A DNA stretch of 44,555 nt from Aquisalinus sp. (lineage in GTDB: Bacteria; Pseudomonadota; Alphaproteobacteria; Caulobacterales; Parvularculaceae), in the NCBI GenBank assembly GCA_022763115.1, contig JALEGJ010000088.1:1-44555 (forward strand), given 5' to 3'. The translations under genes were made by a program, and so were the position numbers. The notes beneath the pieces are model-generated. The model was not told the origin of the DNA. It saw nothing but the letters and a program-made list of their open reading frames with translations, and did not search any database. This document shows, piece by piece, positions 1 through 44,555 of the stretch (positions within the stretch are counted from its first letter, which is position 1; the number at the start of each line of letters is the position of its first letter).

Positions 1-50
1 CGATGAATGTCGTCGAAGACTTTTGAAAGGGGGCAACCATTCCTGCGTTC

Positions 51-84
51 AGACAGCTGCGTTTGCTTAGCAAACGGTCTGTCT
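51..84. repeat. Imperfect inverted repeat (hairpin) near the window start
   Basis: AGACAG (51-56) pairs with CTGTCT (79-84) and CGTTTGC (60-66) pairs with GCAAACG (70-76). The loop is 3 nt and there is a small internal bulge. No T-tract follows, so it is not a clear intrinsic terminator. It lies downstream of the TerB-like gene and could be an RNA processing site or the 3' end of a gene outside the window. The structure is seen directly; a role is not. Confidence 0.5.
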
Positions 85-136
85 TCACTCTCCTAATCAT
101 CGCAAATCCTCACTGCGCCAAAATGGCGACATTAAT

Positions 137-152
137 GGGTCCTGACCCTAGC
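137..152. repeat. Short dispersed repeat, copy 1
   Basis: This 16-bp sequence, read as its complement GCTAGGGTCAGGACCC, recurs with one mismatch at 9246-9261. It contains the half-palindromes GGGTC and GACCC. It covers the TAG stop codon of the TerB-like gene. Both copies in the window sit at gene 3' ends, which suggests a REP-like or transcript-end element, but two copies are too few to decide. Confidence 0.4.
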
Positions 153-681
153 CCTGATATGCCTTGTCAAGGGATAATGATCGGCGCACCTGCATAATCA
201 GTTCACGCTGCCGCTCGCTTGGCACGCCTTCCACTTCTGCGACTTCTTCCAGCATACGGATCATGTCTTTCATTTCGTCCAGGGTCAGGGACGCTTTTAC
301 TGGTCGCATCAGCTTGCCCATGGAATTGGCCGCATCATTGATCTGACCGATTGCCATGCGGCCAAAGGAATAGAGCCCCTCTGCCTCATCCGCCGTCGCG
401 CCGAAGCTGTCTGTCATGAGGGCAACCATCTTTTCCTTTTGTGCGGTTGTGATCTCGCCCTCATAGGACGCAATCTGCACCATGAGGATCGCCGCAGAAT
501 CACGCGGATCGTTCAGGTTTTCGATCACGCGCTGATCGATCTGGCGGGACCAGTTGCCACGCCGCACCGCGCCTTTGACGTCATCTATTGCCTCTCGCCC
601 GTCTCGCGCCGCGCCGATGACCCGGCTGGCAACAAAAATGGCTGTGGCAATACCACCAATGATGAGCAGGAACAGGCTCAT
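148..681 (-). CDS. TerB-like membrane-anchored protein
   Basis: This encodes 177 residues with one N-terminal membrane segment (about residues 2-24). A helical C-terminal region (about 60-175) resembles the tellurite-resistance TerB fold: an early block of the type IASYEGEI and a second block of the type VAEVEGVP, each typical of the acidic metal-binding repeats of that family. The frame stays open upstream to 822, but ATG at 681 is chosen because AAGGAG lies just before it and because sequence beyond 711 belongs to an inserted IS. The native promoter was probably displaced by that insertion, whose right-to-left passenger genes point into this gene. The function of this anchored subgroup is unknown; assignment to TerB is by sequence pattern only. 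Confidence 0.75.
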   Translation of the reverse strand: MSLFLLIIGGIATAIFVASRVIGAARDGREAIDDVKGAVRRGNWSRQIDQRVIENLNDPRDSAAILMVQIASYEGEITTAQKEKMVALMTDSFGATADEAEGLYSFGRMAIGQINDAANSMGKLMRPVKASLTLDEMKDMIRMLEEVAEVEGVPSERQRELIMQVRRSLSLDKAYQG

Positions 682-710
682 GTCAGTCTCCTTGTTATAA
701 CTTTCCCATA

Positions 711-718
711 CCAAATTT
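711..718. repeat. Left target-site duplication of the IS
   Basis: CCAAATTT immediately precedes the left terminal inverted repeat and is repeated exactly after the right end at 3201-3208. An 8-bp duplication fits IS1-type transposition. Confidence 0.9.
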
Positions 719-731
719 GGTGCTGTCCTAA
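719..731 (+). repeat. IS left terminal inverted repeat
   Basis: GGTGCTGTCCTAA matches the complement of 3188-3200 at all 13 positions. Beyond this the two ends share a looser GGACA block (about 738-742 on the left, inside the GTCCTAATTAGGAC palindrome on the right). Confidence 0.9.
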
Positions 732-860
732 ATTGATGGACAGTGTCCCAATTAGCACTTTGTCTGATTAAACGCTCCGGGCGTCTCATCGTCTGCCTTG
801 GTGAAGCGAAATATGACGCCACTAACTGCTCTTATAGATTCCTGTCGTTCAATTTGCATT

Positions 861-1055
861 TCAACTTTGTCGCATGAAGCAATCGAGGGTGGTTTGTGTG
901 AGCACGATATGCCTGAGCGGACCACTGGCTATTTCATATACATTTCGGACTAAAGGCCTCTCGTAGGGGGGATAACCGTACTTGCCAGAGCCCAGTCTTT
1001 TGAGGCCGCTCTCAGCCTTGCGCATATTTGGCGCGTCAATCGACAAAACGGTCAT
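861..1055 (-). CDS. Possible small second passenger protein
   Basis: A 64-residue open frame starts at ATG 1055 and overlaps the last 20 bp of the upstream passenger gene in another frame, an arrangement that would allow translational coupling. I recognise no domain. It is basic (many Lys/Arg) and has no membrane segment. No strong ribosome binding site is visible and it may be a chance frame. It runs toward the left end of the IS and the TerB-like gene. Confidence 0.25.
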   Translation of the reverse strand: MTVLSIDAPNMRKAESGLKRLGSGKYGYPPYERPLVRNVYEIASGPLRHIVLTQTTLDCFMRQS

Positions 1056-1851
1056 CCTCGCCGTCTTCAGCCTGATAGACAAAATCAAAGTTCGTCGCTA
1101 ACGCATCCAGCCATTTCTTGCGTTGGTTGAGAGGCCAAACGCTTCCAGACGGGGGCAATCGACTAACCAATGCTGAGATCAGAGGGTCTAGCGGCGGGGG
1201 GCCGCTCCCACCGCCTCCATGCCGCAGCAATGGCGGGGCAGGGTCGAAAGCTTCTCGTTGTTCTTTGCCTTCAGGAGGATCAATCGTTCGGTCAAGAGTG
1301 TCTACAGGCATCCGAGGTTTTACTAAGCGATCCTTCCCCGCGCCAAAAAAGCCCGCCTGCTCTGCTGAGCGCTGAAATGCATGTCGGGCTTTGTCGGTTT
1401 GTTTTGACGAAACGCCCAATTGCTGCATCTCACGTTCTAATGCCTTGGATGGTGGAAGCATTTTGCCGCGATACATGGAGAAGATTTGCTCATATAACGG
1501 AACATTGAGAAAAGCCTTGACTTTGCTCTCAACAAAATTGTGCTCCTCGACGACGTGAATTCCCAATTCCGTCAGACGAATGCCGCTCTGGCCGTCTTTG
1601 TCTGCTAGACCAAACTGGCGGCAAGCAGATGTCTTTAACTTAAAGTTTCCGCTGGTAACGGTTTGTCCCATTTCCGCAGCAAGCTCGTCTAGTGGGCAGG
1701 TGTTTATTCCTGCACGACCAAAAATGGACTTTGCAACCTCAATCGCTACTTCTAAGTCCAAATAAGGAAAAGCGATCGTTGAGCGCTCATTGGTCCGTGC
1801 CGGACTAGAGGCTTTTTTTGCTTCTTCGAAATTGACCTTTTCGCCTGTCAT
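1036..1851 (-). CDS. IS passenger protein with winged-helix-like N-terminal half
   Basis: This encodes 271 residues. ATG 1851 is preceded by AAGGAG about 10 nt upstream. Residues about 25-165 look like two helical winged-helix-type units, similar in layout to the DUF5343 group: a helical segment, a block ending GLADKDGQSGIRLTELG, then a helical block around residues 130-165. Residues 195-220 form a Pro/Gly-rich linker. The C-terminal block contains LPPSG and a WPLNQRKKWLDA stretch ending in FDFVY. I recall this two-part layout from conserved hypothetical proteins, but the biochemical role is unknown. Its position inside the IS, divergent from the transposase, marks it as cargo. It may bind DNA and may regulate the element; both are inferences. 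Confidence 0.75.
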   Translation of the reverse strand: MTGEKVNFEEAKKASSPARTNERSTIAFPYLDLEVAIEVAKSIFGRAGINTCPLDELAAEMGQTVTSGNFKLKTSACRQFGLADKDGQSGIRLTELGIHVVEEHNFVESKVKAFLNVPLYEQIFSMYRGKMLPPSKALEREMQQLGVSSKQTDKARHAFQRSAEQAGFFGAGKDRLVKPRMPVDTLDRTIDPPEGKEQREAFDPAPPLLRHGGGGSGPPPLDPLISALVSRLPPSGSVWPLNQRKKWLDALATNFDFVYQAEDGEDDRFVD

Positions 1852-1912
1852 GAGGGCAGCTCCTTCCTTCTTGCAGGGCGCACATTACCAGAACACGGCC
1901 CCAAGGCAAGAA

Positions 1913-1960
1913 AAAAGTTTGCTCAAAAGTTTGATTAACGCTTGTCATCAGGCAAACTTT
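1913..1960. promoter_or_regulatory. Repeated AAAAGTTTG motifs upstream of the IS passenger gene
   Basis: AAAAGTTTG occurs at 1913-1921 and again at 1925-1933, a 12-bp period. The inverted form CAAACTTT lies at 1953-1960. The cluster is 62-109 bp upstream of the passenger start and in the divergent region facing the transposase. The arrangement looks like a binding site for a dimeric regulator or for the transposase. Only the repeats are seen; the role is inferred. Confidence 0.45.
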
Positions 1961-2297
1961 CGATCATATTGGCAATGCGCCGCGATTCTGCGGCGATTTA
2001 GGAGACTGTTATGAGAAGGGTTGATAGCCCCGACATTCCTGCTGACCGGTGTCAGGGGCGAGGATTTATAGGAGAAGAGTGGGGCGGCAAATGCGTCTAA
2101 CCAAACGAGCCAGCCGCTCCCACTCCTAATCGGCACACCTTTTAATGCCGGGTCTGGCGCTGCTGTAACAGTTCCAGACCCATAATCAAAACCTGGGATT
2201 TGGCCCCAAGCTATGACGGCAACTCTTGATATAGCATTTTTATTCAGGCATTTCCATGCCCGTTATGGCCAGTCCCGATATTATGAGGATACGGGCC

Positions 2298-3187
2298 ATG
2301 AACCGCCTTTCAGTCGAACGACAAACCGAAATCATTGCTGCCCCGAAGGATGCAGCATCCGCGCAACAGAGCGCATGACCAGTACGCACCGGGACACGAT
2401 CATGCGGCTGGCGCTAAATGTCGGCAATCAGTGCAAGCTATTGCACGATCAGACCTTCCACGATCTGAATGTAGACTATATCGAATTGGATGAACTCTGG
2501 TCTTTTGTTGGCAAGAAGCAGCGCAAGACAACCAAGCGTGACGGCGATGACATGGGTGACCAGTACATTTTCACAGCGCTTGATCGCTTTAACAAGGCCA
2601 TTCTCAGCTACCGGATTGGCAAGCGGAACGCCACCAATACGCGCCTGTTTATGTACGATCTGCGCGACCGCGTGTTGAACACACCACAAATCAGCAGTGA
2701 CTCTTTCCCGGCATATCCGGAAGCAGTCTGGTCTGCCTTTGGTGATGACTGCCACTATGGCCAAGTCGTGAAGTCATATAAGGGCGAGCCACACAAAGAC
2801 AGCGCCCGACGGTACTCCCCCGGCGTTGTAACTGGCATCCGCAAGGAGCGGATAAGGGGCATCCCCGTAAATCACATGATCTCAACAAGCCTTGTCGAGC
2901 GCTCCAACCTGTCCGCACGCATGGCATCACGGCGACTCACCCGGCTGACAAACGGCTTCTCGAAAAAGCTGGAAAATCACAAAGCAGCATTTGCTCTGTA
3001 TGTCGCTCACTATAATTTTTGCCGCGTACACGAAACAATCAAGATGACGCCAGCAATGGCACTCGGCCTGTCTGCGCGGCCTTTGAGTATTGGGGATTTA
3101 ATCGAAGCTGCGCACAGCGCGAAACCATCAAAGCCAGAAGGAAATCAATTTGTGGCACCTAGGGCAATAGAAGGCGGGTTGTCCTAA
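2298..3187 (+). pseudogene. IS1-family DDE transposase, frameshifted near the N terminus
   Basis: Translation from ATG 2298 gives MNRLSVERQTEIIAA, the usual start of this transposase group, and then runs into a stop after eleven more residues. The rest of the protein continues in the frame beginning at GAA 2345. Related proteins have two residues where only CC (2343-2344) remains, so a 4-bp loss or a -1 shift explains the break. Downstream the protein is intact: a helix-turn-helix (SIRATERMT), the first catalytic Asp in IELDELWSFVGKK, the second in SSDSF, and the Glu in SLVERSN, followed by the conserved VAHYNFCRVHE tail. A long frame from 2213 fuses an unrelated N terminus and is not the native start. 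A -1 slip on the CCCC run could still give some full-length enzyme, but no canonical slippery heptamer is present. Confidence 0.8.
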
Positions 3188-3200
3188 TTAGGACAGCACC
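3188..3200 (-). repeat. IS right terminal inverted repeat
   Basis: The complement reads GGTGCTGTCCTAA, identical to the left end. It overlaps a 14-bp perfect palindrome GTCCTAATTAGGAC at 3181-3194, which also contains the transposase stop codon. Confidence 0.9.
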
Positions 3201-3208
3201 CCAAATTT
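3201..3208. repeat. Right target-site duplication of the IS
   Basis: CCAAATTT is an exact copy of 711-718. Confidence 0.9.
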
Positions 3209-3245
3209 CGCCGCGCTTGAGGGAGAAATAAATCACAACCGCTAT

Positions 3246-3260
3246 TGATAATCATTCTTA
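3246..3260. promoter_or_regulatory. Fur-like box
   Basis: TGATAAT-C-ATTCTTA matches the 7-1-7 Fur consensus TGATAAT-N-ATTATCA at 12 of 14 positions. It lies 83 bp before the start of the 150-residue gene and, before the IS arrived, would have been shared with the divergent TerB-like gene. Iron control is inferred from the motif alone. Confidence 0.45.
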
Positions 3261-3342
3261 ATATGTTATCTTTCATTTGCCCACCGTGGCACGCTTGCCC
3301 GGTCGGATGCCCACCATAACGATCAGAGACGGAGATACGATA

Positions 3343-3795
3343 ATGCCCAACATGACACTTGTCAGGACCATGCGGATGCTAACTTGTGGTGCTGCACGCA
3401 GGGCCGGTCTTGTACGTGCCATGCCAGACAGCGGGACGCATCCCGGCAGCATTGTCAAAATTGAGGGCTTCCTCTCTTCGATCAACAGATACGCACGGCG
3501 CCAGCTTCTTCTGTCCGCACCTTGCGCCAGCACCCTGACTGCAGACGAGGCTGCCCTGCTCGGGTTGATCTGCGCCAGTCAGAACAGACAGGCTGACGAG
3601 TTTGATGCCCGCGCCAGATGGCTGGTGCGCGAGGATGGTCTGGCCGATACGAGGTGGTACACAGACGACCTTGCCGCCTCCCTTGCCATTGACGGTATCT
3701 TCCTGGAGCCACTGGCCATCGCCCCTGTCCCGGCCCGCCAGCCAGCCCTGCCGGTGCTGGAACCGGTCACGCAGCAATCTGCTGCCATGACCTGA
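3343..3795 (+). CDS. Uncharacterised 150-residue protein behind a Fur-like box
   Basis: ATG 3343 is chosen because GGAG lies 8 nt upstream; an upstream frame to 3277 has no ribosome binding site. The protein starts with a basic helical stretch containing a Cys (MRMLTCGAARRAGLV). A central helical region follows (about 40-85), including FLSSINRYARRQLLL and LTADEAALLGLI. It has no signal peptide or membrane segment. I do not recognise a characterised family. The last 29 bp overlap the MscS-type gene tail to tail. Expression under iron limitation is a reasonable guess from the Fur-like box. Confidence 0.6.
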   Translation: MPNMTLVRTMRMLTCGAARRAGLVRAMPDSGTHPGSIVKIEGFLSSINRYARRQLLLSAPCASTLTADEAALLGLICASQNRQADEFDARARWLVREDGLADTRWYTDDLAASLAIDGIFLEPLAIAPVPARQPALPVLEPVTQQSAAMT

Positions 3796-5017
3796 AATCC
3801 CCGCCTGTGGGGTTCTGGAATACCCGCAAATCAAATTCCGGTGCCGCTGCCAGGATATGGTCGAAGATATCCGCCTGAATTTTTTCGTAATTGATCCAGT
3901 TGGTATCCAGACTGAAGACATAAATTTCAATCGGCAGACCATTTTCAGTTGGCTGAAGCTGGCGCACCAGAAAGGTAAGGCTTTTTGAAATTTTCGGATG
4001 ATTGTCGAGATACGCCTCAATATAAGCGCGGAACGTGCCGACATTGGTCAGGCGGCGACCATTGACCAGTGTTTCCGGGTCGGCCCCCTTTTCAGCATTG
4101 AAAGCATCAAGCTCCGTCTGCTTGGCCGCGATATATTCAGATATATACTGAATTTTTGAAAAACGCTGCAACATCTCCCTGTCACAAAAACGGATCGCCG
4201 AAACATCAATGTTGATCGCCCGCTTGATCCGCCTGCCCCCTGTCTCGGTCATGCCGCGCCAGTTCTTGAAGCTCTCGGAAATCAGTGCCTGTGTCGGCAC
4301 AGTGGTGATGGTCTTGTCGAAATTACGGATTTTGACCGTCGTCAGGGCAATTTCCATGACGTCACCGTCGACATTATAGCTTGGCATCTCTATCCAGTCG
4401 CCCACCGCCACCATGCGATTGGCGGATAGCTGAATGCCGGAAACAAAACCGAGGATCGGGTCCTTGAAGACAAACATCAATACGGCTGTAAGCGCCCCAA
4501 ACCCTGCCAACAGGGAGAGCGGCGACTGGCCCAGAACGAGGGAAAGCACAGCGACAAGCGCGAGAAAATAGATCGCCATTTTCGCGACCTGCACAAAGCT
4601 TTTAATCGGAAACTGCCGTGAGATTGCATATGTGCGATAGACTTCCTGTCCGGTATTAATCAGGGCGTCAAGAAACAGCACACCATTGATAACCATATAG
4701 ACAAGCGCTGCCGTTGCGACAAATCCGCCCACAGACGGCCACTGCATCAATGCTGCGGGTGCCAGCATATATATGACGATAGCCGGCGCCTGGTGCGAGA
4801 GCCGCTCAAACACCTTGTTCCGCAGGATGATATTATCACGCTCACTATCGGAAGCTGACAAAAAGCGGTGTATCCATGCGACGATAACGCGGCGCGCTAT
4901 TATATCTGCCAAAAATGCCAGCAAGATGATGCCGAGACAGGCCGTTCCAACAGCCAGCACGGTGCTGATATTTTCAAGTGCCGGAAACCGGGCAAAAAAC
5001 TGTTCGAGAGACTGCAT
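3767..5017 (-). CDS. MscS-family mechanosensitive channel (YbdG/MscM-like)
   Basis: This encodes 416 residues. ATG 5017 has GGAG 7 nt upstream; the frame continues to 5047 without a better site. Inner-membrane helices occupy about residues 17-40, 65-90, 95-115, 135-160 and 165-190. The last is the pore helix, rich in Gly/Ala (SPLSLLAGFGALTAVLMFVFKD), leading into the MscS beta-domain (SANRMVAVGDWIEMP, then VKIRNFDKTITTVPTQALIS). The C-terminal domain to residue 416 is long, as in YbdG/YnaI-type channels rather than the short MscS. The protein should release solutes during hypo-osmotic shock. Confidence 0.92.
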   Translation of the reverse strand: MQSLEQFFARFPALENISTVLAVGTACLGIILLAFLADIIARRVIVAWIHRFLSASDSERDNIILRNKVFERLSHQAPAIVIYMLAPAALMQWPSVGGFVATAALVYMVINGVLFLDALINTGQEVYRTYAISRQFPIKSFVQVAKMAIYFLALVAVLSLVLGQSPLSLLAGFGALTAVLMFVFKDPILGFVSGIQLSANRMVAVGDWIEMPSYNVDGDVMEIALTTVKIRNFDKTITTVPTQALISESFKNWRGMTETGGRRIKRAINIDVSAIRFCDREMLQRFSKIQYISEYIAAKQTELDAFNAEKGADPETLVNGRRLTNVGTFRAYIEAYLDNHPKISKSLTFLVRQLQPTENGLPIEIYVFSLDTNWINYEKIQADIFDHILAAAPEFDLRVFQNPTGGDFRSWQQIAA

Positions 5018-5125
5018 GACCACACTCCAACCTGTACCAGGCCACATTTATTTTGCTGTTCGGGAGGAAAGGGAAGGTGCGCTTATTCTGTGAGCTGTTC
5101 GCCTCGTGCGGATCGGAACTCACGA

Positions 5126-5153
5126 AAAAGGCGCCCTCACCGGGGCGCCTTTT
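5126..5153 (-). terminator. Intrinsic terminator of the glycine-zipper lipoprotein gene
   Basis: AAAAGGCGCCC (5126-5136) pairs perfectly with GGGCGCCTTTT (5143-5153) around a 6-nt loop. On the minus strand the A-run becomes a U-tract 22 nt after the lipoprotein stop. The symmetric T-tract on the plus strand makes it potentially bidirectional. Confidence 0.85.
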
Positions 5154-5175
5154 CTTTTCACTCTGGCTGTAACTG

Positions 5176-5550
5176 CTAGCAGGTGCGGACTTCGCCGTTT
5201 TCCCAATAGGTGCGGCCTGATGCCGTATCAACGTAGTAGCGCCGCGAAAACTGTGCATCCCACTGCAGGGGCTGACCCGCGCCGAACTGGGAGTATGGGC
5301 GGCGACGCTCCGTACGGCCACATGTCAGGGCATCCTGATTTGATCCACGTGCAGCACCTGCTGCACCGCCGATAACAGCACCAACGACAGCGCCGGTCTC
5401 AGCATCACCATCACCGACATTATTACCGATGATCGCGCCGATGACAGCACCAGCGGCGGCACCACCCGCCGTGTTGCGCTCAACATTGCCTGTCGATGTG
5501 CAGGCTGTGGCCAGCAGCATGGCTGAAGCCGCGAAAAGGACGTGTTTCAT
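5176..5550 (-). CDS. Glycine-zipper lipoprotein (17-kDa antigen-like)
   Basis: This encodes 124 residues. The signal peptide ends in the lipobox LATAC, so the mature protein should be lipidated at Cys17 and exported to the outer membrane. Residues about 28-70 are a glycine-zipper run of GGAAAGAVIG-type repeats, as in rickettsial 17-kDa antigen and SlyB/Pcp proteins. The C terminus (about 90-124) has a Trp/Tyr-rich segment found in alphaproteobacterial members and two Cys. GGAG lies upstream of ATG 5550. Monocistronic, with its own terminator. Likely structural in the envelope; no enzymatic motif. Confidence 0.85.
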   Translation of the reverse strand: MKHVLFAASAMLLATACTSTGNVERNTAGGAAAGAVIGAIIGNNVGDGDAETGAVVGAVIGGAAGAARGSNQDALTCGRTERRRPYSQFGAGQPLQWDAQFSRRYYVDTASGRTYWENGEVRTC

Positions 5551-5821
5551 ATCAAAATCTCCAAATACGGATCACAAAATGCGATCAGGGCAGGCAAACG
5601 CTACGAGCCACCGCATGTCGGGTAAAGTAAATTTTCTGTTACGCCCTGTGCGCTGCATCACGGTTGTGGCCAAAGATAGAGCAGCCAGGCAGGCGCACAT
5701 TTTGCGCCTCCATTCACTTTTGCTTCACCCTGTCTTAAGTGTGGCGAAAGAGTTAGCCGGTATATATGCCGGGAATAATGGCTGCACGTCCGCAGCCTTT
5801 TGAAAGAAACAGGTATCCGAG

Positions 5822-7405
5822 ATGGACCAGTTAAGCGCACAGGACGCCCAGTTCCTGTATATGGAAGACTCTGATGTGGTGGCAAGTATCACTGCAGTTC
5901 AGATTTGTGATCAGTCTACGGCGCCGGGCGGTACAGTGCGTTTCAAGGATATCATCGCACGGATTGAGAGCCGTCTCTGCCACTCTCCGATCTACAATCG
6001 CCACCTGATGCGCGTACCCATGGAGCTGGATTTTCCTTACTGGGTCGAAGATCCGCATTTTGATATTGAAAACCATATTCGCCATGCGCGCTTGCCAGAG
6101 CCTGCAGACTGGCGCCAGTTCTGTATTCATGTGGCGCGGTATCATTCGCGCCCGCTGGATATGGGCCGTCCGCTCTGGGAAGCGTATGTTGTTGAGGGCC
6201 TTGATAATCTTGAGGGCGTGCCGAAAGGATCTTTTGCGCTGATCTTCAAACTGCATCATGCCGCTGTCGATGGCGCATCAGCAGCGCAATTTCTGGGGAC
6301 GCTGTGGGACGTAACTCCCGATGGGATTCCCGCCCTCCCGGTGGAGCCTGCAGTTGCAGGGCATGGCTCACACGCCCCCACCCTGCCCGGCACATTGATG
6401 CGCGCCGCCGTCAATAACGCGCGCTCCCCTGTGCGCATGACACAGGCCGTGATGCGAGCCAGTCCGCAAATATCCCGTGCACTGATCAATGCCGGGCGAT
6501 CACGCCTGCGCAAAAGCGGCGGTGTGCCGAAGACAGTTTTCAACGGCAAGGTCGGTCAGCAGAAGGTTTTTGATGCTGCAAAGTTCAAGCTGTCAGATAT
6601 CAAGATCATTCGCACAGCGTATCCGGAAGCCAAGGTCAACGACGTAGTGCTGGCCGTCTGCAGCGGCGGTGTGCGTCGCTACCTGCAAGCCAAAGATGCA
6701 CTGCCAAACGATTCACTGGTTACCACTGCGCCGATCAATACACGCGGCAATGGCGGTGCAGATGGTATCGAGGGGGGCGGTAACAACATCTCCGCCATGA
6801 CCGTGCCATTGCATACGAATATTGCGCACCCTGTTGAGCGCCTGAAAGCCATCGTGCTTTCCACGCGCAAGACAAAAGCCGCGAAGGAAGGCCTCGCTGC
6901 CCGCCTGATGACGGACCTGACCCAGCATGTGCCGGCAGCAACCATGGCGCTTGCCAGTCGTCTGGTCATCCAGAATTCGAATGCAGCACAGAACATCAGT
7001 AATTTGACGATATCGAATGTGCCCGGCCCGCAACTGCCGTTGTATTTCTGCGGTGCTAAACTAGTCACTGGCTATGGGCTCGCGCCTCTGGCGAACGGTA
7101 TGGGGCTGTTTATCTCAACCCCAAGCTATAATGGCGAGATCACATTCGGCGTGACATCTTCGCGCGAGATCATGCCTGATGTCGCGTTCTTCATTCAGTG
7201 TCTTGAGGAATCTTTTGATGAGTTGCTGGCAGCGGCCACGCGACGCCTCGATGTGACAACAGAAAAGGAAGACGCTGCATCTTCTGAAGCGAAGCCAAAA
7301 CGCCGCAGAACAAGAATTACCCGCGTTTCTGAAACCGGAAAGAGCGCTCACACGAAATCCGCACAGCGCAACAAAGCCAACGGGAAAGCACGCCCTTCAG
7401 CCTGA
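5822..7405 (+). CDS. Wax ester synthase/diacylglycerol acyltransferase (WS/DGAT)
   Basis: This encodes 527 residues. The catalytic HHxxxDG motif is at 145-151 (HHAAVDG), with the family's PLW motif about 25 residues before it and the VNDVVLAV block near residue 275. The N terminus (MDQLSAQDAQFLYMED) is typical. The enzyme joins acyl-CoA to fatty alcohol or diacylglycerol to make storage wax esters or triacylglycerol at the inner membrane. After about residue 475 comes a Lys/Arg/Ser-rich tail of some 50 residues that is not part of the usual ~460-residue core and may bind membrane or lipid droplet surfaces. It converges on a sulfotransferase gene with a 9-bp tail overlap. Confidence 0.93.
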   Translation: MDQLSAQDAQFLYMEDSDVVASITAVQICDQSTAPGGTVRFKDIIARIESRLCHSPIYNRHLMRVPMELDFPYWVEDPHFDIENHIRHARLPEPADWRQFCIHVARYHSRPLDMGRPLWEAYVVEGLDNLEGVPKGSFALIFKLHHAAVDGASAAQFLGTLWDVTPDGIPALPVEPAVAGHGSHAPTLPGTLMRAAVNNARSPVRMTQAVMRASPQISRALINAGRSRLRKSGGVPKTVFNGKVGQQKVFDAAKFKLSDIKIIRTAYPEAKVNDVVLAVCSGGVRRYLQAKDALPNDSLVTTAPINTRGNGGADGIEGGGNNISAMTVPLHTNIAHPVERLKAIVLSTRKTKAAKEGLAARLMTDLTQHVPAATMALASRLVIQNSNAAQNISNLTISNVPGPQLPLYFCGAKLVTGYGLAPLANGMGLFISTPSYNGEITFGVTSSREIMPDVAFFIQCLEESFDELLAAATRRLDVTTEKEDAASSEAKPKRRRTRITRVSETGKSAHTKSAQRNKANGKARPSA

Positions 7406-8179
7406 TAGTTGCCTGCTGTAATTGTAAAGTTCGAAATCACTTGCGTAGTTCTGCATGAACTTATTGTTCAATTCCGGTTTATAAAATTCTTTAAGCTGAT
7501 CATCAGCATTGGTTGCATGCCAGCGAATGTCACGCATGTCTTCCAGCATTGAGGGGTTAATGCGCTCCGCAACACTGCGCCAGTCCTCTTCAAAGTTTTC
7601 GAACCGGCCAAGATAGTCGAACTCAAGGTAGCCATCCAAAAGCAGTTCGCTTTGCGGTCGCCAATGCTTATCCTGATCGCGCCGTTTGGTCAGGTTGATT
7701 GCATCAAGAAACTGCTCAAAACTGATATCAATATCTGTTTCTGCATCATGGCCAAGAGCGCGCCTGATCTGCTTGACCGGGTTTTTCTTGCGATCTATTT
7801 TGTCGAGATACGCTGACAAAACACGTGTATACGGATTTCTGACGAAAGAAAACCGGAAGAATTTATCACTGAAGAAAACCTCGTGCAGAAGTTCATCACT
7901 CAGGTGATACGGCTTGACAACAGGCGATTCAAACAACGTCGGATGCGGTACTTTGGCATCATAATTCAGACCTTCTGTTTCCAGTTTCATCAAGGCCAGC
8001 TTGATCGTGCTGCAAGCCACTTTTGGTGTTTCTACATACAGGTAACGATGTTTGAGCGAGATGATGCAGTTGAGATTAAACTCATGCCACTTGATTCGCT
8101 TATTCACTATTCTATGAAAATCTTTGTAGGAGATACTCTGCGCCTGCTCTACCTGCATACCAATACAACCTGCTCTCAT
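7397..8179 (-). CDS. Sulfotransferase family protein
   Basis: This encodes 260 residues. The 5'-phosphosulfate-binding loop of the PAPS cofactor is TPKVACSTIK (about 51-60) and the 3'-phosphate motif is RNPYTRVLSAY (about 114-124). Both fit the carbohydrate-type Sulfotransfer_2 family. There is no signal peptide, so it is cytoplasmic. It should move sulfate from PAPS to a sugar or lipid acceptor, which cannot be read from sequence. The start is uncertain: ATG 8179 or ATG 8158, neither with a strong ribosome binding site. The gene stands alone, convergent with the WS/DGAT gene. Confidence 0.85.
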   Translation of the reverse strand: MRAGCIGMQVEQAQSISYKDFHRIVNKRIKWHEFNLNCIISLKHRYLYVETPKVACSTIKLALMKLETEGLNYDAKVPHPTLFESPVVKPYHLSDELLHEVFFSDKFFRFSFVRNPYTRVLSAYLDKIDRKKNPVKQIRRALGHDAETDIDISFEQFLDAINLTKRRDQDKHWRPQSELLLDGYLEFDYLGRFENFEEDWRSVAERINPSMLEDMRDIRWHATNADDQLKEFYKPELNNKFMQNYASDFELYNYSRQLSG

Positions 8180-8349
8180 CCATGCACGGGAAAGTGCATC
8201 TCCTACGCAGGATTGCCCAGGATAGCAACAATTAGCGCGCCTGACGGCCCGCCAACCGGCGCTTGGCTACTGGCATTCAGTATTGCTGCAGTGCAAAAAA
8301 TTGTTACAGTCCTGCGACATAATCTACCTGCGAAAATGGGAGACGACGC

Positions 8350-9228
8350 ATGACGGAAATTCAGAAGATTGGCGTGATCGGTGCTGGCCAGATGGGCAAT
8401 GGAATCGCTCATGTTTTTGCGGCAGCCGGGTTCGATATTGTGCTGAATGACATTGATCAGGATCAGATCACCAAGGCACTCGGAATAATTGACAGCAACC
8501 TTGGGCGCCAGGTAGCAAAAGAAAAAATCTCTGCCGGTGATGCGGACGCGACCCTCGCGCGCATCACACACTCTACCAGCCTCACAGATCTGGTGGACTG
8601 CGACCTCGTGATTGAAGCGGCTACCGAAAACCCTGACCTGAAGAAAAAAATTCTTTCAGACCTTGCCAAAGACCTCAAGCCGGCAGCCATTATCGCAACC
8701 AATACCTCATCCATTTCGATCACGGCCTTGGCCGCGGCGACAGACCGCCCGGAAAAATTTATCGGCCTCCACTTCATGAACCCCGTACCTGTCATGCAAC
8801 TCGTGGAAGTTATCCGGGGGATTGCCACAAGCCAGGAGACTTTCGAGGTTGGCAAGATGCTGGTCGACCGCCTTGGCAAAACCATGGCGGTCTCGGAAGA
8901 TTTCCCGGCTTTCATCGTCAACCGTATCCTGATGCCGATGATCAACGAAGCAATTTACACGTTATATGAAGGTGTCGGCACGGTGACGGCCATTGATACA
9001 GGCATGAAGCTTGGCACGAATCACCCGATGGGCCCGCTGGAACTGGCTGACTTTATTGGCCTTGATACGTGCCTGTCCATCATGCAGGTGCTCTATGAGG
9101 GATTATCGGATTCGAAATATCGCCCCTGCCCGCTGCTGATCAAATATGTCGAGGCTGGCTGGCTGGGTCGTAAGACAGGCCGTGGCTTTTATGACTATTC
9201 CGGTGACAGCCCTGTAGCAACGCGCTGA
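8350..9228 (+). CDS. hbdA: 3-hydroxybutyryl-CoA dehydrogenase
   Basis: This encodes 292 residues, the usual length. The NAD(P)-binding GxGxxG is at residues 11-16 (GAGQMG). The catalytic His141 is in [11 protein letters not shown], and Ser120 and Glu93 of the active site are in conserved contexts. The C-terminal domain ends with the [11 protein letters not shown] signature. It oxidises 3-hydroxyacyl-CoA or makes 3-hydroxybutyryl-CoA in fatty acid and hydroxybutyrate metabolism. A GGGAG element precedes ATG 8350. In many alphaproteobacteria this gene lies directly after etfBA; here it is about 9 kb away. Confidence 0.95.
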
Positions 9229-9245
9229 GCTTTTGCGCTTCAGTA

Positions 9246-9261
9246 GCTAGGGTCAGGCCCC
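9246..9261. repeat. Short dispersed repeat, copy 2
   Basis: GCTAGGGTCAGGCCCC matches the complement of 137-152 at 15 of 16 positions. It lies between the convergent hbdA and PilZ genes. Confidence 0.4.
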
Positions 9262-9266
9262 TAACA

Positions 9267-9599
9267 TCAGATAAACTTCACACCAGCGCTATGACCGCGC
9301 TGCCAGACAACCAGGCATTTGCGCATAATGCCTGATGACGGTGCTTTCAGAAGGATTGTGCTGGGTAGTTTACTGGCGTGTTCGAGCACGATGCGAGCGC
9401 CACCCGGGCTGACATCCTTGATGACAACCTGAACCGGCTCAAAATTACCGTACTTGATTTTGCCGTAACGATAGCAGGTCACCCTGTCGGTTTCACGCGG
9501 CATACGCGTTGACCGGACCCGTGGTGCAGTGGACACCACAGGTTGACTACTTGCGATCGAATTAAATCGCTCTGTCAGCCGGTTGTTTTTCTTGCGCAT
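9267..9599 (-). CDS. PilZ domain protein (predicted c-di-GMP binding)
   Basis: This encodes 110 residues, a single PilZ domain. The arginine motif RxxxR is at 35-39 (RETDR) and the second motif DxSxxG at 62-67 (DVSPGG). Both are needed for cyclic di-GMP binding and both are intact. The N-terminal 30 residues are basic and probably flexible. No output domain is attached, so it likely acts by binding a partner. Convergent with hbdA. Confidence 0.85.
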   Translation of the reverse strand: MRKKNNRLTERFNSIASSQPVVSTAPRVRSTRMPRETDRVTCYRYGKIKYGNFEPVQVVIKDVSPGGARIVLEHASKLPSTILLKAPSSGIMRKCLVVWQRGHSAGVKFI

Positions 9600-9793
9600 C
9601 TCAGCTTCTCGTTGATGTGACTATGGCAAATTTGAGTTAACACGCGCTAAAAGCTGTTATTTTGATAGTCTGCCGGAGCGATTTCCAGAGTAACTAATCT
9701 ATTCGTAAGTTTGCTGCGGATGGCGGATGTGCCATAGCGATACAAATTCTGCGCTCGGGCGCTATTCAGGGGACAAGAGAAGGGACCACAAAG

Positions 9794-11689
9794 ATGTATA
9801 AAACACTCTCCATACTACTCGCCACGACCATGCTTACCGCTTGCGGGGGGACGCAAACGCAACCCACCAGCACTCCGGCTGAGCCGTCAGCCGTCACGGC
9901 TGCCGAAGTCACGGATGCTGCTGCGATTGACGCAGAAACAGCACGCCTGAACGCCTGGTTTGAGGAGAAATTTGAGGAGCAACTGGCCTTCAGCCCAATT
10001 CAGCAAACATTCCTCGGACGCAAAACAGACTACGACAAGATCGACCAGTTCTCGCGCGCCGCTGCCGATGAGCAACTTGCCTGGCAGCGCCAGAGCGTCG
10101 CCGACATGAAAGCAAATTTCGACTACGACCAATTGACGCCGGAAGCGCAGATTTCCTGGGACATCTGGGAATATCAGCTTGAACTGGCTGAAGCTGCCGT
10201 TCCGTTCCGTTATAATGCGTATATTTTCGAGCAGATGCAGTCAATTCACTCGTTCTTCCCGCAGTTGCTGATCACATTCCATAATGTCGAGACAGAGAGT
10301 GATATGGAAGCGTACATTTCCCGTATCAACGAGTCTGCGCGGGGCTTGCGTCAGCTTATTGTTCTGTCCAAGGAGAATGCTGAAAGGGGCGTTCGTCCGC
10401 CGCGTTTCTCTTTTGAATTCGTGATCGAGAAAGCTACCAAGATCATCTCCGGCGCGCCATTTGATGACGCTGACAAGGACAGCGATATCTGGGCTGATGT
10501 TAAATCCGAGCTGGACTCACTGGTGGAGCGCGAGGAAATCTCCCAGGAACGCGCTGACGAACTCGAAGCTCAGGCGCGCGCTGCCCTGACGAGCGACTGG
10601 CAGTCTGCCTATGAGGAGCTGATTGCCTGGCAAAAAGAAGACATTGTCAACACATCAGAAGAAGCACAAGGTGTCAGCGCCCTGCCTGATGGTATCGCTT
10701 ACTATAATGAACGCCTTGCCAATCAGACAACAACCACTCTGACCGCGGATGAAATTCATGAAATCGGCCTATCAGAGGTGGCGCGCCTGCGCGAGGAGAT
10801 GGTGGCAATCAAGGATGAGTTCGGCTTTGATGGTGATCTGCCCGCTTTCTTCAAGTTCCTGCGGGACAACAAGGATGATGAACGCCTTTATTTCCCGAAT
10901 ACGGATGAAGGTCGTCAGGGATATATCGATGACGCAACAGCTGCGATCGACAAAATCAAGGCCGTGCTGCCGGAATACTTCGGTATCCTGCCCAAAGCCG
11001 ATCTTGAGGTGCGCCGCGTGGAGCCTTTCCGCGAGCAGGATGGGGCTGCGCAGCACTATTTCCCTGGCACACCCGACGGTGCCCGCCCCGGCATCTATTA
11101 TGCTCACCTGTCTGACATGACAGCATTGCCGAAACGCGAACTCGAAGTGATCGCCTATCATGAAGGACTGCCGGGACATCACATGCAGATTTCGATTGCC
11201 CAGGAACTCGAGGACGTTCCAACCTTCCGCACACAGGCTGGCTTCACTGTTTATGTCGAGGGTTGGGCGCTTTACTCCGAATGGCTCGCCAAGCAGATGC
11301 CAGGCACTTATGAGGACTCACTGTCTGAATTTGGCCGTCTTGGATCTGAGATGTGGCGCGCGGTACGCCTTGTCGTAGACACCGGCCTTCATGCGAAAGG
11401 CTGGAGTGAAGAACAGGCCGTAGAGTACTTCTTGGCCAACACTGCAGCGCCGGAAGCACAGGCTGGTTCAGAAGTTCAACGCTACATCGTATTGCCGGGC
11501 CAGGCCACAAGCTACAAGATCGGTATGCTGAAAATTCAGGAACTGCGCCGCAATGCGGAAGCCGAGCTTGGTGAAGATTTCGATATTCGCGGTTTCCACG
11601 ATACCGTACTTGGTGGCGGGGCCATGCCACTGGTCATTCTGGAGCGCCGTGTCGAGCAATGGGTTGAAAGCGTCAAGGCTGCCAACTGA
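9794..11689 (+). CDS. DUF885 family lipoprotein, predicted metalloenzyme
   Basis: This encodes 631 residues. The signal peptide ends in lipobox LTAC (Cys17), so the product is an exported lipoprotein. The DUF885 hallmark HEGLPGHH is at 456-463, followed about 30 residues later by VYVEGWALYSEW, which supplies a Glu. Together these form a zinc site resembling that of M32-like peptidases. The long N-terminal helical region (about 45-380) is typical. Probably a periplasmic peptidase or amidase; the substrate is unknown. A run of Thr/Ala/Ser/Pro after the lipid anchor acts as a spacer. Confidence 0.9.
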   Translation: MYKTLSILLATTMLTACGGTQTQPTSTPAEPSAVTAAEVTDAAAIDAETARLNAWFEEKFEEQLAFSPIQQTFLGRKTDYDKIDQFSRAAADEQLAWQRQSVADMKANFDYDQLTPEAQISWDIWEYQLELAEAAVPFRYNAYIFEQMQSIHSFFPQLLITFHNVETESDMEAYISRINESARGLRQLIVLSKENAERGVRPPRFSFEFVIEKATKIISGAPFDDADKDSDIWADVKSELDSLVEREEISQERADELEAQARAALTSDWQSAYEELIAWQKEDIVNTSEEAQGVSALPDGIAYYNERLANQTTTTLTADEIHEIGLSEVARLREEMVAIKDEFGFDGDLPAFFKFLRDNKDDERLYFPNTDEGRQGYIDDATAAIDKIKAVLPEYFGILPKADLEVRRVEPFREQDGAAQHYFPGTPDGARPGIYYAHLSDMTALPKRELEVIAYHEGLPGHHMQISIAQELEDVPTFRTQAGFTVYVEGWALYSEWLAKQMPGTYEDSLSEFGRLGSEMWRAVRLVVDTGLHAKGWSEEQAVEYFLANTAAPEAQAGSEVQRYIVLPGQATSYKIGMLKIQELRRNAEAELGEDFDIRGFHDTVLGGGAMPLVILERRVEQWVESVKAAN

Positions 11690-11710
11690 AGCTGCTCGCG
11701 CACTCCCTTT

Positions 11711-12106
11711 ATGGCGGACCCGCTAGACACTTCGCATACTGCGCCCAAATTCGCCGCCCCTGATCCGGGCAAACTGGCAGCATGGTATGCGACGCATCTC
11801 GGGTTCCCCAAACAGGCCGTATTCGAAAAGGGTGACTACGCCATTGTCCGGCGGGGCAACCTGACACTGCATTTCTGGAAATGTGACGACCGTCAAATTG
11901 CTGAGAATACAGCCTGTTATACGGAGCTTTCCAGTGTTGCAGCCCTCAATGAGTTGTATGCAGACTTGCTCGCACGATCCCGGAAAGAGGGCTTTGCGCC
12001 GGGGCGCATAGAAAATACCCCGGTCGATCAACCGGGGCATGGTATGCGTGAATTTCATGTCTGGGACCCGGCTGGCAACCTGATCGGCTTCGGCGCCAGC
12101 CTTTAA
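11711..12106 (+). CDS. VOC-superfamily protein (bleomycin resistance/glyoxalase-like)
   Basis: This encodes 131 residues of beta-alpha-beta-beta-beta type. The first half has AAWYATHLGFPKQAVFEKGDY and the second ends with REFHVWDPAGNLIGFG, the usual Glu-containing last strand. It resembles the bleomycin-resistance-protein subgroup, which binds ligands as a dimer and need not be catalytic. It follows the DUF885 gene by 21 bp and may be co-transcribed. No strong ribosome binding site is visible before ATG 11711. Confidence 0.75.
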   Translation: MADPLDTSHTAPKFAAPDPGKLAAWYATHLGFPKQAVFEKGDYAIVRRGNLTLHFWKCDDRQIAENTACYTELSSVAALNELYADLLARSRKEGFAPGRIENTPVDQPGHGMREFHVWDPAGNLIGFGASL

Positions 12107-12109
12107 GGC

Positions 12110-12574
12110 TTAAACCGCTTTTACCACCATCGTTGTGCCGCGGACGTCGATGATTTCAACCGATGTGCCTTCTGCAAGATCAGTATCACTCTCGGCGATC
12201 CATTGCGTATCACCATATTTCACCTTGCCCTTGCCACTGGTAAAGGCGACTGAAACGGTGGCTCGTTGACCAATCTTCTGCGCGCCCCTTTTATTGAGAT
12301 TTTCATGATCCGTTTTGAAGGAATGCAACCAGCGCTTTGCATAAGGCGTCCCGTAAATTGTCAGCGCAAAGGTTATCGCAGCGAAGAGGAAGAGCTGTAC
12401 CTGCCATTGACCGTCCAGTAACCAGATGTCAGCAATGCCCACAATGACAGCGGCGATGGCAGGCCAGAGCACATAGGTCGTGCCCGTCGCAATCTCCAGG
12501 ATCAATAAACCCACCGCCAAAACCCACCAGTACCAGAAAGGCATCCCGGCCAGAAAACTAATGAACTCAGACAT
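12110..12574 (-). CDS. NfeD family membrane protein
   Basis: This encodes 154 residues. Two or three membrane segments (about 12-55 and 63-82) are followed by a C-terminal OB-fold domain (about 95-150). ATG 12574 is preferred over ATG 12580 because GGAGGG lies 8 nt upstream of it. NfeD proteins pair with stomatin/SPFH proteins, and the SPFH gene is 26 bp upstream on the same strand. The pair probably organises membrane microdomains or protein quality control. Confidence 0.9.
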   Translation of the reverse strand: MSEFISFLAGMPFWYWWVLAVGLLILEIATGTTYVLWPAIAAVIVGIADIWLLDGQWQVQLFLFAAITFALTIYGTPYAKRWLHSFKTDHENLNKRGAQKIGQRATVSVAFTSGKGKVKYGDTQWIAESDTDLAEGTSVEIIDVRGTTMVVKAV

Positions 12575-12600
12575 GTGCATATCCCTCCCTTATGTTGCTC

Positions 12601-13566
12601 CTACAGACTGCCGGAAACAGTCGGTGGTACGGACCCGTTAGTCCGTGGCGTCTCTTTTTCCATGATCGTTTTGGTCAGCTCACCAATACCACCGATGGAA
12701 CCAACGAGACCTGTCATTTCTGTCGGCACAATGACCAGTTTCTGCTGGGGCGAGATCGCCAGCTTCTCGAAAGCCTCCACATATTTTTGTGCAACGAAGT
12801 AGTTTACGGCCTGTACGTCACCATTTGCGATGGCGGCTGATACATCTGCGGTCGCCTTTGCTTCGGCTTCGGCTTCACGCTCACGCGCCTCGGCATCCCG
12901 GAAAGCGGCCTCGCGACGGCCTTCTGCTTCCAGAATAGCAGACTGCTTCTCGCCTTCCGCCCGCAAAATGGCTGATTGCTTTTCACCTTCTGCTGTCAGG
13001 ATTTCTGCCCGCTTGAGGCGCTCCGCTTTCATCTGGCGGGCCATGGCCTCGGTGATATCTGCCGGCGGGGTGAGGTCCTTGATTTCCACGCGGGTAACCT
13101 TGACGCCCCAGGGATTGGTCGCCGCATCAATGACGCTCAGCAGACGGCTGTTGATGTCGTCCCGCTTGGAGAGAACCTCATCAAGATCAAGAGAACCAAT
13201 CACGGTACGCACATTTGTCATCGCCAGATTTTCAATGGCCCGTTGAAGATTTGACACCTCATAGGCCGCGGCCGCCGCATCCATCACCTGAATAAAGGCA
13301 ACAGCATCGGCTTGCACCATGGCGTTATCCTTGGTGATCACTTCCTGAGACGGAATATCAATCACCTGTTCCATCATGTTCATCTTGCGCCCAACAGCAT
13401 CAATGAACGGGACCAGCAAATGCAGCCCCGGCGTAAGCGTTTTTTGATATTTCCCAAACCGTTCAATCGTGAATTCAAAGCCCTGCGGCACGATCTTGAC
13501 GGTCGAGAACAGAACAAAAATAGACAGCACCACGAGGATGCCGACAAAAATACCTACCGGGTCCAT
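12601..13566 (-). CDS. qmcA: SPFH/band 7 stomatin-like protein
   Basis: This encodes 321 residues. It has an N-terminal membrane anchor (about 5-25), an SPFH domain (about 28-190) and a coiled-coil region of Ala/Glu/Arg repeats. In the coiled coil the unit AEGEKQSAIL occurs twice in tandem, followed by a third variant. It resembles E. coli QmcA. Cytoplasmic-membrane oligomers of this type form scaffolds and modulate FtsH-type proteolysis. First gene of the two-gene operon with nfeD. The short Pro/Ser C terminus is not conserved. Confidence 0.93.
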   Translation of the reverse strand: MDPVGIFVGILVVLSIFVLFSTVKIVPQGFEFTIERFGKYQKTLTPGLHLLVPFIDAVGRKMNMMEQVIDIPSQEVITKDNAMVQADAVAFIQVMDAAAAAYEVSNLQRAIENLAMTNVRTVIGSLDLDEVLSKRDDINSRLLSVIDAATNPWGVKVTRVEIKDLTPPADITEAMARQMKAERLKRAEILTAEGEKQSAILRAEGEKQSAILEAEGRREAAFRDAEAREREAEAEAKATADVSAAIANGDVQAVNYFVAQKYVEAFEKLAISPQQKLVIVPTEMTGLVGSIGGIGELTKTIMEKETPRTNGSVPPTVSGSL

Positions 13567-13763
13567 AAACTTAATCCCTCTCCTTGTTTACCTTACGTTC
13601 TGTAGGTGGGTATGCAAAAGGGCGATTTCCAGACTTGAAATATCGCGCGCGCATACCGTTTCGAAAAAATCGTCATACCGTAGCCTGATTTTCCCATTTC
13701 AGAACAGAAAAACACGGAGTTTGAGGGTATACACGGGACTTACCTGATACCGGTGAGGCCGCC

Positions 13764-14477
13764 TCAGTCGTCGTCACGACCCAAGATACTACTGCTTGTA
13801 TCATCACCTTTCGGACGCTTTGCCTCGGGATATTCTCCGGTCAGAGAGTATTGCAGTTGCTCGGCAATGTTTGTCGTGTGGTCGCCAACACGCTCATAGT
13901 TTTTGGCCACAAAGGCGAGATGCAACCCTGCGGTAATATGGGACTTGTCGCTCACAATGTACTCTGCAATTTCCTGAAAAATGGAATTGAACATTTCATC
14001 AAGCTGACTGTCAGAATTCCAGACAGAAGCAGCAAGCTTCACATCCCGCTCACGATACCCATCAAGAACATCACTCAGTTGGCTGAGCGCCCGCTTGCCA
14101 AGCCGCGCGACAGTCGTCACCATGTCACCAGCATCCTCACCTGATATGACCAGTGTGCGCTTGGAAACATTCTTTGACAGGTCTCCAATCCGCTCAAGGG
14201 TTTTGGAGACGCTCAAGGTAGAGAGGATTTCAGGAATATGCGGCTTGGGCAGCCAGACACTGCCGAGCAACTCAACAGCGGCTTCGCGCAACTCCTGCTC
14301 TAGCTGGTCGATCATCATATCTTTTTCAATGACAGCGTTAGCCAGCTTGATGTCACGCTTTTCCAGCGCCTGAATGGAGGAGTGAAGTTGCTCCTCGACC
14401 GCACCACCCAGCGTCATCCGAAGCCGGGCAAAGTGCTCCAGAGCGGCAACGGATGATCTTGATTGACCAATGGGCAT
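13764..14477 (-). CDS. phoU: Phosphate signalling protein PhoU
   Basis: This encodes 237 residues with two three-helix PhoU repeats (about 15-105 and 115-210). Each carries the E/D-rich metal-binding pattern, including TLERIGDLSKN and NYERVGDHTTN. PhoU links the Pst transporter to the PhoR/PhoB pathway and keeps the regulon off when phosphate is ample. AAGGA precedes ATG 14477. There are no pst or phoR/phoB genes beside it, which is unusual, but a Pho box lies 46 bp upstream. The acidic C-terminal tail ends in GRDDD. Confidence 0.93.
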   Translation of the reverse strand: MPIGQSRSSVAALEHFARLRMTLGGAVEEQLHSSIQALEKRDIKLANAVIEKDMMIDQLEQELREAAVELLGSVWLPKPHIPEILSTLSVSKTLERIGDLSKNVSKRTLVISGEDAGDMVTTVARLGKRALSQLSDVLDGYRERDVKLAASVWNSDSQLDEMFNSIFQEIAEYIVSDKSHITAGLHLAFVAKNYERVGDHTTNIAEQLQYSLTGEYPEAKRPKGDDTSSSILGRDDD

Positions 14478-14522
14478 GAATATCCTTTAGAGGCATTACG
14501 CTGGGTGGACAACAAACCAGCT

Positions 14523-14540
14523 TGTCACAAAACTGTCACA
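14523..14540 (-). promoter_or_regulatory. Pho box upstream of phoU
   Basis: Two direct copies of TGTCACA at 14523-14529 and 14534-14540 have the 11-bp period of PhoB sites. The centre lies about 55 bp before the phoU start. The site faces the secreted-protein gene at 14732 as well, so control of either is possible. Confidence 0.6.
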
Positions 14541-14731
14541 TTACTACAGCTATCCGAAGCGTACCCGCCATGTCAAATACACAAATCTCCTGCTGACGTC
14601 AGGCTTTGGTGCCTGTCTTGCAGTTTATACGAGTGTGCGCCCCTGCACACAGCCTGTCAGTTTATTACGACAGCCACTTAACCTGCAGGCGGTATCGGGT
14701 TAGAACGAATGGATCAACATGGGGATGTCTG

Positions 14732-16633
14732 GTGATCGGTAAATCTGTATTTCTAAAAGGGCTTTGGGGTGTGACGCTGGGGGCTTCGTGCCTGCTCGGA
14801 AGCAATGTCGCCGCCCAATCTCCGCATATCTATGAGTTTCCACCACTGATTATCTCTCCTGACGAGGAAGTGCCCGGCCAGCCAACCTATCTGAACCCGG
14901 CCGTGCCGGCTGACGGTTATAATTACATCATTACCGAAGACGGCGTTTTCTCGACCCGTGACCCGATGGAATTGCGGGACCTGATCCCACCGGCGAAAAA
15001 TACCGGCAGCGGCTGGAAAATCTATAAAACCGAATGGGATGCAGATGATGAGCGCGGCTATCAGGCTTTTGTCACCAGCCTTGGCCGAACCAAATGTGCT
15101 TCCATAGATGAATGCCTGCGCCACCCTGCTAATCCGTACCGGGACCTTGAAGACGACACGATTTACCTCGGCGACTGCGCGGATATGGCCTATTTCCTGC
15201 GCGGTTATTATGCGTGGAAAAACGGCCTCCCCTGGTCTTATCAGGATGCCATGCGTACAGCTGACGGCGCACGCGAGGACACACGCTATTCCTCAAACGG
15301 AAATATCGTGGCGAGCCGACGCTCTGTTATCACGAGAAGCAATGGCAGCCCGGTCAATGCTCCTGGCCTGTTACGGCGCATTCGCGGCGAAGTCTCGACA
15401 GCCATGTTCCGGACACATCCTGTTACTGGCGCAGGTGATACTTTTGACGACTTTTATCCCGTCGCCATTGACCGGGAGCATGTGGTGCCGGGGGCCATCG
15501 TTTATGATGTCTACGGCCATGTGGGGCTGGTGTACGAAGTTGAGGAAGATGGCCGGGTGATGATCTTTTCATCCCACCCGGACTTCTCGATCTCCCGCAC
15601 CACCTATGGCGCCAACTTCCTGCGCACCGGCCCGGAGTTCGGCGGGGGCCTGAAAGCCTGGCGCCCGATCAGGCTGGTTGGGGCGCGCAAGGCTGAGGAT
15701 GGCTCTTACATTGGCGGGCGTATTGTTGGTACACCGAATGAGGAATTGCCCGGCTTCTCCATGGTCCAGTATGTCGGAAACGGGCCGGAGGACACCCGCA
15801 ACTGGGATATGGCAGAGTTCCGGCTGGAAAACCGTACCCTGAATTATTACGAATTTGTGCGCCGCAAACTGGCCGCCCCGGATTACGCCTTCGATCCGAT
15901 CAGGGAGTTACGCAACGCCATGACCGCGATCTGCGGGGACCTGAAGGCCCGTAAAGTGGCCGTTGATGCGGCTGTGCGCGAAGGCGTGCATCTGAAAGAT
16001 CCACCCGAGCGCCTGCCGGAGAATATCTACGGCACCTATGGCACGTGGGAGAGCTTCTCGACGCCATCGCGCGATGCGCGCCTGAAAACGGCCTTCCGCG
16101 AACTGCGCTGGCTGACTGAAGACCTCATCACCAAGCACCGCTATGGCCAGCCGGGTGTAGACTACGACGGGAACAACCTGACAGGTGATCTGCTCAATGC
16201 TTTTGACGATGAAAAAAAGCGCTGCCAGATCACCTATGAACGCATGGACCGGTCTACAGTTGTGCTGAACATGAACCACATCATGGACCGGCTGTTCGAC
16301 CTGTCATTTGACCCTTATCACTGTCCGGAGCGGCGCTGGGGCGCGAAGGGCTCGGAGCTGGCGACCTGTCAGGAAACGCCTGAAAAGGCCGCATGGTATG
16401 ACGCCCAGAAATATCTGCGCAATCAGGTTGAGCGCACTTACAGTGTACGTATGGATTTCAGTAAAGACGAACTGCAATCGCCCCTCATTGCCGACGTGAC
16501 AGAAGGCGGACTGGGTGCTGTTGCCCCGCCTGACATCCACATCAAGAAATACCTGATGAGCCAGATTGGCGTTCATCGCTCCGAGGAAGGCGAGCTGGGC
16601 AAGGGCGTCGCTGGCACTGAAAGCGCTAATTAG
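14732..16633 (+). CDS. Secreted protein with predicted papain/NlpC-like Cys-His site
   Basis: This encodes 633 residues from GTG 14732, the first start that gives a signal peptide: hydrophobic residues about 8-25, cleavage after AAQ near residue 27. The frame stays open upstream to 14606 but that part is unlikely to be coded. Residues about 140-290 hold LGDCADMAYFLRGYYAW (Cys149) and PGAIVYDVYGHVGLVYEV (His263). This order and spacing, with the His in a GHVG strand, matches CHAP, NlpC/P60 and transglutaminase-type hydrolases. The remaining 340 residues match nothing I recognise and contain several Cys. It may act in the periplasm on peptidoglycan or another amide; this is inferred. Confidence 0.75.
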   Translation: MIGKSVFLKGLWGVTLGASCLLGSNVAAQSPHIYEFPPLIISPDEEVPGQPTYLNPAVPADGYNYIITEDGVFSTRDPMELRDLIPPAKNTGSGWKIYKTEWDADDERGYQAFVTSLGRTKCASIDECLRHPANPYRDLEDDTIYLGDCADMAYFLRGYYAWKNGLPWSYQDAMRTADGAREDTRYSSNGNIVASRRSVITRSNGSPVNAPGLLRRIRGEVSTAMFRTHPVTGAGDTFDDFYPVAIDREHVVPGAIVYDVYGHVGLVYEVEEDGRVMIFSSHPDFSISRTTYGANFLRTGPEFGGGLKAWRPIRLVGARKAEDGSYIGGRIVGTPNEELPGFSMVQYVGNGPEDTRNWDMAEFRLENRTLNYYEFVRRKLAAPDYAFDPIRELRNAMTAICGDLKARKVAVDAAVREGVHLKDPPERLPENIYGTYGTWESFSTPSRDARLKTAFRELRWLTEDLITKHRYGQPGVDYDGNNLTGDLLNAFDDEKKRCQITYERMDRSTVVLNMNHIMDRLFDLSFDPYHCPERRWGAKGSELATCQETPEKAAWYDAQKYLRNQVERTYSVRMDFSKDELQSPLIADVTEGGLGAVAPPDIHIKKYLMSQIGVHRSEEGELGKGVAGTESAN

Positions 16634-16743
16634 CGCGCACGCCCTGCTGCCATCCACCTGCAAAATTGTGCGATATGAGCCGATGTCATTCGACAAAGCG
16701 GGCATCAATCCCTATGTCTTGAGCAACGCAAGGAAGACCTGAC

Positions 16744-16947
16744 ATGACTGTTTTGCTCTATTTTCTCATACCTGTCGCCATGCTGGCGACACTCGTATTC
16801 CTCGGCATGGGTATCTATTCGCTCGCCAAGGGGGGTAACTTCGCCAAGGAGCATTCCAACAGGTTGATGCGCCTGCGCGTAACCGCACAAGCTGTGGCGA
16901 TTGCGCTGCTGATGCTGTTCGTCTGGCTGGCCTCTCAGGGCAGTTAA
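16744..16947 (+). CDS. HIG1-type twin-transmembrane protein
   Basis: This encodes 67 residues with two membrane helices (about 3-27 and 43-63) and a short basic loop containing SNRLMRLRVTAQA. This is the pattern of HIG_1_N proteins, which in alphaproteobacteria and mitochondria associate with cytochrome c oxidase. AAGGAAG lies upstream of ATG 16744. It is followed 22 bp later by the cobalamin adenosyltransferase gene, probably in one transcript. Confidence 0.85.
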   Translation: MTVLLYFLIPVAMLATLVFLGMGIYSLAKGGNFAKEHSNRLMRLRVTAQAVAIALLMLFVWLASQGS

Positions 16948-16969
16948 CCGGGGGTCCCCCTGCTCTAAG

Positions 16970-17542
16970 ATGGTCAAGCTGAACAAAATTTACACCAGAA
17001 CGGGCGATGCCGGTGACACCGGCCTTGTTTCAGGGGCGCGGGTGCCCAAGACGGATGCTCGAATCGAGGCAATCGGCAGCGTCGATGAATTGAACGCGGC
17101 GATCGGGCTCGCTCTTGCCGCCATTGAGGACGAGACATTATCTGGCTTGCTCTCTCATATTCAGCATGATCTTTTCGACCTAGGTGCAGACCTTGCCACA
17201 CCCGGCGAGATGGAAGGGGCACTGCGTCTGGACCCGGCTCAGATAAGCTGGCTTGAAGAGCGGATGGACGCGCTAAACGACCCCCTGCCCGCGCTGACCT
17301 CTTTTATTCTGCCCGCAGGCGGCCAGGGCCCGGCTGCCCTGCATCTGGCACGAGCCATTGCCCGCCGGGCAGAGCGGGATGTGTGGCACCTGACCGAAAG
17401 CCTTGCTGCAGATGGCACAAACGAGAATCCGGTCTGCACATACCTGAACAGATTGTCTGATTTTCTCTTTATTGCAGCACGCCATACAACGCTCGCGCAG
17501 GGTGAAGAAGTGCTTTGGCAACCGGGGAAAAACCGTTCCTGA
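16970..17542 (+). CDS. pduO: Cob(I)alamin adenosyltransferase, PduO type
   Basis: This encodes 190 residues, the normal length. The N-terminal ATP loop TRTGDAGDTGL (about 9-19) is diagnostic. It is followed by VDELNAAIGLA and the C-terminal RLSDFLFIAAR helix. The enzyme transfers adenosyl from ATP to cob(I)alamin to make coenzyme B12, needed by methylmalonyl-CoA mutase and similar enzymes. It sits directly before etfBA, a common alphaproteobacterial order. Confidence 0.95.
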   Translation: MVKLNKIYTRTGDAGDTGLVSGARVPKTDARIEAIGSVDELNAAIGLALAAIEDETLSGLLSHIQHDLFDLGADLATPGEMEGALRLDPAQISWLEERMDALNDPLPALTSFILPAGGQGPAALHLARAIARRAERDVWHLTESLAADGTNENPVCTYLNRLSDFLFIAARHTTLAQGEEVLWQPGKNRS

Positions 17543-17560
17543 GAATGCTGCAACGCCACA

Positions 17561-17589
17561 TTGAATTTCACCCTGCACAAGACTAGGGT
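17561..17589 (+). promoter_or_regulatory. Candidate promoter for etfBA
   Basis: TTGAAT (17561-17566) and TAGGGT (17584-17589) are separated by 17 bp and lie 61 bp before the etfB start. The -35 is good and the -10 weak. A short hairpin AAGCGC/GCGCTT (17601-17619) lies in the predicted leader. Confidence 0.3.
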
Positions 17590-17649
17590 GCGGCCCAACC
17601 AAGCGCTCGCCGGGCGCTTCAACCGATCAGCTGGAGAAAGAAACTAGAG

Positions 17650-18399
17650 ATGAAAGTGCTTGTCCCTGTCAAACGCGTGATCGACTACAATGTGAAGGTC
17701 CGCGTGAAAGCCGACCAGAGCGATGTCGATCTCGCTAACGTCAAAATGGCCATGAACCCGTTCGACGAAATTGCTGTCGAACAGGCTGTACAGATGAAAG
17801 AAGCCGGAACGGCTGAGGAAATTGTCCTCGTATCCATTGGCCCTGAAAAAGCACAGGACCAGATCCGTCAGGGCCTCGCCATGGGCGGTGACCGTGGCAT
17901 TCTTGTGCATACGGATGACGAAGTGGAGCCACTGGCTGTGGCCAAAATCCTGCAAAAGATTGTCGAGGAAGAAAGCCCCGAAATCGTACTGCTCGGCAAG
18001 CAGGCGATTGATGATGATTGCAACCAGACCGGCCAGATGCTCGGCGCCCTGCTGGGCTGGCCGCAAGGCACATTCGCCTCTGACGTTGCGAAAGAAGGTG
18101 ACAAACTGCACGTCACGCGTGAAGTGGATGGCGGCCTGCAAACGGTTGCGCTCAACCTGCCGGCGATTGTGACGACTGACCTGCGGCTTAATGAGCCGCG
18201 TTATGCGTCACTGCCAAATATCATGAAGGCGAAGAAAAAACCTATCGATAAAAAGACGCCTGCTGACTATGGCGTTGATACAGCCTTGCGGCTGACCAAG
18301 GTGAAAGTCACCGAGCCACCAAAACGCGAAGCCGGTATCAAGGTCGAAAGTGTTGCTGAACTGGTCGATAAACTGAAAAACGAAGCAGGAGTTATCTAA
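17650..18399 (+). CDS. etfB: Electron transfer flavoprotein beta subunit
   Basis: This encodes 249 residues. It starts [18 protein letters not shown] and has the conserved [13 protein letters not shown] and [23 protein letters not shown] blocks, then [29 protein letters not shown], the family signature near residues 176-204. With EtfA it accepts electrons from acyl-CoA dehydrogenases and passes them to ETF-ubiquinone oxidoreductase. It binds AMP structurally. The etfA start follows 2 bp after its stop. Confidence 0.97.
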
Positions 18400-18401
18400 T
18401 C

Positions 18402-19334
18402 ATGGCTATTCTTGTTATTGCAGAGCACGATAATGAAACCCTGTCCGACGCAACAGGCAAATCGGTGACAGCCGCCGCCGCCATTGGCAGCGATATAGAT
18501 GTTCTGGTCGCCGGAACCGGCAGCGACGGCGTTGCAGCAGAAGCTGCGAAAATTGCCGGTGTGCGTCAGGTATTGCATGCTGACGATGCAGCTTATGAAA
18601 AGCAGCTTGCGGAAAATTATGAAGCACTCATCCTGTCGCTCGCTGGTGACTATGATGCGCTGGTGACCCCTGCTGGTACGTCCGGCAAAAACTTCATGCC
18701 GCGTGTTGCGGCCAAGCTGGATGTAATGCAGATTTCTGACATTACCGCCGTGGTGGACGCTGAAACCTTTGAGCGCCCGATCTATGCAGGCAATGCGATT
18801 GCGACGGTCAAATCGTCCGACGCAAAGAAAGTCATCACGGTACGCAGCACATCCTTTGCAGCACCGGAGATGAGCAATTCAGCGCGCATTGAGAAAGTCG
18901 GCGATGGCGTGTCCTTCCCGTCGATTTCCGAATTTGTAAAAGAGGAACTGACGGAGTCAGATCGTCCGGAACTGCAAGGCGCGAAGATCGTCATTTCCGG
19001 CGGGCGTGCACTTGCGTCGAACGAGAACTTCGAGAAGCTGATTTATCCGGTTGCAGACAAACTGGGAGCGGCTATCGGTGCATCCCGCGCGGCGGTGGAC
19101 GCTGGTTATATGCCCAACGACTATCAGGTCGGCCAAACCGGTAAAGTGGTTGCGCCTGAGCTCTATATTGCCGTCGGCATCTCCGGCGCCATTCAGCACC
19201 TGGCGGGCATGAAAGACTCCAAAGTTATCGTCGCCATCAACAAGGATGAGGAAGCCCCGATCTTTCAGGTTGCTGATTATGGTCTCGTGGCAGACCTATT
19301 TACAGTGCTGCCAGAACTGGAAGCGGCTCTGTAA
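18402..19334 (+). CDS. etfA: Electron transfer flavoprotein alpha subunit
   Basis: This encodes 310 residues. The C-terminal FAD-binding half carries the ISGGRALAS, YMPNDYQVGQTGKVVAPELYIAVGISGAIQH and INKDEEAPIFQVADYGLVADLF blocks, all intact. It forms the FAD-carrying heterodimer with EtfB and feeds electrons from fatty acid and amino acid oxidation into the quinone pool. Last gene of the etfBA pair, followed by a strong terminator. Confidence 0.97.
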   Translation: MAILVIAEHDNETLSDATGKSVTAAAAIGSDIDVLVAGTGSDGVAAEAAKIAGVRQVLHADDAAYEKQLAENYEALILSLAGDYDALVTPAGTSGKNFMPRVAAKLDVMQISDITAVVDAETFERPIYAGNAIATVKSSDAKKVITVRSTSFAAPEMSNSARIEKVGDGVSFPSISEFVKEELTESDRPELQGAKIVISGGRALASNENFEKLIYPVADKLGAAIGASRAAVDAGYMPNDYQVGQTGKVVAPELYIAVGISGAIQHLAGMKDSKVIVAINKDEEAPIFQVADYGLVADLFTVLPELEAAL

Positions 19335-19361
19335 CGGCAGCTGACAAAAACGAGATAGTTG

Positions 19362-19389
19362 AAAGGCGGGCCCGGTGCCCGCCTTTTTT
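19362..19389 (+). terminator. Intrinsic terminator after etfA
   Basis: AAAGGCGGGC (19362-19371) pairs perfectly with GCCCGCCTTT (19377-19386) around CCGGT, and a run of T ends at 19389. It lies 28 bp after the etfA stop. Confidence 0.92.
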
Positions 19390-19513
19390 CATCAGTCCCA
19401 ACAAACCAGCCTCTTACAACAGCGCAATAAGGGTGGAAAATCATAGCGGGAATCACTTGAATTTTTTGCTAGCTTGCCCGCTTAACAACCATGATGAGGT
19501 TAAGTCATCCACT

Positions 19514-20347
19514 ATGAGCGACGTACTGGACAATAAAACAGCACCAAAAGGGGTTGGCGCACCTGTCAAGAAGATGCAACTGGGTGAAGGCTGCAAGGTA
19601 CACCAGCTTAGCAAGGCACCTTTCAATGCCGTGGAAAACTGGCGCACGACATTGCGCACCTCAGGTCAATCAGCCCGGCGCACGCTTGAAATAGAGGAGG
19701 GCCAAACAGATTACACTTATTCTTTAAGCGAATTTATTCTGGAAAAACACCATCTCACTTACGGCATGCCATGGGTCATGGGCAAAATCTATTTTGACAT
19801 GCTTGTAGATCGCGGGGTGAAGCCTGAGGACAAGGTGCTGGATGTGGGGTGCGGTGCTGGCCGGGTTGGCATTCATCTGATCGAATATCTGGAGACAGGA
19901 CATTATTTTGGCACGGACTCACACCGGCCCTCACTGGAAGCATTTGCCCAATATGAAGTGCCGATGAACAACCTGACAGAGAAAAATCCTAATCTGTATG
20001 AAGACTACTTGTTCAGCCTTGAGAAAATCGGCGAACAGTTCGATATCATCCTCGACTTCTCCACCACGCTTCATCTGAATGACGATCTGCGCCGGGAGAC
20101 TTATCTTAAATTTGCCAAAGTGCTCGCCAAAGGCGGCAGGATTATCTCTGCCCCCGGATCAATCCTGTTGCAGCAACCTGACCTGAAGGAACTGGGATTC
20201 AAACACTGCCACCGGCGCCGTCTGGAAGTGGATGGCCTGGATGCATATTTCGAAGAATTCAGGCAGGGACGGTCAAAGCATGTCTCCTGGAATGAAATAC
20301 GCTACCGGGCAAGCTCAGGACAGCCATTTCATTCCGATAACAACTAA
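19514..20347 (+). CDS. Class I SAM-dependent methyltransferase
   Basis: This encodes 277 residues from ATG 19514 (a GTG at 19433 would add 27 unlikely residues). Motif I VLDVGCGAGRVGI lies near residue 112, followed by the acidic GTDSHRP of motif II and the ILDFSTTLHL motif IV region. The N-terminal 90 residues are family-specific and not recognised. The substrate is unknown. It stands alone between the etf terminator and the dihydroorotase gene. Confidence 0.8.
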   Translation: MSDVLDNKTAPKGVGAPVKKMQLGEGCKVHQLSKAPFNAVENWRTTLRTSGQSARRTLEIEEGQTDYTYSLSEFILEKHHLTYGMPWVMGKIYFDMLVDRGVKPEDKVLDVGCGAGRVGIHLIEYLETGHYFGTDSHRPSLEAFAQYEVPMNNLTEKNPNLYEDYLFSLEKIGEQFDIILDFSTTLHLNDDLRRETYLKFAKVLAKGGRIISAPGSILLQQPDLKELGFKHCHRRRLEVDGLDAYFEEFRQGRSKHVSWNEIRYRASSGQPFHSDNN

Positions 20348-20405
20348 TCACATTGATAGCGTCAGCCTATTTGCTGCATATCCCAAAAAAAGCTAAGGCC
20401 TCTGC

Positions 20406-21734
20406 ATGACTAAAGCATTTGATATGATTTTGAAAAACGGCATCGTCGTCAATCATGACGGCGAGGCTGCGCGTGATGTTGGCGTGCGTGACGGACGCAT
20501 TGCCGAGATTGGCAATCTCCAGCAGGCAGACGCCGGGGAGATTGTGGACTGCACGGGCTTGCACATCCTGCCGGGTGTTATCGACACGCAGGTCCATTTC
20601 CGCGAACCGGGCAACGAGCACAAGGAAGACCTTGAAAGCGGGGCGCGCGCGGCGGTGATGGGCGGAGTGTGTACAGTTTTTGAGATGCCGAACACCAATC
20701 CGCTGACCGTGACAGAAGCGGCGATCAACGACAAGCTCTCCCGCGCGCATCACCGTATGTGGTGCGACCATGCTTTTTATGTGGGTGCTACCCACGACAA
20801 TGCCCGCGAACTGTCGGAACTGGAGCTTTTGCCGGGTATCTGCGGCGTCAAGATTTTCATGGGCGCCTCAACCGGCGACCTGCTGGTGCCCGATGATGAT
20901 GGCGTGCGCGAAGTCTTGCGCCATGGTCGCCGCCGTGTGGCCATTCACTCCGAGGACGAGGAATTGCTACGGGCCAATGCAGATCTCGCGCGCGAGGGCG
21001 ACTGGACCTCGCACCCGGAAGTGCGCTCAGCCGAAGCAGCGCTCAAATGCACTCAGCGACTATTGGCCATTGCCCGCGAGGTGAAACGGCGCATTCATGT
21101 ACTGCACATTTCTACAGCTGATGAAGTACCTCTGCTCGCAGCGAACAAAGACATCGCCACCTGCGAGGTGACACCGCAGCACCTGACGCTGGAAGGCCCG
21201 GAAGTCTACGAGCGGTTGAAAGGCTATGCCCAGATGAACCCGCCAGTGCGCGATGCCCGGCACCGTTCAGGCCTTTGGTATGGGGTCCAGCAGGGTGTCT
21301 TCGATGTCATCGGCACGGACCACGCCCCCCATACTTCTGAAGAAAAATCAAAGCCTTACCCGAAATCACCCTCCGGGATGCCCGGTGTTCAGACCCTGCT
21401 GCCGGTGATGCTCAATCATGTCGCCGAAGGCCACCTCACCCTCGCCCGGCTGGTCGACCTGATCTGCCACGGCCCGAACCGCATTTTCGGCATTGCCGGC
21501 AAGGGACGCCTCGCCATTGGCTATGATGCCGATTTTACCTTGGTGGATTTGCAGGAAAAGCGTACAATAGAGGAAGACTGGGTTGTCTCAAAATGCGGCT
21601 GGACGCCGTATGCCGGGATGACCTGTCAGGGCTGGCCGAAGGGGACCATCATTCGAGGTCGGCAGGTCATGGCAGACGGAGAGCTGATCGGCAGTGCCAT
21701 AGGGGAGCCGGTTCGCTTCCAGGAAACACTGTAA
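20406..21734 (+). CDS. pyrC: Dihydroorotase-family amidohydrolase
   Basis: This encodes 442 residues of class I dihydroorotase type. The metal-site segment reads DTQVHFREPG (60-69), where most family members have HxH; here Gln62 replaces the first His. The carboxylated-lysine position is Lys149 (GVKIFMGAS), and His181, His234 and Asp305 (GTDHAPHT) are present. The enzyme would convert carbamoyl-aspartate to dihydroorotate in pyrimidine synthesis. I recall the QxH form from other alphaproteobacterial proteins, so it is probably a subgroup property and not damage. An inactive partner role or another cyclic amide substrate is possible. Confidence 0.85.
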   Translation: MTKAFDMILKNGIVVNHDGEAARDVGVRDGRIAEIGNLQQADAGEIVDCTGLHILPGVIDTQVHFREPGNEHKEDLESGARAAVMGGVCTVFEMPNTNPLTVTEAAINDKLSRAHHRMWCDHAFYVGATHDNARELSELELLPGICGVKIFMGASTGDLLVPDDDGVREVLRHGRRRVAIHSEDEELLRANADLAREGDWTSHPEVRSAEAALKCTQRLLAIAREVKRRIHVLHISTADEVPLLAANKDIATCEVTPQHLTLEGPEVYERLKGYAQMNPPVRDARHRSGLWYGVQQGVFDVIGTDHAPHTSEEKSKPYPKSPSGMPGVQTLLPVMLNHVAEGHLTLARLVDLICHGPNRIFGIAGKGRLAIGYDADFTLVDLQEKRTIEEDWVVSKCGWTPYAGMTCQGWPKGTIIRGRQVMADGELIGSAIGEPVRFQETL

Positions 21735-21774
21735 CGGCGTCAGTTTTCGAGTTCGGCGCCAAAGGGGGTCCGCA

Positions 21775-22245
21775 ATGGAGCGGCGAAAACTGGTGACGAT
21801 CATTCTGGCCCTGCTGGCTTCGTTGCCTGTTATGGCAGGTTTCTCATACGCCGAGGAAGAAGAAACAGCACCCTATAGTCTGTTCCAATCTCCTCAGGCT
21901 GCTTTCTTCATTGAAAACACTGATGAAGTCTTGATCCTCGATGTTCGATCAGAAACAGCTTACAAACGCGCGCATCTTGAAAACGCCGTCCATATTTATC
22001 TGCATGATGATGACTTCATACGGGAAATCTCCCGCCTTGATTCATCGCGACCAATCCTCGTCTATGACAGCCTGTCGCCGCCAACACGCTGGACGTTCCC
22101 AGTCCTGCGCAATGCCGGTTTTACACAGATTATTTACATGCGGGATGGATTTACCGGGTGGCGCCGCAATGGCCTGCCGGTAGAACAGGGAACGACCGTA
22201 GAAACATTTGACTTCAGTGCGCGCGGTGTCAATCGCGGGCGCTAG
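21775..22245 (+). CDS. Exported rhodanese-fold protein without catalytic Cys
   Basis: This encodes 156 residues. An N-terminal hydrophobic signal segment (about 7-24) ends before SYAEEEE. A single rhodanese domain follows: LILDVRSETAYKRAHLENAVHI (about 53-74), then ILVYDSLSPPTRW (94-106), where the catalytic Cys position is Asp98. GFTGWRRNGLPV closes the fold. Without Cys it cannot carry persulfide and may be a binding module. AGGGGG precedes ATG 21775. It lies 40 bp after pyrC, possibly in one transcript. Confidence 0.8.
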   Translation: MERRKLVTIILALLASLPVMAGFSYAEEEETAPYSLFQSPQAAFFIENTDEVLILDVRSETAYKRAHLENAVHIYLHDDDFIREISRLDSSRPILVYDSLSPPTRWTFPVLRNAGFTQIIYMRDGFTGWRRNGLPVEQGTTVETFDFSARGVNRGR

Positions 22246-22247
22246 GG

Positions 22248-22679
22248 TTAATCTTCCCGAGGGTCAGTCAAGACACCGCGACGAAATGGCGCGGCCAATT
22301 TGCTTGTCAGTATGACACCCTGCCCGCCAAGGTCGCGCATCTCGGCCTCTGCGCCGCTGTCACAATAATCGAACCTCGCTTTCATTAATTGAAAACCTTC
22401 ATTGAACGAAGAGATCATGGACTCTTTCGTGGCGGCGATCGGCTCTTCCAGTGTGACCAGTTCTTTCATGCGGTCACGGTAGCGCTCAGGGAAGTAGTCA
22501 TAGGGCTGACAAATCTGGTGCAGGTGGTGTATCTCGCCGAGAAGTTGGGCCATATCAACCAGTTGCTGCTGGCGCTCCGCAAAAGAGTAAAGTTGTGTAT
22601 CCGTTTCGGGCTCACCCGAGGCAGACAACTCTCCTTCCTGTACGAAAACTGATAATGCCAAAACAGCCAGATACTTCAT
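22248..22679 (-). CDS. TIGR02301-like (DUF2385) exported protein
   Basis: This encodes 143 residues with an N-terminal hydrophobic start. A helical domain contains RQQQLVDMAQLLGEIHHLHQIC and SSFNEGFQLMKARFDYC, the two Cys-bearing blocks of the alphaproteobacterial TIGR02301 group. The two Cys may form a disulfide in the periplasm. Function unknown. It follows the serine hydrolase by 4 bp and is surely co-transcribed. It is convergent with the rhodanese gene, 2 bp apart. Confidence 0.7.
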   Translation of the reverse strand: MKYLAVLALSVFVQEGELSASGEPETDTQLYSFAERQQQLVDMAQLLGEIHHLHQICQPYDYFPERYRDRMKELVTLEEPIAATKESMISSFNEGFQLMKARFDYCDSGAEAEMRDLGGQGVILTSKLAAPFRRGVLTDPRED

Positions 22680-22683
22680 CGTT

Positions 22684-23838
22684 TTAGTCCGTAGGGTCTG
22701 TTTGTGACGAGTCTATGGCCGTTTCGTCGGCTATTTCTGTCACAATATCCCGCGCCAAATTGAAAAAGGCCTGCTCGGCTTCACGGAATTTACCGTCATT
22801 ACTGGTGAAGGCCATCACGATTTCTTTTTCAGGAAATACCAGCAGCAAAGCATACCACATCGTGTTGGTGCCATTGTGCCAGATCAGGGTGCCGCCTGCC
22901 CATTCCCGCTGCATCACACTAAGCCCATGCGCATATTCATCCCGTACTGGCGTATGCAGTTTTTGCCAGGTCTCCGCTGACAGAAACTCGCTGCGCCCCA
23001 GATGACCTTCGAGGACAACCTGCCCGAAGGCGCCAAGGTCCTGAAGGGACATATGGGCCCGGCCAGCCGGGCTCATGATCGGTGTATTATCTGCCTTGTC
23101 TGTCGGGTCCATGGCGAAGGTCAGAAAAAACCTGGTCGTATGCCCCCAGGGATTGTCCCCAAGCGGGGCCCCGAAACCGGCGGTTTCAAGTCCGAGCGGC
23201 GCAAAAACCTTCTGCACCATGAGCGTTTCATAAGGAGTATTCGTCATTTCCTCGGCAACATGACCGGCAATGGTGATACCGACATTAGAATACAGGAAGG
23301 CCTCACCGGCCCCGGATTTTGGTGCTTTCGCCAATATGGCGCGCAAGGATTTAGTCCGCGCCGCGCGTGTTTTCTCAGGCGTATCCGGCCAGACAAATTG
23401 CGCCGTCACTGGAAAATTGGCTGGTGCCCCCGCGGTGTGGGTCATCAGATGATGCAATGTCACATCCTGCCAGCCTGTATCCATTTCTGAAGCCAGCGCT
23501 GGCAAAAGTTCAGGCAGGGTCTGGTCGTATGTCACCACTCCTTCATCAACCAGTCGTCCGATCAGCATCCCTGTCATGGACTTGGTGACTGAGCCAAGGT
23601 GCCACCGATCGCCTGTCTCGATCCTTTCTGCCTTGCCTTTGCGGCGCACCCCGTCGACAGCCAGCGCGACTACTTCCCCATCGCGCAAGATGGTCCCGCC
23701 TGCCCCGACAAGCCCCTCGTCCGCCATGGCCTCTGCCAAACCACGCTCAAGCCGGTCTTGCAAATTCGGTTCTGCTTGCACTGAGGACACCATCAGCACC
23801 CCCGGTACAATAAAAGCCAGAAAATAACGATACAACAT
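22684..23838 (-). CDS. Beta-lactamase-family serine hydrolase
   Basis: This encodes 384 residues from ATG 23838, which has GAGG 7 nt upstream; six extra codons reach 23856. The signal peptide ends near VQAE. The class C catalytic set is complete: SxxK at 83-86 (SVTK), YxN at 183-185 (YSN), and the KTG equivalent HNG at 321-323. It resembles class C/EstB-type esterases and DD-peptidases. Periplasmic peptidase or esterase is more likely than antibiotic resistance. Confidence 0.88.
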   Translation of the reverse strand: MLYRYFLAFIVPGVLMVSSVQAEPNLQDRLERGLAEAMADEGLVGAGGTILRDGEVVALAVDGVRRKGKAERIETGDRWHLGSVTKSMTGMLIGRLVDEGVVTYDQTLPELLPALASEMDTGWQDVTLHHLMTHTAGAPANFPVTAQFVWPDTPEKTRAARTKSLRAILAKAPKSGAGEAFLYSNVGITIAGHVAEEMTNTPYETLMVQKVFAPLGLETAGFGAPLGDNPWGHTTRFFLTFAMDPTDKADNTPIMSPAGRAHMSLQDLGAFGQVVLEGHLGRSEFLSAETWQKLHTPVRDEYAHGLSVMQREWAGGTLIWHNGTNTMWYALLLVFPEKEIVMAFTSNDGKFREAEQAFFNLARDIVTEIADETAIDSSQTDPTD

Positions 23839-23922
23839 TGGGTCTACCTCCCTCATAAGCGGAGTATGGGAACTGGCCTTTCGCCATGCAACCGCTTATG
23901 TCGTTCTTCAGGAGAATGAAAA

Positions 23923-24363
23923 ATGGAATATCTTCACACCATGGTGCGTGTCTCGAACCTCGAGGCATCGCTTGATTTTTATTGCGACAAACTCGGCCTG
24001 GAAGAGGTAAGCCGCTACGAGAATGACAAGGGACGCTTCACCTTGGTGTTCCTGTGTGCGCCGGGCGACCGGGAGCAGGCGCAAGAGAAGAAAGCCCCCA
24101 TGGTTGAACTGACCTGGAACTGGGACTCGGAAGACTATGATGGCGGGCGCAATTTCGGACATCTCGCCTATCGGGTTGATGATATTTATGCACTCTGCCA
24201 GCATTTGATGGACCAGGGCGTAACCATTAACCGGCCACCACGCGATGGCCATATGGCTTTCGTCCGCTCACCGGACGGCATTTCCATCGAATTGCTGCAA
24301 CGCGGTGAAAGCCTGCCACAACAGGAGCCATGGGCCAGTATGGAGAATACCGGCAGTTGGTAA
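23923..24363 (+). CDS. gloA: Glyoxalase I (lactoylglutathione lyase)
   Basis: This encodes 146 residues. The four metal ligands are in place: His5 (YLHTMVRV), Glu62 (MVELTWNW), His80 (FGHLAYRV) and Glu123 (ISIELLQ). The NWD-containing loop and RPPRDGHMAF are typical. It converts the methylglyoxal-glutathione hemithioacetal to S-lactoylglutathione in the cytoplasm. Divergent from the serine hydrolase, with its own start 84 bp away. Confidence 0.95.
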   Translation: MEYLHTMVRVSNLEASLDFYCDKLGLEEVSRYENDKGRFTLVFLCAPGDREQAQEKKAPMVELTWNWDSEDYDGGRNFGHLAYRVDDIYALCQHLMDQGVTINRPPRDGHMAFVRSPDGISIELLQRGESLPQQEPWASMENTGSW

Positions 24364-24482
24364 GCAGATCATCTGCCGGAACACCATATATGTGCCATGG
24401 CGCGTTGATAATCTGGTTGCTTTAACTCAGGATGCGCAATAACCTTGGATTGGTGTCTTAATCTGCGAGAGACTGATATATC

Positions 24483-24505
24483 CGGGCGCTGGGGGAGAGC
24501 GCCCG
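24483..24505 (+). promoter_or_regulatory. Leader hairpin before the MBL-REC-GAF gene
   Basis: CGGGCGCT (24483-24490) pairs with AGCGCCCG (24498-24505) around a 7-nt purine loop GGGGGAG. It ends 24 nt before ATG 24530 and leaves the ribosome binding site free. No T-tract follows, so it is not a terminator. The G-rich loop resembles a ribosome binding site and could be a protein-binding element; no role is shown. Confidence 0.35.
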
Positions 24506-24529
24506 AACAATAATTCAGGGGGACCCCAC

Positions 24530-26359
24530 ATGCAGGTCAGATTTTGGGGAACACGCGGCTCCATCGCCACATCCGGAAAAGACAAGCTGCGCTATGGTGG
24601 TAACACGTCCTGCGTGGAAGTGCGCTCCCAGTCAGGGACACTCATTGTCATTGACTGCGGCACAGGTGTGCATCCCCTGGGCCAACAACTCATCAAGGAA
24701 TTCAATGGCAAGGTGAACGGGCACATGCTCATTAGCCATACCCATTGGGATCACATACAGGGTTTTCCATTTTTTACCCCCTATTTCATTCCGGGCAATG
24801 AATGGCACATCTATGGTCCCAGTGGATTTGGCCCGACCATGAACGAAGCTCTTTCTGATCAAATGCAGTACACCTACTTTCCGGTTTCGATGGAATATAT
24901 GGCAGCCAAGCTGCACTTCCACGACCTTGTGGAAGGGTCTTTCCGGATTGGTGACATAACGGTTCGCGCCAGATATCTGAACCACCCGCAGTTGACCCTC
25001 GGATACCGGCTTGAAGCTGATGGTGCCTCGGTCGTTTATTCCTGTGACCACGAACCTCACTCCCATGCCTGTGCCATGGGGCATGGTACCATCACCGGCA
25101 ATGACCACGACCACGCAGAGTTTCTGGCAGAAGCTGATCTCGTTATCCATGATTCTCAATATACAGCTGATGAGTACGAACAGAAAATGGGCTGGGGGCA
25201 CAGCACGTACGAATATGCTTATCGCATGGCGCAATATGCTGACGTGAAGAAACTCATGTTCACGCACCACGATCCGCTTCGAACCGACAAGGAAATAGAT
25301 TCTATTGTTAAATCTGTACACAAACGGATAGGTGGTAAAAACAGGATCAAGGCCGAAGCGGCTACACAAGGCACCCTGATCGGCCTGAAGGGTAACAGCC
25401 AGACCAACAAGATTCTACCCGTTTCGGTCAAGCCCGTCCGCGACTCCGAAGTCGATGCCTTCTCCCGCCCGCTAACCGCGCTGATGACCCATGCCGTTTT
25501 GCTGAATTTCGGTACGCCTGAGGAAGTAAAAACCGTTACGGATATCCTCAAAACCGATTCCATCAAAATGATCATTGCCAGGTCTGCAGATGACGTGACT
25601 GAGGCGATTGAGGCGCAACCTGTATCTCTGCTGGTGGCAGATATGGATCTCAAATTATTTGAGATGGAAGATATTATCAGCGATATCCGCAAGCGCGTCG
25701 ATACTGGTGGTTCCAATATCCCGGTGATTGCCATTTCCTCTGAAGAAAATTGCACCGAGACCAAACCCGACGAGCTGAAAGACTGGATTATAAAGCCATT
25801 CTCTATCGAGTATCTCCGCACCCGGATCAGAGCTGCACTCTTGCAGCAAGCTGGAAAATGGGTCCGTGCACCGCTTATCAAGGGAGAAGAGGCACGGCTT
25901 GCCGAGCTTCAGCGCTTCGGCTTCATGACCAAGCGTAATGAAGAGCGTTATGATCGCATTACGAGACTTGTCTCCTCATTTTTTGATGTACCAATCTGCC
26001 TCATTACAGCAGTTGATCTGGAGACTCAGGTTTTCATATCCAAAACCGGTACAGTCGTAAATCAGACATCGCGTGATCAGTCGTTCTGCGCACATGCCAT
26101 CCTGAAACGTGAAGTGATGATCGTGCCTGATACTTTGCAGGATGAACGCTTTGCTGAAAACCCGATGGTCCTGAGCGAACCGAAAGTGCGCTTTTATGCC
26201 GGCGTACCTGTCTGTATGCCAAGCGGTCATGCGATTGGCACGCTTTGTATATTAGACACCAAACCCCGACAGTTGACGGAAAAGCAAATCCAGGACCTGC
26301 GCGACTTCGCAGCGATGGTAGAACAGGAACTGGCGCGCGAAAAAGCCAACCTGCTATAG
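24530..26359 (+). CDS. Metallo-beta-lactamase/receiver/GAF fusion protein
   Basis: This encodes 609 residues in three parts. Residues 1-285 are a metallo-beta-lactamase fold with the metal motif HTHWDH at 70-75 and later His/Asp ligands (CDHEPHSH, HDSQYT, FTHHDP), of the phosphodiesterase-like (PhnP/RNase Z-related) type. Residues about 315-440 are a receiver-like domain: phospho-acceptor candidate Asp371 after LLVA, and Lys422 in IIKPF. The usual N-terminal acidic pair is absent (VLLNFGTPEE). Residues about 460-605 are a GAF domain with DQSFCAHAILK and a VRFYAGVPV strand. The protein is cytoplasmic. GAF and receiver parts probably control the hydrolase, perhaps acting on a cyclic nucleotide. 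AGGGGG precedes the start. Confidence 0.88.
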   Translation: MQVRFWGTRGSIATSGKDKLRYGGNTSCVEVRSQSGTLIVIDCGTGVHPLGQQLIKEFNGKVNGHMLISHTHWDHIQGFPFFTPYFIPGNEWHIYGPSGFGPTMNEALSDQMQYTYFPVSMEYMAAKLHFHDLVEGSFRIGDITVRARYLNHPQLTLGYRLEADGASVVYSCDHEPHSHACAMGHGTITGNDHDHAEFLAEADLVIHDSQYTADEYEQKMGWGHSTYEYAYRMAQYADVKKLMFTHHDPLRTDKEIDSIVKSVHKRIGGKNRIKAEAATQGTLIGLKGNSQTNKILPVSVKPVRDSEVDAFSRPLTALMTHAVLLNFGTPEEVKTVTDILKTDSIKMIIARSADDVTEAIEAQPVSLLVADMDLKLFEMEDIISDIRKRVDTGGSNIPVIAISSEENCTETKPDELKDWIIKPFSIEYLRTRIRAALLQQAGKWVRAPLIKGEEARLAELQRFGFMTKRNEERYDRITRLVSSFFDVPICLITAVDLETQVFISKTGTVVNQTSRDQSFCAHAILKREVMIVPDTLQDERFAENPMVLSEPKVRFYAGVPVCMPSGHAIGTLCILDTKPRQLTEKQIQDLRDFAAMVEQELAREKANLL

Positions 26360-26812
26360 GTGGCCGTCGTCGCCCGAAGCCTTGCTCCGGTCTTCAGCAC
26401 GGCGCATCGCAAGCCGAGCCTGTTGCAGGGCTGTCCGGGTCTGGTCCCAGGCAAGACGACTTAAGGCTTCAGGGAAGGGTACAAACTCGGCTTCCTCAGC
26501 ATCATCCGAAGCAACAGGCTCGCCGCTCAAATGCCGTGCCACGTAATCGACCATCAGATAATGTCCGTCTCCGTCTTTTTCAGGTAACGACTCAAACACA
26601 TCAATCAATCCGATAACATCAATTTCGATGCCAGTTTCCTCGCGCACTTCGCGCTTGACGGCTGCGCGGGCACCCTCGCCAAACTCGATCTTGCCGCCGG
26701 GAATTGACCAGTGCCCCTTTAATGGCGCCCTGCCACGCTTCACCAGCAGCACTTCCTGCCCGCGAAAAACAACAGCACCGACGGCAGCCTTGATATGTTT
26801 CTTCTCTGTCAT
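26354..26812 (-). CDS. Nudix hydrolase
   Basis: This encodes 152 residues. The Nudix box runs from Gly40 to Ile63 and is complete: G40-x5-E46-x7-R54-E55-V-x-E58-E59-x-G61. The substrate is probably a nucleoside diphosphate derivative, of ADP-ribose or 8-oxo-dGTP type; it cannot be narrowed. A poor ribosome binding site precedes ATG 26812. It overlaps the end of the convergent MBL fusion gene by 6 bp. Confidence 0.92.
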   Translation of the reverse strand: MTEKKHIKAAVGAVVFRGQEVLLVKRGRAPLKGHWSIPGGKIEFGEGARAAVKREVREETGIEIDVIGLIDVFESLPEKDGDGHYLMVDYVARHLSGEPVASDDAEEAEFVPFPEALSRLAWDQTRTALQQARLAMRRAEDRSKASGDDGHL

Positions 26813-26895
26813 GGCGATTTAATTGTCCCCTTTATTGAACAAGCGGCTTTTTTTCTATAACACTGACTTCCACCATTTAGCCCCTTGCCCCACAC

Positions 26896-27765
26896 ATGCC
26901 ACTACACAAAACTCTTTTTCACGACAGGACCGTTATCTCTCTAAAAGGCGATGACCGGGTTACTTACCTTCAGGGTATTATCACCCAGAATATCAGCCAG
27001 CCTGAAGCAGATCGTGGCCTTTATGGCGCGCTCCTGACGCCGCAAGGCAAGTTGATAGCTGATTTTTTCATCCTGCCGATGGATGACGAAATCCTGCTTG
27101 ATTGTAACGCTGACATTGGCCCGAAACTGCTAACCCGGCTGAAACTCTACAAGTTGCGGGCACAGGTTGAAATTTCGGATGTCAGTGAACAATGGCATGT
27201 TGGCGCGGTCTGGGCTTACGGAGAGGACACACCACTGCCTGATCTGCCCGCTTCTCTTGAGACATTTGAGGATCCACGTCTCGAAAAACTCGGCAAGCGC
27301 ATTCTGATTAATGACAGCACACGGGTAGACTTTGCTGCCATCGCTGCTGACGAGACTACACCCTCAGCCTATGAAACACATTGTCTACTGTGTGGCATAC
27401 CAGCTTTTGGCAGTGGCTTTACCAGCGAGCAGGTCTTCCCGCTGGATGTGAACTTCGATGCCCTGAATGGCGTGGATTACAAAAAGGGCTGTTTTGTCGG
27501 GCAGGAAGTTGCCAGTCGCATGAAGCGCAAGGGCGAGGTACGCAAAAGGACGTGGATCGTGACCAGCGAGGAAAGGTTACTGGCACCAGGACAAAGCATC
27601 ATGTCTGGCGAAACAACAATCGGCGAGATTACAGCAGCTGATCGAACGAACGCTCTCGCGCTGGTTCGGCTCGACCGTCTGGCAAAAGCCACTGAGGCCT
27701 TTACAGCTGGCGGAAGCATCCCTGTCACCTTGCATCAACCAGCCTATCTGGCAGACAAGGCATGA
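26896..27765 (+). CDS. ygfZ: Folate-binding protein YgfZ (Fe-S cluster repair)
   Basis: This encodes 289 residues of the GcvT-like fold. The signature KGCFVGQE at 197-204, with its conserved Cys199, is present, and the N-terminal YLQGIITQNI block is typical. It uses tetrahydrofolate to help keep Fe-S enzymes such as MiaB active. Its stop codon overlaps the tag start (ATGA-type), so the genes are coupled. Confidence 0.93.
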   Translation: MPLHKTLFHDRTVISLKGDDRVTYLQGIITQNISQPEADRGLYGALLTPQGKLIADFFILPMDDEILLDCNADIGPKLLTRLKLYKLRAQVEISDVSEQWHVGAVWAYGEDTPLPDLPASLETFEDPRLEKLGKRILINDSTRVDFAAIAADETTPSAYETHCLLCGIPAFGSGFTSEQVFPLDVNFDALNGVDYKKGCFVGQEVASRMKRKGEVRKRTWIVTSEERLLAPGQSIMSGETTIGEITAADRTNALALVRLDRLAKATEAFTAGGSIPVTLHQPAYLADKA

Positions 27766-28361
27766 CCATGACACGCTGCGGATGGGTGCCGGAAGGTGAT
27801 GAAAAATACTGTGCGTACCATGACGAAGAATGGGGCGTGCCGGAATATGACAGCAAGGCCTTGTTCGAAAAGCTGATCTTGGATGGTTTTCAGGCGGGCC
27901 TTTCCTGGCGCACGATCCTGTATAAGCGCGATAATTTTCGCAAGGCATTCAGGGACTTCGATCCCCTGAAGGTCGCCCGTTTCAAGGAAAAGAACATCGA
28001 GCGCCTGCTGCAAAATGAAGGCATCATCCGGCATCGCGGTAAAATTGAAGGCACCATCACCAATGCCCAGCTTTATTTGCGCATGGAAAGAGGAGGCGAG
28101 GATTTCTCGGCGTATCTCTGGCATTATGTTGGCGGCAAGCCTTTGCAGAATGCCTGGGAAACCCTGGCAGACGTGCCAGCCAAAACACCGTTAAGTGAGG
28201 CTATTTCGAAAGACCTCAAGAAACGTGGCTTCAAATTCTGTGGGCCGACGATTGTTTACGCGTTCATGCAGGCTGTAGGCATGGTCAATGACCATACAGT
28301 TGACTGTCATCGCTATGAGGCGGTGAAGAAAATGGGACAAATCGGGCATGGTCAAGCCTGA
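27762..28361 (+). CDS. tag: DNA-3-methyladenine glycosylase I
   Basis: This encodes 199 residues. The N-terminal zinc and substrate region RCGWVPEGDEKYCAYHDEEWGVP and the C-terminal NDHTVDCHRY segment supply the Cys/His zinc set and the catalytic Glu of the Tag family. It removes 3-methyladenine from alkylated DNA. ATG 27762 overlaps the ygfZ stop by 4 bp; ATG 27768 is an alternative. The end overlaps the GNAT gene by 14 bp. Confidence 0.96.
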   Translation: MTMTRCGWVPEGDEKYCAYHDEEWGVPEYDSKALFEKLILDGFQAGLSWRTILYKRDNFRKAFRDFDPLKVARFKEKNIERLLQNEGIIRHRGKIEGTITNAQLYLRMERGGEDFSAYLWHYVGGKPLQNAWETLADVPAKTPLSEAISKDLKKRGFKFCGPTIVYAFMQAVGMVNDHTVDCHRYEAVKKMGQIGHGQA

Positions 28362-28857
28362 CCTGACCTTTCGCGCTGGCCTAGAGAAAGACTGGCCAGA
28401 GATCTGGCAGATGATCCGGCCGGTTTTCGCCGCCGGTGAAACCTATCCGGTCTCCCCTGATATTTCCGAAACGGATGCGTACACCTACTGGATGAAAACA
28501 CCGCGCGCGACCTACATCGCCATTACATCTGACGGCACGCTTGCCGGTAGTTATTATATCCGGCCCAACCAGCCTGACCTTGGCGATCACGTCTGCAACT
28601 GCGGCTACATCGTTGCGGAAAACATGCGCGGTTCTGGCATTGCCTCGCGTCTATGCCAGCATTCGCAACAGATAGCTGTGCAACTCGGCTTCTCTGCCAT
28701 GCAGTACAATCTCGTTGTTGCCAGCAATGAGGCGGCTGTTCATGTGTGGCAGAAGAACGGTATGGAGATTATCGGCACCATCCGAAATGCCTTTCGGCAC
28801 AGCACACTCGGCCTGACGGATGCGCACATTATGTATAAATGGCTGCTGGACGGCTGA
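28348..28857 (+). CDS. GNAT family N-acetyltransferase
   Basis: This encodes 169 residues. The acetyl-CoA pyrophosphate loop is VAENMRGSGIASRLC (about 90-105), with the N-terminal strand pattern of GNATs. Near the C terminus is AVHVWQKNGMEIIGTIRNAF, the segment typical of the small-molecule and antibiotic-like acetyltransferases. The substrate is unknown. Third gene of the overlapping ygfZ-tag operon. Confidence 0.9.
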   Translation: MVKPDLTFRAGLEKDWPEIWQMIRPVFAAGETYPVSPDISETDAYTYWMKTPRATYIAITSDGTLAGSYYIRPNQPDLGDHVCNCGYIVAENMRGSGIASRLCQHSQQIAVQLGFSAMQYNLVVASNEAAVHVWQKNGMEIIGTIRNAFRHSTLGLTDAHIMYKWLLDG

Positions 28858-28935
28858 GCAGCGCTTGCTCTTGACGCTGGAAAGGCGCAATATGATTTTG
28901 GTTAAAACATAAAAACACTTCACCTCCGAGGACTC

Positions 28936-30054
28936 ATGCCTGAGCTTATTCCCGCCCGCATTGTCAGTACCGGGCTTTTCACACCTGAAAACACAATCAC
29001 GAACGAAGAACTGGTGGCGTCTTTCAACGCCTGGGTCGAGAAGCACAATGCCAACCACCCCGATGACCAGAAAGATCCCTCCTCAGCCGAGTTCATTGAG
29101 AAAGCATCAGGTATCAAGTCCCGTTATGTCCTGGACAAGGAGGGCATTCTGGACATTGACCGTATGCGACCCAAACTGCCTGTACGGGATAATGAGCAAC
29201 TTTCCATCATGGCGGAGATCGGTGTTCTCGCTGCCCGCCAGGCGATGAAAAATGCTGACCTGCATGGCAAGGATATTGACGCGGTTATCTGCGCCGCATC
29301 GAACATGCAGCGCGCGTACCCGGCGATGGCGGTTGAAGTGCAGCAGGCACTGGAGATAGATGGCTACGGATTTGACATGAACGTGGCTTGCGCTTCTGCC
29401 GCTTTCGGCATTCAGAACGCCGTTGGTCTTCTCCAAACCGGCGCCCGGCGCGTGCTGATGGTGAACCCGGAAATCTGTTCCTCACACCTCAATTTCCGTG
29501 ACCGGGATGCGCATTTCATTTTCGGGGATGTTGCCACCGCTGTCATTATCGAGCGAGCCGAAGGCGTGCCAACACCGGACAGCTGGGATATTGTGGACAC
29601 CAGGCTGAAAACGCTTTTCTCTAACAATATCCGCAACAATTTCGGTTTTCTCAATCATACCAGTGATGAACTGGATATTTCTGATCCTGATACGGATAAA
29701 CTCTTCAAACAGGAAGGGCGCAAGGTCTTCAAGGACGTTGTGCCAATGGTTGGCGCCCTGATCGCTGAACATCTGGCAGATAATGGCGTTGCCACGGATG
29801 ACCTCAAACGCATGTGGTTGCACCAGGCAAACCTGAACATGAATCTGTTCATTGCCCGCAAGGTTCTTGGTCGCGACGCCACCGGGGAAGAAGCCCCTGT
29901 GGTGCTTGATGAATATGCGAATACGTCCTCCGCCGGCTCCATTATTGCTTTCCACAAACACCGCGACGGCTTCGAAGTAGGTGATGTCGGCGTTATCTCG
30001 GGCTTTGGGGCAGGATATTCCGCGGGCTCTGTCATTGTACGGAAAGCTGCCTGA
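28936..30054 (+). CDS. fabH: Beta-ketoacyl-ACP synthase III, long form
   Basis: This encodes 372 residues, some 50 more than E. coli FabH, because of an insertion near 30-75 and one near 215-260. The catalytic triad is complete: Cys152 (NVACASAAFG), His296 (LHQANLN) and Asn329 (YANTSSAGS). It condenses an acyl-CoA primer with malonyl-ACP. The long subgroup may start chains from a primer other than acetyl-CoA, or act in a special lipid pathway. The next two genes follow within 10 bp. Confidence 0.9.
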   Translation: MPELIPARIVSTGLFTPENTITNEELVASFNAWVEKHNANHPDDQKDPSSAEFIEKASGIKSRYVLDKEGILDIDRMRPKLPVRDNEQLSIMAEIGVLAARQAMKNADLHGKDIDAVICAASNMQRAYPAMAVEVQQALEIDGYGFDMNVACASAAFGIQNAVGLLQTGARRVLMVNPEICSSHLNFRDRDAHFIFGDVATAVIIERAEGVPTPDSWDIVDTRLKTLFSNNIRNNFGFLNHTSDELDISDPDTDKLFKQEGRKVFKDVVPMVGALIAEHLADNGVATDDLKRMWLHQANLNMNLFIARKVLGRDATGEEAPVVLDEYANTSSAGSIIAFHKHRDGFEVGDVGVISGFGAGYSAGSVIVRKAA

Positions 30055-30060
30055 TCCTGA

Positions 30061-30684
30061 ATGGCCAAACTTGATCAGAAAAAAGGCGAGGCGCCTCGGG
30101 CCTGGCAGCGTATGCTATCGGGGCGGCGCCTGAATATCCTCGACCCTTCTCCCCTTGATATCGAGATTGAAGATATTGCCCATGGCCTTGCGCGTGTCGC
30201 ACGCTGGAATGGTCAGACGCTCGGCACCCTGCCGTTCAATGTCGCCCATCACTCCGTCATCGTTGAAGATATCTGCGTTCAGTTGAAACCGGGCTGGCCT
30301 GTCAAATGGCGGCTGGCAGCTCTCCTGCATGATGCACCGGAATATGTAATCGGGGACGTGATTTCCCCCTTCAAGGCCGCACTGGGCGCGAAATACAAAC
30401 AGGTGGAAAGAGGTCTTGAGCGCGCCGTGCATGTGCGCTTTGGCCTGCCAGCGGACCTGCCCGAGGCGATTGAGAAAAACATCAAGCGGGCAGATCGCGC
30501 CTGTGCTTTCTTCGAAGCCTGCCAGATTGCCGGGTTCGAGGATGCCGAGGCCCGCAGGATATTCTCTGCGCCGCGCGGTATTTCGCCCGTCAGGATTGAA
30601 GCCCTGGACGCTGAAGCCTCTCAGGCCCTGTACCTCGAACGGTTCGAAAAACTCTACCGGGAACACGCCAAAACACTGTCCTGA
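30061..30684 (+). CDS. HD-domain phosphohydrolase, YfbR-like
   Basis: This encodes 207 residues of HD-fold type. Conserved metal positions are His64 (AHHS) and the HD pair His90-Asp91 (ALLHDAPEYVIGDV), followed by a Lys-rich helix and a distal Asp in KRADRACAF. It resembles 5'-deoxynucleotidase YfbR and related HD phosphatases. Six bp after fabH, seven before the phosphatase gene. Confidence 0.85.
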   Translation: MAKLDQKKGEAPRAWQRMLSGRRLNILDPSPLDIEIEDIAHGLARVARWNGQTLGTLPFNVAHHSVIVEDICVQLKPGWPVKWRLAALLHDAPEYVIGDVISPFKAALGAKYKQVERGLERAVHVRFGLPADLPEAIEKNIKRADRACAFFEACQIAGFEDAEARRIFSAPRGISPVRIEALDAEASQALYLERFEKLYREHAKTLS

Positions 30685-30691
30685 TTGTGAT

Positions 30692-31264
30692 ATGATGCGA
30701 CTGGCAAGTCAGGCCCGCACACCCCATTATCCTGTCATGATAATTGTCTGCCCATATGATGAGATTGAACAGGCTGTGGCCCGCTATGAGCCAGCCAGCG
30801 CCATTTCGATACTCGACGAAGGCGAACAGGCGCCGACCATGACCGGGGTAAGCGCCGAGCGTCATTTGCGGCTCAGCCTGTCCATGGCCGTCGCCGAAAT
30901 GATGATGCCGCCCTGCCCCGAGCAGGAAGGTGCCCGCATCAGAACGCTCCTCAGATTTGCGCAAGACATGGACTGGTCAAGGGCCGTGCTCATTCACTGT
31001 CGGCTGGGCCTCAGCCGCTCGCCTGCTGCTGCCTATATTCTGCAATGTGCCCTGGCCCCGGAGAAAGATGAGCAGCTTATCGCGGATGAGTTACGTGCTT
31101 GCAGTGAAAACATCGAGCCTAGCCTGATGATGGTTGCCAAAGCTGATGACCTGCTGGGGCGCGACGGCAGGATGGTGGACGCGATCGAGAAAATCGGCAT
31201 GGGCAGTGACTGCATCGCCGGCCGCACTTTCACTATTCCGTTTCTGCCCCTCGAAGCAGCTTGA
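30692..31264 (+). CDS. Dual-specificity-type protein phosphatase
   Basis: This encodes 190 residues from ATG 30692; ATG 30737 would also serve. The CX5R motif is HCRLGLSRS (102-110), with Cys103 as nucleophile and Arg109, followed by the usual helix AAAYILQCAL. The general-acid Asp loop should lie before it (DWSRA region, about 94). It removes phosphate from Tyr or Ser/Thr, or from a phospholipid or RNA 5' end. Part of the fabH-HD cluster. Confidence 0.85.
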   Translation: MMRLASQARTPHYPVMIIVCPYDEIEQAVARYEPASAISILDEGEQAPTMTGVSAERHLRLSLSMAVAEMMMPPCPEQEGARIRTLLRFAQDMDWSRAVLIHCRLGLSRSPAAAYILQCALAPEKDEQLIADELRACSENIEPSLMMVAKADDLLGRDGRMVDAIEKIGMGSDCIAGRTFTIPFLPLEAA

Positions 31265-31464
31265 GCACTAACTCATATTACCTGAGATCCAATCAGCCGT
31301 AAGAGTTAGCCCGGTATTCTGGCAACACAACCATAAGCTGTATCGCTTGCCCACTATACCCGCCTTACCAGAATTACTCCGTTAACCCCATTTCTCTGGA
31401 TTGTAGACTAAGCCATTGGTTTATGATTAGTTAACGCGTCTTGGGGACTATTTTGGGGTATGTC

Positions 31465-34400
31465 ATGGAGCATGGGGTCTCCGCACACATCAGTGCACCG
31501 TCTGGATCTGAAAATTTTCTGGTAGCAAAACTGCTGTCAGCACTAGTGATCAGCCTCTGGATGATAGCCAGCTTTTCCAGCTCAGCAAACGCACAGGGAC
31601 TCGCCAGCCCTTCCGCCGGTTGTACTGCTGCGAATAATGGTGACTTTGATAACTTTCCGGTTTTCGGACTTTCTGGGTTTACAGGTTCATTTACGAATGA
31701 CTTTGACGCGGGAGAAATCCTGACCTTCACTTATGACGGATTTTTCACTGCAGAGATTAACGATGACACAGCTCCAACTGTCATTGTTTCAGAAAGCAGT
31801 GCCACTTTCATCATGGATGACCCTCGGACAGCCAATTATACGATGCCTGTAGATGGTTCGCGCACCTTCTCAGCTCTATTTACAGGCGAACCAGAGATAA
31901 TTGTTACCTGCGAGCCAGTTCCTTCCAGCTCTCTAACCATCACAAAGGCTTCTGATGTGGCAGGAGCCTTTAATTTCACCAGCGACATTCCCGGCCTTGG
32001 CACTTTCACTCTGTCGCCTGCAGCTGGCTCCACTCACTCCACCTCGCAGGTAACCGGCCTCGCTGCTGGTACCTACACGGTAACCGAACTGACTAATGCT
32101 GATTTCAACATCAGCGACATCAGCTGTACCAACGGCGACACAGGCGATACTTCAACTGGTATATTGGAAATCAATCTTGATCCCGGTGCGGACGTAGAAT
32201 GCACCTTCACCAATACCCAGAAAACCGGCTCCATTACGATAACCAAAGCCTCTGATGTGGCAGGAGACTTTAATTTCACCAGCGACATACCGGGCCTTGG
32301 CACTTTCACTCTGTCGCCCGCAGCTGGCTCCACTGACTCCACCTCGCAGGTAACTGGCCTCGCTGCTGGTACCTACACGGTAACCGAACTGACTAACCCT
32401 GATTTTAATATCACGGACATCAGCTGTACCAACGGGGACACAGGCGATACCTCAACAGGTATACTGGAAATCAATCTCGATCCCGGTGCGGACGTAGAAT
32501 GCACCTTCACCAACACTCAGAAGACAGGTTCCGTTACAATACGAAAGACATCTGACGTTGATGGGACGTTCAACTTCGCTGGTGGCCTCAGCACTTTTGC
32601 CATAGATGTTGTCGGTGGCACAGGTCAGGAAGATTTCCCCGATTTGGCAGCGGGATCCTATACTGTCATTGAACTGCCTGACACTGATTTCACGCTTGAA
32701 GGCATCAGTTGCACAGGCGATGACGATGGGGGCTCTGTCATTGATACGCCTAACCGTACTGTGACGATTGATGTCGATCCGGGTGAAGCGATTATCTGTA
32801 CGTTTGAGAATCTGCAAAGCCCGGCTTCGCTTACCATTGTTAAGAATACAGATGTGGACGGCACGTTCAGTTTCAGCGGCACGGGCTCTATCGGCAACTT
32901 TGACCTGACGACAAGCGGCGGCACCAACTCTCGTACATTCCCTGACCTTGCTGCCGGTACGTATACGATTACTGAACTGGACAACTCCGATTTTGATCTC
33001 GCCCGTATTTCCTGCAGTGACAGCACCACCGGGGACATCACGACCGGATCAGTCACAATAACCCTGTCCCCGGCTGCAAGCCTGACCTGTACCTTCGAAA
33101 ATACCGAGAAAACCGGGTCAATTACGGTAGTGAAGACAACGGATGTAGACGGCACTTTTGATTTTACCGGCAGTGATCCCATCGGAAAATTCAGTATCTC
33201 AACATCATCCGGCTCTGCACAAGAAGTCTTCACAGACCTCTCCTCCGGAAGTTATACTTTGACTGAAACGCTGAATGCCGATTTCGATCTGGCCAGCATC
33301 TCCTGTGATGATGGTACGATTGGTGATACTTCTACCGGCTCTGTAACTGTCGCGCTCGGCGTTGGCGAAGATATTGTCTGTACTTTCGACAACACCCAGA
33401 AAACCGGTTCCATTACGATCACCAAAGCCTCGGATGTTGCGGGTGACTTTGACTTTAACAGCGATATTCCGGGTCTGGATACGTTCACCCTGTCCCCGGC
33501 GGCTGGCGCGACTGCCTCCACAGCTCCCGCAACTGGCCTTACCGCAGGCACTTACACGGTAACGGAGCTTTCCAACGCAGACTTCACCATCACGGATATC
33601 ACTTGTGACAATGGCGATACTGGCAACACTTCCACAGGCGTTCTTGAAATCAACCTCGGTATTGGCGCTGATGTCGAGTGTACGTTCACAAATGCAGAAT
33701 TACGCAGTTCCCTGACGATTACGAAGATATCTGATGTGAATGGTACATTTGGGTTTACCGGAGATCTTGGCGATTTCAATCTTATGCCCACGGCCTCACA
33801 GCCTGCCTCGATCTCCTTCAACAACCTCATCGCCGGAACATTTACCGTTGCCGAAACGCTGAATGCGGACTTCGACATTATCGACATCTCCTGCACGAAC
33901 GGAGACAGTGGCGATACCACCTCAGGTATCCTGTCGGTCACGCTCGACCCGGGTGCCAATGTCATCTGTACATTTACAAACCAGCAGCGGCCAGGCTCTA
34001 TTACCATCGTCAAGCAGATTGATAATGATGAGTCCGTCTTTAGGTTCGCATCAAACAACCTTGGCCAGTTTGCCATCCAGACGATCAACCAGACCGGCAG
34101 TGAGTCTTTCGCCGACCTTACCGCAGACAGCTATATCATAACGCAGGCTGTGAACGAGGATTATGCCCTCGTCAGCATCAACTGTGTTGGTGATATCGAT
34201 AATGGTAGCAGCACAAGCCTTGAGAACCGCCGCGCAACCATTGACCTTGATCCAAACGAGGAAATTATCTGCACCTTCATTAGTGAAGATTTGGTAGATG
34301 AAGATCGTGTACGGCATATGAGCATGAAGGCGACGAAAGGGTTCGCCTATCGTCGCGCCCGGAACATGCTGAATGCCGAACCGGACCGGACGAATTTTTA

Positions 34401-35847
34401 CCGCCGTAATCCTGAAGTTCTCTGGGAAGATAATGACAGCGTCTCCGCGCAAAACCGTAAACCTGTGCGTTACGCCATGAATGCCAATGGCGGGAATGTT
34501 CAGTTTGACTTTGAAGCAGCAACAGAGCGCTCGGATATGATTACCCCGGAAAAAGGCCTGCAATTATGGGTCGAGGGGCATTACACGAAAGCGGATGATG
34601 GCGTTGCCGGGTTTGGCACGCAGCTGGATATCGATAGCGAGTACGGCATTGTTCATTTGGGAGCTGACTTCCATGTGAATGACAATCTTATCCTCGGAGC
34701 GCTGGTCAGTTTTGACCGCGCCAGTGACGAAATAGATTTCTTCGATGATGAAACGCAGGAGCGCCTGTTCCAGGAAGTCGATGGCACCGGCTGGATGGCC
34801 GGTCCTTACCTGTCGGCCCGCTTATCCAAGAACCTCTTCCTGAATGCACGCGCTGCCTTCGGCTCTTCAACCAATAACCTAACCATCGAAAACCTGGTGC
34901 AGGATGATGAGTTTGAAACAGACAGAACGCTCGGCCGCATTGCGCTGACCGGCAACAAGGTCTTCCAGGAAAACTGGCGGATTACGCCAACGCTTTCCGT
35001 CTCCTATTTCCGCGAAAGCATCAATGATTACATAAGCAATACCGGCGTTGCCATTCCATCACAGACACTGGAACTGGGTCGTGCAGAATTCGAGCCTGAG
35101 CTTGCGTACCGACATGCGTTCCCGGACGGGACAACCATTGAGCCACAATTCTCTGTCGCAGCGATCTGGGACTTTGAGGCGCCGGATGATATTGCCTTCT
35201 CCAACATCCCCGTACCAAATGAAGATGTACGTGCACGCTTTGAAAGTGCAGTCCAGCTAAACTGGGCTAATGGCAACTCGGCCAGGTTTGCCGCTTCCTA
35301 TGACGGTTTTGGCGCACAGGATTACAGCGCCTATGCTGTTGAGGCTTGGGTCGATATTCCACTTGGCCGTCCGATGCGCCGCGGCCAACCTGTCGCGGCG
35401 ACGCCGCAGCCTTATGTAGAACCTGTACAGTATAAAGAGTGTCCAGACGGCAGCCATGTCGAAATGCTGGATGACTGTCCCGTTGTCCTGATTGACATGC
35501 CGCCACCGGAGCCTGTCGAGTTCATCATCTATTTTGATTTCGACAAGTCCAATATCCTGCCGGAAGAGATGGCCAAGATTGATGATGCTGTCGCCCGCAC
35601 TCAAGGCCGGAGCATCAATATCGTCATCCTTGAGGGCAATACAGACCGGGCAGGCAGCAACGCCTATAATGATGCCCTCTCTGTGCGCCGTGCCGTTTCT
35701 GTGAGGAAGGCTCTGGTGGCGCGTGGTATCCCGGAAGAGCTGATTACCTACGACGCCTTCGGCGAAGAAAACCCGGCGGTCCAAACCAGAGATGGTGTGC
35801 CTCTGCGGGACAACCGTCGCACCGAGGTGCGGATCCGCTTCAACTAG
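31465..35847 (+). CDS. Repeat/beta-barrel/OmpA fusion surface protein
   Basis: This encodes 1460 residues from ATG 31465, preceded by GGGG 7 nt upstream; a TTG at 31441 would add eight residues. The signal peptide ends in SANAQ (near residue 44). Residues about 156-940 are eight tandem repeats of 96-100 residues, each with a Thr-Lys start and two conserved Cys, resembling prealbumin-like or SpaA-type folds. Residues about 1030-1305 are a predicted outer-membrane beta-barrel of autotransporter type with alternating aromatic strands. A short Pro-rich linker follows. Residues about 1350-1460 are an OmpA-C domain: YFDFDKSNI, NTDRAGSNAYNDALSVRRA and DNRRTEVRIRF. The repeats would project from the cell surface, the barrel anchor in the outer membrane, and OmpA-C hold peptidoglycan. 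Confidence 0.85.
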   Translation: MEHGVSAHISAPSGSENFLVAKLLSALVISLWMIASFSSSANAQGLASPSAGCTAANNGDFDNFPVFGLSGFTGSFTNDFDAGEILTFTYDGFFTAEINDDTAPTVIVSESSATFIMDDPRTANYTMPVDGSRTFSALFTGEPEIIVTCEPVPSSSLTITKASDVAGAFNFTSDIPGLGTFTLSPAAGSTHSTSQVTGLAAGTYTVTELTNADFNISDISCTNGDTGDTSTGILEINLDPGADVECTFTNTQKTGSITITKASDVAGDFNFTSDIPGLGTFTLSPAAGSTDSTSQVTGLAAGTYTVTELTNPDFNITDISCTNGDTGDTSTGILEINLDPGADVECTFTNTQKTGSVTIRKTSDVDGTFNFAGGLSTFAIDVVGGTGQEDFPDLAAGSYTVIELPDTDFTLEGISCTGDDDGGSVIDTPNRTVTIDVDPGEAIICTFENLQSPASLTIVKNTDVDGTFSFSGTGSIGNFDLTTSGGTNSRTFPDLAAGTYTITELDNSDFDLARISCSDSTTGDITTGSVTITLSPAASLTCTFENTEKTGSITVVKTTDVDGTFDFTGSDPIGKFSISTSSGSAQEVFTDLSSGSYTLTETLNADFDLASISCDDGTIGDTSTGSVTVALGVGEDIVCTFDNTQKTGSITITKASDVAGDFDFNSDIPGLDTFTLSPAAGATASTAPATGLTAGTYTVTELSNADFTITDITCDNGDTGNTSTGVLEINLGIGADVECTFTNAELRSSLTITKISDVNGTFGFTGDLGDFNLMPTASQPASISFNNLIAGTFTVAETLNADFDIIDISCTNGDSGDTTSGILSVTLDPGANVICTFTNQQRPGSITIVKQIDNDESVFRFASNNLGQFAIQTINQTGSESFADLTADSYIITQAVNEDYALVSINCVGDIDNGSSTSLENRRATIDLDPNEEIICTFISEDLVDEDRVRHMSMKATKGFAYRRARNMLNAEPDRTNFYRRNPEVLWEDNDSVSAQNRKPVRYAMNANGGNVQFDFEAATERSDMITPEKGLQLWVEGHYTKADDGVAGFGTQLDIDSEYGIVHLGADFHVNDNLILGALVSFDRASDEIDFFDDETQERLFQEVDGTGWMAGPYLSARLSKNLFLNARAAFGSSTNNLTIENLVQDDEFETDRTLGRIALTGNKVFQENWRITPTLSVSYFRESINDYISNTGVAIPSQTLELGRAEFEPELAYRHAFPDGTTIEPQFSVAAIWDFEAPDDIAFSNIPVPNEDVRARFESAVQLNWANGNSARFAASYDGFGAQDYSAYAVEAWVDIPLGRPMRRGQPVAATPQPYVEPVQYKECPDGSHVEMLDDCPVVLIDMPPPEPVEFIIYFDFDKSNILPEEMAKIDDAVARTQGRSINIVILEGNTDRAGSNAYNDALSVRRAVSVRKALVARGIPEELITYDAFGEENPAVQTRDGVPLRDNRRTEVRIRFN
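31930..34284 (+). repeat. Eight tandem ~300-bp coding repeats
   Basis: Units start at about 31930, 32230, 32530, 32827, 33118, 33409, 33709 and 33997. Each encodes about 96-100 residues beginning SxTIxK and ending with a CTFxN-type strand. Units 1 and 2 are near-identical at the DNA level, unit 6 is the next closest, and the others have diverged widely. All eight keep two Cys. This is a growth-by-duplication array in frame with the surface protein. Confidence 0.9.
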
Positions 35848-35908
35848 CGGCGTATCCCCAGTTAGACATACGCTTTAGTATTATAACGGTTTGCTCTATC
35901 AGGGCGGA

Positions 35909-36922
35909 ATGCAAATTGATGTCCCATCTCCTGCTGGCCATCTTGTCATTGGCCTCAATGCCGTGCTGGCCGCTGTTGAGGGCGATCATCCGCTCGTGCT
36001 CTGTGCCCGTGCAGATGATGGTTTATGGGGGTTGCCATATGGGCCTTTTGATCCGGAGAGCCACCGCACCTTCGAATTGGGTTTGCGGGCCTTTGTGACC
36101 GAGCAGACGCGAATGCGGCTGGGGTATGTGGAGCAACTCTACACCTTTGGTGACAAGGGGCGCGAGGCCCCGAGCGCTGTCCTGCGTGGCGGCAGCACGG
36201 CGGACCGTGTGGTCTCGGTCGGATACCTCGCGCTGGCGCCGGGGGCCAATCCGATTGAACTCGAGGCGACCGCGTGGCGAAACTGGTACGATCATTTCCC
36301 CTGGGAAGACTGGCGCAAGGGAGAGCCATCGATCCTTTCTGCACAGATTATCCCGGCTTTGCGAGACTGGATTGAAAGCGCTGAAGATGCGCCCTTGCAA
36401 CGCCAGCGACGCGACAGGGTGCGCCTTGCCTTCGGCTTTGAAACATCCGGCTGGGAAGAAGAGCGCACACTGGACCGCTACGAACTGCTCTATGAAGCAG
36501 GGATTGTGGCAGAGGCCGCGCGTGATGGTCAGATTGAGGGTACCCCGCTTCAGGTTGCTGATGCTGCCATGAGTTCTGACCACCGGCGCATTCTGGCAAC
36601 AGCTATCGGTCGCCTGCGCGGGAAGCTGCGTTATCGCCCGATCATCTTCGAAATGATGCCGGCCAGTTTCACCCTGCTGGATCTGCAACGCAGTGTGGAG
36701 GCGATTATCGGCTTCCCGTTGCACAAGCAGAATTTTCGGCGCGGCATCGATAATTCGGGCCTCGTCCACAAGACCGGCAATATGAGCGCCGAAACCGGTG
36801 GCAGACCTGCCGCCCTGTTCACGTTTGATCGCAGCCGGACCAGTGGCAAGGCGGCACAGGATCGCACCATCAAAGGCCTGACATTGCCCAGACTGCGGCT
36901 GTCGCCAACTGAAAAATTGTAG
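35909..36922 (+). CDS. nadQ: Nudix-derived NAD biosynthesis regulator (NadQ/NrtR-like)
   Basis: This encodes 337 residues from ATG 35909 (AGGGCGG upstream); TTG 35891 has no ribosome binding site. The N-terminal half (about 5-150) is a Nudix fold whose box is degraded: at PYGPFDPESHRTFELGLRAF and beyond, the acidic residues of REUXEE are missing, so it should not hydrolyse substrate. The C-terminal half (about 200-330) is winged-helix-like, with ILATAIGRLRGKLRYRPI and the FTLLDLQRSVEAIIG block shared with NrtR. Known proteins of this type bind NAD-related ligands and control NAD genes. It is upstream of nadABC in the same orientation, with a palindrome on the nadA promoter. Confidence 0.82.
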   Translation: MQIDVPSPAGHLVIGLNAVLAAVEGDHPLVLCARADDGLWGLPYGPFDPESHRTFELGLRAFVTEQTRMRLGYVEQLYTFGDKGREAPSAVLRGGSTADRVVSVGYLALAPGANPIELEATAWRNWYDHFPWEDWRKGEPSILSAQIIPALRDWIESAEDAPLQRQRRDRVRLAFGFETSGWEEERTLDRYELLYEAGIVAEAARDGQIEGTPLQVADAAMSSDHRRILATAIGRLRGKLRYRPIIFEMMPASFTLLDLQRSVEAIIGFPLHKQNFRRGIDNSGLVHKTGNMSAETGGRPAALFTFDRSRTSGKAAQDRTIKGLTLPRLRLSPTEKL

Positions 36923-37005
36923 CAATCACCCCCTAAAATATTGATATTATTATATTATTGATTTCTTGACTTACGATTTTCCGAAGCTATTTTCTCACCT
37001 TGCCC

Positions 37006-37034
37006 TTGATGGGCTGTTTTTTGGTTCCTATATA
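37006..37034 (+). promoter_or_regulatory. Predicted nadA promoter
   Basis: TTGATG (37006-37011) and TATATA (37029-37034) are exactly 17 bp apart, close to the consensus. The start of transcription would lie near 37041, inside the palindrome that follows. Confidence 0.55.
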
Positions 37035-37050
37035 TGCTCTAGTTGAGCAT
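37034..37050. promoter_or_regulatory. Palindromic operator, probable NadQ site
   Basis: ATGCTC-TAGTT-GAGCAT is a perfect 6-5-6 inverted repeat. It overlaps the end of the -10 element and the expected start of transcription, so a bound dimer would block nadA. The adjacent regulator gene makes NadQ the natural candidate. The motif itself is seen directly; the partner is inferred. Confidence 0.6.
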
Positions 37051-37117
37051 TAATAATAATCCTCGCATCCGAGGCGTATTCCGGATGCTCAGAACACTAA
37101 AGGGAATGGAGGCGCAC

Positions 37118-38221
37118 ATGCCTGCTTTTGGGAATGAAATCGATCTGGACCACCTGCCCTACACGGCAGACGTCAAAGAAAAAACAGACCATCTGTATCC
37201 GCTGGTGGCGAAGCTGATCCCACAACTCGAATGGGAACAACACGCGCCCTACATCGCCGCGATCAATGATCTGAAGGCTGAGTTGAACGCCGTCATTCTG
37301 GCGCACAACTACATGACGCCGGAAATTTTCGCCTGTGTCGGCGATTTTCAGGGCGACAGCCTGATGCTTGCCAAGGAAGCGGCCAAGACAGATGCAGAGA
37401 TCATCGTCCAGGCAGGTGTGCATTTCATGGCCGAGACCTCAAAAATCCTGAGCCCGGAGAAAACGGTCCTGATCCCTGATCTGGAAGCTGGCTGTTCCCT
37501 TGCATCTTCCATCACCGGCACTGACATCCGCCTGCTGAAGGAAAAATATCCCGGCATTCCGGTTGTCACTTACGTGAACACCACAGCGGATGTGAAAGCG
37601 GAAACAGATATCTGCTGCACTTCATCAAACGCCGTAGAGGTTGTGGAAGCCATCGCCGAGGAATGGGGTGTCGATACGGTCATGCTGCTGCCGGACCAGT
37701 ATCTGGCGAAAAACGTCGCAGCGATGACGGACATCAAGATCATCACCTGGGCCGGGGCCTGCGAGGTACACGAACGGTTCACGGCAGAGGATATCCGCGA
37801 AATCCGCGCCGGTAACCCTGATGTTATCGTGCTTGCACACCCGGAATGTCCGCCTGATGTTCTGGCAGAGGCAGATTACGCCGGTTCAACCAGCGGCATG
37901 AGCGGCTATGTAAAGGATAACCAGCCGCGCAATGTTGTGCTGATTACAGAGTGTTCCATGTCCGACAATGTTGCCATGGAAAATCCGAATGTGAATTTCG
38001 TCCGCCCTTGTAACCTCTGCCCGCATATGAAGCGCATTACGCTACCAGGTATCCTGAAAGCCCTGCAGAATATGGAACATCAGGTTGAGGTTGCACCGGA
38101 AATTGCGGAAAAAGCAAAACGCGCCGTACAGCGCATGATCGACCTGCCAATGAAGAAAGGTCAGTCCACATACATGCATGTGGGCAAGCCGGAAGTTATG
38201 GCTGTTGAGTCAAGAGTTTAG
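37118..38221 (+). CDS. nadA: Quinolinate synthase A
   Basis: This encodes 367 residues from ATG 37118, which has GGAGG 5 nt upstream; upstream in-frame starts to 37043 lie in the operator region. The [4Fe-4S] ligands are Cys126 (LEAGCSL), Cys215 ([11 protein letters not shown]) and one of Cys298/Cys301 (CNLCPHMKR). It condenses iminoaspartate from NadB with dihydroxyacetone phosphate to quinolinate. The enzyme is oxygen-sensitive. First gene of the nadABC set; a strong terminator separates it from nadB. Confidence 0.96.
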
Positions 38222-38255
38222 GGTCATTGGTTTCTCCTGAGTCGATGACAACACT

Positions 38256-38291
38256 GGTGCCGTCAGGACTGATCCTGACGGCACCTTTTTT
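38256..38291 (+). terminator. Intrinsic terminator between nadA and nadB
   Basis: GGTGCCGTCAGGA (38256-38268) pairs perfectly over 13 bp with TCCTGACGGCACC (38273-38285), loop CTGA, followed by six T. The T-run ends only 9 bp before the nadB start, so either nadBC has a promoter further upstream that must read through, or this is an attenuator. TCCTGA at 38235-38240 could pair with TCAGGA at 38263-38268 as a weak alternative structure. Confidence 0.9.
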
Positions 38292-38300
38292 CCCCGGAAA

Positions 38301-39902
38301 ATGATGTCCGCCCTGCCCGCCACAGATGATTTGCCAGATGACAGCATCCTGATTGTTGGCGCCGGGATTGCCGGACTGTTCACGGCGCTGAAACTGGCCC
38401 CGCGCCCTGTGACGATCCTGACAGCTGCCCCGCTCGGTAAAGGCGGCTCTTCTACCTGGGCGCAAGGCGGCCTTGCCGCAGCCATGGGGCCGGGTGATTC
38501 ACCACAGCTGCATTTGCGTGATACAGTGGCCGCCGGAGCCGGGCTCGTTGATGGACCTGCCGCAGATATTCTGACCAAAGAGGGTGCGGCTCGTGTTGAG
38601 GATTTAATAAAGCTGGGCATTGAATTTGATACGGATGCGCATGGACGCCTGAAACTGGGGCGTGAGGCAGCTCATAGCTGTGACCGCATCGTCCACGCTT
38701 CCGGCGACCAGGCAGGTGCTGCGATCATGGCGGGGTTGACCCGGGCAGCCCAGAGCGCCGAGCACATTACCATCCGTGAGCGGATTGTTATTGAAGAGCT
38801 CCTGCGTGACGAAGCCGGACATATCGCCGGTGTGCTGGCAGTTGATATTGTCAAGGGTACGCGCCTGATGATTACAGCCCGCGAAACAGTCCTCGCCACA
38901 GGCGGTCTTGGCGGGCTTTATGCGGTCACCACGAACCCGGTGCGCGCGCAAGGGCACGGCATGTCCATGGCGTGGCTCGCCGGGGCAGAAATCATGGACG
39001 CCGAATTTGTCCAGTTTCACCCGACAGCTCTTGATGTGGGCGTGGACCCTGCTCCCCTTGCCACAGAGGCCTTGCGCGGCGAAGGCGCGCTGCTTGTCAC
39101 AAGAGACGGCGGGCGACTGATGACAGGGTTGCATGAAGACATGGAGCTGGCACCACGCGACATCGTTGCGCGGGGCGTTGCCGCATCGATTGGTGCCGGT
39201 GATGGTGCCTTTCTGGATGCCCGCGCAGCGGTCGGCACAAGGTTCGAGGACATGTTCCCGACTGTTTACGACGCCTGCCGAAAGGCTGGCATTGACCCGG
39301 TGTCAGAGCCGATCCCTGTGGCGCCCGCCGCGCATTATCACATGGGCGGGGTGCGCACTGGCCTCAACGGAGAAAGCAGTCTGCCGGGGCTTTGGGCTGT
39401 GGGTGAAGTCGCCTGCACGGGCATTCACGGCGCCAACAGGCTGGCCTCCAACTCGCTGCTTGAAGCGCTGGTCTTTGGCGCCCGGACGGCAGCAGCCATC
39501 ACAGACGGCGATGGCGAGACACGTACTGTCGATGTCAGCCAGCTGATGCAAAGGCTCACCTTGCCTACAAAACCGGCACCTGACGCGCTCGCAAAGTCAC
39601 TGCGCGCGAAGATGGCCGCACAGGCGGGGCTGCTTCGCGATGACAGGGGCCTGACAGACCTGCTGGGTGACATTGATCGAGACTTCGCGCAACCGGATAT
39701 CACAAGTGGCAATTTCAATATGCTGATCGCAGCAAAACTTATCGCAGCCAGCGCGAAAAACCGGCAGGAAAGTCGCGGCGCGCATATGCGTGCTGATTAT
39801 CCAGCGCACTCAGCCACACCGACGCACAGCATTCTCAACCGCTCTAACGCCGGGCTTGATATTGAGATATCGTCCCGATCCGTACAAACCTCTTCGGAGT
39901 AG
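38301..39902 (+). CDS. nadB: L-aspartate oxidase
   Basis: This encodes 533 residues. The FAD-binding Rossmann motif is LIVGAGIAGLFTALKL (about 17-32). STWAQGGLAAA, the flavin-domain signature, and the HPTAL and RGEGALL substrate segments are all present. The C-terminal AVGEVACTGIHGANRLASNSLLE block is typical. It oxidises aspartate to iminoaspartate for NadA. ATG 38301 is followed by a second ATG; only a weak GGAAA precedes it, right after the terminator, which fits attenuated expression. Confidence 0.96.
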   Translation: MMSALPATDDLPDDSILIVGAGIAGLFTALKLAPRPVTILTAAPLGKGGSSTWAQGGLAAAMGPGDSPQLHLRDTVAAGAGLVDGPAADILTKEGAARVEDLIKLGIEFDTDAHGRLKLGREAAHSCDRIVHASGDQAGAAIMAGLTRAAQSAEHITIRERIVIEELLRDEAGHIAGVLAVDIVKGTRLMITARETVLATGGLGGLYAVTTNPVRAQGHGMSMAWLAGAEIMDAEFVQFHPTALDVGVDPAPLATEALRGEGALLVTRDGGRLMTGLHEDMELAPRDIVARGVAASIGAGDGAFLDARAAVGTRFEDMFPTVYDACRKAGIDPVSEPIPVAPAAHYHMGGVRTGLNGESSLPGLWAVGEVACTGIHGANRLASNSLLEALVFGARTAAAITDGDGETRTVDVSQLMQRLTLPTKPAPDALAKSLRAKMAAQAGLLRDDRGLTDLLGDIDRDFAQPDITSGNFNMLIAAKLIAASAKNRQESRGAHMRADYPAHSATPTHSILNRSNAGLDIEISSRSVQTSSE

Positions 39903-39908
39903 AATGAC

Positions 39909-40763
39909 ATGACCAGAGATCTCCCCTTGTCACATAGCCTGATCGAGGCGCGCGTACAGGCCGCCCTTGACGAAGACCTTGGCGATGCCGGTGACATTAC
40001 GACACGCGCGACCATTCCCGCTGAGACGCAGGGCAAGGCGATGATCCGGGCCAGAAAACCCGGTAGCCTTGCCGGCATCGAACTGGCTGAGACTGCCTTC
40101 AGGCTCGTATCTCCAGACGTAGATTTGAAGCGCCATTGTGCGGACGGCACGAGGCTGTCAGCAGGTAACGATATACTGGAAATCTCGGGGCCGGCTCGCG
40201 CCATCCTGAGCGCGGAGCGCGTTGCCCTGAACTTTCTCGGCCATCTGTCGGGTATCGCCACAGCAACTGCCGCCCTGGTTAATGCTGTTGATGGAACTGA
40301 CGTAAAGATTGTCTGCACACGCAAGACTCTACCCGGCCTTCGCGCCCTGCAAAAATATGCCGTCATTTGTGGTGGCGGCTTCAATCACCGCTTTGGCCTT
40401 TATGATGCGGTGATGATTAAGGATAATCACATCGCGGCCTGTGGCAGTATCACCGAGGCATTGCGCGCAGCCAGAGCGCGGCTCGGGCACATGGTCAAAG
40501 TTGAAATTGAAGTAGATACCATCGCCCAGCTTGAAGAAGTGCTGCGCGAGGGCGCAGATGTGATCCTTCTGGATAATATGACAACGGATCAGTTGCGCGA
40601 GGCTGTCAAATTGACAAAAGGCCGCGCCATTCTTGAAGCCTCAGGTAACATCACACTCGAAACTGTACGCCATGTCGCAGAAACAGGCGTGGACGTCATA
40701 TCATCCGGATGGATCACGCATTCAGCCCCTAATCTCGATCTTGGCCTAGATTATATCAGCTGA
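39909..40763 (+). CDS. nadC: Quinolinate phosphoribosyltransferase
   Basis: This encodes 284 residues. Signature blocks are ALDEDLGDAGDITTRA, CTRKTLPGLRALQKYAV, GGGFNHRFGLYDAVMIKDNHI and EASGNI. It converts quinolinate and PRPP to nicotinate mononucleotide. GGAG overlaps the nadB stop, and ATG 39909 is 6 bp downstream, so nadB and nadC are one transcript. The convergent SleB-type gene follows. Confidence 0.96.
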   Translation: MTRDLPLSHSLIEARVQAALDEDLGDAGDITTRATIPAETQGKAMIRARKPGSLAGIELAETAFRLVSPDVDLKRHCADGTRLSAGNDILEISGPARAILSAERVALNFLGHLSGIATATAALVNAVDGTDVKIVCTRKTLPGLRALQKYAVICGGGFNHRFGLYDAVMIKDNHIAACGSITEALRAARARLGHMVKVEIEVDTIAQLEEVLREGADVILLDNMTTDQLREAVKLTKGRAILEASGNITLETVRHVAETGVDVISSGWITHSAPNLDLGLDYIS

Positions 40764-40781
40764 TTGAGAACGGCTGCCCGC

Positions 40782-41528
40782 TTATTGGGCAGCGTCTGTT
40801 ATGCGCAAGGTATCCTTGTCTGGATAACGGTAGAACCGGTGCGTGCCAATTTCTGCCGTCTTGGTCAGGCGTGGTGCCCAGTAAGGAGACACATAATCCG
40901 CATGGTAATGTGTCGCGTCATTACTGACAGGAATATGCACACCGGCAAGAATGGCTCCGGCCATCTTCTCTGAAGCGCGATAGGTCGGCTCGTGCCGGGC
41001 ACGGGTCAGGGAGCCATCACAGGTAAACGAGAACTGGCAGCCTGTGCGGCGGTGCGAGCCCTGATAGACAACACCACATACCGTATTCGGGTAAGAGTTG
41101 CTTTCCACACGGTTCAGTACAACGTCAGCCACGGCCATCTGGCCAATCACGGGCTCAAACCCCGCTTCATAGTAGATTGCCTGAGCAAGGCACTTCTGCT
41201 CCTTGGCATTCACAGCCGCGCGGTCAATCACTGAAAAATCGAATGAGACCAGTTCGGCCAGACCTTGAGATGTGTCCTGAACCAGCTCGAGGAAGGTTGC
41301 GGCAGTTTGACCCTCTTCGGCCTTCGCCTGCTGCCAGGCAGTGAACTCCTGCGCGACTGCAGCCATGGCGGCATCTTCTTCATTCTGCACACTGGCAGCG
41401 ACGGCTTTCTGGTAGTCAGCGTGACCGACAAATACAAACAGCACCATACACAGAATAACACCGAAGGATGCCATCCAGCCGCGCATGGCCCAATTCAGGC
41501 CCGAATTATGTTCAGCGTGTAACATCAT
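40782..41528 (-). CDS. SleB-type cell wall hydrolase
   Basis: This encodes 248 residues from ATG 41528; a TTG at 41600 would add 24 unlikely residues. A single membrane anchor (about 18-36) is followed by a helical stalk rich in Ala/Glu (45-95). A SleB (Hydrolase_2) domain follows (about 113-225), with catalytic Glu121 in CLAQAIYYEAGFEP, GQMAVADVVLNRV, and CQFSF. The domain cleaves peptidoglycan, as a lytic transglycosylase. Alphaproteobacterial homologues are not linked to spores and presumably remodel the wall. It is tail to tail with nadC. Confidence 0.9.
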   Translation of the reverse strand: MMLHAEHNSGLNWAMRGWMASFGVILCMVLFVFVGHADYQKAVAASVQNEEDAAMAAVAQEFTAWQQAKAEEGQTAATFLELVQDTSQGLAELVSFDFSVIDRAAVNAKEQKCLAQAIYYEAGFEPVIGQMAVADVVLNRVESNSYPNTVCGVVYQGSHRRTGCQFSFTCDGSLTRARHEPTYRASEKMAGAILAGVHIPVSNDATHYHADYVSPYWAPRLTKTAEIGTHRFYRYPDKDTLRITDAAQ

Positions 41529-41826
41529 ATTACATCGTTCCGGACGCAAAGCCCGTCTATCCTGTTTTCGGGGGGTGTTCCCCAACAACCCCGGATCCAA
41601 CCCTTGAACGCTTCACACGATAAACTTCTCAGGATATTCCCAAGAAGTTGTAAAAACAACAATACCGAACGCGGCTTATGCCTTCCGATACAAGCCGTGC
41701 CAAGCATTTTCTGCATTACTTGCAGTAATGTTAATGGTTAACGTGGGAACCATTGTCCACATTTCAACAGGCGTGTCTTTTTTGCAACGCAACAAATTTA
41801 TAACTCGTTGATTTATATGGTATTTT

Positions 41827-44493
41827 TTATTTACCTAGGGCAGATTGCGCCGCCGCCAACCGGGCAATCGGGACCCGGTATGGTGAGCAGGAAACGTAAT
41901 CCAGACCCACTTTTTCGACGAATTTGATCGAATCGGCGTCGCCGCCATGCTCACCGCAGATACCGAGCTTGATATCGCTGCGGGTTTTGCGCCCGCGCTC
42001 AGCGGCGATTTCCACCAGCGCCCCAACGCCTTCCTGGTCCAGCGTCACAAACGGATCCTGCTCCAGAATGCCCTGGCGGATGTAATCCGGCAGGAATGTG
42101 CCGGCATCATCGCGGGAAAGACCGAATGTTGTCTGTGTCAGGTCATTGGTGCCAAAGGAGAAAAACGCTGCGTCCTCGGCGATCTGGTCAGCCGTCAATG
42201 CAGCGCGAGGCAATTCGATCATGGTCCCGACCATGTAATCAAGTTGCTGCCCTTTTTCCGCCAGCACAGCTCTCGCCACCGCATCAACACGCTCTTTCAG
42301 CAGGCTGAGTTCTTTTTTCTGGGCAACCAGCGGGATCATGATTTCCGGCGTGATAGCCTCACCAGAGGCGGAGACTTCACAAGCGGCCTCCATGATTGCC
42401 CGCACCTGCATCTCGTAAATCTCCGGATACGACACGCCAAGACGGCAACCACGATGCCCGAGCATCGGGTTAAACTCTTGCAGGGAATGTGCCCGCGCTT
42501 TCAGTTTTTCCGCGTCCATGCCGGAAGCCCTGGCGACTTCCTCAATCTCATTGTCAGAGTGCGGCAGAAATTCGTGCAACGGCGGATCAAGCAGGCGCAC
42601 TGTCACGGGCAGGCCGGACATGACTTCAAAAAGTTCCTTGAAGTCCCCGCGCTGCATCGGCAATAGCTTGGCCAAGGCCGCCTCACGGCCCGACTTGCTC
42701 TCGGCCAGGATCATCTCACGCACAGCAATGATGCGCTCGGCATCAAAGAACATGTGCTCAGTCCGGCACAGGCCAATGCCCTCTGCCCCGAAATCACGTG
42801 CCGTGCGCGCATCAAGCGGCGTCTCGGCATTGGCGCGCACTTTCATGCGGCGGCATTTGTCCGCCCATGTCATGACCTTGGCGAAGTCGCCGGAAAGCTC
42901 CGGCTGCACCGTTTTCACCTCACCGAAGAACACCTGCCCGGTATTGCCATCAATGGTGATCTTCTCGCCCTTGGCAACCTGCCGCCCGGCAACGGAAAAA
43001 CTGGAGCCGTCTTTTTCAATCCGCACATCGCCAGCGCCGCAAACGCATGGGCGGCCCATGCCGCGGGCAACCACAGCCGCGTGAGACGTCATGCCACCAC
43101 GCGCGGTGACGATGCCTGTCGCGGCGTGCATCCCGTGAATGTCTTCAGGACTTGTTTCCACACGTACCAGAATGACCTTGTGGCCTTCCTGTGCAAGACG
43201 CTCTGCCTCGTCTGAATTGAACACCACCTCGCCGGAAGCAGCGCCGGGAGACGCCGGCAGGCCCTTGGTCAACTGATCGCGCGGGGCATCAGGGTCAAGC
43301 GACGGGTGCAACAACTGGTCAAGCGAGCCCGGCTCAACGCGCATCACGGCTTCTTCTTCCGTAATCAGCTTTTCATCGCACATATCAACGGCGATCTTGA
43401 GCGCGGCCTTGGCGGTGCGCTTGCCATTGCGCGTCTGCAACATCCACAGCTTGCCTTGCTGGATGGTGAACTCGATGTCCTGCATGTCGCGGTAATGTTT
43501 TTCCAGTTTCTGGAAGACCGCTTCAAGCTCCTTATACGTCTCCGGCATGGCCTCTTCGAGCGACACTTCCGTATCGCCCATGGCCTCACGCGCACGCTTG
43601 GTCAGAGCCTGGGGTGTCCGGATACCCGCAACCACGTCCTCGCCCTGCGCGTTGATGAGAAACTCTCCGTAATAGGCATTTTCGCCGGTCGAAGGGTCGC
43701 GCGTGAAAGCAACGCCGGTGGCCGAACTTTCGCCCATATTGCCGAACACCATGGCCTGAACGTTCACAGCCGTGCCCCAGCTTTCCGGGATATTATGCAA
43801 GCGGCGATAGGTATTCGCCCGATCATTCCGCCACGAGCCGAACACCGCATCAATCGCGCCATGCAACTGCTCGCGCACATCCTGCGGGAAGGGTTTGCCA
43901 AGCTGGGCTTCCACCGCCTGCTTGTAAGCCGCGATGACCTTTTTCCAGTCAGCTGCTTTCAGGTCTGTATCAAGGAAGAAGTCATTTTCCTCCTTATACG
44001 TGTCCAGAATATCCTCGAAGGTATGGTGACCGACACCAAGCACGACATCAGAATACATCTGGATGAACCGGCGATAGCTGTCATAGGCAAAACGCTCGTC
44101 CCCGGACAATGCCGCCAGACCTGCCACCGTCTCATCATTGAGCCCGAGATTCAGCACAGTGTCCATCATCCCCGGCATGGAGGCACGGGCACCGGAGCGT
44201 ACAGAAACCAGCAGCGGGTTCGCGGTATCACCGAAAACCTTGCCGACGACCTCACCGATCTTGTTCACGGCCTCATCGACCATGCCATCAAGCCCGACTG
44301 GCCAGGCGCGATCATTCTTGTAGTACAGGGTACAGACTTCCGTGGTGATGGTGAACCCTGGCGGCACCGGCAAGCCGAGGCTCGCCATCTCGGCAAGGTT
44401 CGCGCCCTTGCCGCCCAGCAGGTTCTTCAGGGAAGCATCACCATCAGATGATCCGCCGCCGAAATTATACACCCATTTTTGTTCTGTACTCAT
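41827..44493 (-). CDS. ppdK: Pyruvate, phosphate dikinase
   Basis: This encodes 888 residues from ATG 44493, preceded by GAGGG; an in-frame start at 44535 would add 14 residues. The N-terminal ATP-grasp domain begins FGGGSSDGDASLKNLLGGKGANLAEM. The phosphohistidine is His471 (GGMTSHAAVVARGMG), and the C-terminal PEP/pyruvate barrel has Cys846 (GICGEHGGD). It interconverts pyruvate, ATP and phosphate with PEP, AMP and pyrophosphate, and serves gluconeogenesis. Between its stop and the SleB gene (41529-41826) I see no gene or clear terminator. Confidence 0.97.
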   Translation of the reverse strand: MSTEQKWVYNFGGGSSDGDASLKNLLGGKGANLAEMASLGLPVPPGFTITTEVCTLYYKNDRAWPVGLDGMVDEAVNKIGEVVGKVFGDTANPLLVSVRSGARASMPGMMDTVLNLGLNDETVAGLAALSGDERFAYDSYRRFIQMYSDVVLGVGHHTFEDILDTYKEENDFFLDTDLKAADWKKVIAAYKQAVEAQLGKPFPQDVREQLHGAIDAVFGSWRNDRANTYRRLHNIPESWGTAVNVQAMVFGNMGESSATGVAFTRDPSTGENAYYGEFLINAQGEDVVAGIRTPQALTKRAREAMGDTEVSLEEAMPETYKELEAVFQKLEKHYRDMQDIEFTIQQGKLWMLQTRNGKRTAKAALKIAVDMCDEKLITEEEAVMRVEPGSLDQLLHPSLDPDAPRDQLTKGLPASPGAASGEVVFNSDEAERLAQEGHKVILVRVETSPEDIHGMHAATGIVTARGGMTSHAAVVARGMGRPCVCGAGDVRIEKDGSSFSVAGRQVAKGEKITIDGNTGQVFFGEVKTVQPELSGDFAKVMTWADKCRRMKVRANAETPLDARTARDFGAEGIGLCRTEHMFFDAERIIAVREMILAESKSGREAALAKLLPMQRGDFKELFEVMSGLPVTVRLLDPPLHEFLPHSDNEIEEVARASGMDAEKLKARAHSLQEFNPMLGHRGCRLGVSYPEIYEMQVRAIMEAACEVSASGEAITPEIMIPLVAQKKELSLLKERVDAVARAVLAEKGQQLDYMVGTMIELPRAALTADQIAEDAAFFSFGTNDLTQTTFGLSRDDAGTFLPDYIRQGILEQDPFVTLDQEGVGALVEIAAERGRKTRSDIKLGICGEHGGDADSIKFVEKVGLDYVSCSPYRVPIARLAAAQSALGK

Positions 44494-44555
44494 GCGTTTA
44501 ACCCTCAATGCGTGAGAAATCTGCGACCTGTTCACAGGTCTGTTTTATGGAGGCA

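What the first reader, a model, noticed from the sequence alone, without database searches (positions are those of the whole stretch)
31465..35847. Giant surface protein: tandem repeats, beta-barrel and OmpA domain in one chain
Eight ~100-residue repeats precede an autotransporter-like barrel, followed by an OmpA-type peptidoglycan-binding domain. This order suggests a self-displaying adhesin or stalk clamped to the cell wall from inside. The barrel lying between passenger and periplasmic domain differs from classical autotransporters, where the barrel is last.
Basis: partly seen in the sequence, partly recalled or inferred. Interest (0 to 1): 0.7.

Follow-up and report, generated by a model that had tools for sequence, protein, structure and literature searches.

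The report
Wall-tethered self-exporting surface stalk protein
An alphaproteobacterium encodes one long protein that appears to push its own stalk of eight self-locking beads through the outer membrane and, unlike ordinary proteins of this kind, grips the cell wall from inside with an extra tail; the parts are all known, but this combination in one chain is unusual and easy to test.

Summary
Confirmed. ORF 31465-35847 (+; TTG at 31441 possible) encodes signal peptide, a ~110-aa N-terminal beta domain, eight SpaA_4 (CnaB-like) repeats, a pore helix, a 12-strand autotransporter barrel, a two-Cys linker and an OmpA domain with the peptidoglycan-binding Asp/Arg pair. The barrel model matches Hbp/EspP/NalP translocators (Z ~27-28), so the repeats should be outside and the OmpA domain inside. 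Repeats 1-7 carry the Lys-Glu-Asn triad of intramolecular isopeptide domains, and all 20 cysteines fall in pairs; the membrane-proximal repeat lacks Glu and Asn. Orthologues keep the order with 7, 2 or 1 repeats. The tail most likely derives from the resident OmpA porin lineage; separate autotransporter+OmpA fusions occur in at least two other alphaproteobacterial families. Barrel-last relatives are common. Precedents exist: trimeric autotransporters with C-terminal SLH or OmpA domains (PMC7549365), AtaA-TpgA (PMC13082670, PMC8151025), an Acinetobacter isopeptide-stalk adhesin with an OmpA anchor (PMC12617251). Verdict: real; new variant of a known kind; adhesin function inferred, not shown.

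The parts
31465..31596 (+). Signal peptide with a long n-region (ATG start; TTG at 31441 is an alternative)
   Evidence: Hydrophobic core and an ANA-Q cleavage-like end, by inspection; sequence after the ATG conserved in G001 and G005. No signal-peptide predictor was available.
31597..31926 (+). N-terminal beta-sandwich domain ('head'), one Cys pair (C61, C157)
   Evidence: Conserved in orthologues (A3), modelled with pLDDT ~73-94; found in 6 of 62 family genomes, always in this protein, and in three other class genomes on autotransporters with other stalks or none. No Pfam match.
31927..32226 (+). SpaA_4 repeat 1 (K169, E216, N258; C229/C254)
   Evidence: CnaB-like fold
32227..32526 (+). SpaA_4 repeat 2 (K269, E316, N358; C329/C354); 90% DNA identity to repeat 1, a recent duplication
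32527..32823 (+). SpaA_4 repeat 3 (K369, E411, N457; C424/C453)
32824..33114 (+). SpaA_4 repeat 4 (K468, E512, N554; C525/C550)
33115..33405 (+). SpaA_4 repeat 5 (K565, E609, N651; C622/C647)
33406..33705 (+). SpaA_4 repeat 6 (K662, E709, N751; C722/C747)
33706..33993 (+). SpaA_4 repeat 7 (K762, E805, N847; C818/C843)
33994..34284 (+). SpaA_4 repeat 8, membrane-proximal; triad broken (K858 kept, Glu->Q902, Asn->S948), Cys pair kept (C915/C944)
   Evidence: same substitutions in the orthologue G005
34300..34374 (+). Helix predicted to run through the barrel pore
   Evidence: AlphaFold2 helix, model residues 6-30, pLDDT ~74-91; aligned with the helix-containing translocators Hbp/EspP/NalP
34558..35358 (+). 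12-strand autotransporter beta-barrel
   Evidence: PF03797 1.6e-17; 12 strands; Hbp Z 28.2, EspP Z 27.8, NalP Z 27.6; no Cys
35437..35481 (+). Two-cysteine linker ECPDGSHVEMLDDCP (C1334/C1346)
   Evidence: Cys pair conserved in all aligned fusions incl. the degenerate ones and present in resident OmpA porins
35515..35844 (+). OmpA-type periplasmic domain; D1402 and R1417 correspond in motif and spacing to the peptidoglycan-binding Asp/Arg pair
   Evidence: PF00691 1.5e-15; aligned to solved OmpA and Pal domains; residues

Best explanation
It is a type Va-like autotransporter whose barrel is followed by a peptidoglycan-binding OmpA domain. The chain is exported by Sec, the barrel is inserted by BAM, the N-terminal part is passed outward along the pore, the helix stays in the pore, and the repeats fold outside into a stiff stalk of eight CnaB-like beads that carries the N-terminal domain at its tip. 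Seven beads have the residues to form a Lys-Asn isopeptide bond, and each bead has a cysteine pair; the bead next to the membrane cannot form the isopeptide bond. Inside, the OmpA domain holds peptidoglycan without covalent linkage, so that a pull on the stalk is passed to the cell wall and not only to the membrane. Shown by computation: domain order, fold of barrel and repeats, conserved residues, varying repeat number. Inferred: surface exposure, bond formation, peptidoglycan binding and a role in adhesion.
For: Pfam domains; 12-strand barrel with pore helix, Z ~27-28 to Hbp/EspP/NalP; repeats modelled at pLDDT mostly above 90 and matching isopeptide pilins and an adhesin with disulfide and isopeptide bonds; SpaA_4 is one of the families predicted to form isopeptide bonds with Lys-Glu-Asn, often together with disulfides (PMC12617251); triad present in 7 of 8 repeats and all 20 Cys in pairs; Asp/Arg pair of the OmpA domain (PMC6572160); conserved order in orthologues with 7, 2 and 1 repeats; same neighbours in the same genus; OmpA tail groups next to the resident OmpA porins of the family (89/90).
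Against: The OmpA part of the model has lower confidence than the barrel (pLDDT blocks of ten about 42-84). 18 passenger cysteines with 25-29 residue spacing in the repeats are unusual for an autotransporter, in which cysteines are generally few and close together (PMC8151025), so export of oxidised repeats is not obvious. Two relatives keep the linker but have a decayed OmpA domain (L046, L047), so the tether is dispensable in some lineages. No ligand-binding domain is recognised, so 'adhesin' is inference. Lys-Asn distances in the model were not measured.
Confidence: 0.78

Rival explanations
1. FapF-like arrangement: the helix plugs the barrel and the N-terminal repeats stay in the periplasm, so the protein is a periplasmic scaffold or tether and not a surface stalk.
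For: FapF barrels also match the model, Z ~17.5; [quoted passage not shown]
Against: True autotransporter translocators score about 10 Z units higher and align through the helix. Eight beads of roughly 4 nm (general knowledge of CnaB domains) would make a rod of about 30 nm, longer than the space between outer membrane and wall. The barrel-last relatives carry typical surface stalk domains in the same position (DUF7933, Big_12).
Confidence: 0.08
2. Mainly a structural outer membrane-to-peptidoglycan linker (an enlarged OmpA) whose repeats are a protective surface coat, not an adhesin.
For: The C-terminal module is most likely derived from the OmpA porin lineage of the same family; no recognised adhesive domain; repeats acidic (108 D/E to 22 K/R); stalk length varies between relatives.
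Against: An OmpA protein of the resident type is also present in this genome (C133), so another linker is not needed; found in only 7 of 62 family genomes; a conserved N-terminal domain is kept on different stalks.
Confidence: 0.2
3. The OmpA tail is a passive leftover of a gene fusion without a tethering role.
For: It has decayed in L046 and L047 and is absent from the related G167.
Against: In five genomes the Asp/Arg motif and the whole domain are intact and over Pfam's cut-off where scanned, and such fusions have arisen at least three times, which suggests selection.
Confidence: 0.12

Closest known systems
Classical (type Va) autotransporters, e.g. Hbp, EspP, NalP, AIDA-I
   Same: 12-strand barrel with a helix in front of it, N-terminal passenger
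   Different: The barrel is followed by ~160 residues with an OmpA domain; passenger is a row of CnaB-like beads instead of the usual beta-helix; 18 passenger cysteines
Trimeric autotransporters with an extra C-terminal SLH, coiled-coil or OmpA domain (Veillonella, other Negativicutes; OmpA in Streptobacillus moniliformis; PMC7549365)
   Same: Peptidoglycan-binding domain after the autotransporter barrel in the same chain
   Different: Those are type Vc (YadA anchor, barrel built from three chains); here one chain makes the whole 12-strand barrel
AtaA with TpgA, Acinetobacter (PMC8151025, PMC13082670)
   Same: An autotransporter adhesin made fast to peptidoglycan from the periplasm
   Different: There the anchor is a separate protein; here it is part of the chain
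Fibrillar adhesin B9T28_05395 of Acinetobacter silvestris (PMC12617251)
   Same: N-terminal domain, tandem isopeptide-type stalk, OmpA-like anchor in one chain
   Different: Stalk of CLIPPER (DUF11, CnaA-like) and cadherin-like domains; no autotransporter barrel is described in the passages read
Henriciella, Maricaulis and Oceanicaulis barrel-last relatives (L048, L051-L057)
   Same: Homologous pore helix and barrel, stalk of Ig-like or isopeptide-type domains
   Different: No OmpA domain; the chain ends within ~50 residues of the barrel
OmpA-type protein of the same genome (C133, ORF of 460 aa)
   Same: Same kind of two-cysteine linker and OmpA domain, 42% identity over 1287-1467
   Different: A smaller N-terminal part instead of stalk and autotransporter barrel (its barrel type was not tested here)

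Membership tests
Classical type Va autotransporter | 12-strand translocator barrel in one chain | tested here: met
   12 long strands; Hbp Z 28.2, rmsd 2.4, 269 aligned; PF03797
Classical type Va autotransporter | Helix preceding the barrel and lying in the pore | tested here: met
   helix 954-978, aligned range starts at model residue 2-12 in Hbp/EspP/NalP
Classical type Va autotransporter | Barrel is the C-terminal end of the chain | tested here: not met
   ~160 residues follow the last strand, with an OmpA domain; hence a variant and not a classical member
Classical type Va autotransporter | Passenger displayed outside the cell | not testable with these tools
   inferred from topology only
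CnaB-like intramolecular isopeptide domain (SpaA_4, PF24514) | Sequence family and fold | tested here: met
   8 stretches, E 5.7e-83; CnaB pilins and adhesins are the top structural matches, Z ~9-11.5
CnaB-like intramolecular isopeptide domain (SpaA_4, PF24514) | Lys (first strand), Glu (E-box), Asn (last strand) | tested here: met
   7 of 8 repeats; repeat 8 lacks Glu and Asn
CnaB-like intramolecular isopeptide domain (SpaA_4, PF24514) | Lys-Asn bond actually formed | not testable with these tools
   needs mass spectrometry or an experimental structure
OmpA-type peptidoglycan-binding domain (PF00691) | Sequence family over the curated cut-off | tested here: met
   57.8 bits against cut-off 27.2
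OmpA-type peptidoglycan-binding domain (PF00691) | Asp and Arg that bind diaminopimelate (D271/R286 of A. baumannii OmpA) | tested here: met
   TDR.GS.AYN..LS.RRA motif shared with solved OmpA domains; D1402 and R1417, 15 apart as in D271/R286 (PMC6572160). Binding itself not tested.
Trimeric autotransporter with C-terminal peptidoglycan-binding domain (type Vc) | YadA-type anchor with four strands per chain | tested here: not met
   12 strands in one chain, PF03797 and no YadA-anchor family in the Pfam table
Inverse autotransporter (intimin/invasin, type Ve) | Periplasmic domain and barrel N-terminal to the passenger | tested here: not met
   order is passenger, barrel, OmpA
FapF-like transporter | 12-strand barrel plugged by a helix, N-terminus on the periplasmic side | tested here: inconclusive
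   Z 17.5 against ~28 for autotransporters; orientation of the N-terminus not measured

The most novel reading that the evidence does not exclude
A complete load-bearing line in one chain: a stalk locked by isopeptide and disulfide bonds, a barrel, and a wall clamp. The bead next to the membrane has lost its lock because it must stay soft to start secretion or to act as a spring, and the wall clamp tends to be kept where the stalk is long (intact OmpA with 8, 7, 2 and 1 repeats; decayed with 1; absent with 0), so that some Gram-negative bacteria have repeatedly turned autotransporters into wall-anchored adhesins like those of Gram-positive bacteria.
Probability: 0.25. Interest if true: 0.65.

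Novelty: new variant of a known kind. Interest (0 to 1): 0.47.

Why it matters
If right, one polypeptide does what AtaA and TpgA do together, and it offers a clean test of two open points: whether a peptidoglycan clamp raises the force an autotransporter adhesin can bear, and how passengers with many cysteines and self-locking domains pass the outer membrane. Such fusions have been made at least three times in Alphaproteobacteria, so this is a repeated solution and not an accident. It also gives natural controls: relatives with 0, 1, 2, 7 and 8 beads, with intact, decayed or absent wall domains.

Tried and rejected
Fusion artefact or frameshift: rejected, the frame is intact and the order recurs in other genomes. 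OmpA domain as a separate downstream gene: rejected, no stop between barrel and OmpA in any orthologue read. The only such protein: rejected, other autotransporter+OmpA proteins exist in families f17 and f19. A single origin of all fusions: trees of the OmpA domain that hold pairs of the three groups together are rejected, p-AU 0.014, 9e-5 and 5e-6, although the groups were named after the first tree was seen. A second SpaA_4 protein in the family's genomes: none, all SpaA_4 matches lie in this protein. Name of the N-terminal domain: no Pfam match; only weak beta-sandwich matches (GOLD and macroglobulin-like domains, Z ~7), not above the level of common arrangements. Literature searches for a type Va barrel followed by OmpA gave no direct report; most subscription papers are not held, so this does not show absence. 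Promoter and terminator scans found no more than shuffled sequence; no Rfam match in the window.
Full report
Residue numbers below count from the TTG at 31441 (protein P0001, 1468 aa); subtract 8 for the ATG at 31465, which is the more likely start because the sequence from there on is conserved in the closest relatives.

Observation. The frame is open from 31441 to 35847. Pfam finds SpaA_4 eight times (5.7e-83 for the whole protein), an Autotransporter domain at 1043-1288 (1.6e-17, nearly the full length of the model) and an OmpA domain at 1364-1453 (1.5e-15), all over the curated cut-offs. The repeats start at 163, 263, 363, 462, 559, 656, 756 and 852 and are 96-100 residues long. Only repeats 1 and 2 are near-copies in DNA (90%; also the only array that Tandem Repeats Finder reports); the others are 57-73% alike, and five repeats (3, 4, 6, 7, 8) have a counterpart at 74-77% in the orthologue of genome G005, so most of the array is older than that species split and repeats 1 and 2 are a recent duplication.

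Barrel. AlphaFold2 on 949-1468 with eight sequences gives a helix (954-978), then twelve long strands (1040-1306), then the linker and an alpha/beta domain (mean pLDDT 72.4, most of the barrel above 80, OmpA part 42-84). Foldseek's top matches are autotransporter translocators (EstA, BrkA, Hbp, NalP, EspP, AIDA-I), and VIA-align gives Hbp Z 28.2 over 269 residues at 2.4 A, EspP 27.8, NalP 27.6, with the pore helix included. An even number of strands and a helix in the pore put the passenger outside and the C-terminus in the periplasm; this last step is established knowledge of type Va autotransporters, not a measurement on this protein.

Repeats. The model of the N-terminal domain plus repeats 1 and 2 has mean pLDDT 91.6. 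The repeats match CnaB-type pilins and adhesins, first of all a Mobiluncus adhesin with disulfide, isopeptide and ester bonds (5u5o, Z 11.5) and, by Foldseek, the TIE protein and streptococcal pilins. SpaA_4 is listed as a predicted isopeptide family with Lys, Glu and Asn, often together with disulfides (PMC12617251). Repeats 1-7 all have that triad; repeat 8 keeps Lys but has Gln and Ser for Glu and Asn, as does the last repeat of the G005 orthologue. In other relatives the membrane-proximal repeat is K/E/S (G003), S/Q/N (G017) or complete (L046, L047). The 20 cysteines of the protein all fall into pairs: one in the N-terminal domain, one in each repeat (25 or 29 apart) and one in the linker; the barrel has none. 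The pairing is an inference from position. Eighteen passenger cysteines equal the highest number quoted for chlamydial Pmp proteins in a review that describes these systems as generally poor in cysteine (PMC8151025).

OmpA domain. It aligns with solved OmpA and Pal domains, and D1402 and R1417 have the motif and the 15-residue spacing of the A. baumannii pair D271/R286 that binds diaminopimelate (PMC6572160). The two-cysteine linker also occurs in the OmpA-type protein of the same genome and in that of G018. In a tree of 82 OmpA domains the fused Parvularculaceae domains form one clade (100/98) next to the resident OmpA proteins of the family (89/90); the tree rests on only 113 columns. The likely history is that linker and domain came from a resident OmpA gene; this is inference.

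Relatives. The closest named record is an Aquisalinus MAG (98% identity in the barrel). In the window's family the fusion with intact OmpA domain occurs in five genomes (G000, G001, G003, G005, G017) and with a decayed OmpA domain in two (G052, G065, which appear to be the records of L046 and L047). SpaA_4 occurs in exactly these seven of 62 genomes and always in this protein. Repeat numbers are 8 (window), 7 (G005), 2 (G003) and 1 (G017, L046, L047); the G001 copy is split over contigs. In the same genus the gene sits between a KAS III-like gene upstream and a NrtR-like gene followed by nadA downstream; in G017 it sits elsewhere. G003 has a second protein with another passenger and a distant barrel but an OmpA domain of the same clade. 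G167 has the N-terminal domain and barrel with no repeats and no OmpA domain. Two proteins in each of two genomes of family f14 match the N-terminal domain; the two read carry it on a stalk that looks like a coiled coil, with a barrel and no OmpA domain seen. Henriciella, Maricaulis, Oceanicaulis and others have the barrel last, some with DUF7933 stalks, also an isopeptide family (PMC12617251).

How often. Independent fusions of an autotransporter barrel with an OmpA domain were met in family f17 (1510 and 2066 aa, with a proline-rich linker; Pfam) and family f19 (919 and 972 aa frames). Trees that hold the Parvularculaceae domains together with those of f17 or f19, or f17 with f19, fit worse (p-AU 0.014, 9e-5, 5e-6). 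In f19 a TonB-dependent-receptor-like protein also carries such a domain. These were met while searching for relatives of two queries; a proper census was not made.

Mechanism. Most likely: Sec export, insertion by BAM, passage of the N-terminal part to the outside, folding of the beads outside into a stalk with the N-terminal domain at the tip, isopeptide bonds forming on folding in seven beads, and non-covalent hold on peptidoglycan inside. The order of disulfide formation and passage is unknown. A link between stalk length and wall clamp is suggested by the few relatives (intact OmpA with 8, 7, 2 and 1 repeats, decayed with 1, absent with 0) but long-stalked barrel-last relatives in Henriciella speak against a general rule.

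Novelty. Each part is known. Peptidoglycan-binding domains after an autotransporter barrel are on record for trimeric autotransporters (PMC7549365), a separate partner protein, TpgA, links AtaA to peptidoglycan (PMC8151025; PMC13082670), and an Acinetobacter adhesin combines an isopeptide stalk with an OmpA-like anchor (PMC12617251). What I did not find described is a one-chain type Va barrel with this order, its repeated origin in Alphaproteobacteria, and the unlocked membrane-proximal bead. I therefore call it a new variant of a known kind.

Noticed in passing
L035 2124-5336 (G003): A second autotransporter with a different passenger and a distant barrel carries the same kind of Cys-linker and OmpA tail; its OmpA domain groups with that of G017, which suggests that the tail moves between autotransporters.
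   Followed up: partly
L046 7000-7383 and L047 6970-7338: The OmpA domain after the barrel is decayed: the Asp of the peptidoglycan motif is lost in both and the FGE/NRR region is missing, while the two-cysteine linker is kept.
   Followed up: partly
L137 (G400:C224): A TonB-dependent-receptor-like protein with an OmpA domain at its C-terminus; its OmpA domain groups with the autotransporter fusions of the same family.
   Followed up: no
[quoted passage not shown]
   Followed up: partly
window 35891-40763: NrtR-like regulator followed by nadA and genes that look like nadB and nadC: an NAD synthesis cluster directly downstream, ordinary (nadA/B/C by inspection).
   Followed up: partly
window 14606-16633: 675-aa open frame (TTG start) without any Pfam match at 1e-5; not examined further.
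   Followed up: no
window 5822-7405 and 9794-11689: A wax ester synthase/diacylglycerol acyltransferase gene and a DUF885 gene; ordinary.
   Followed up: no
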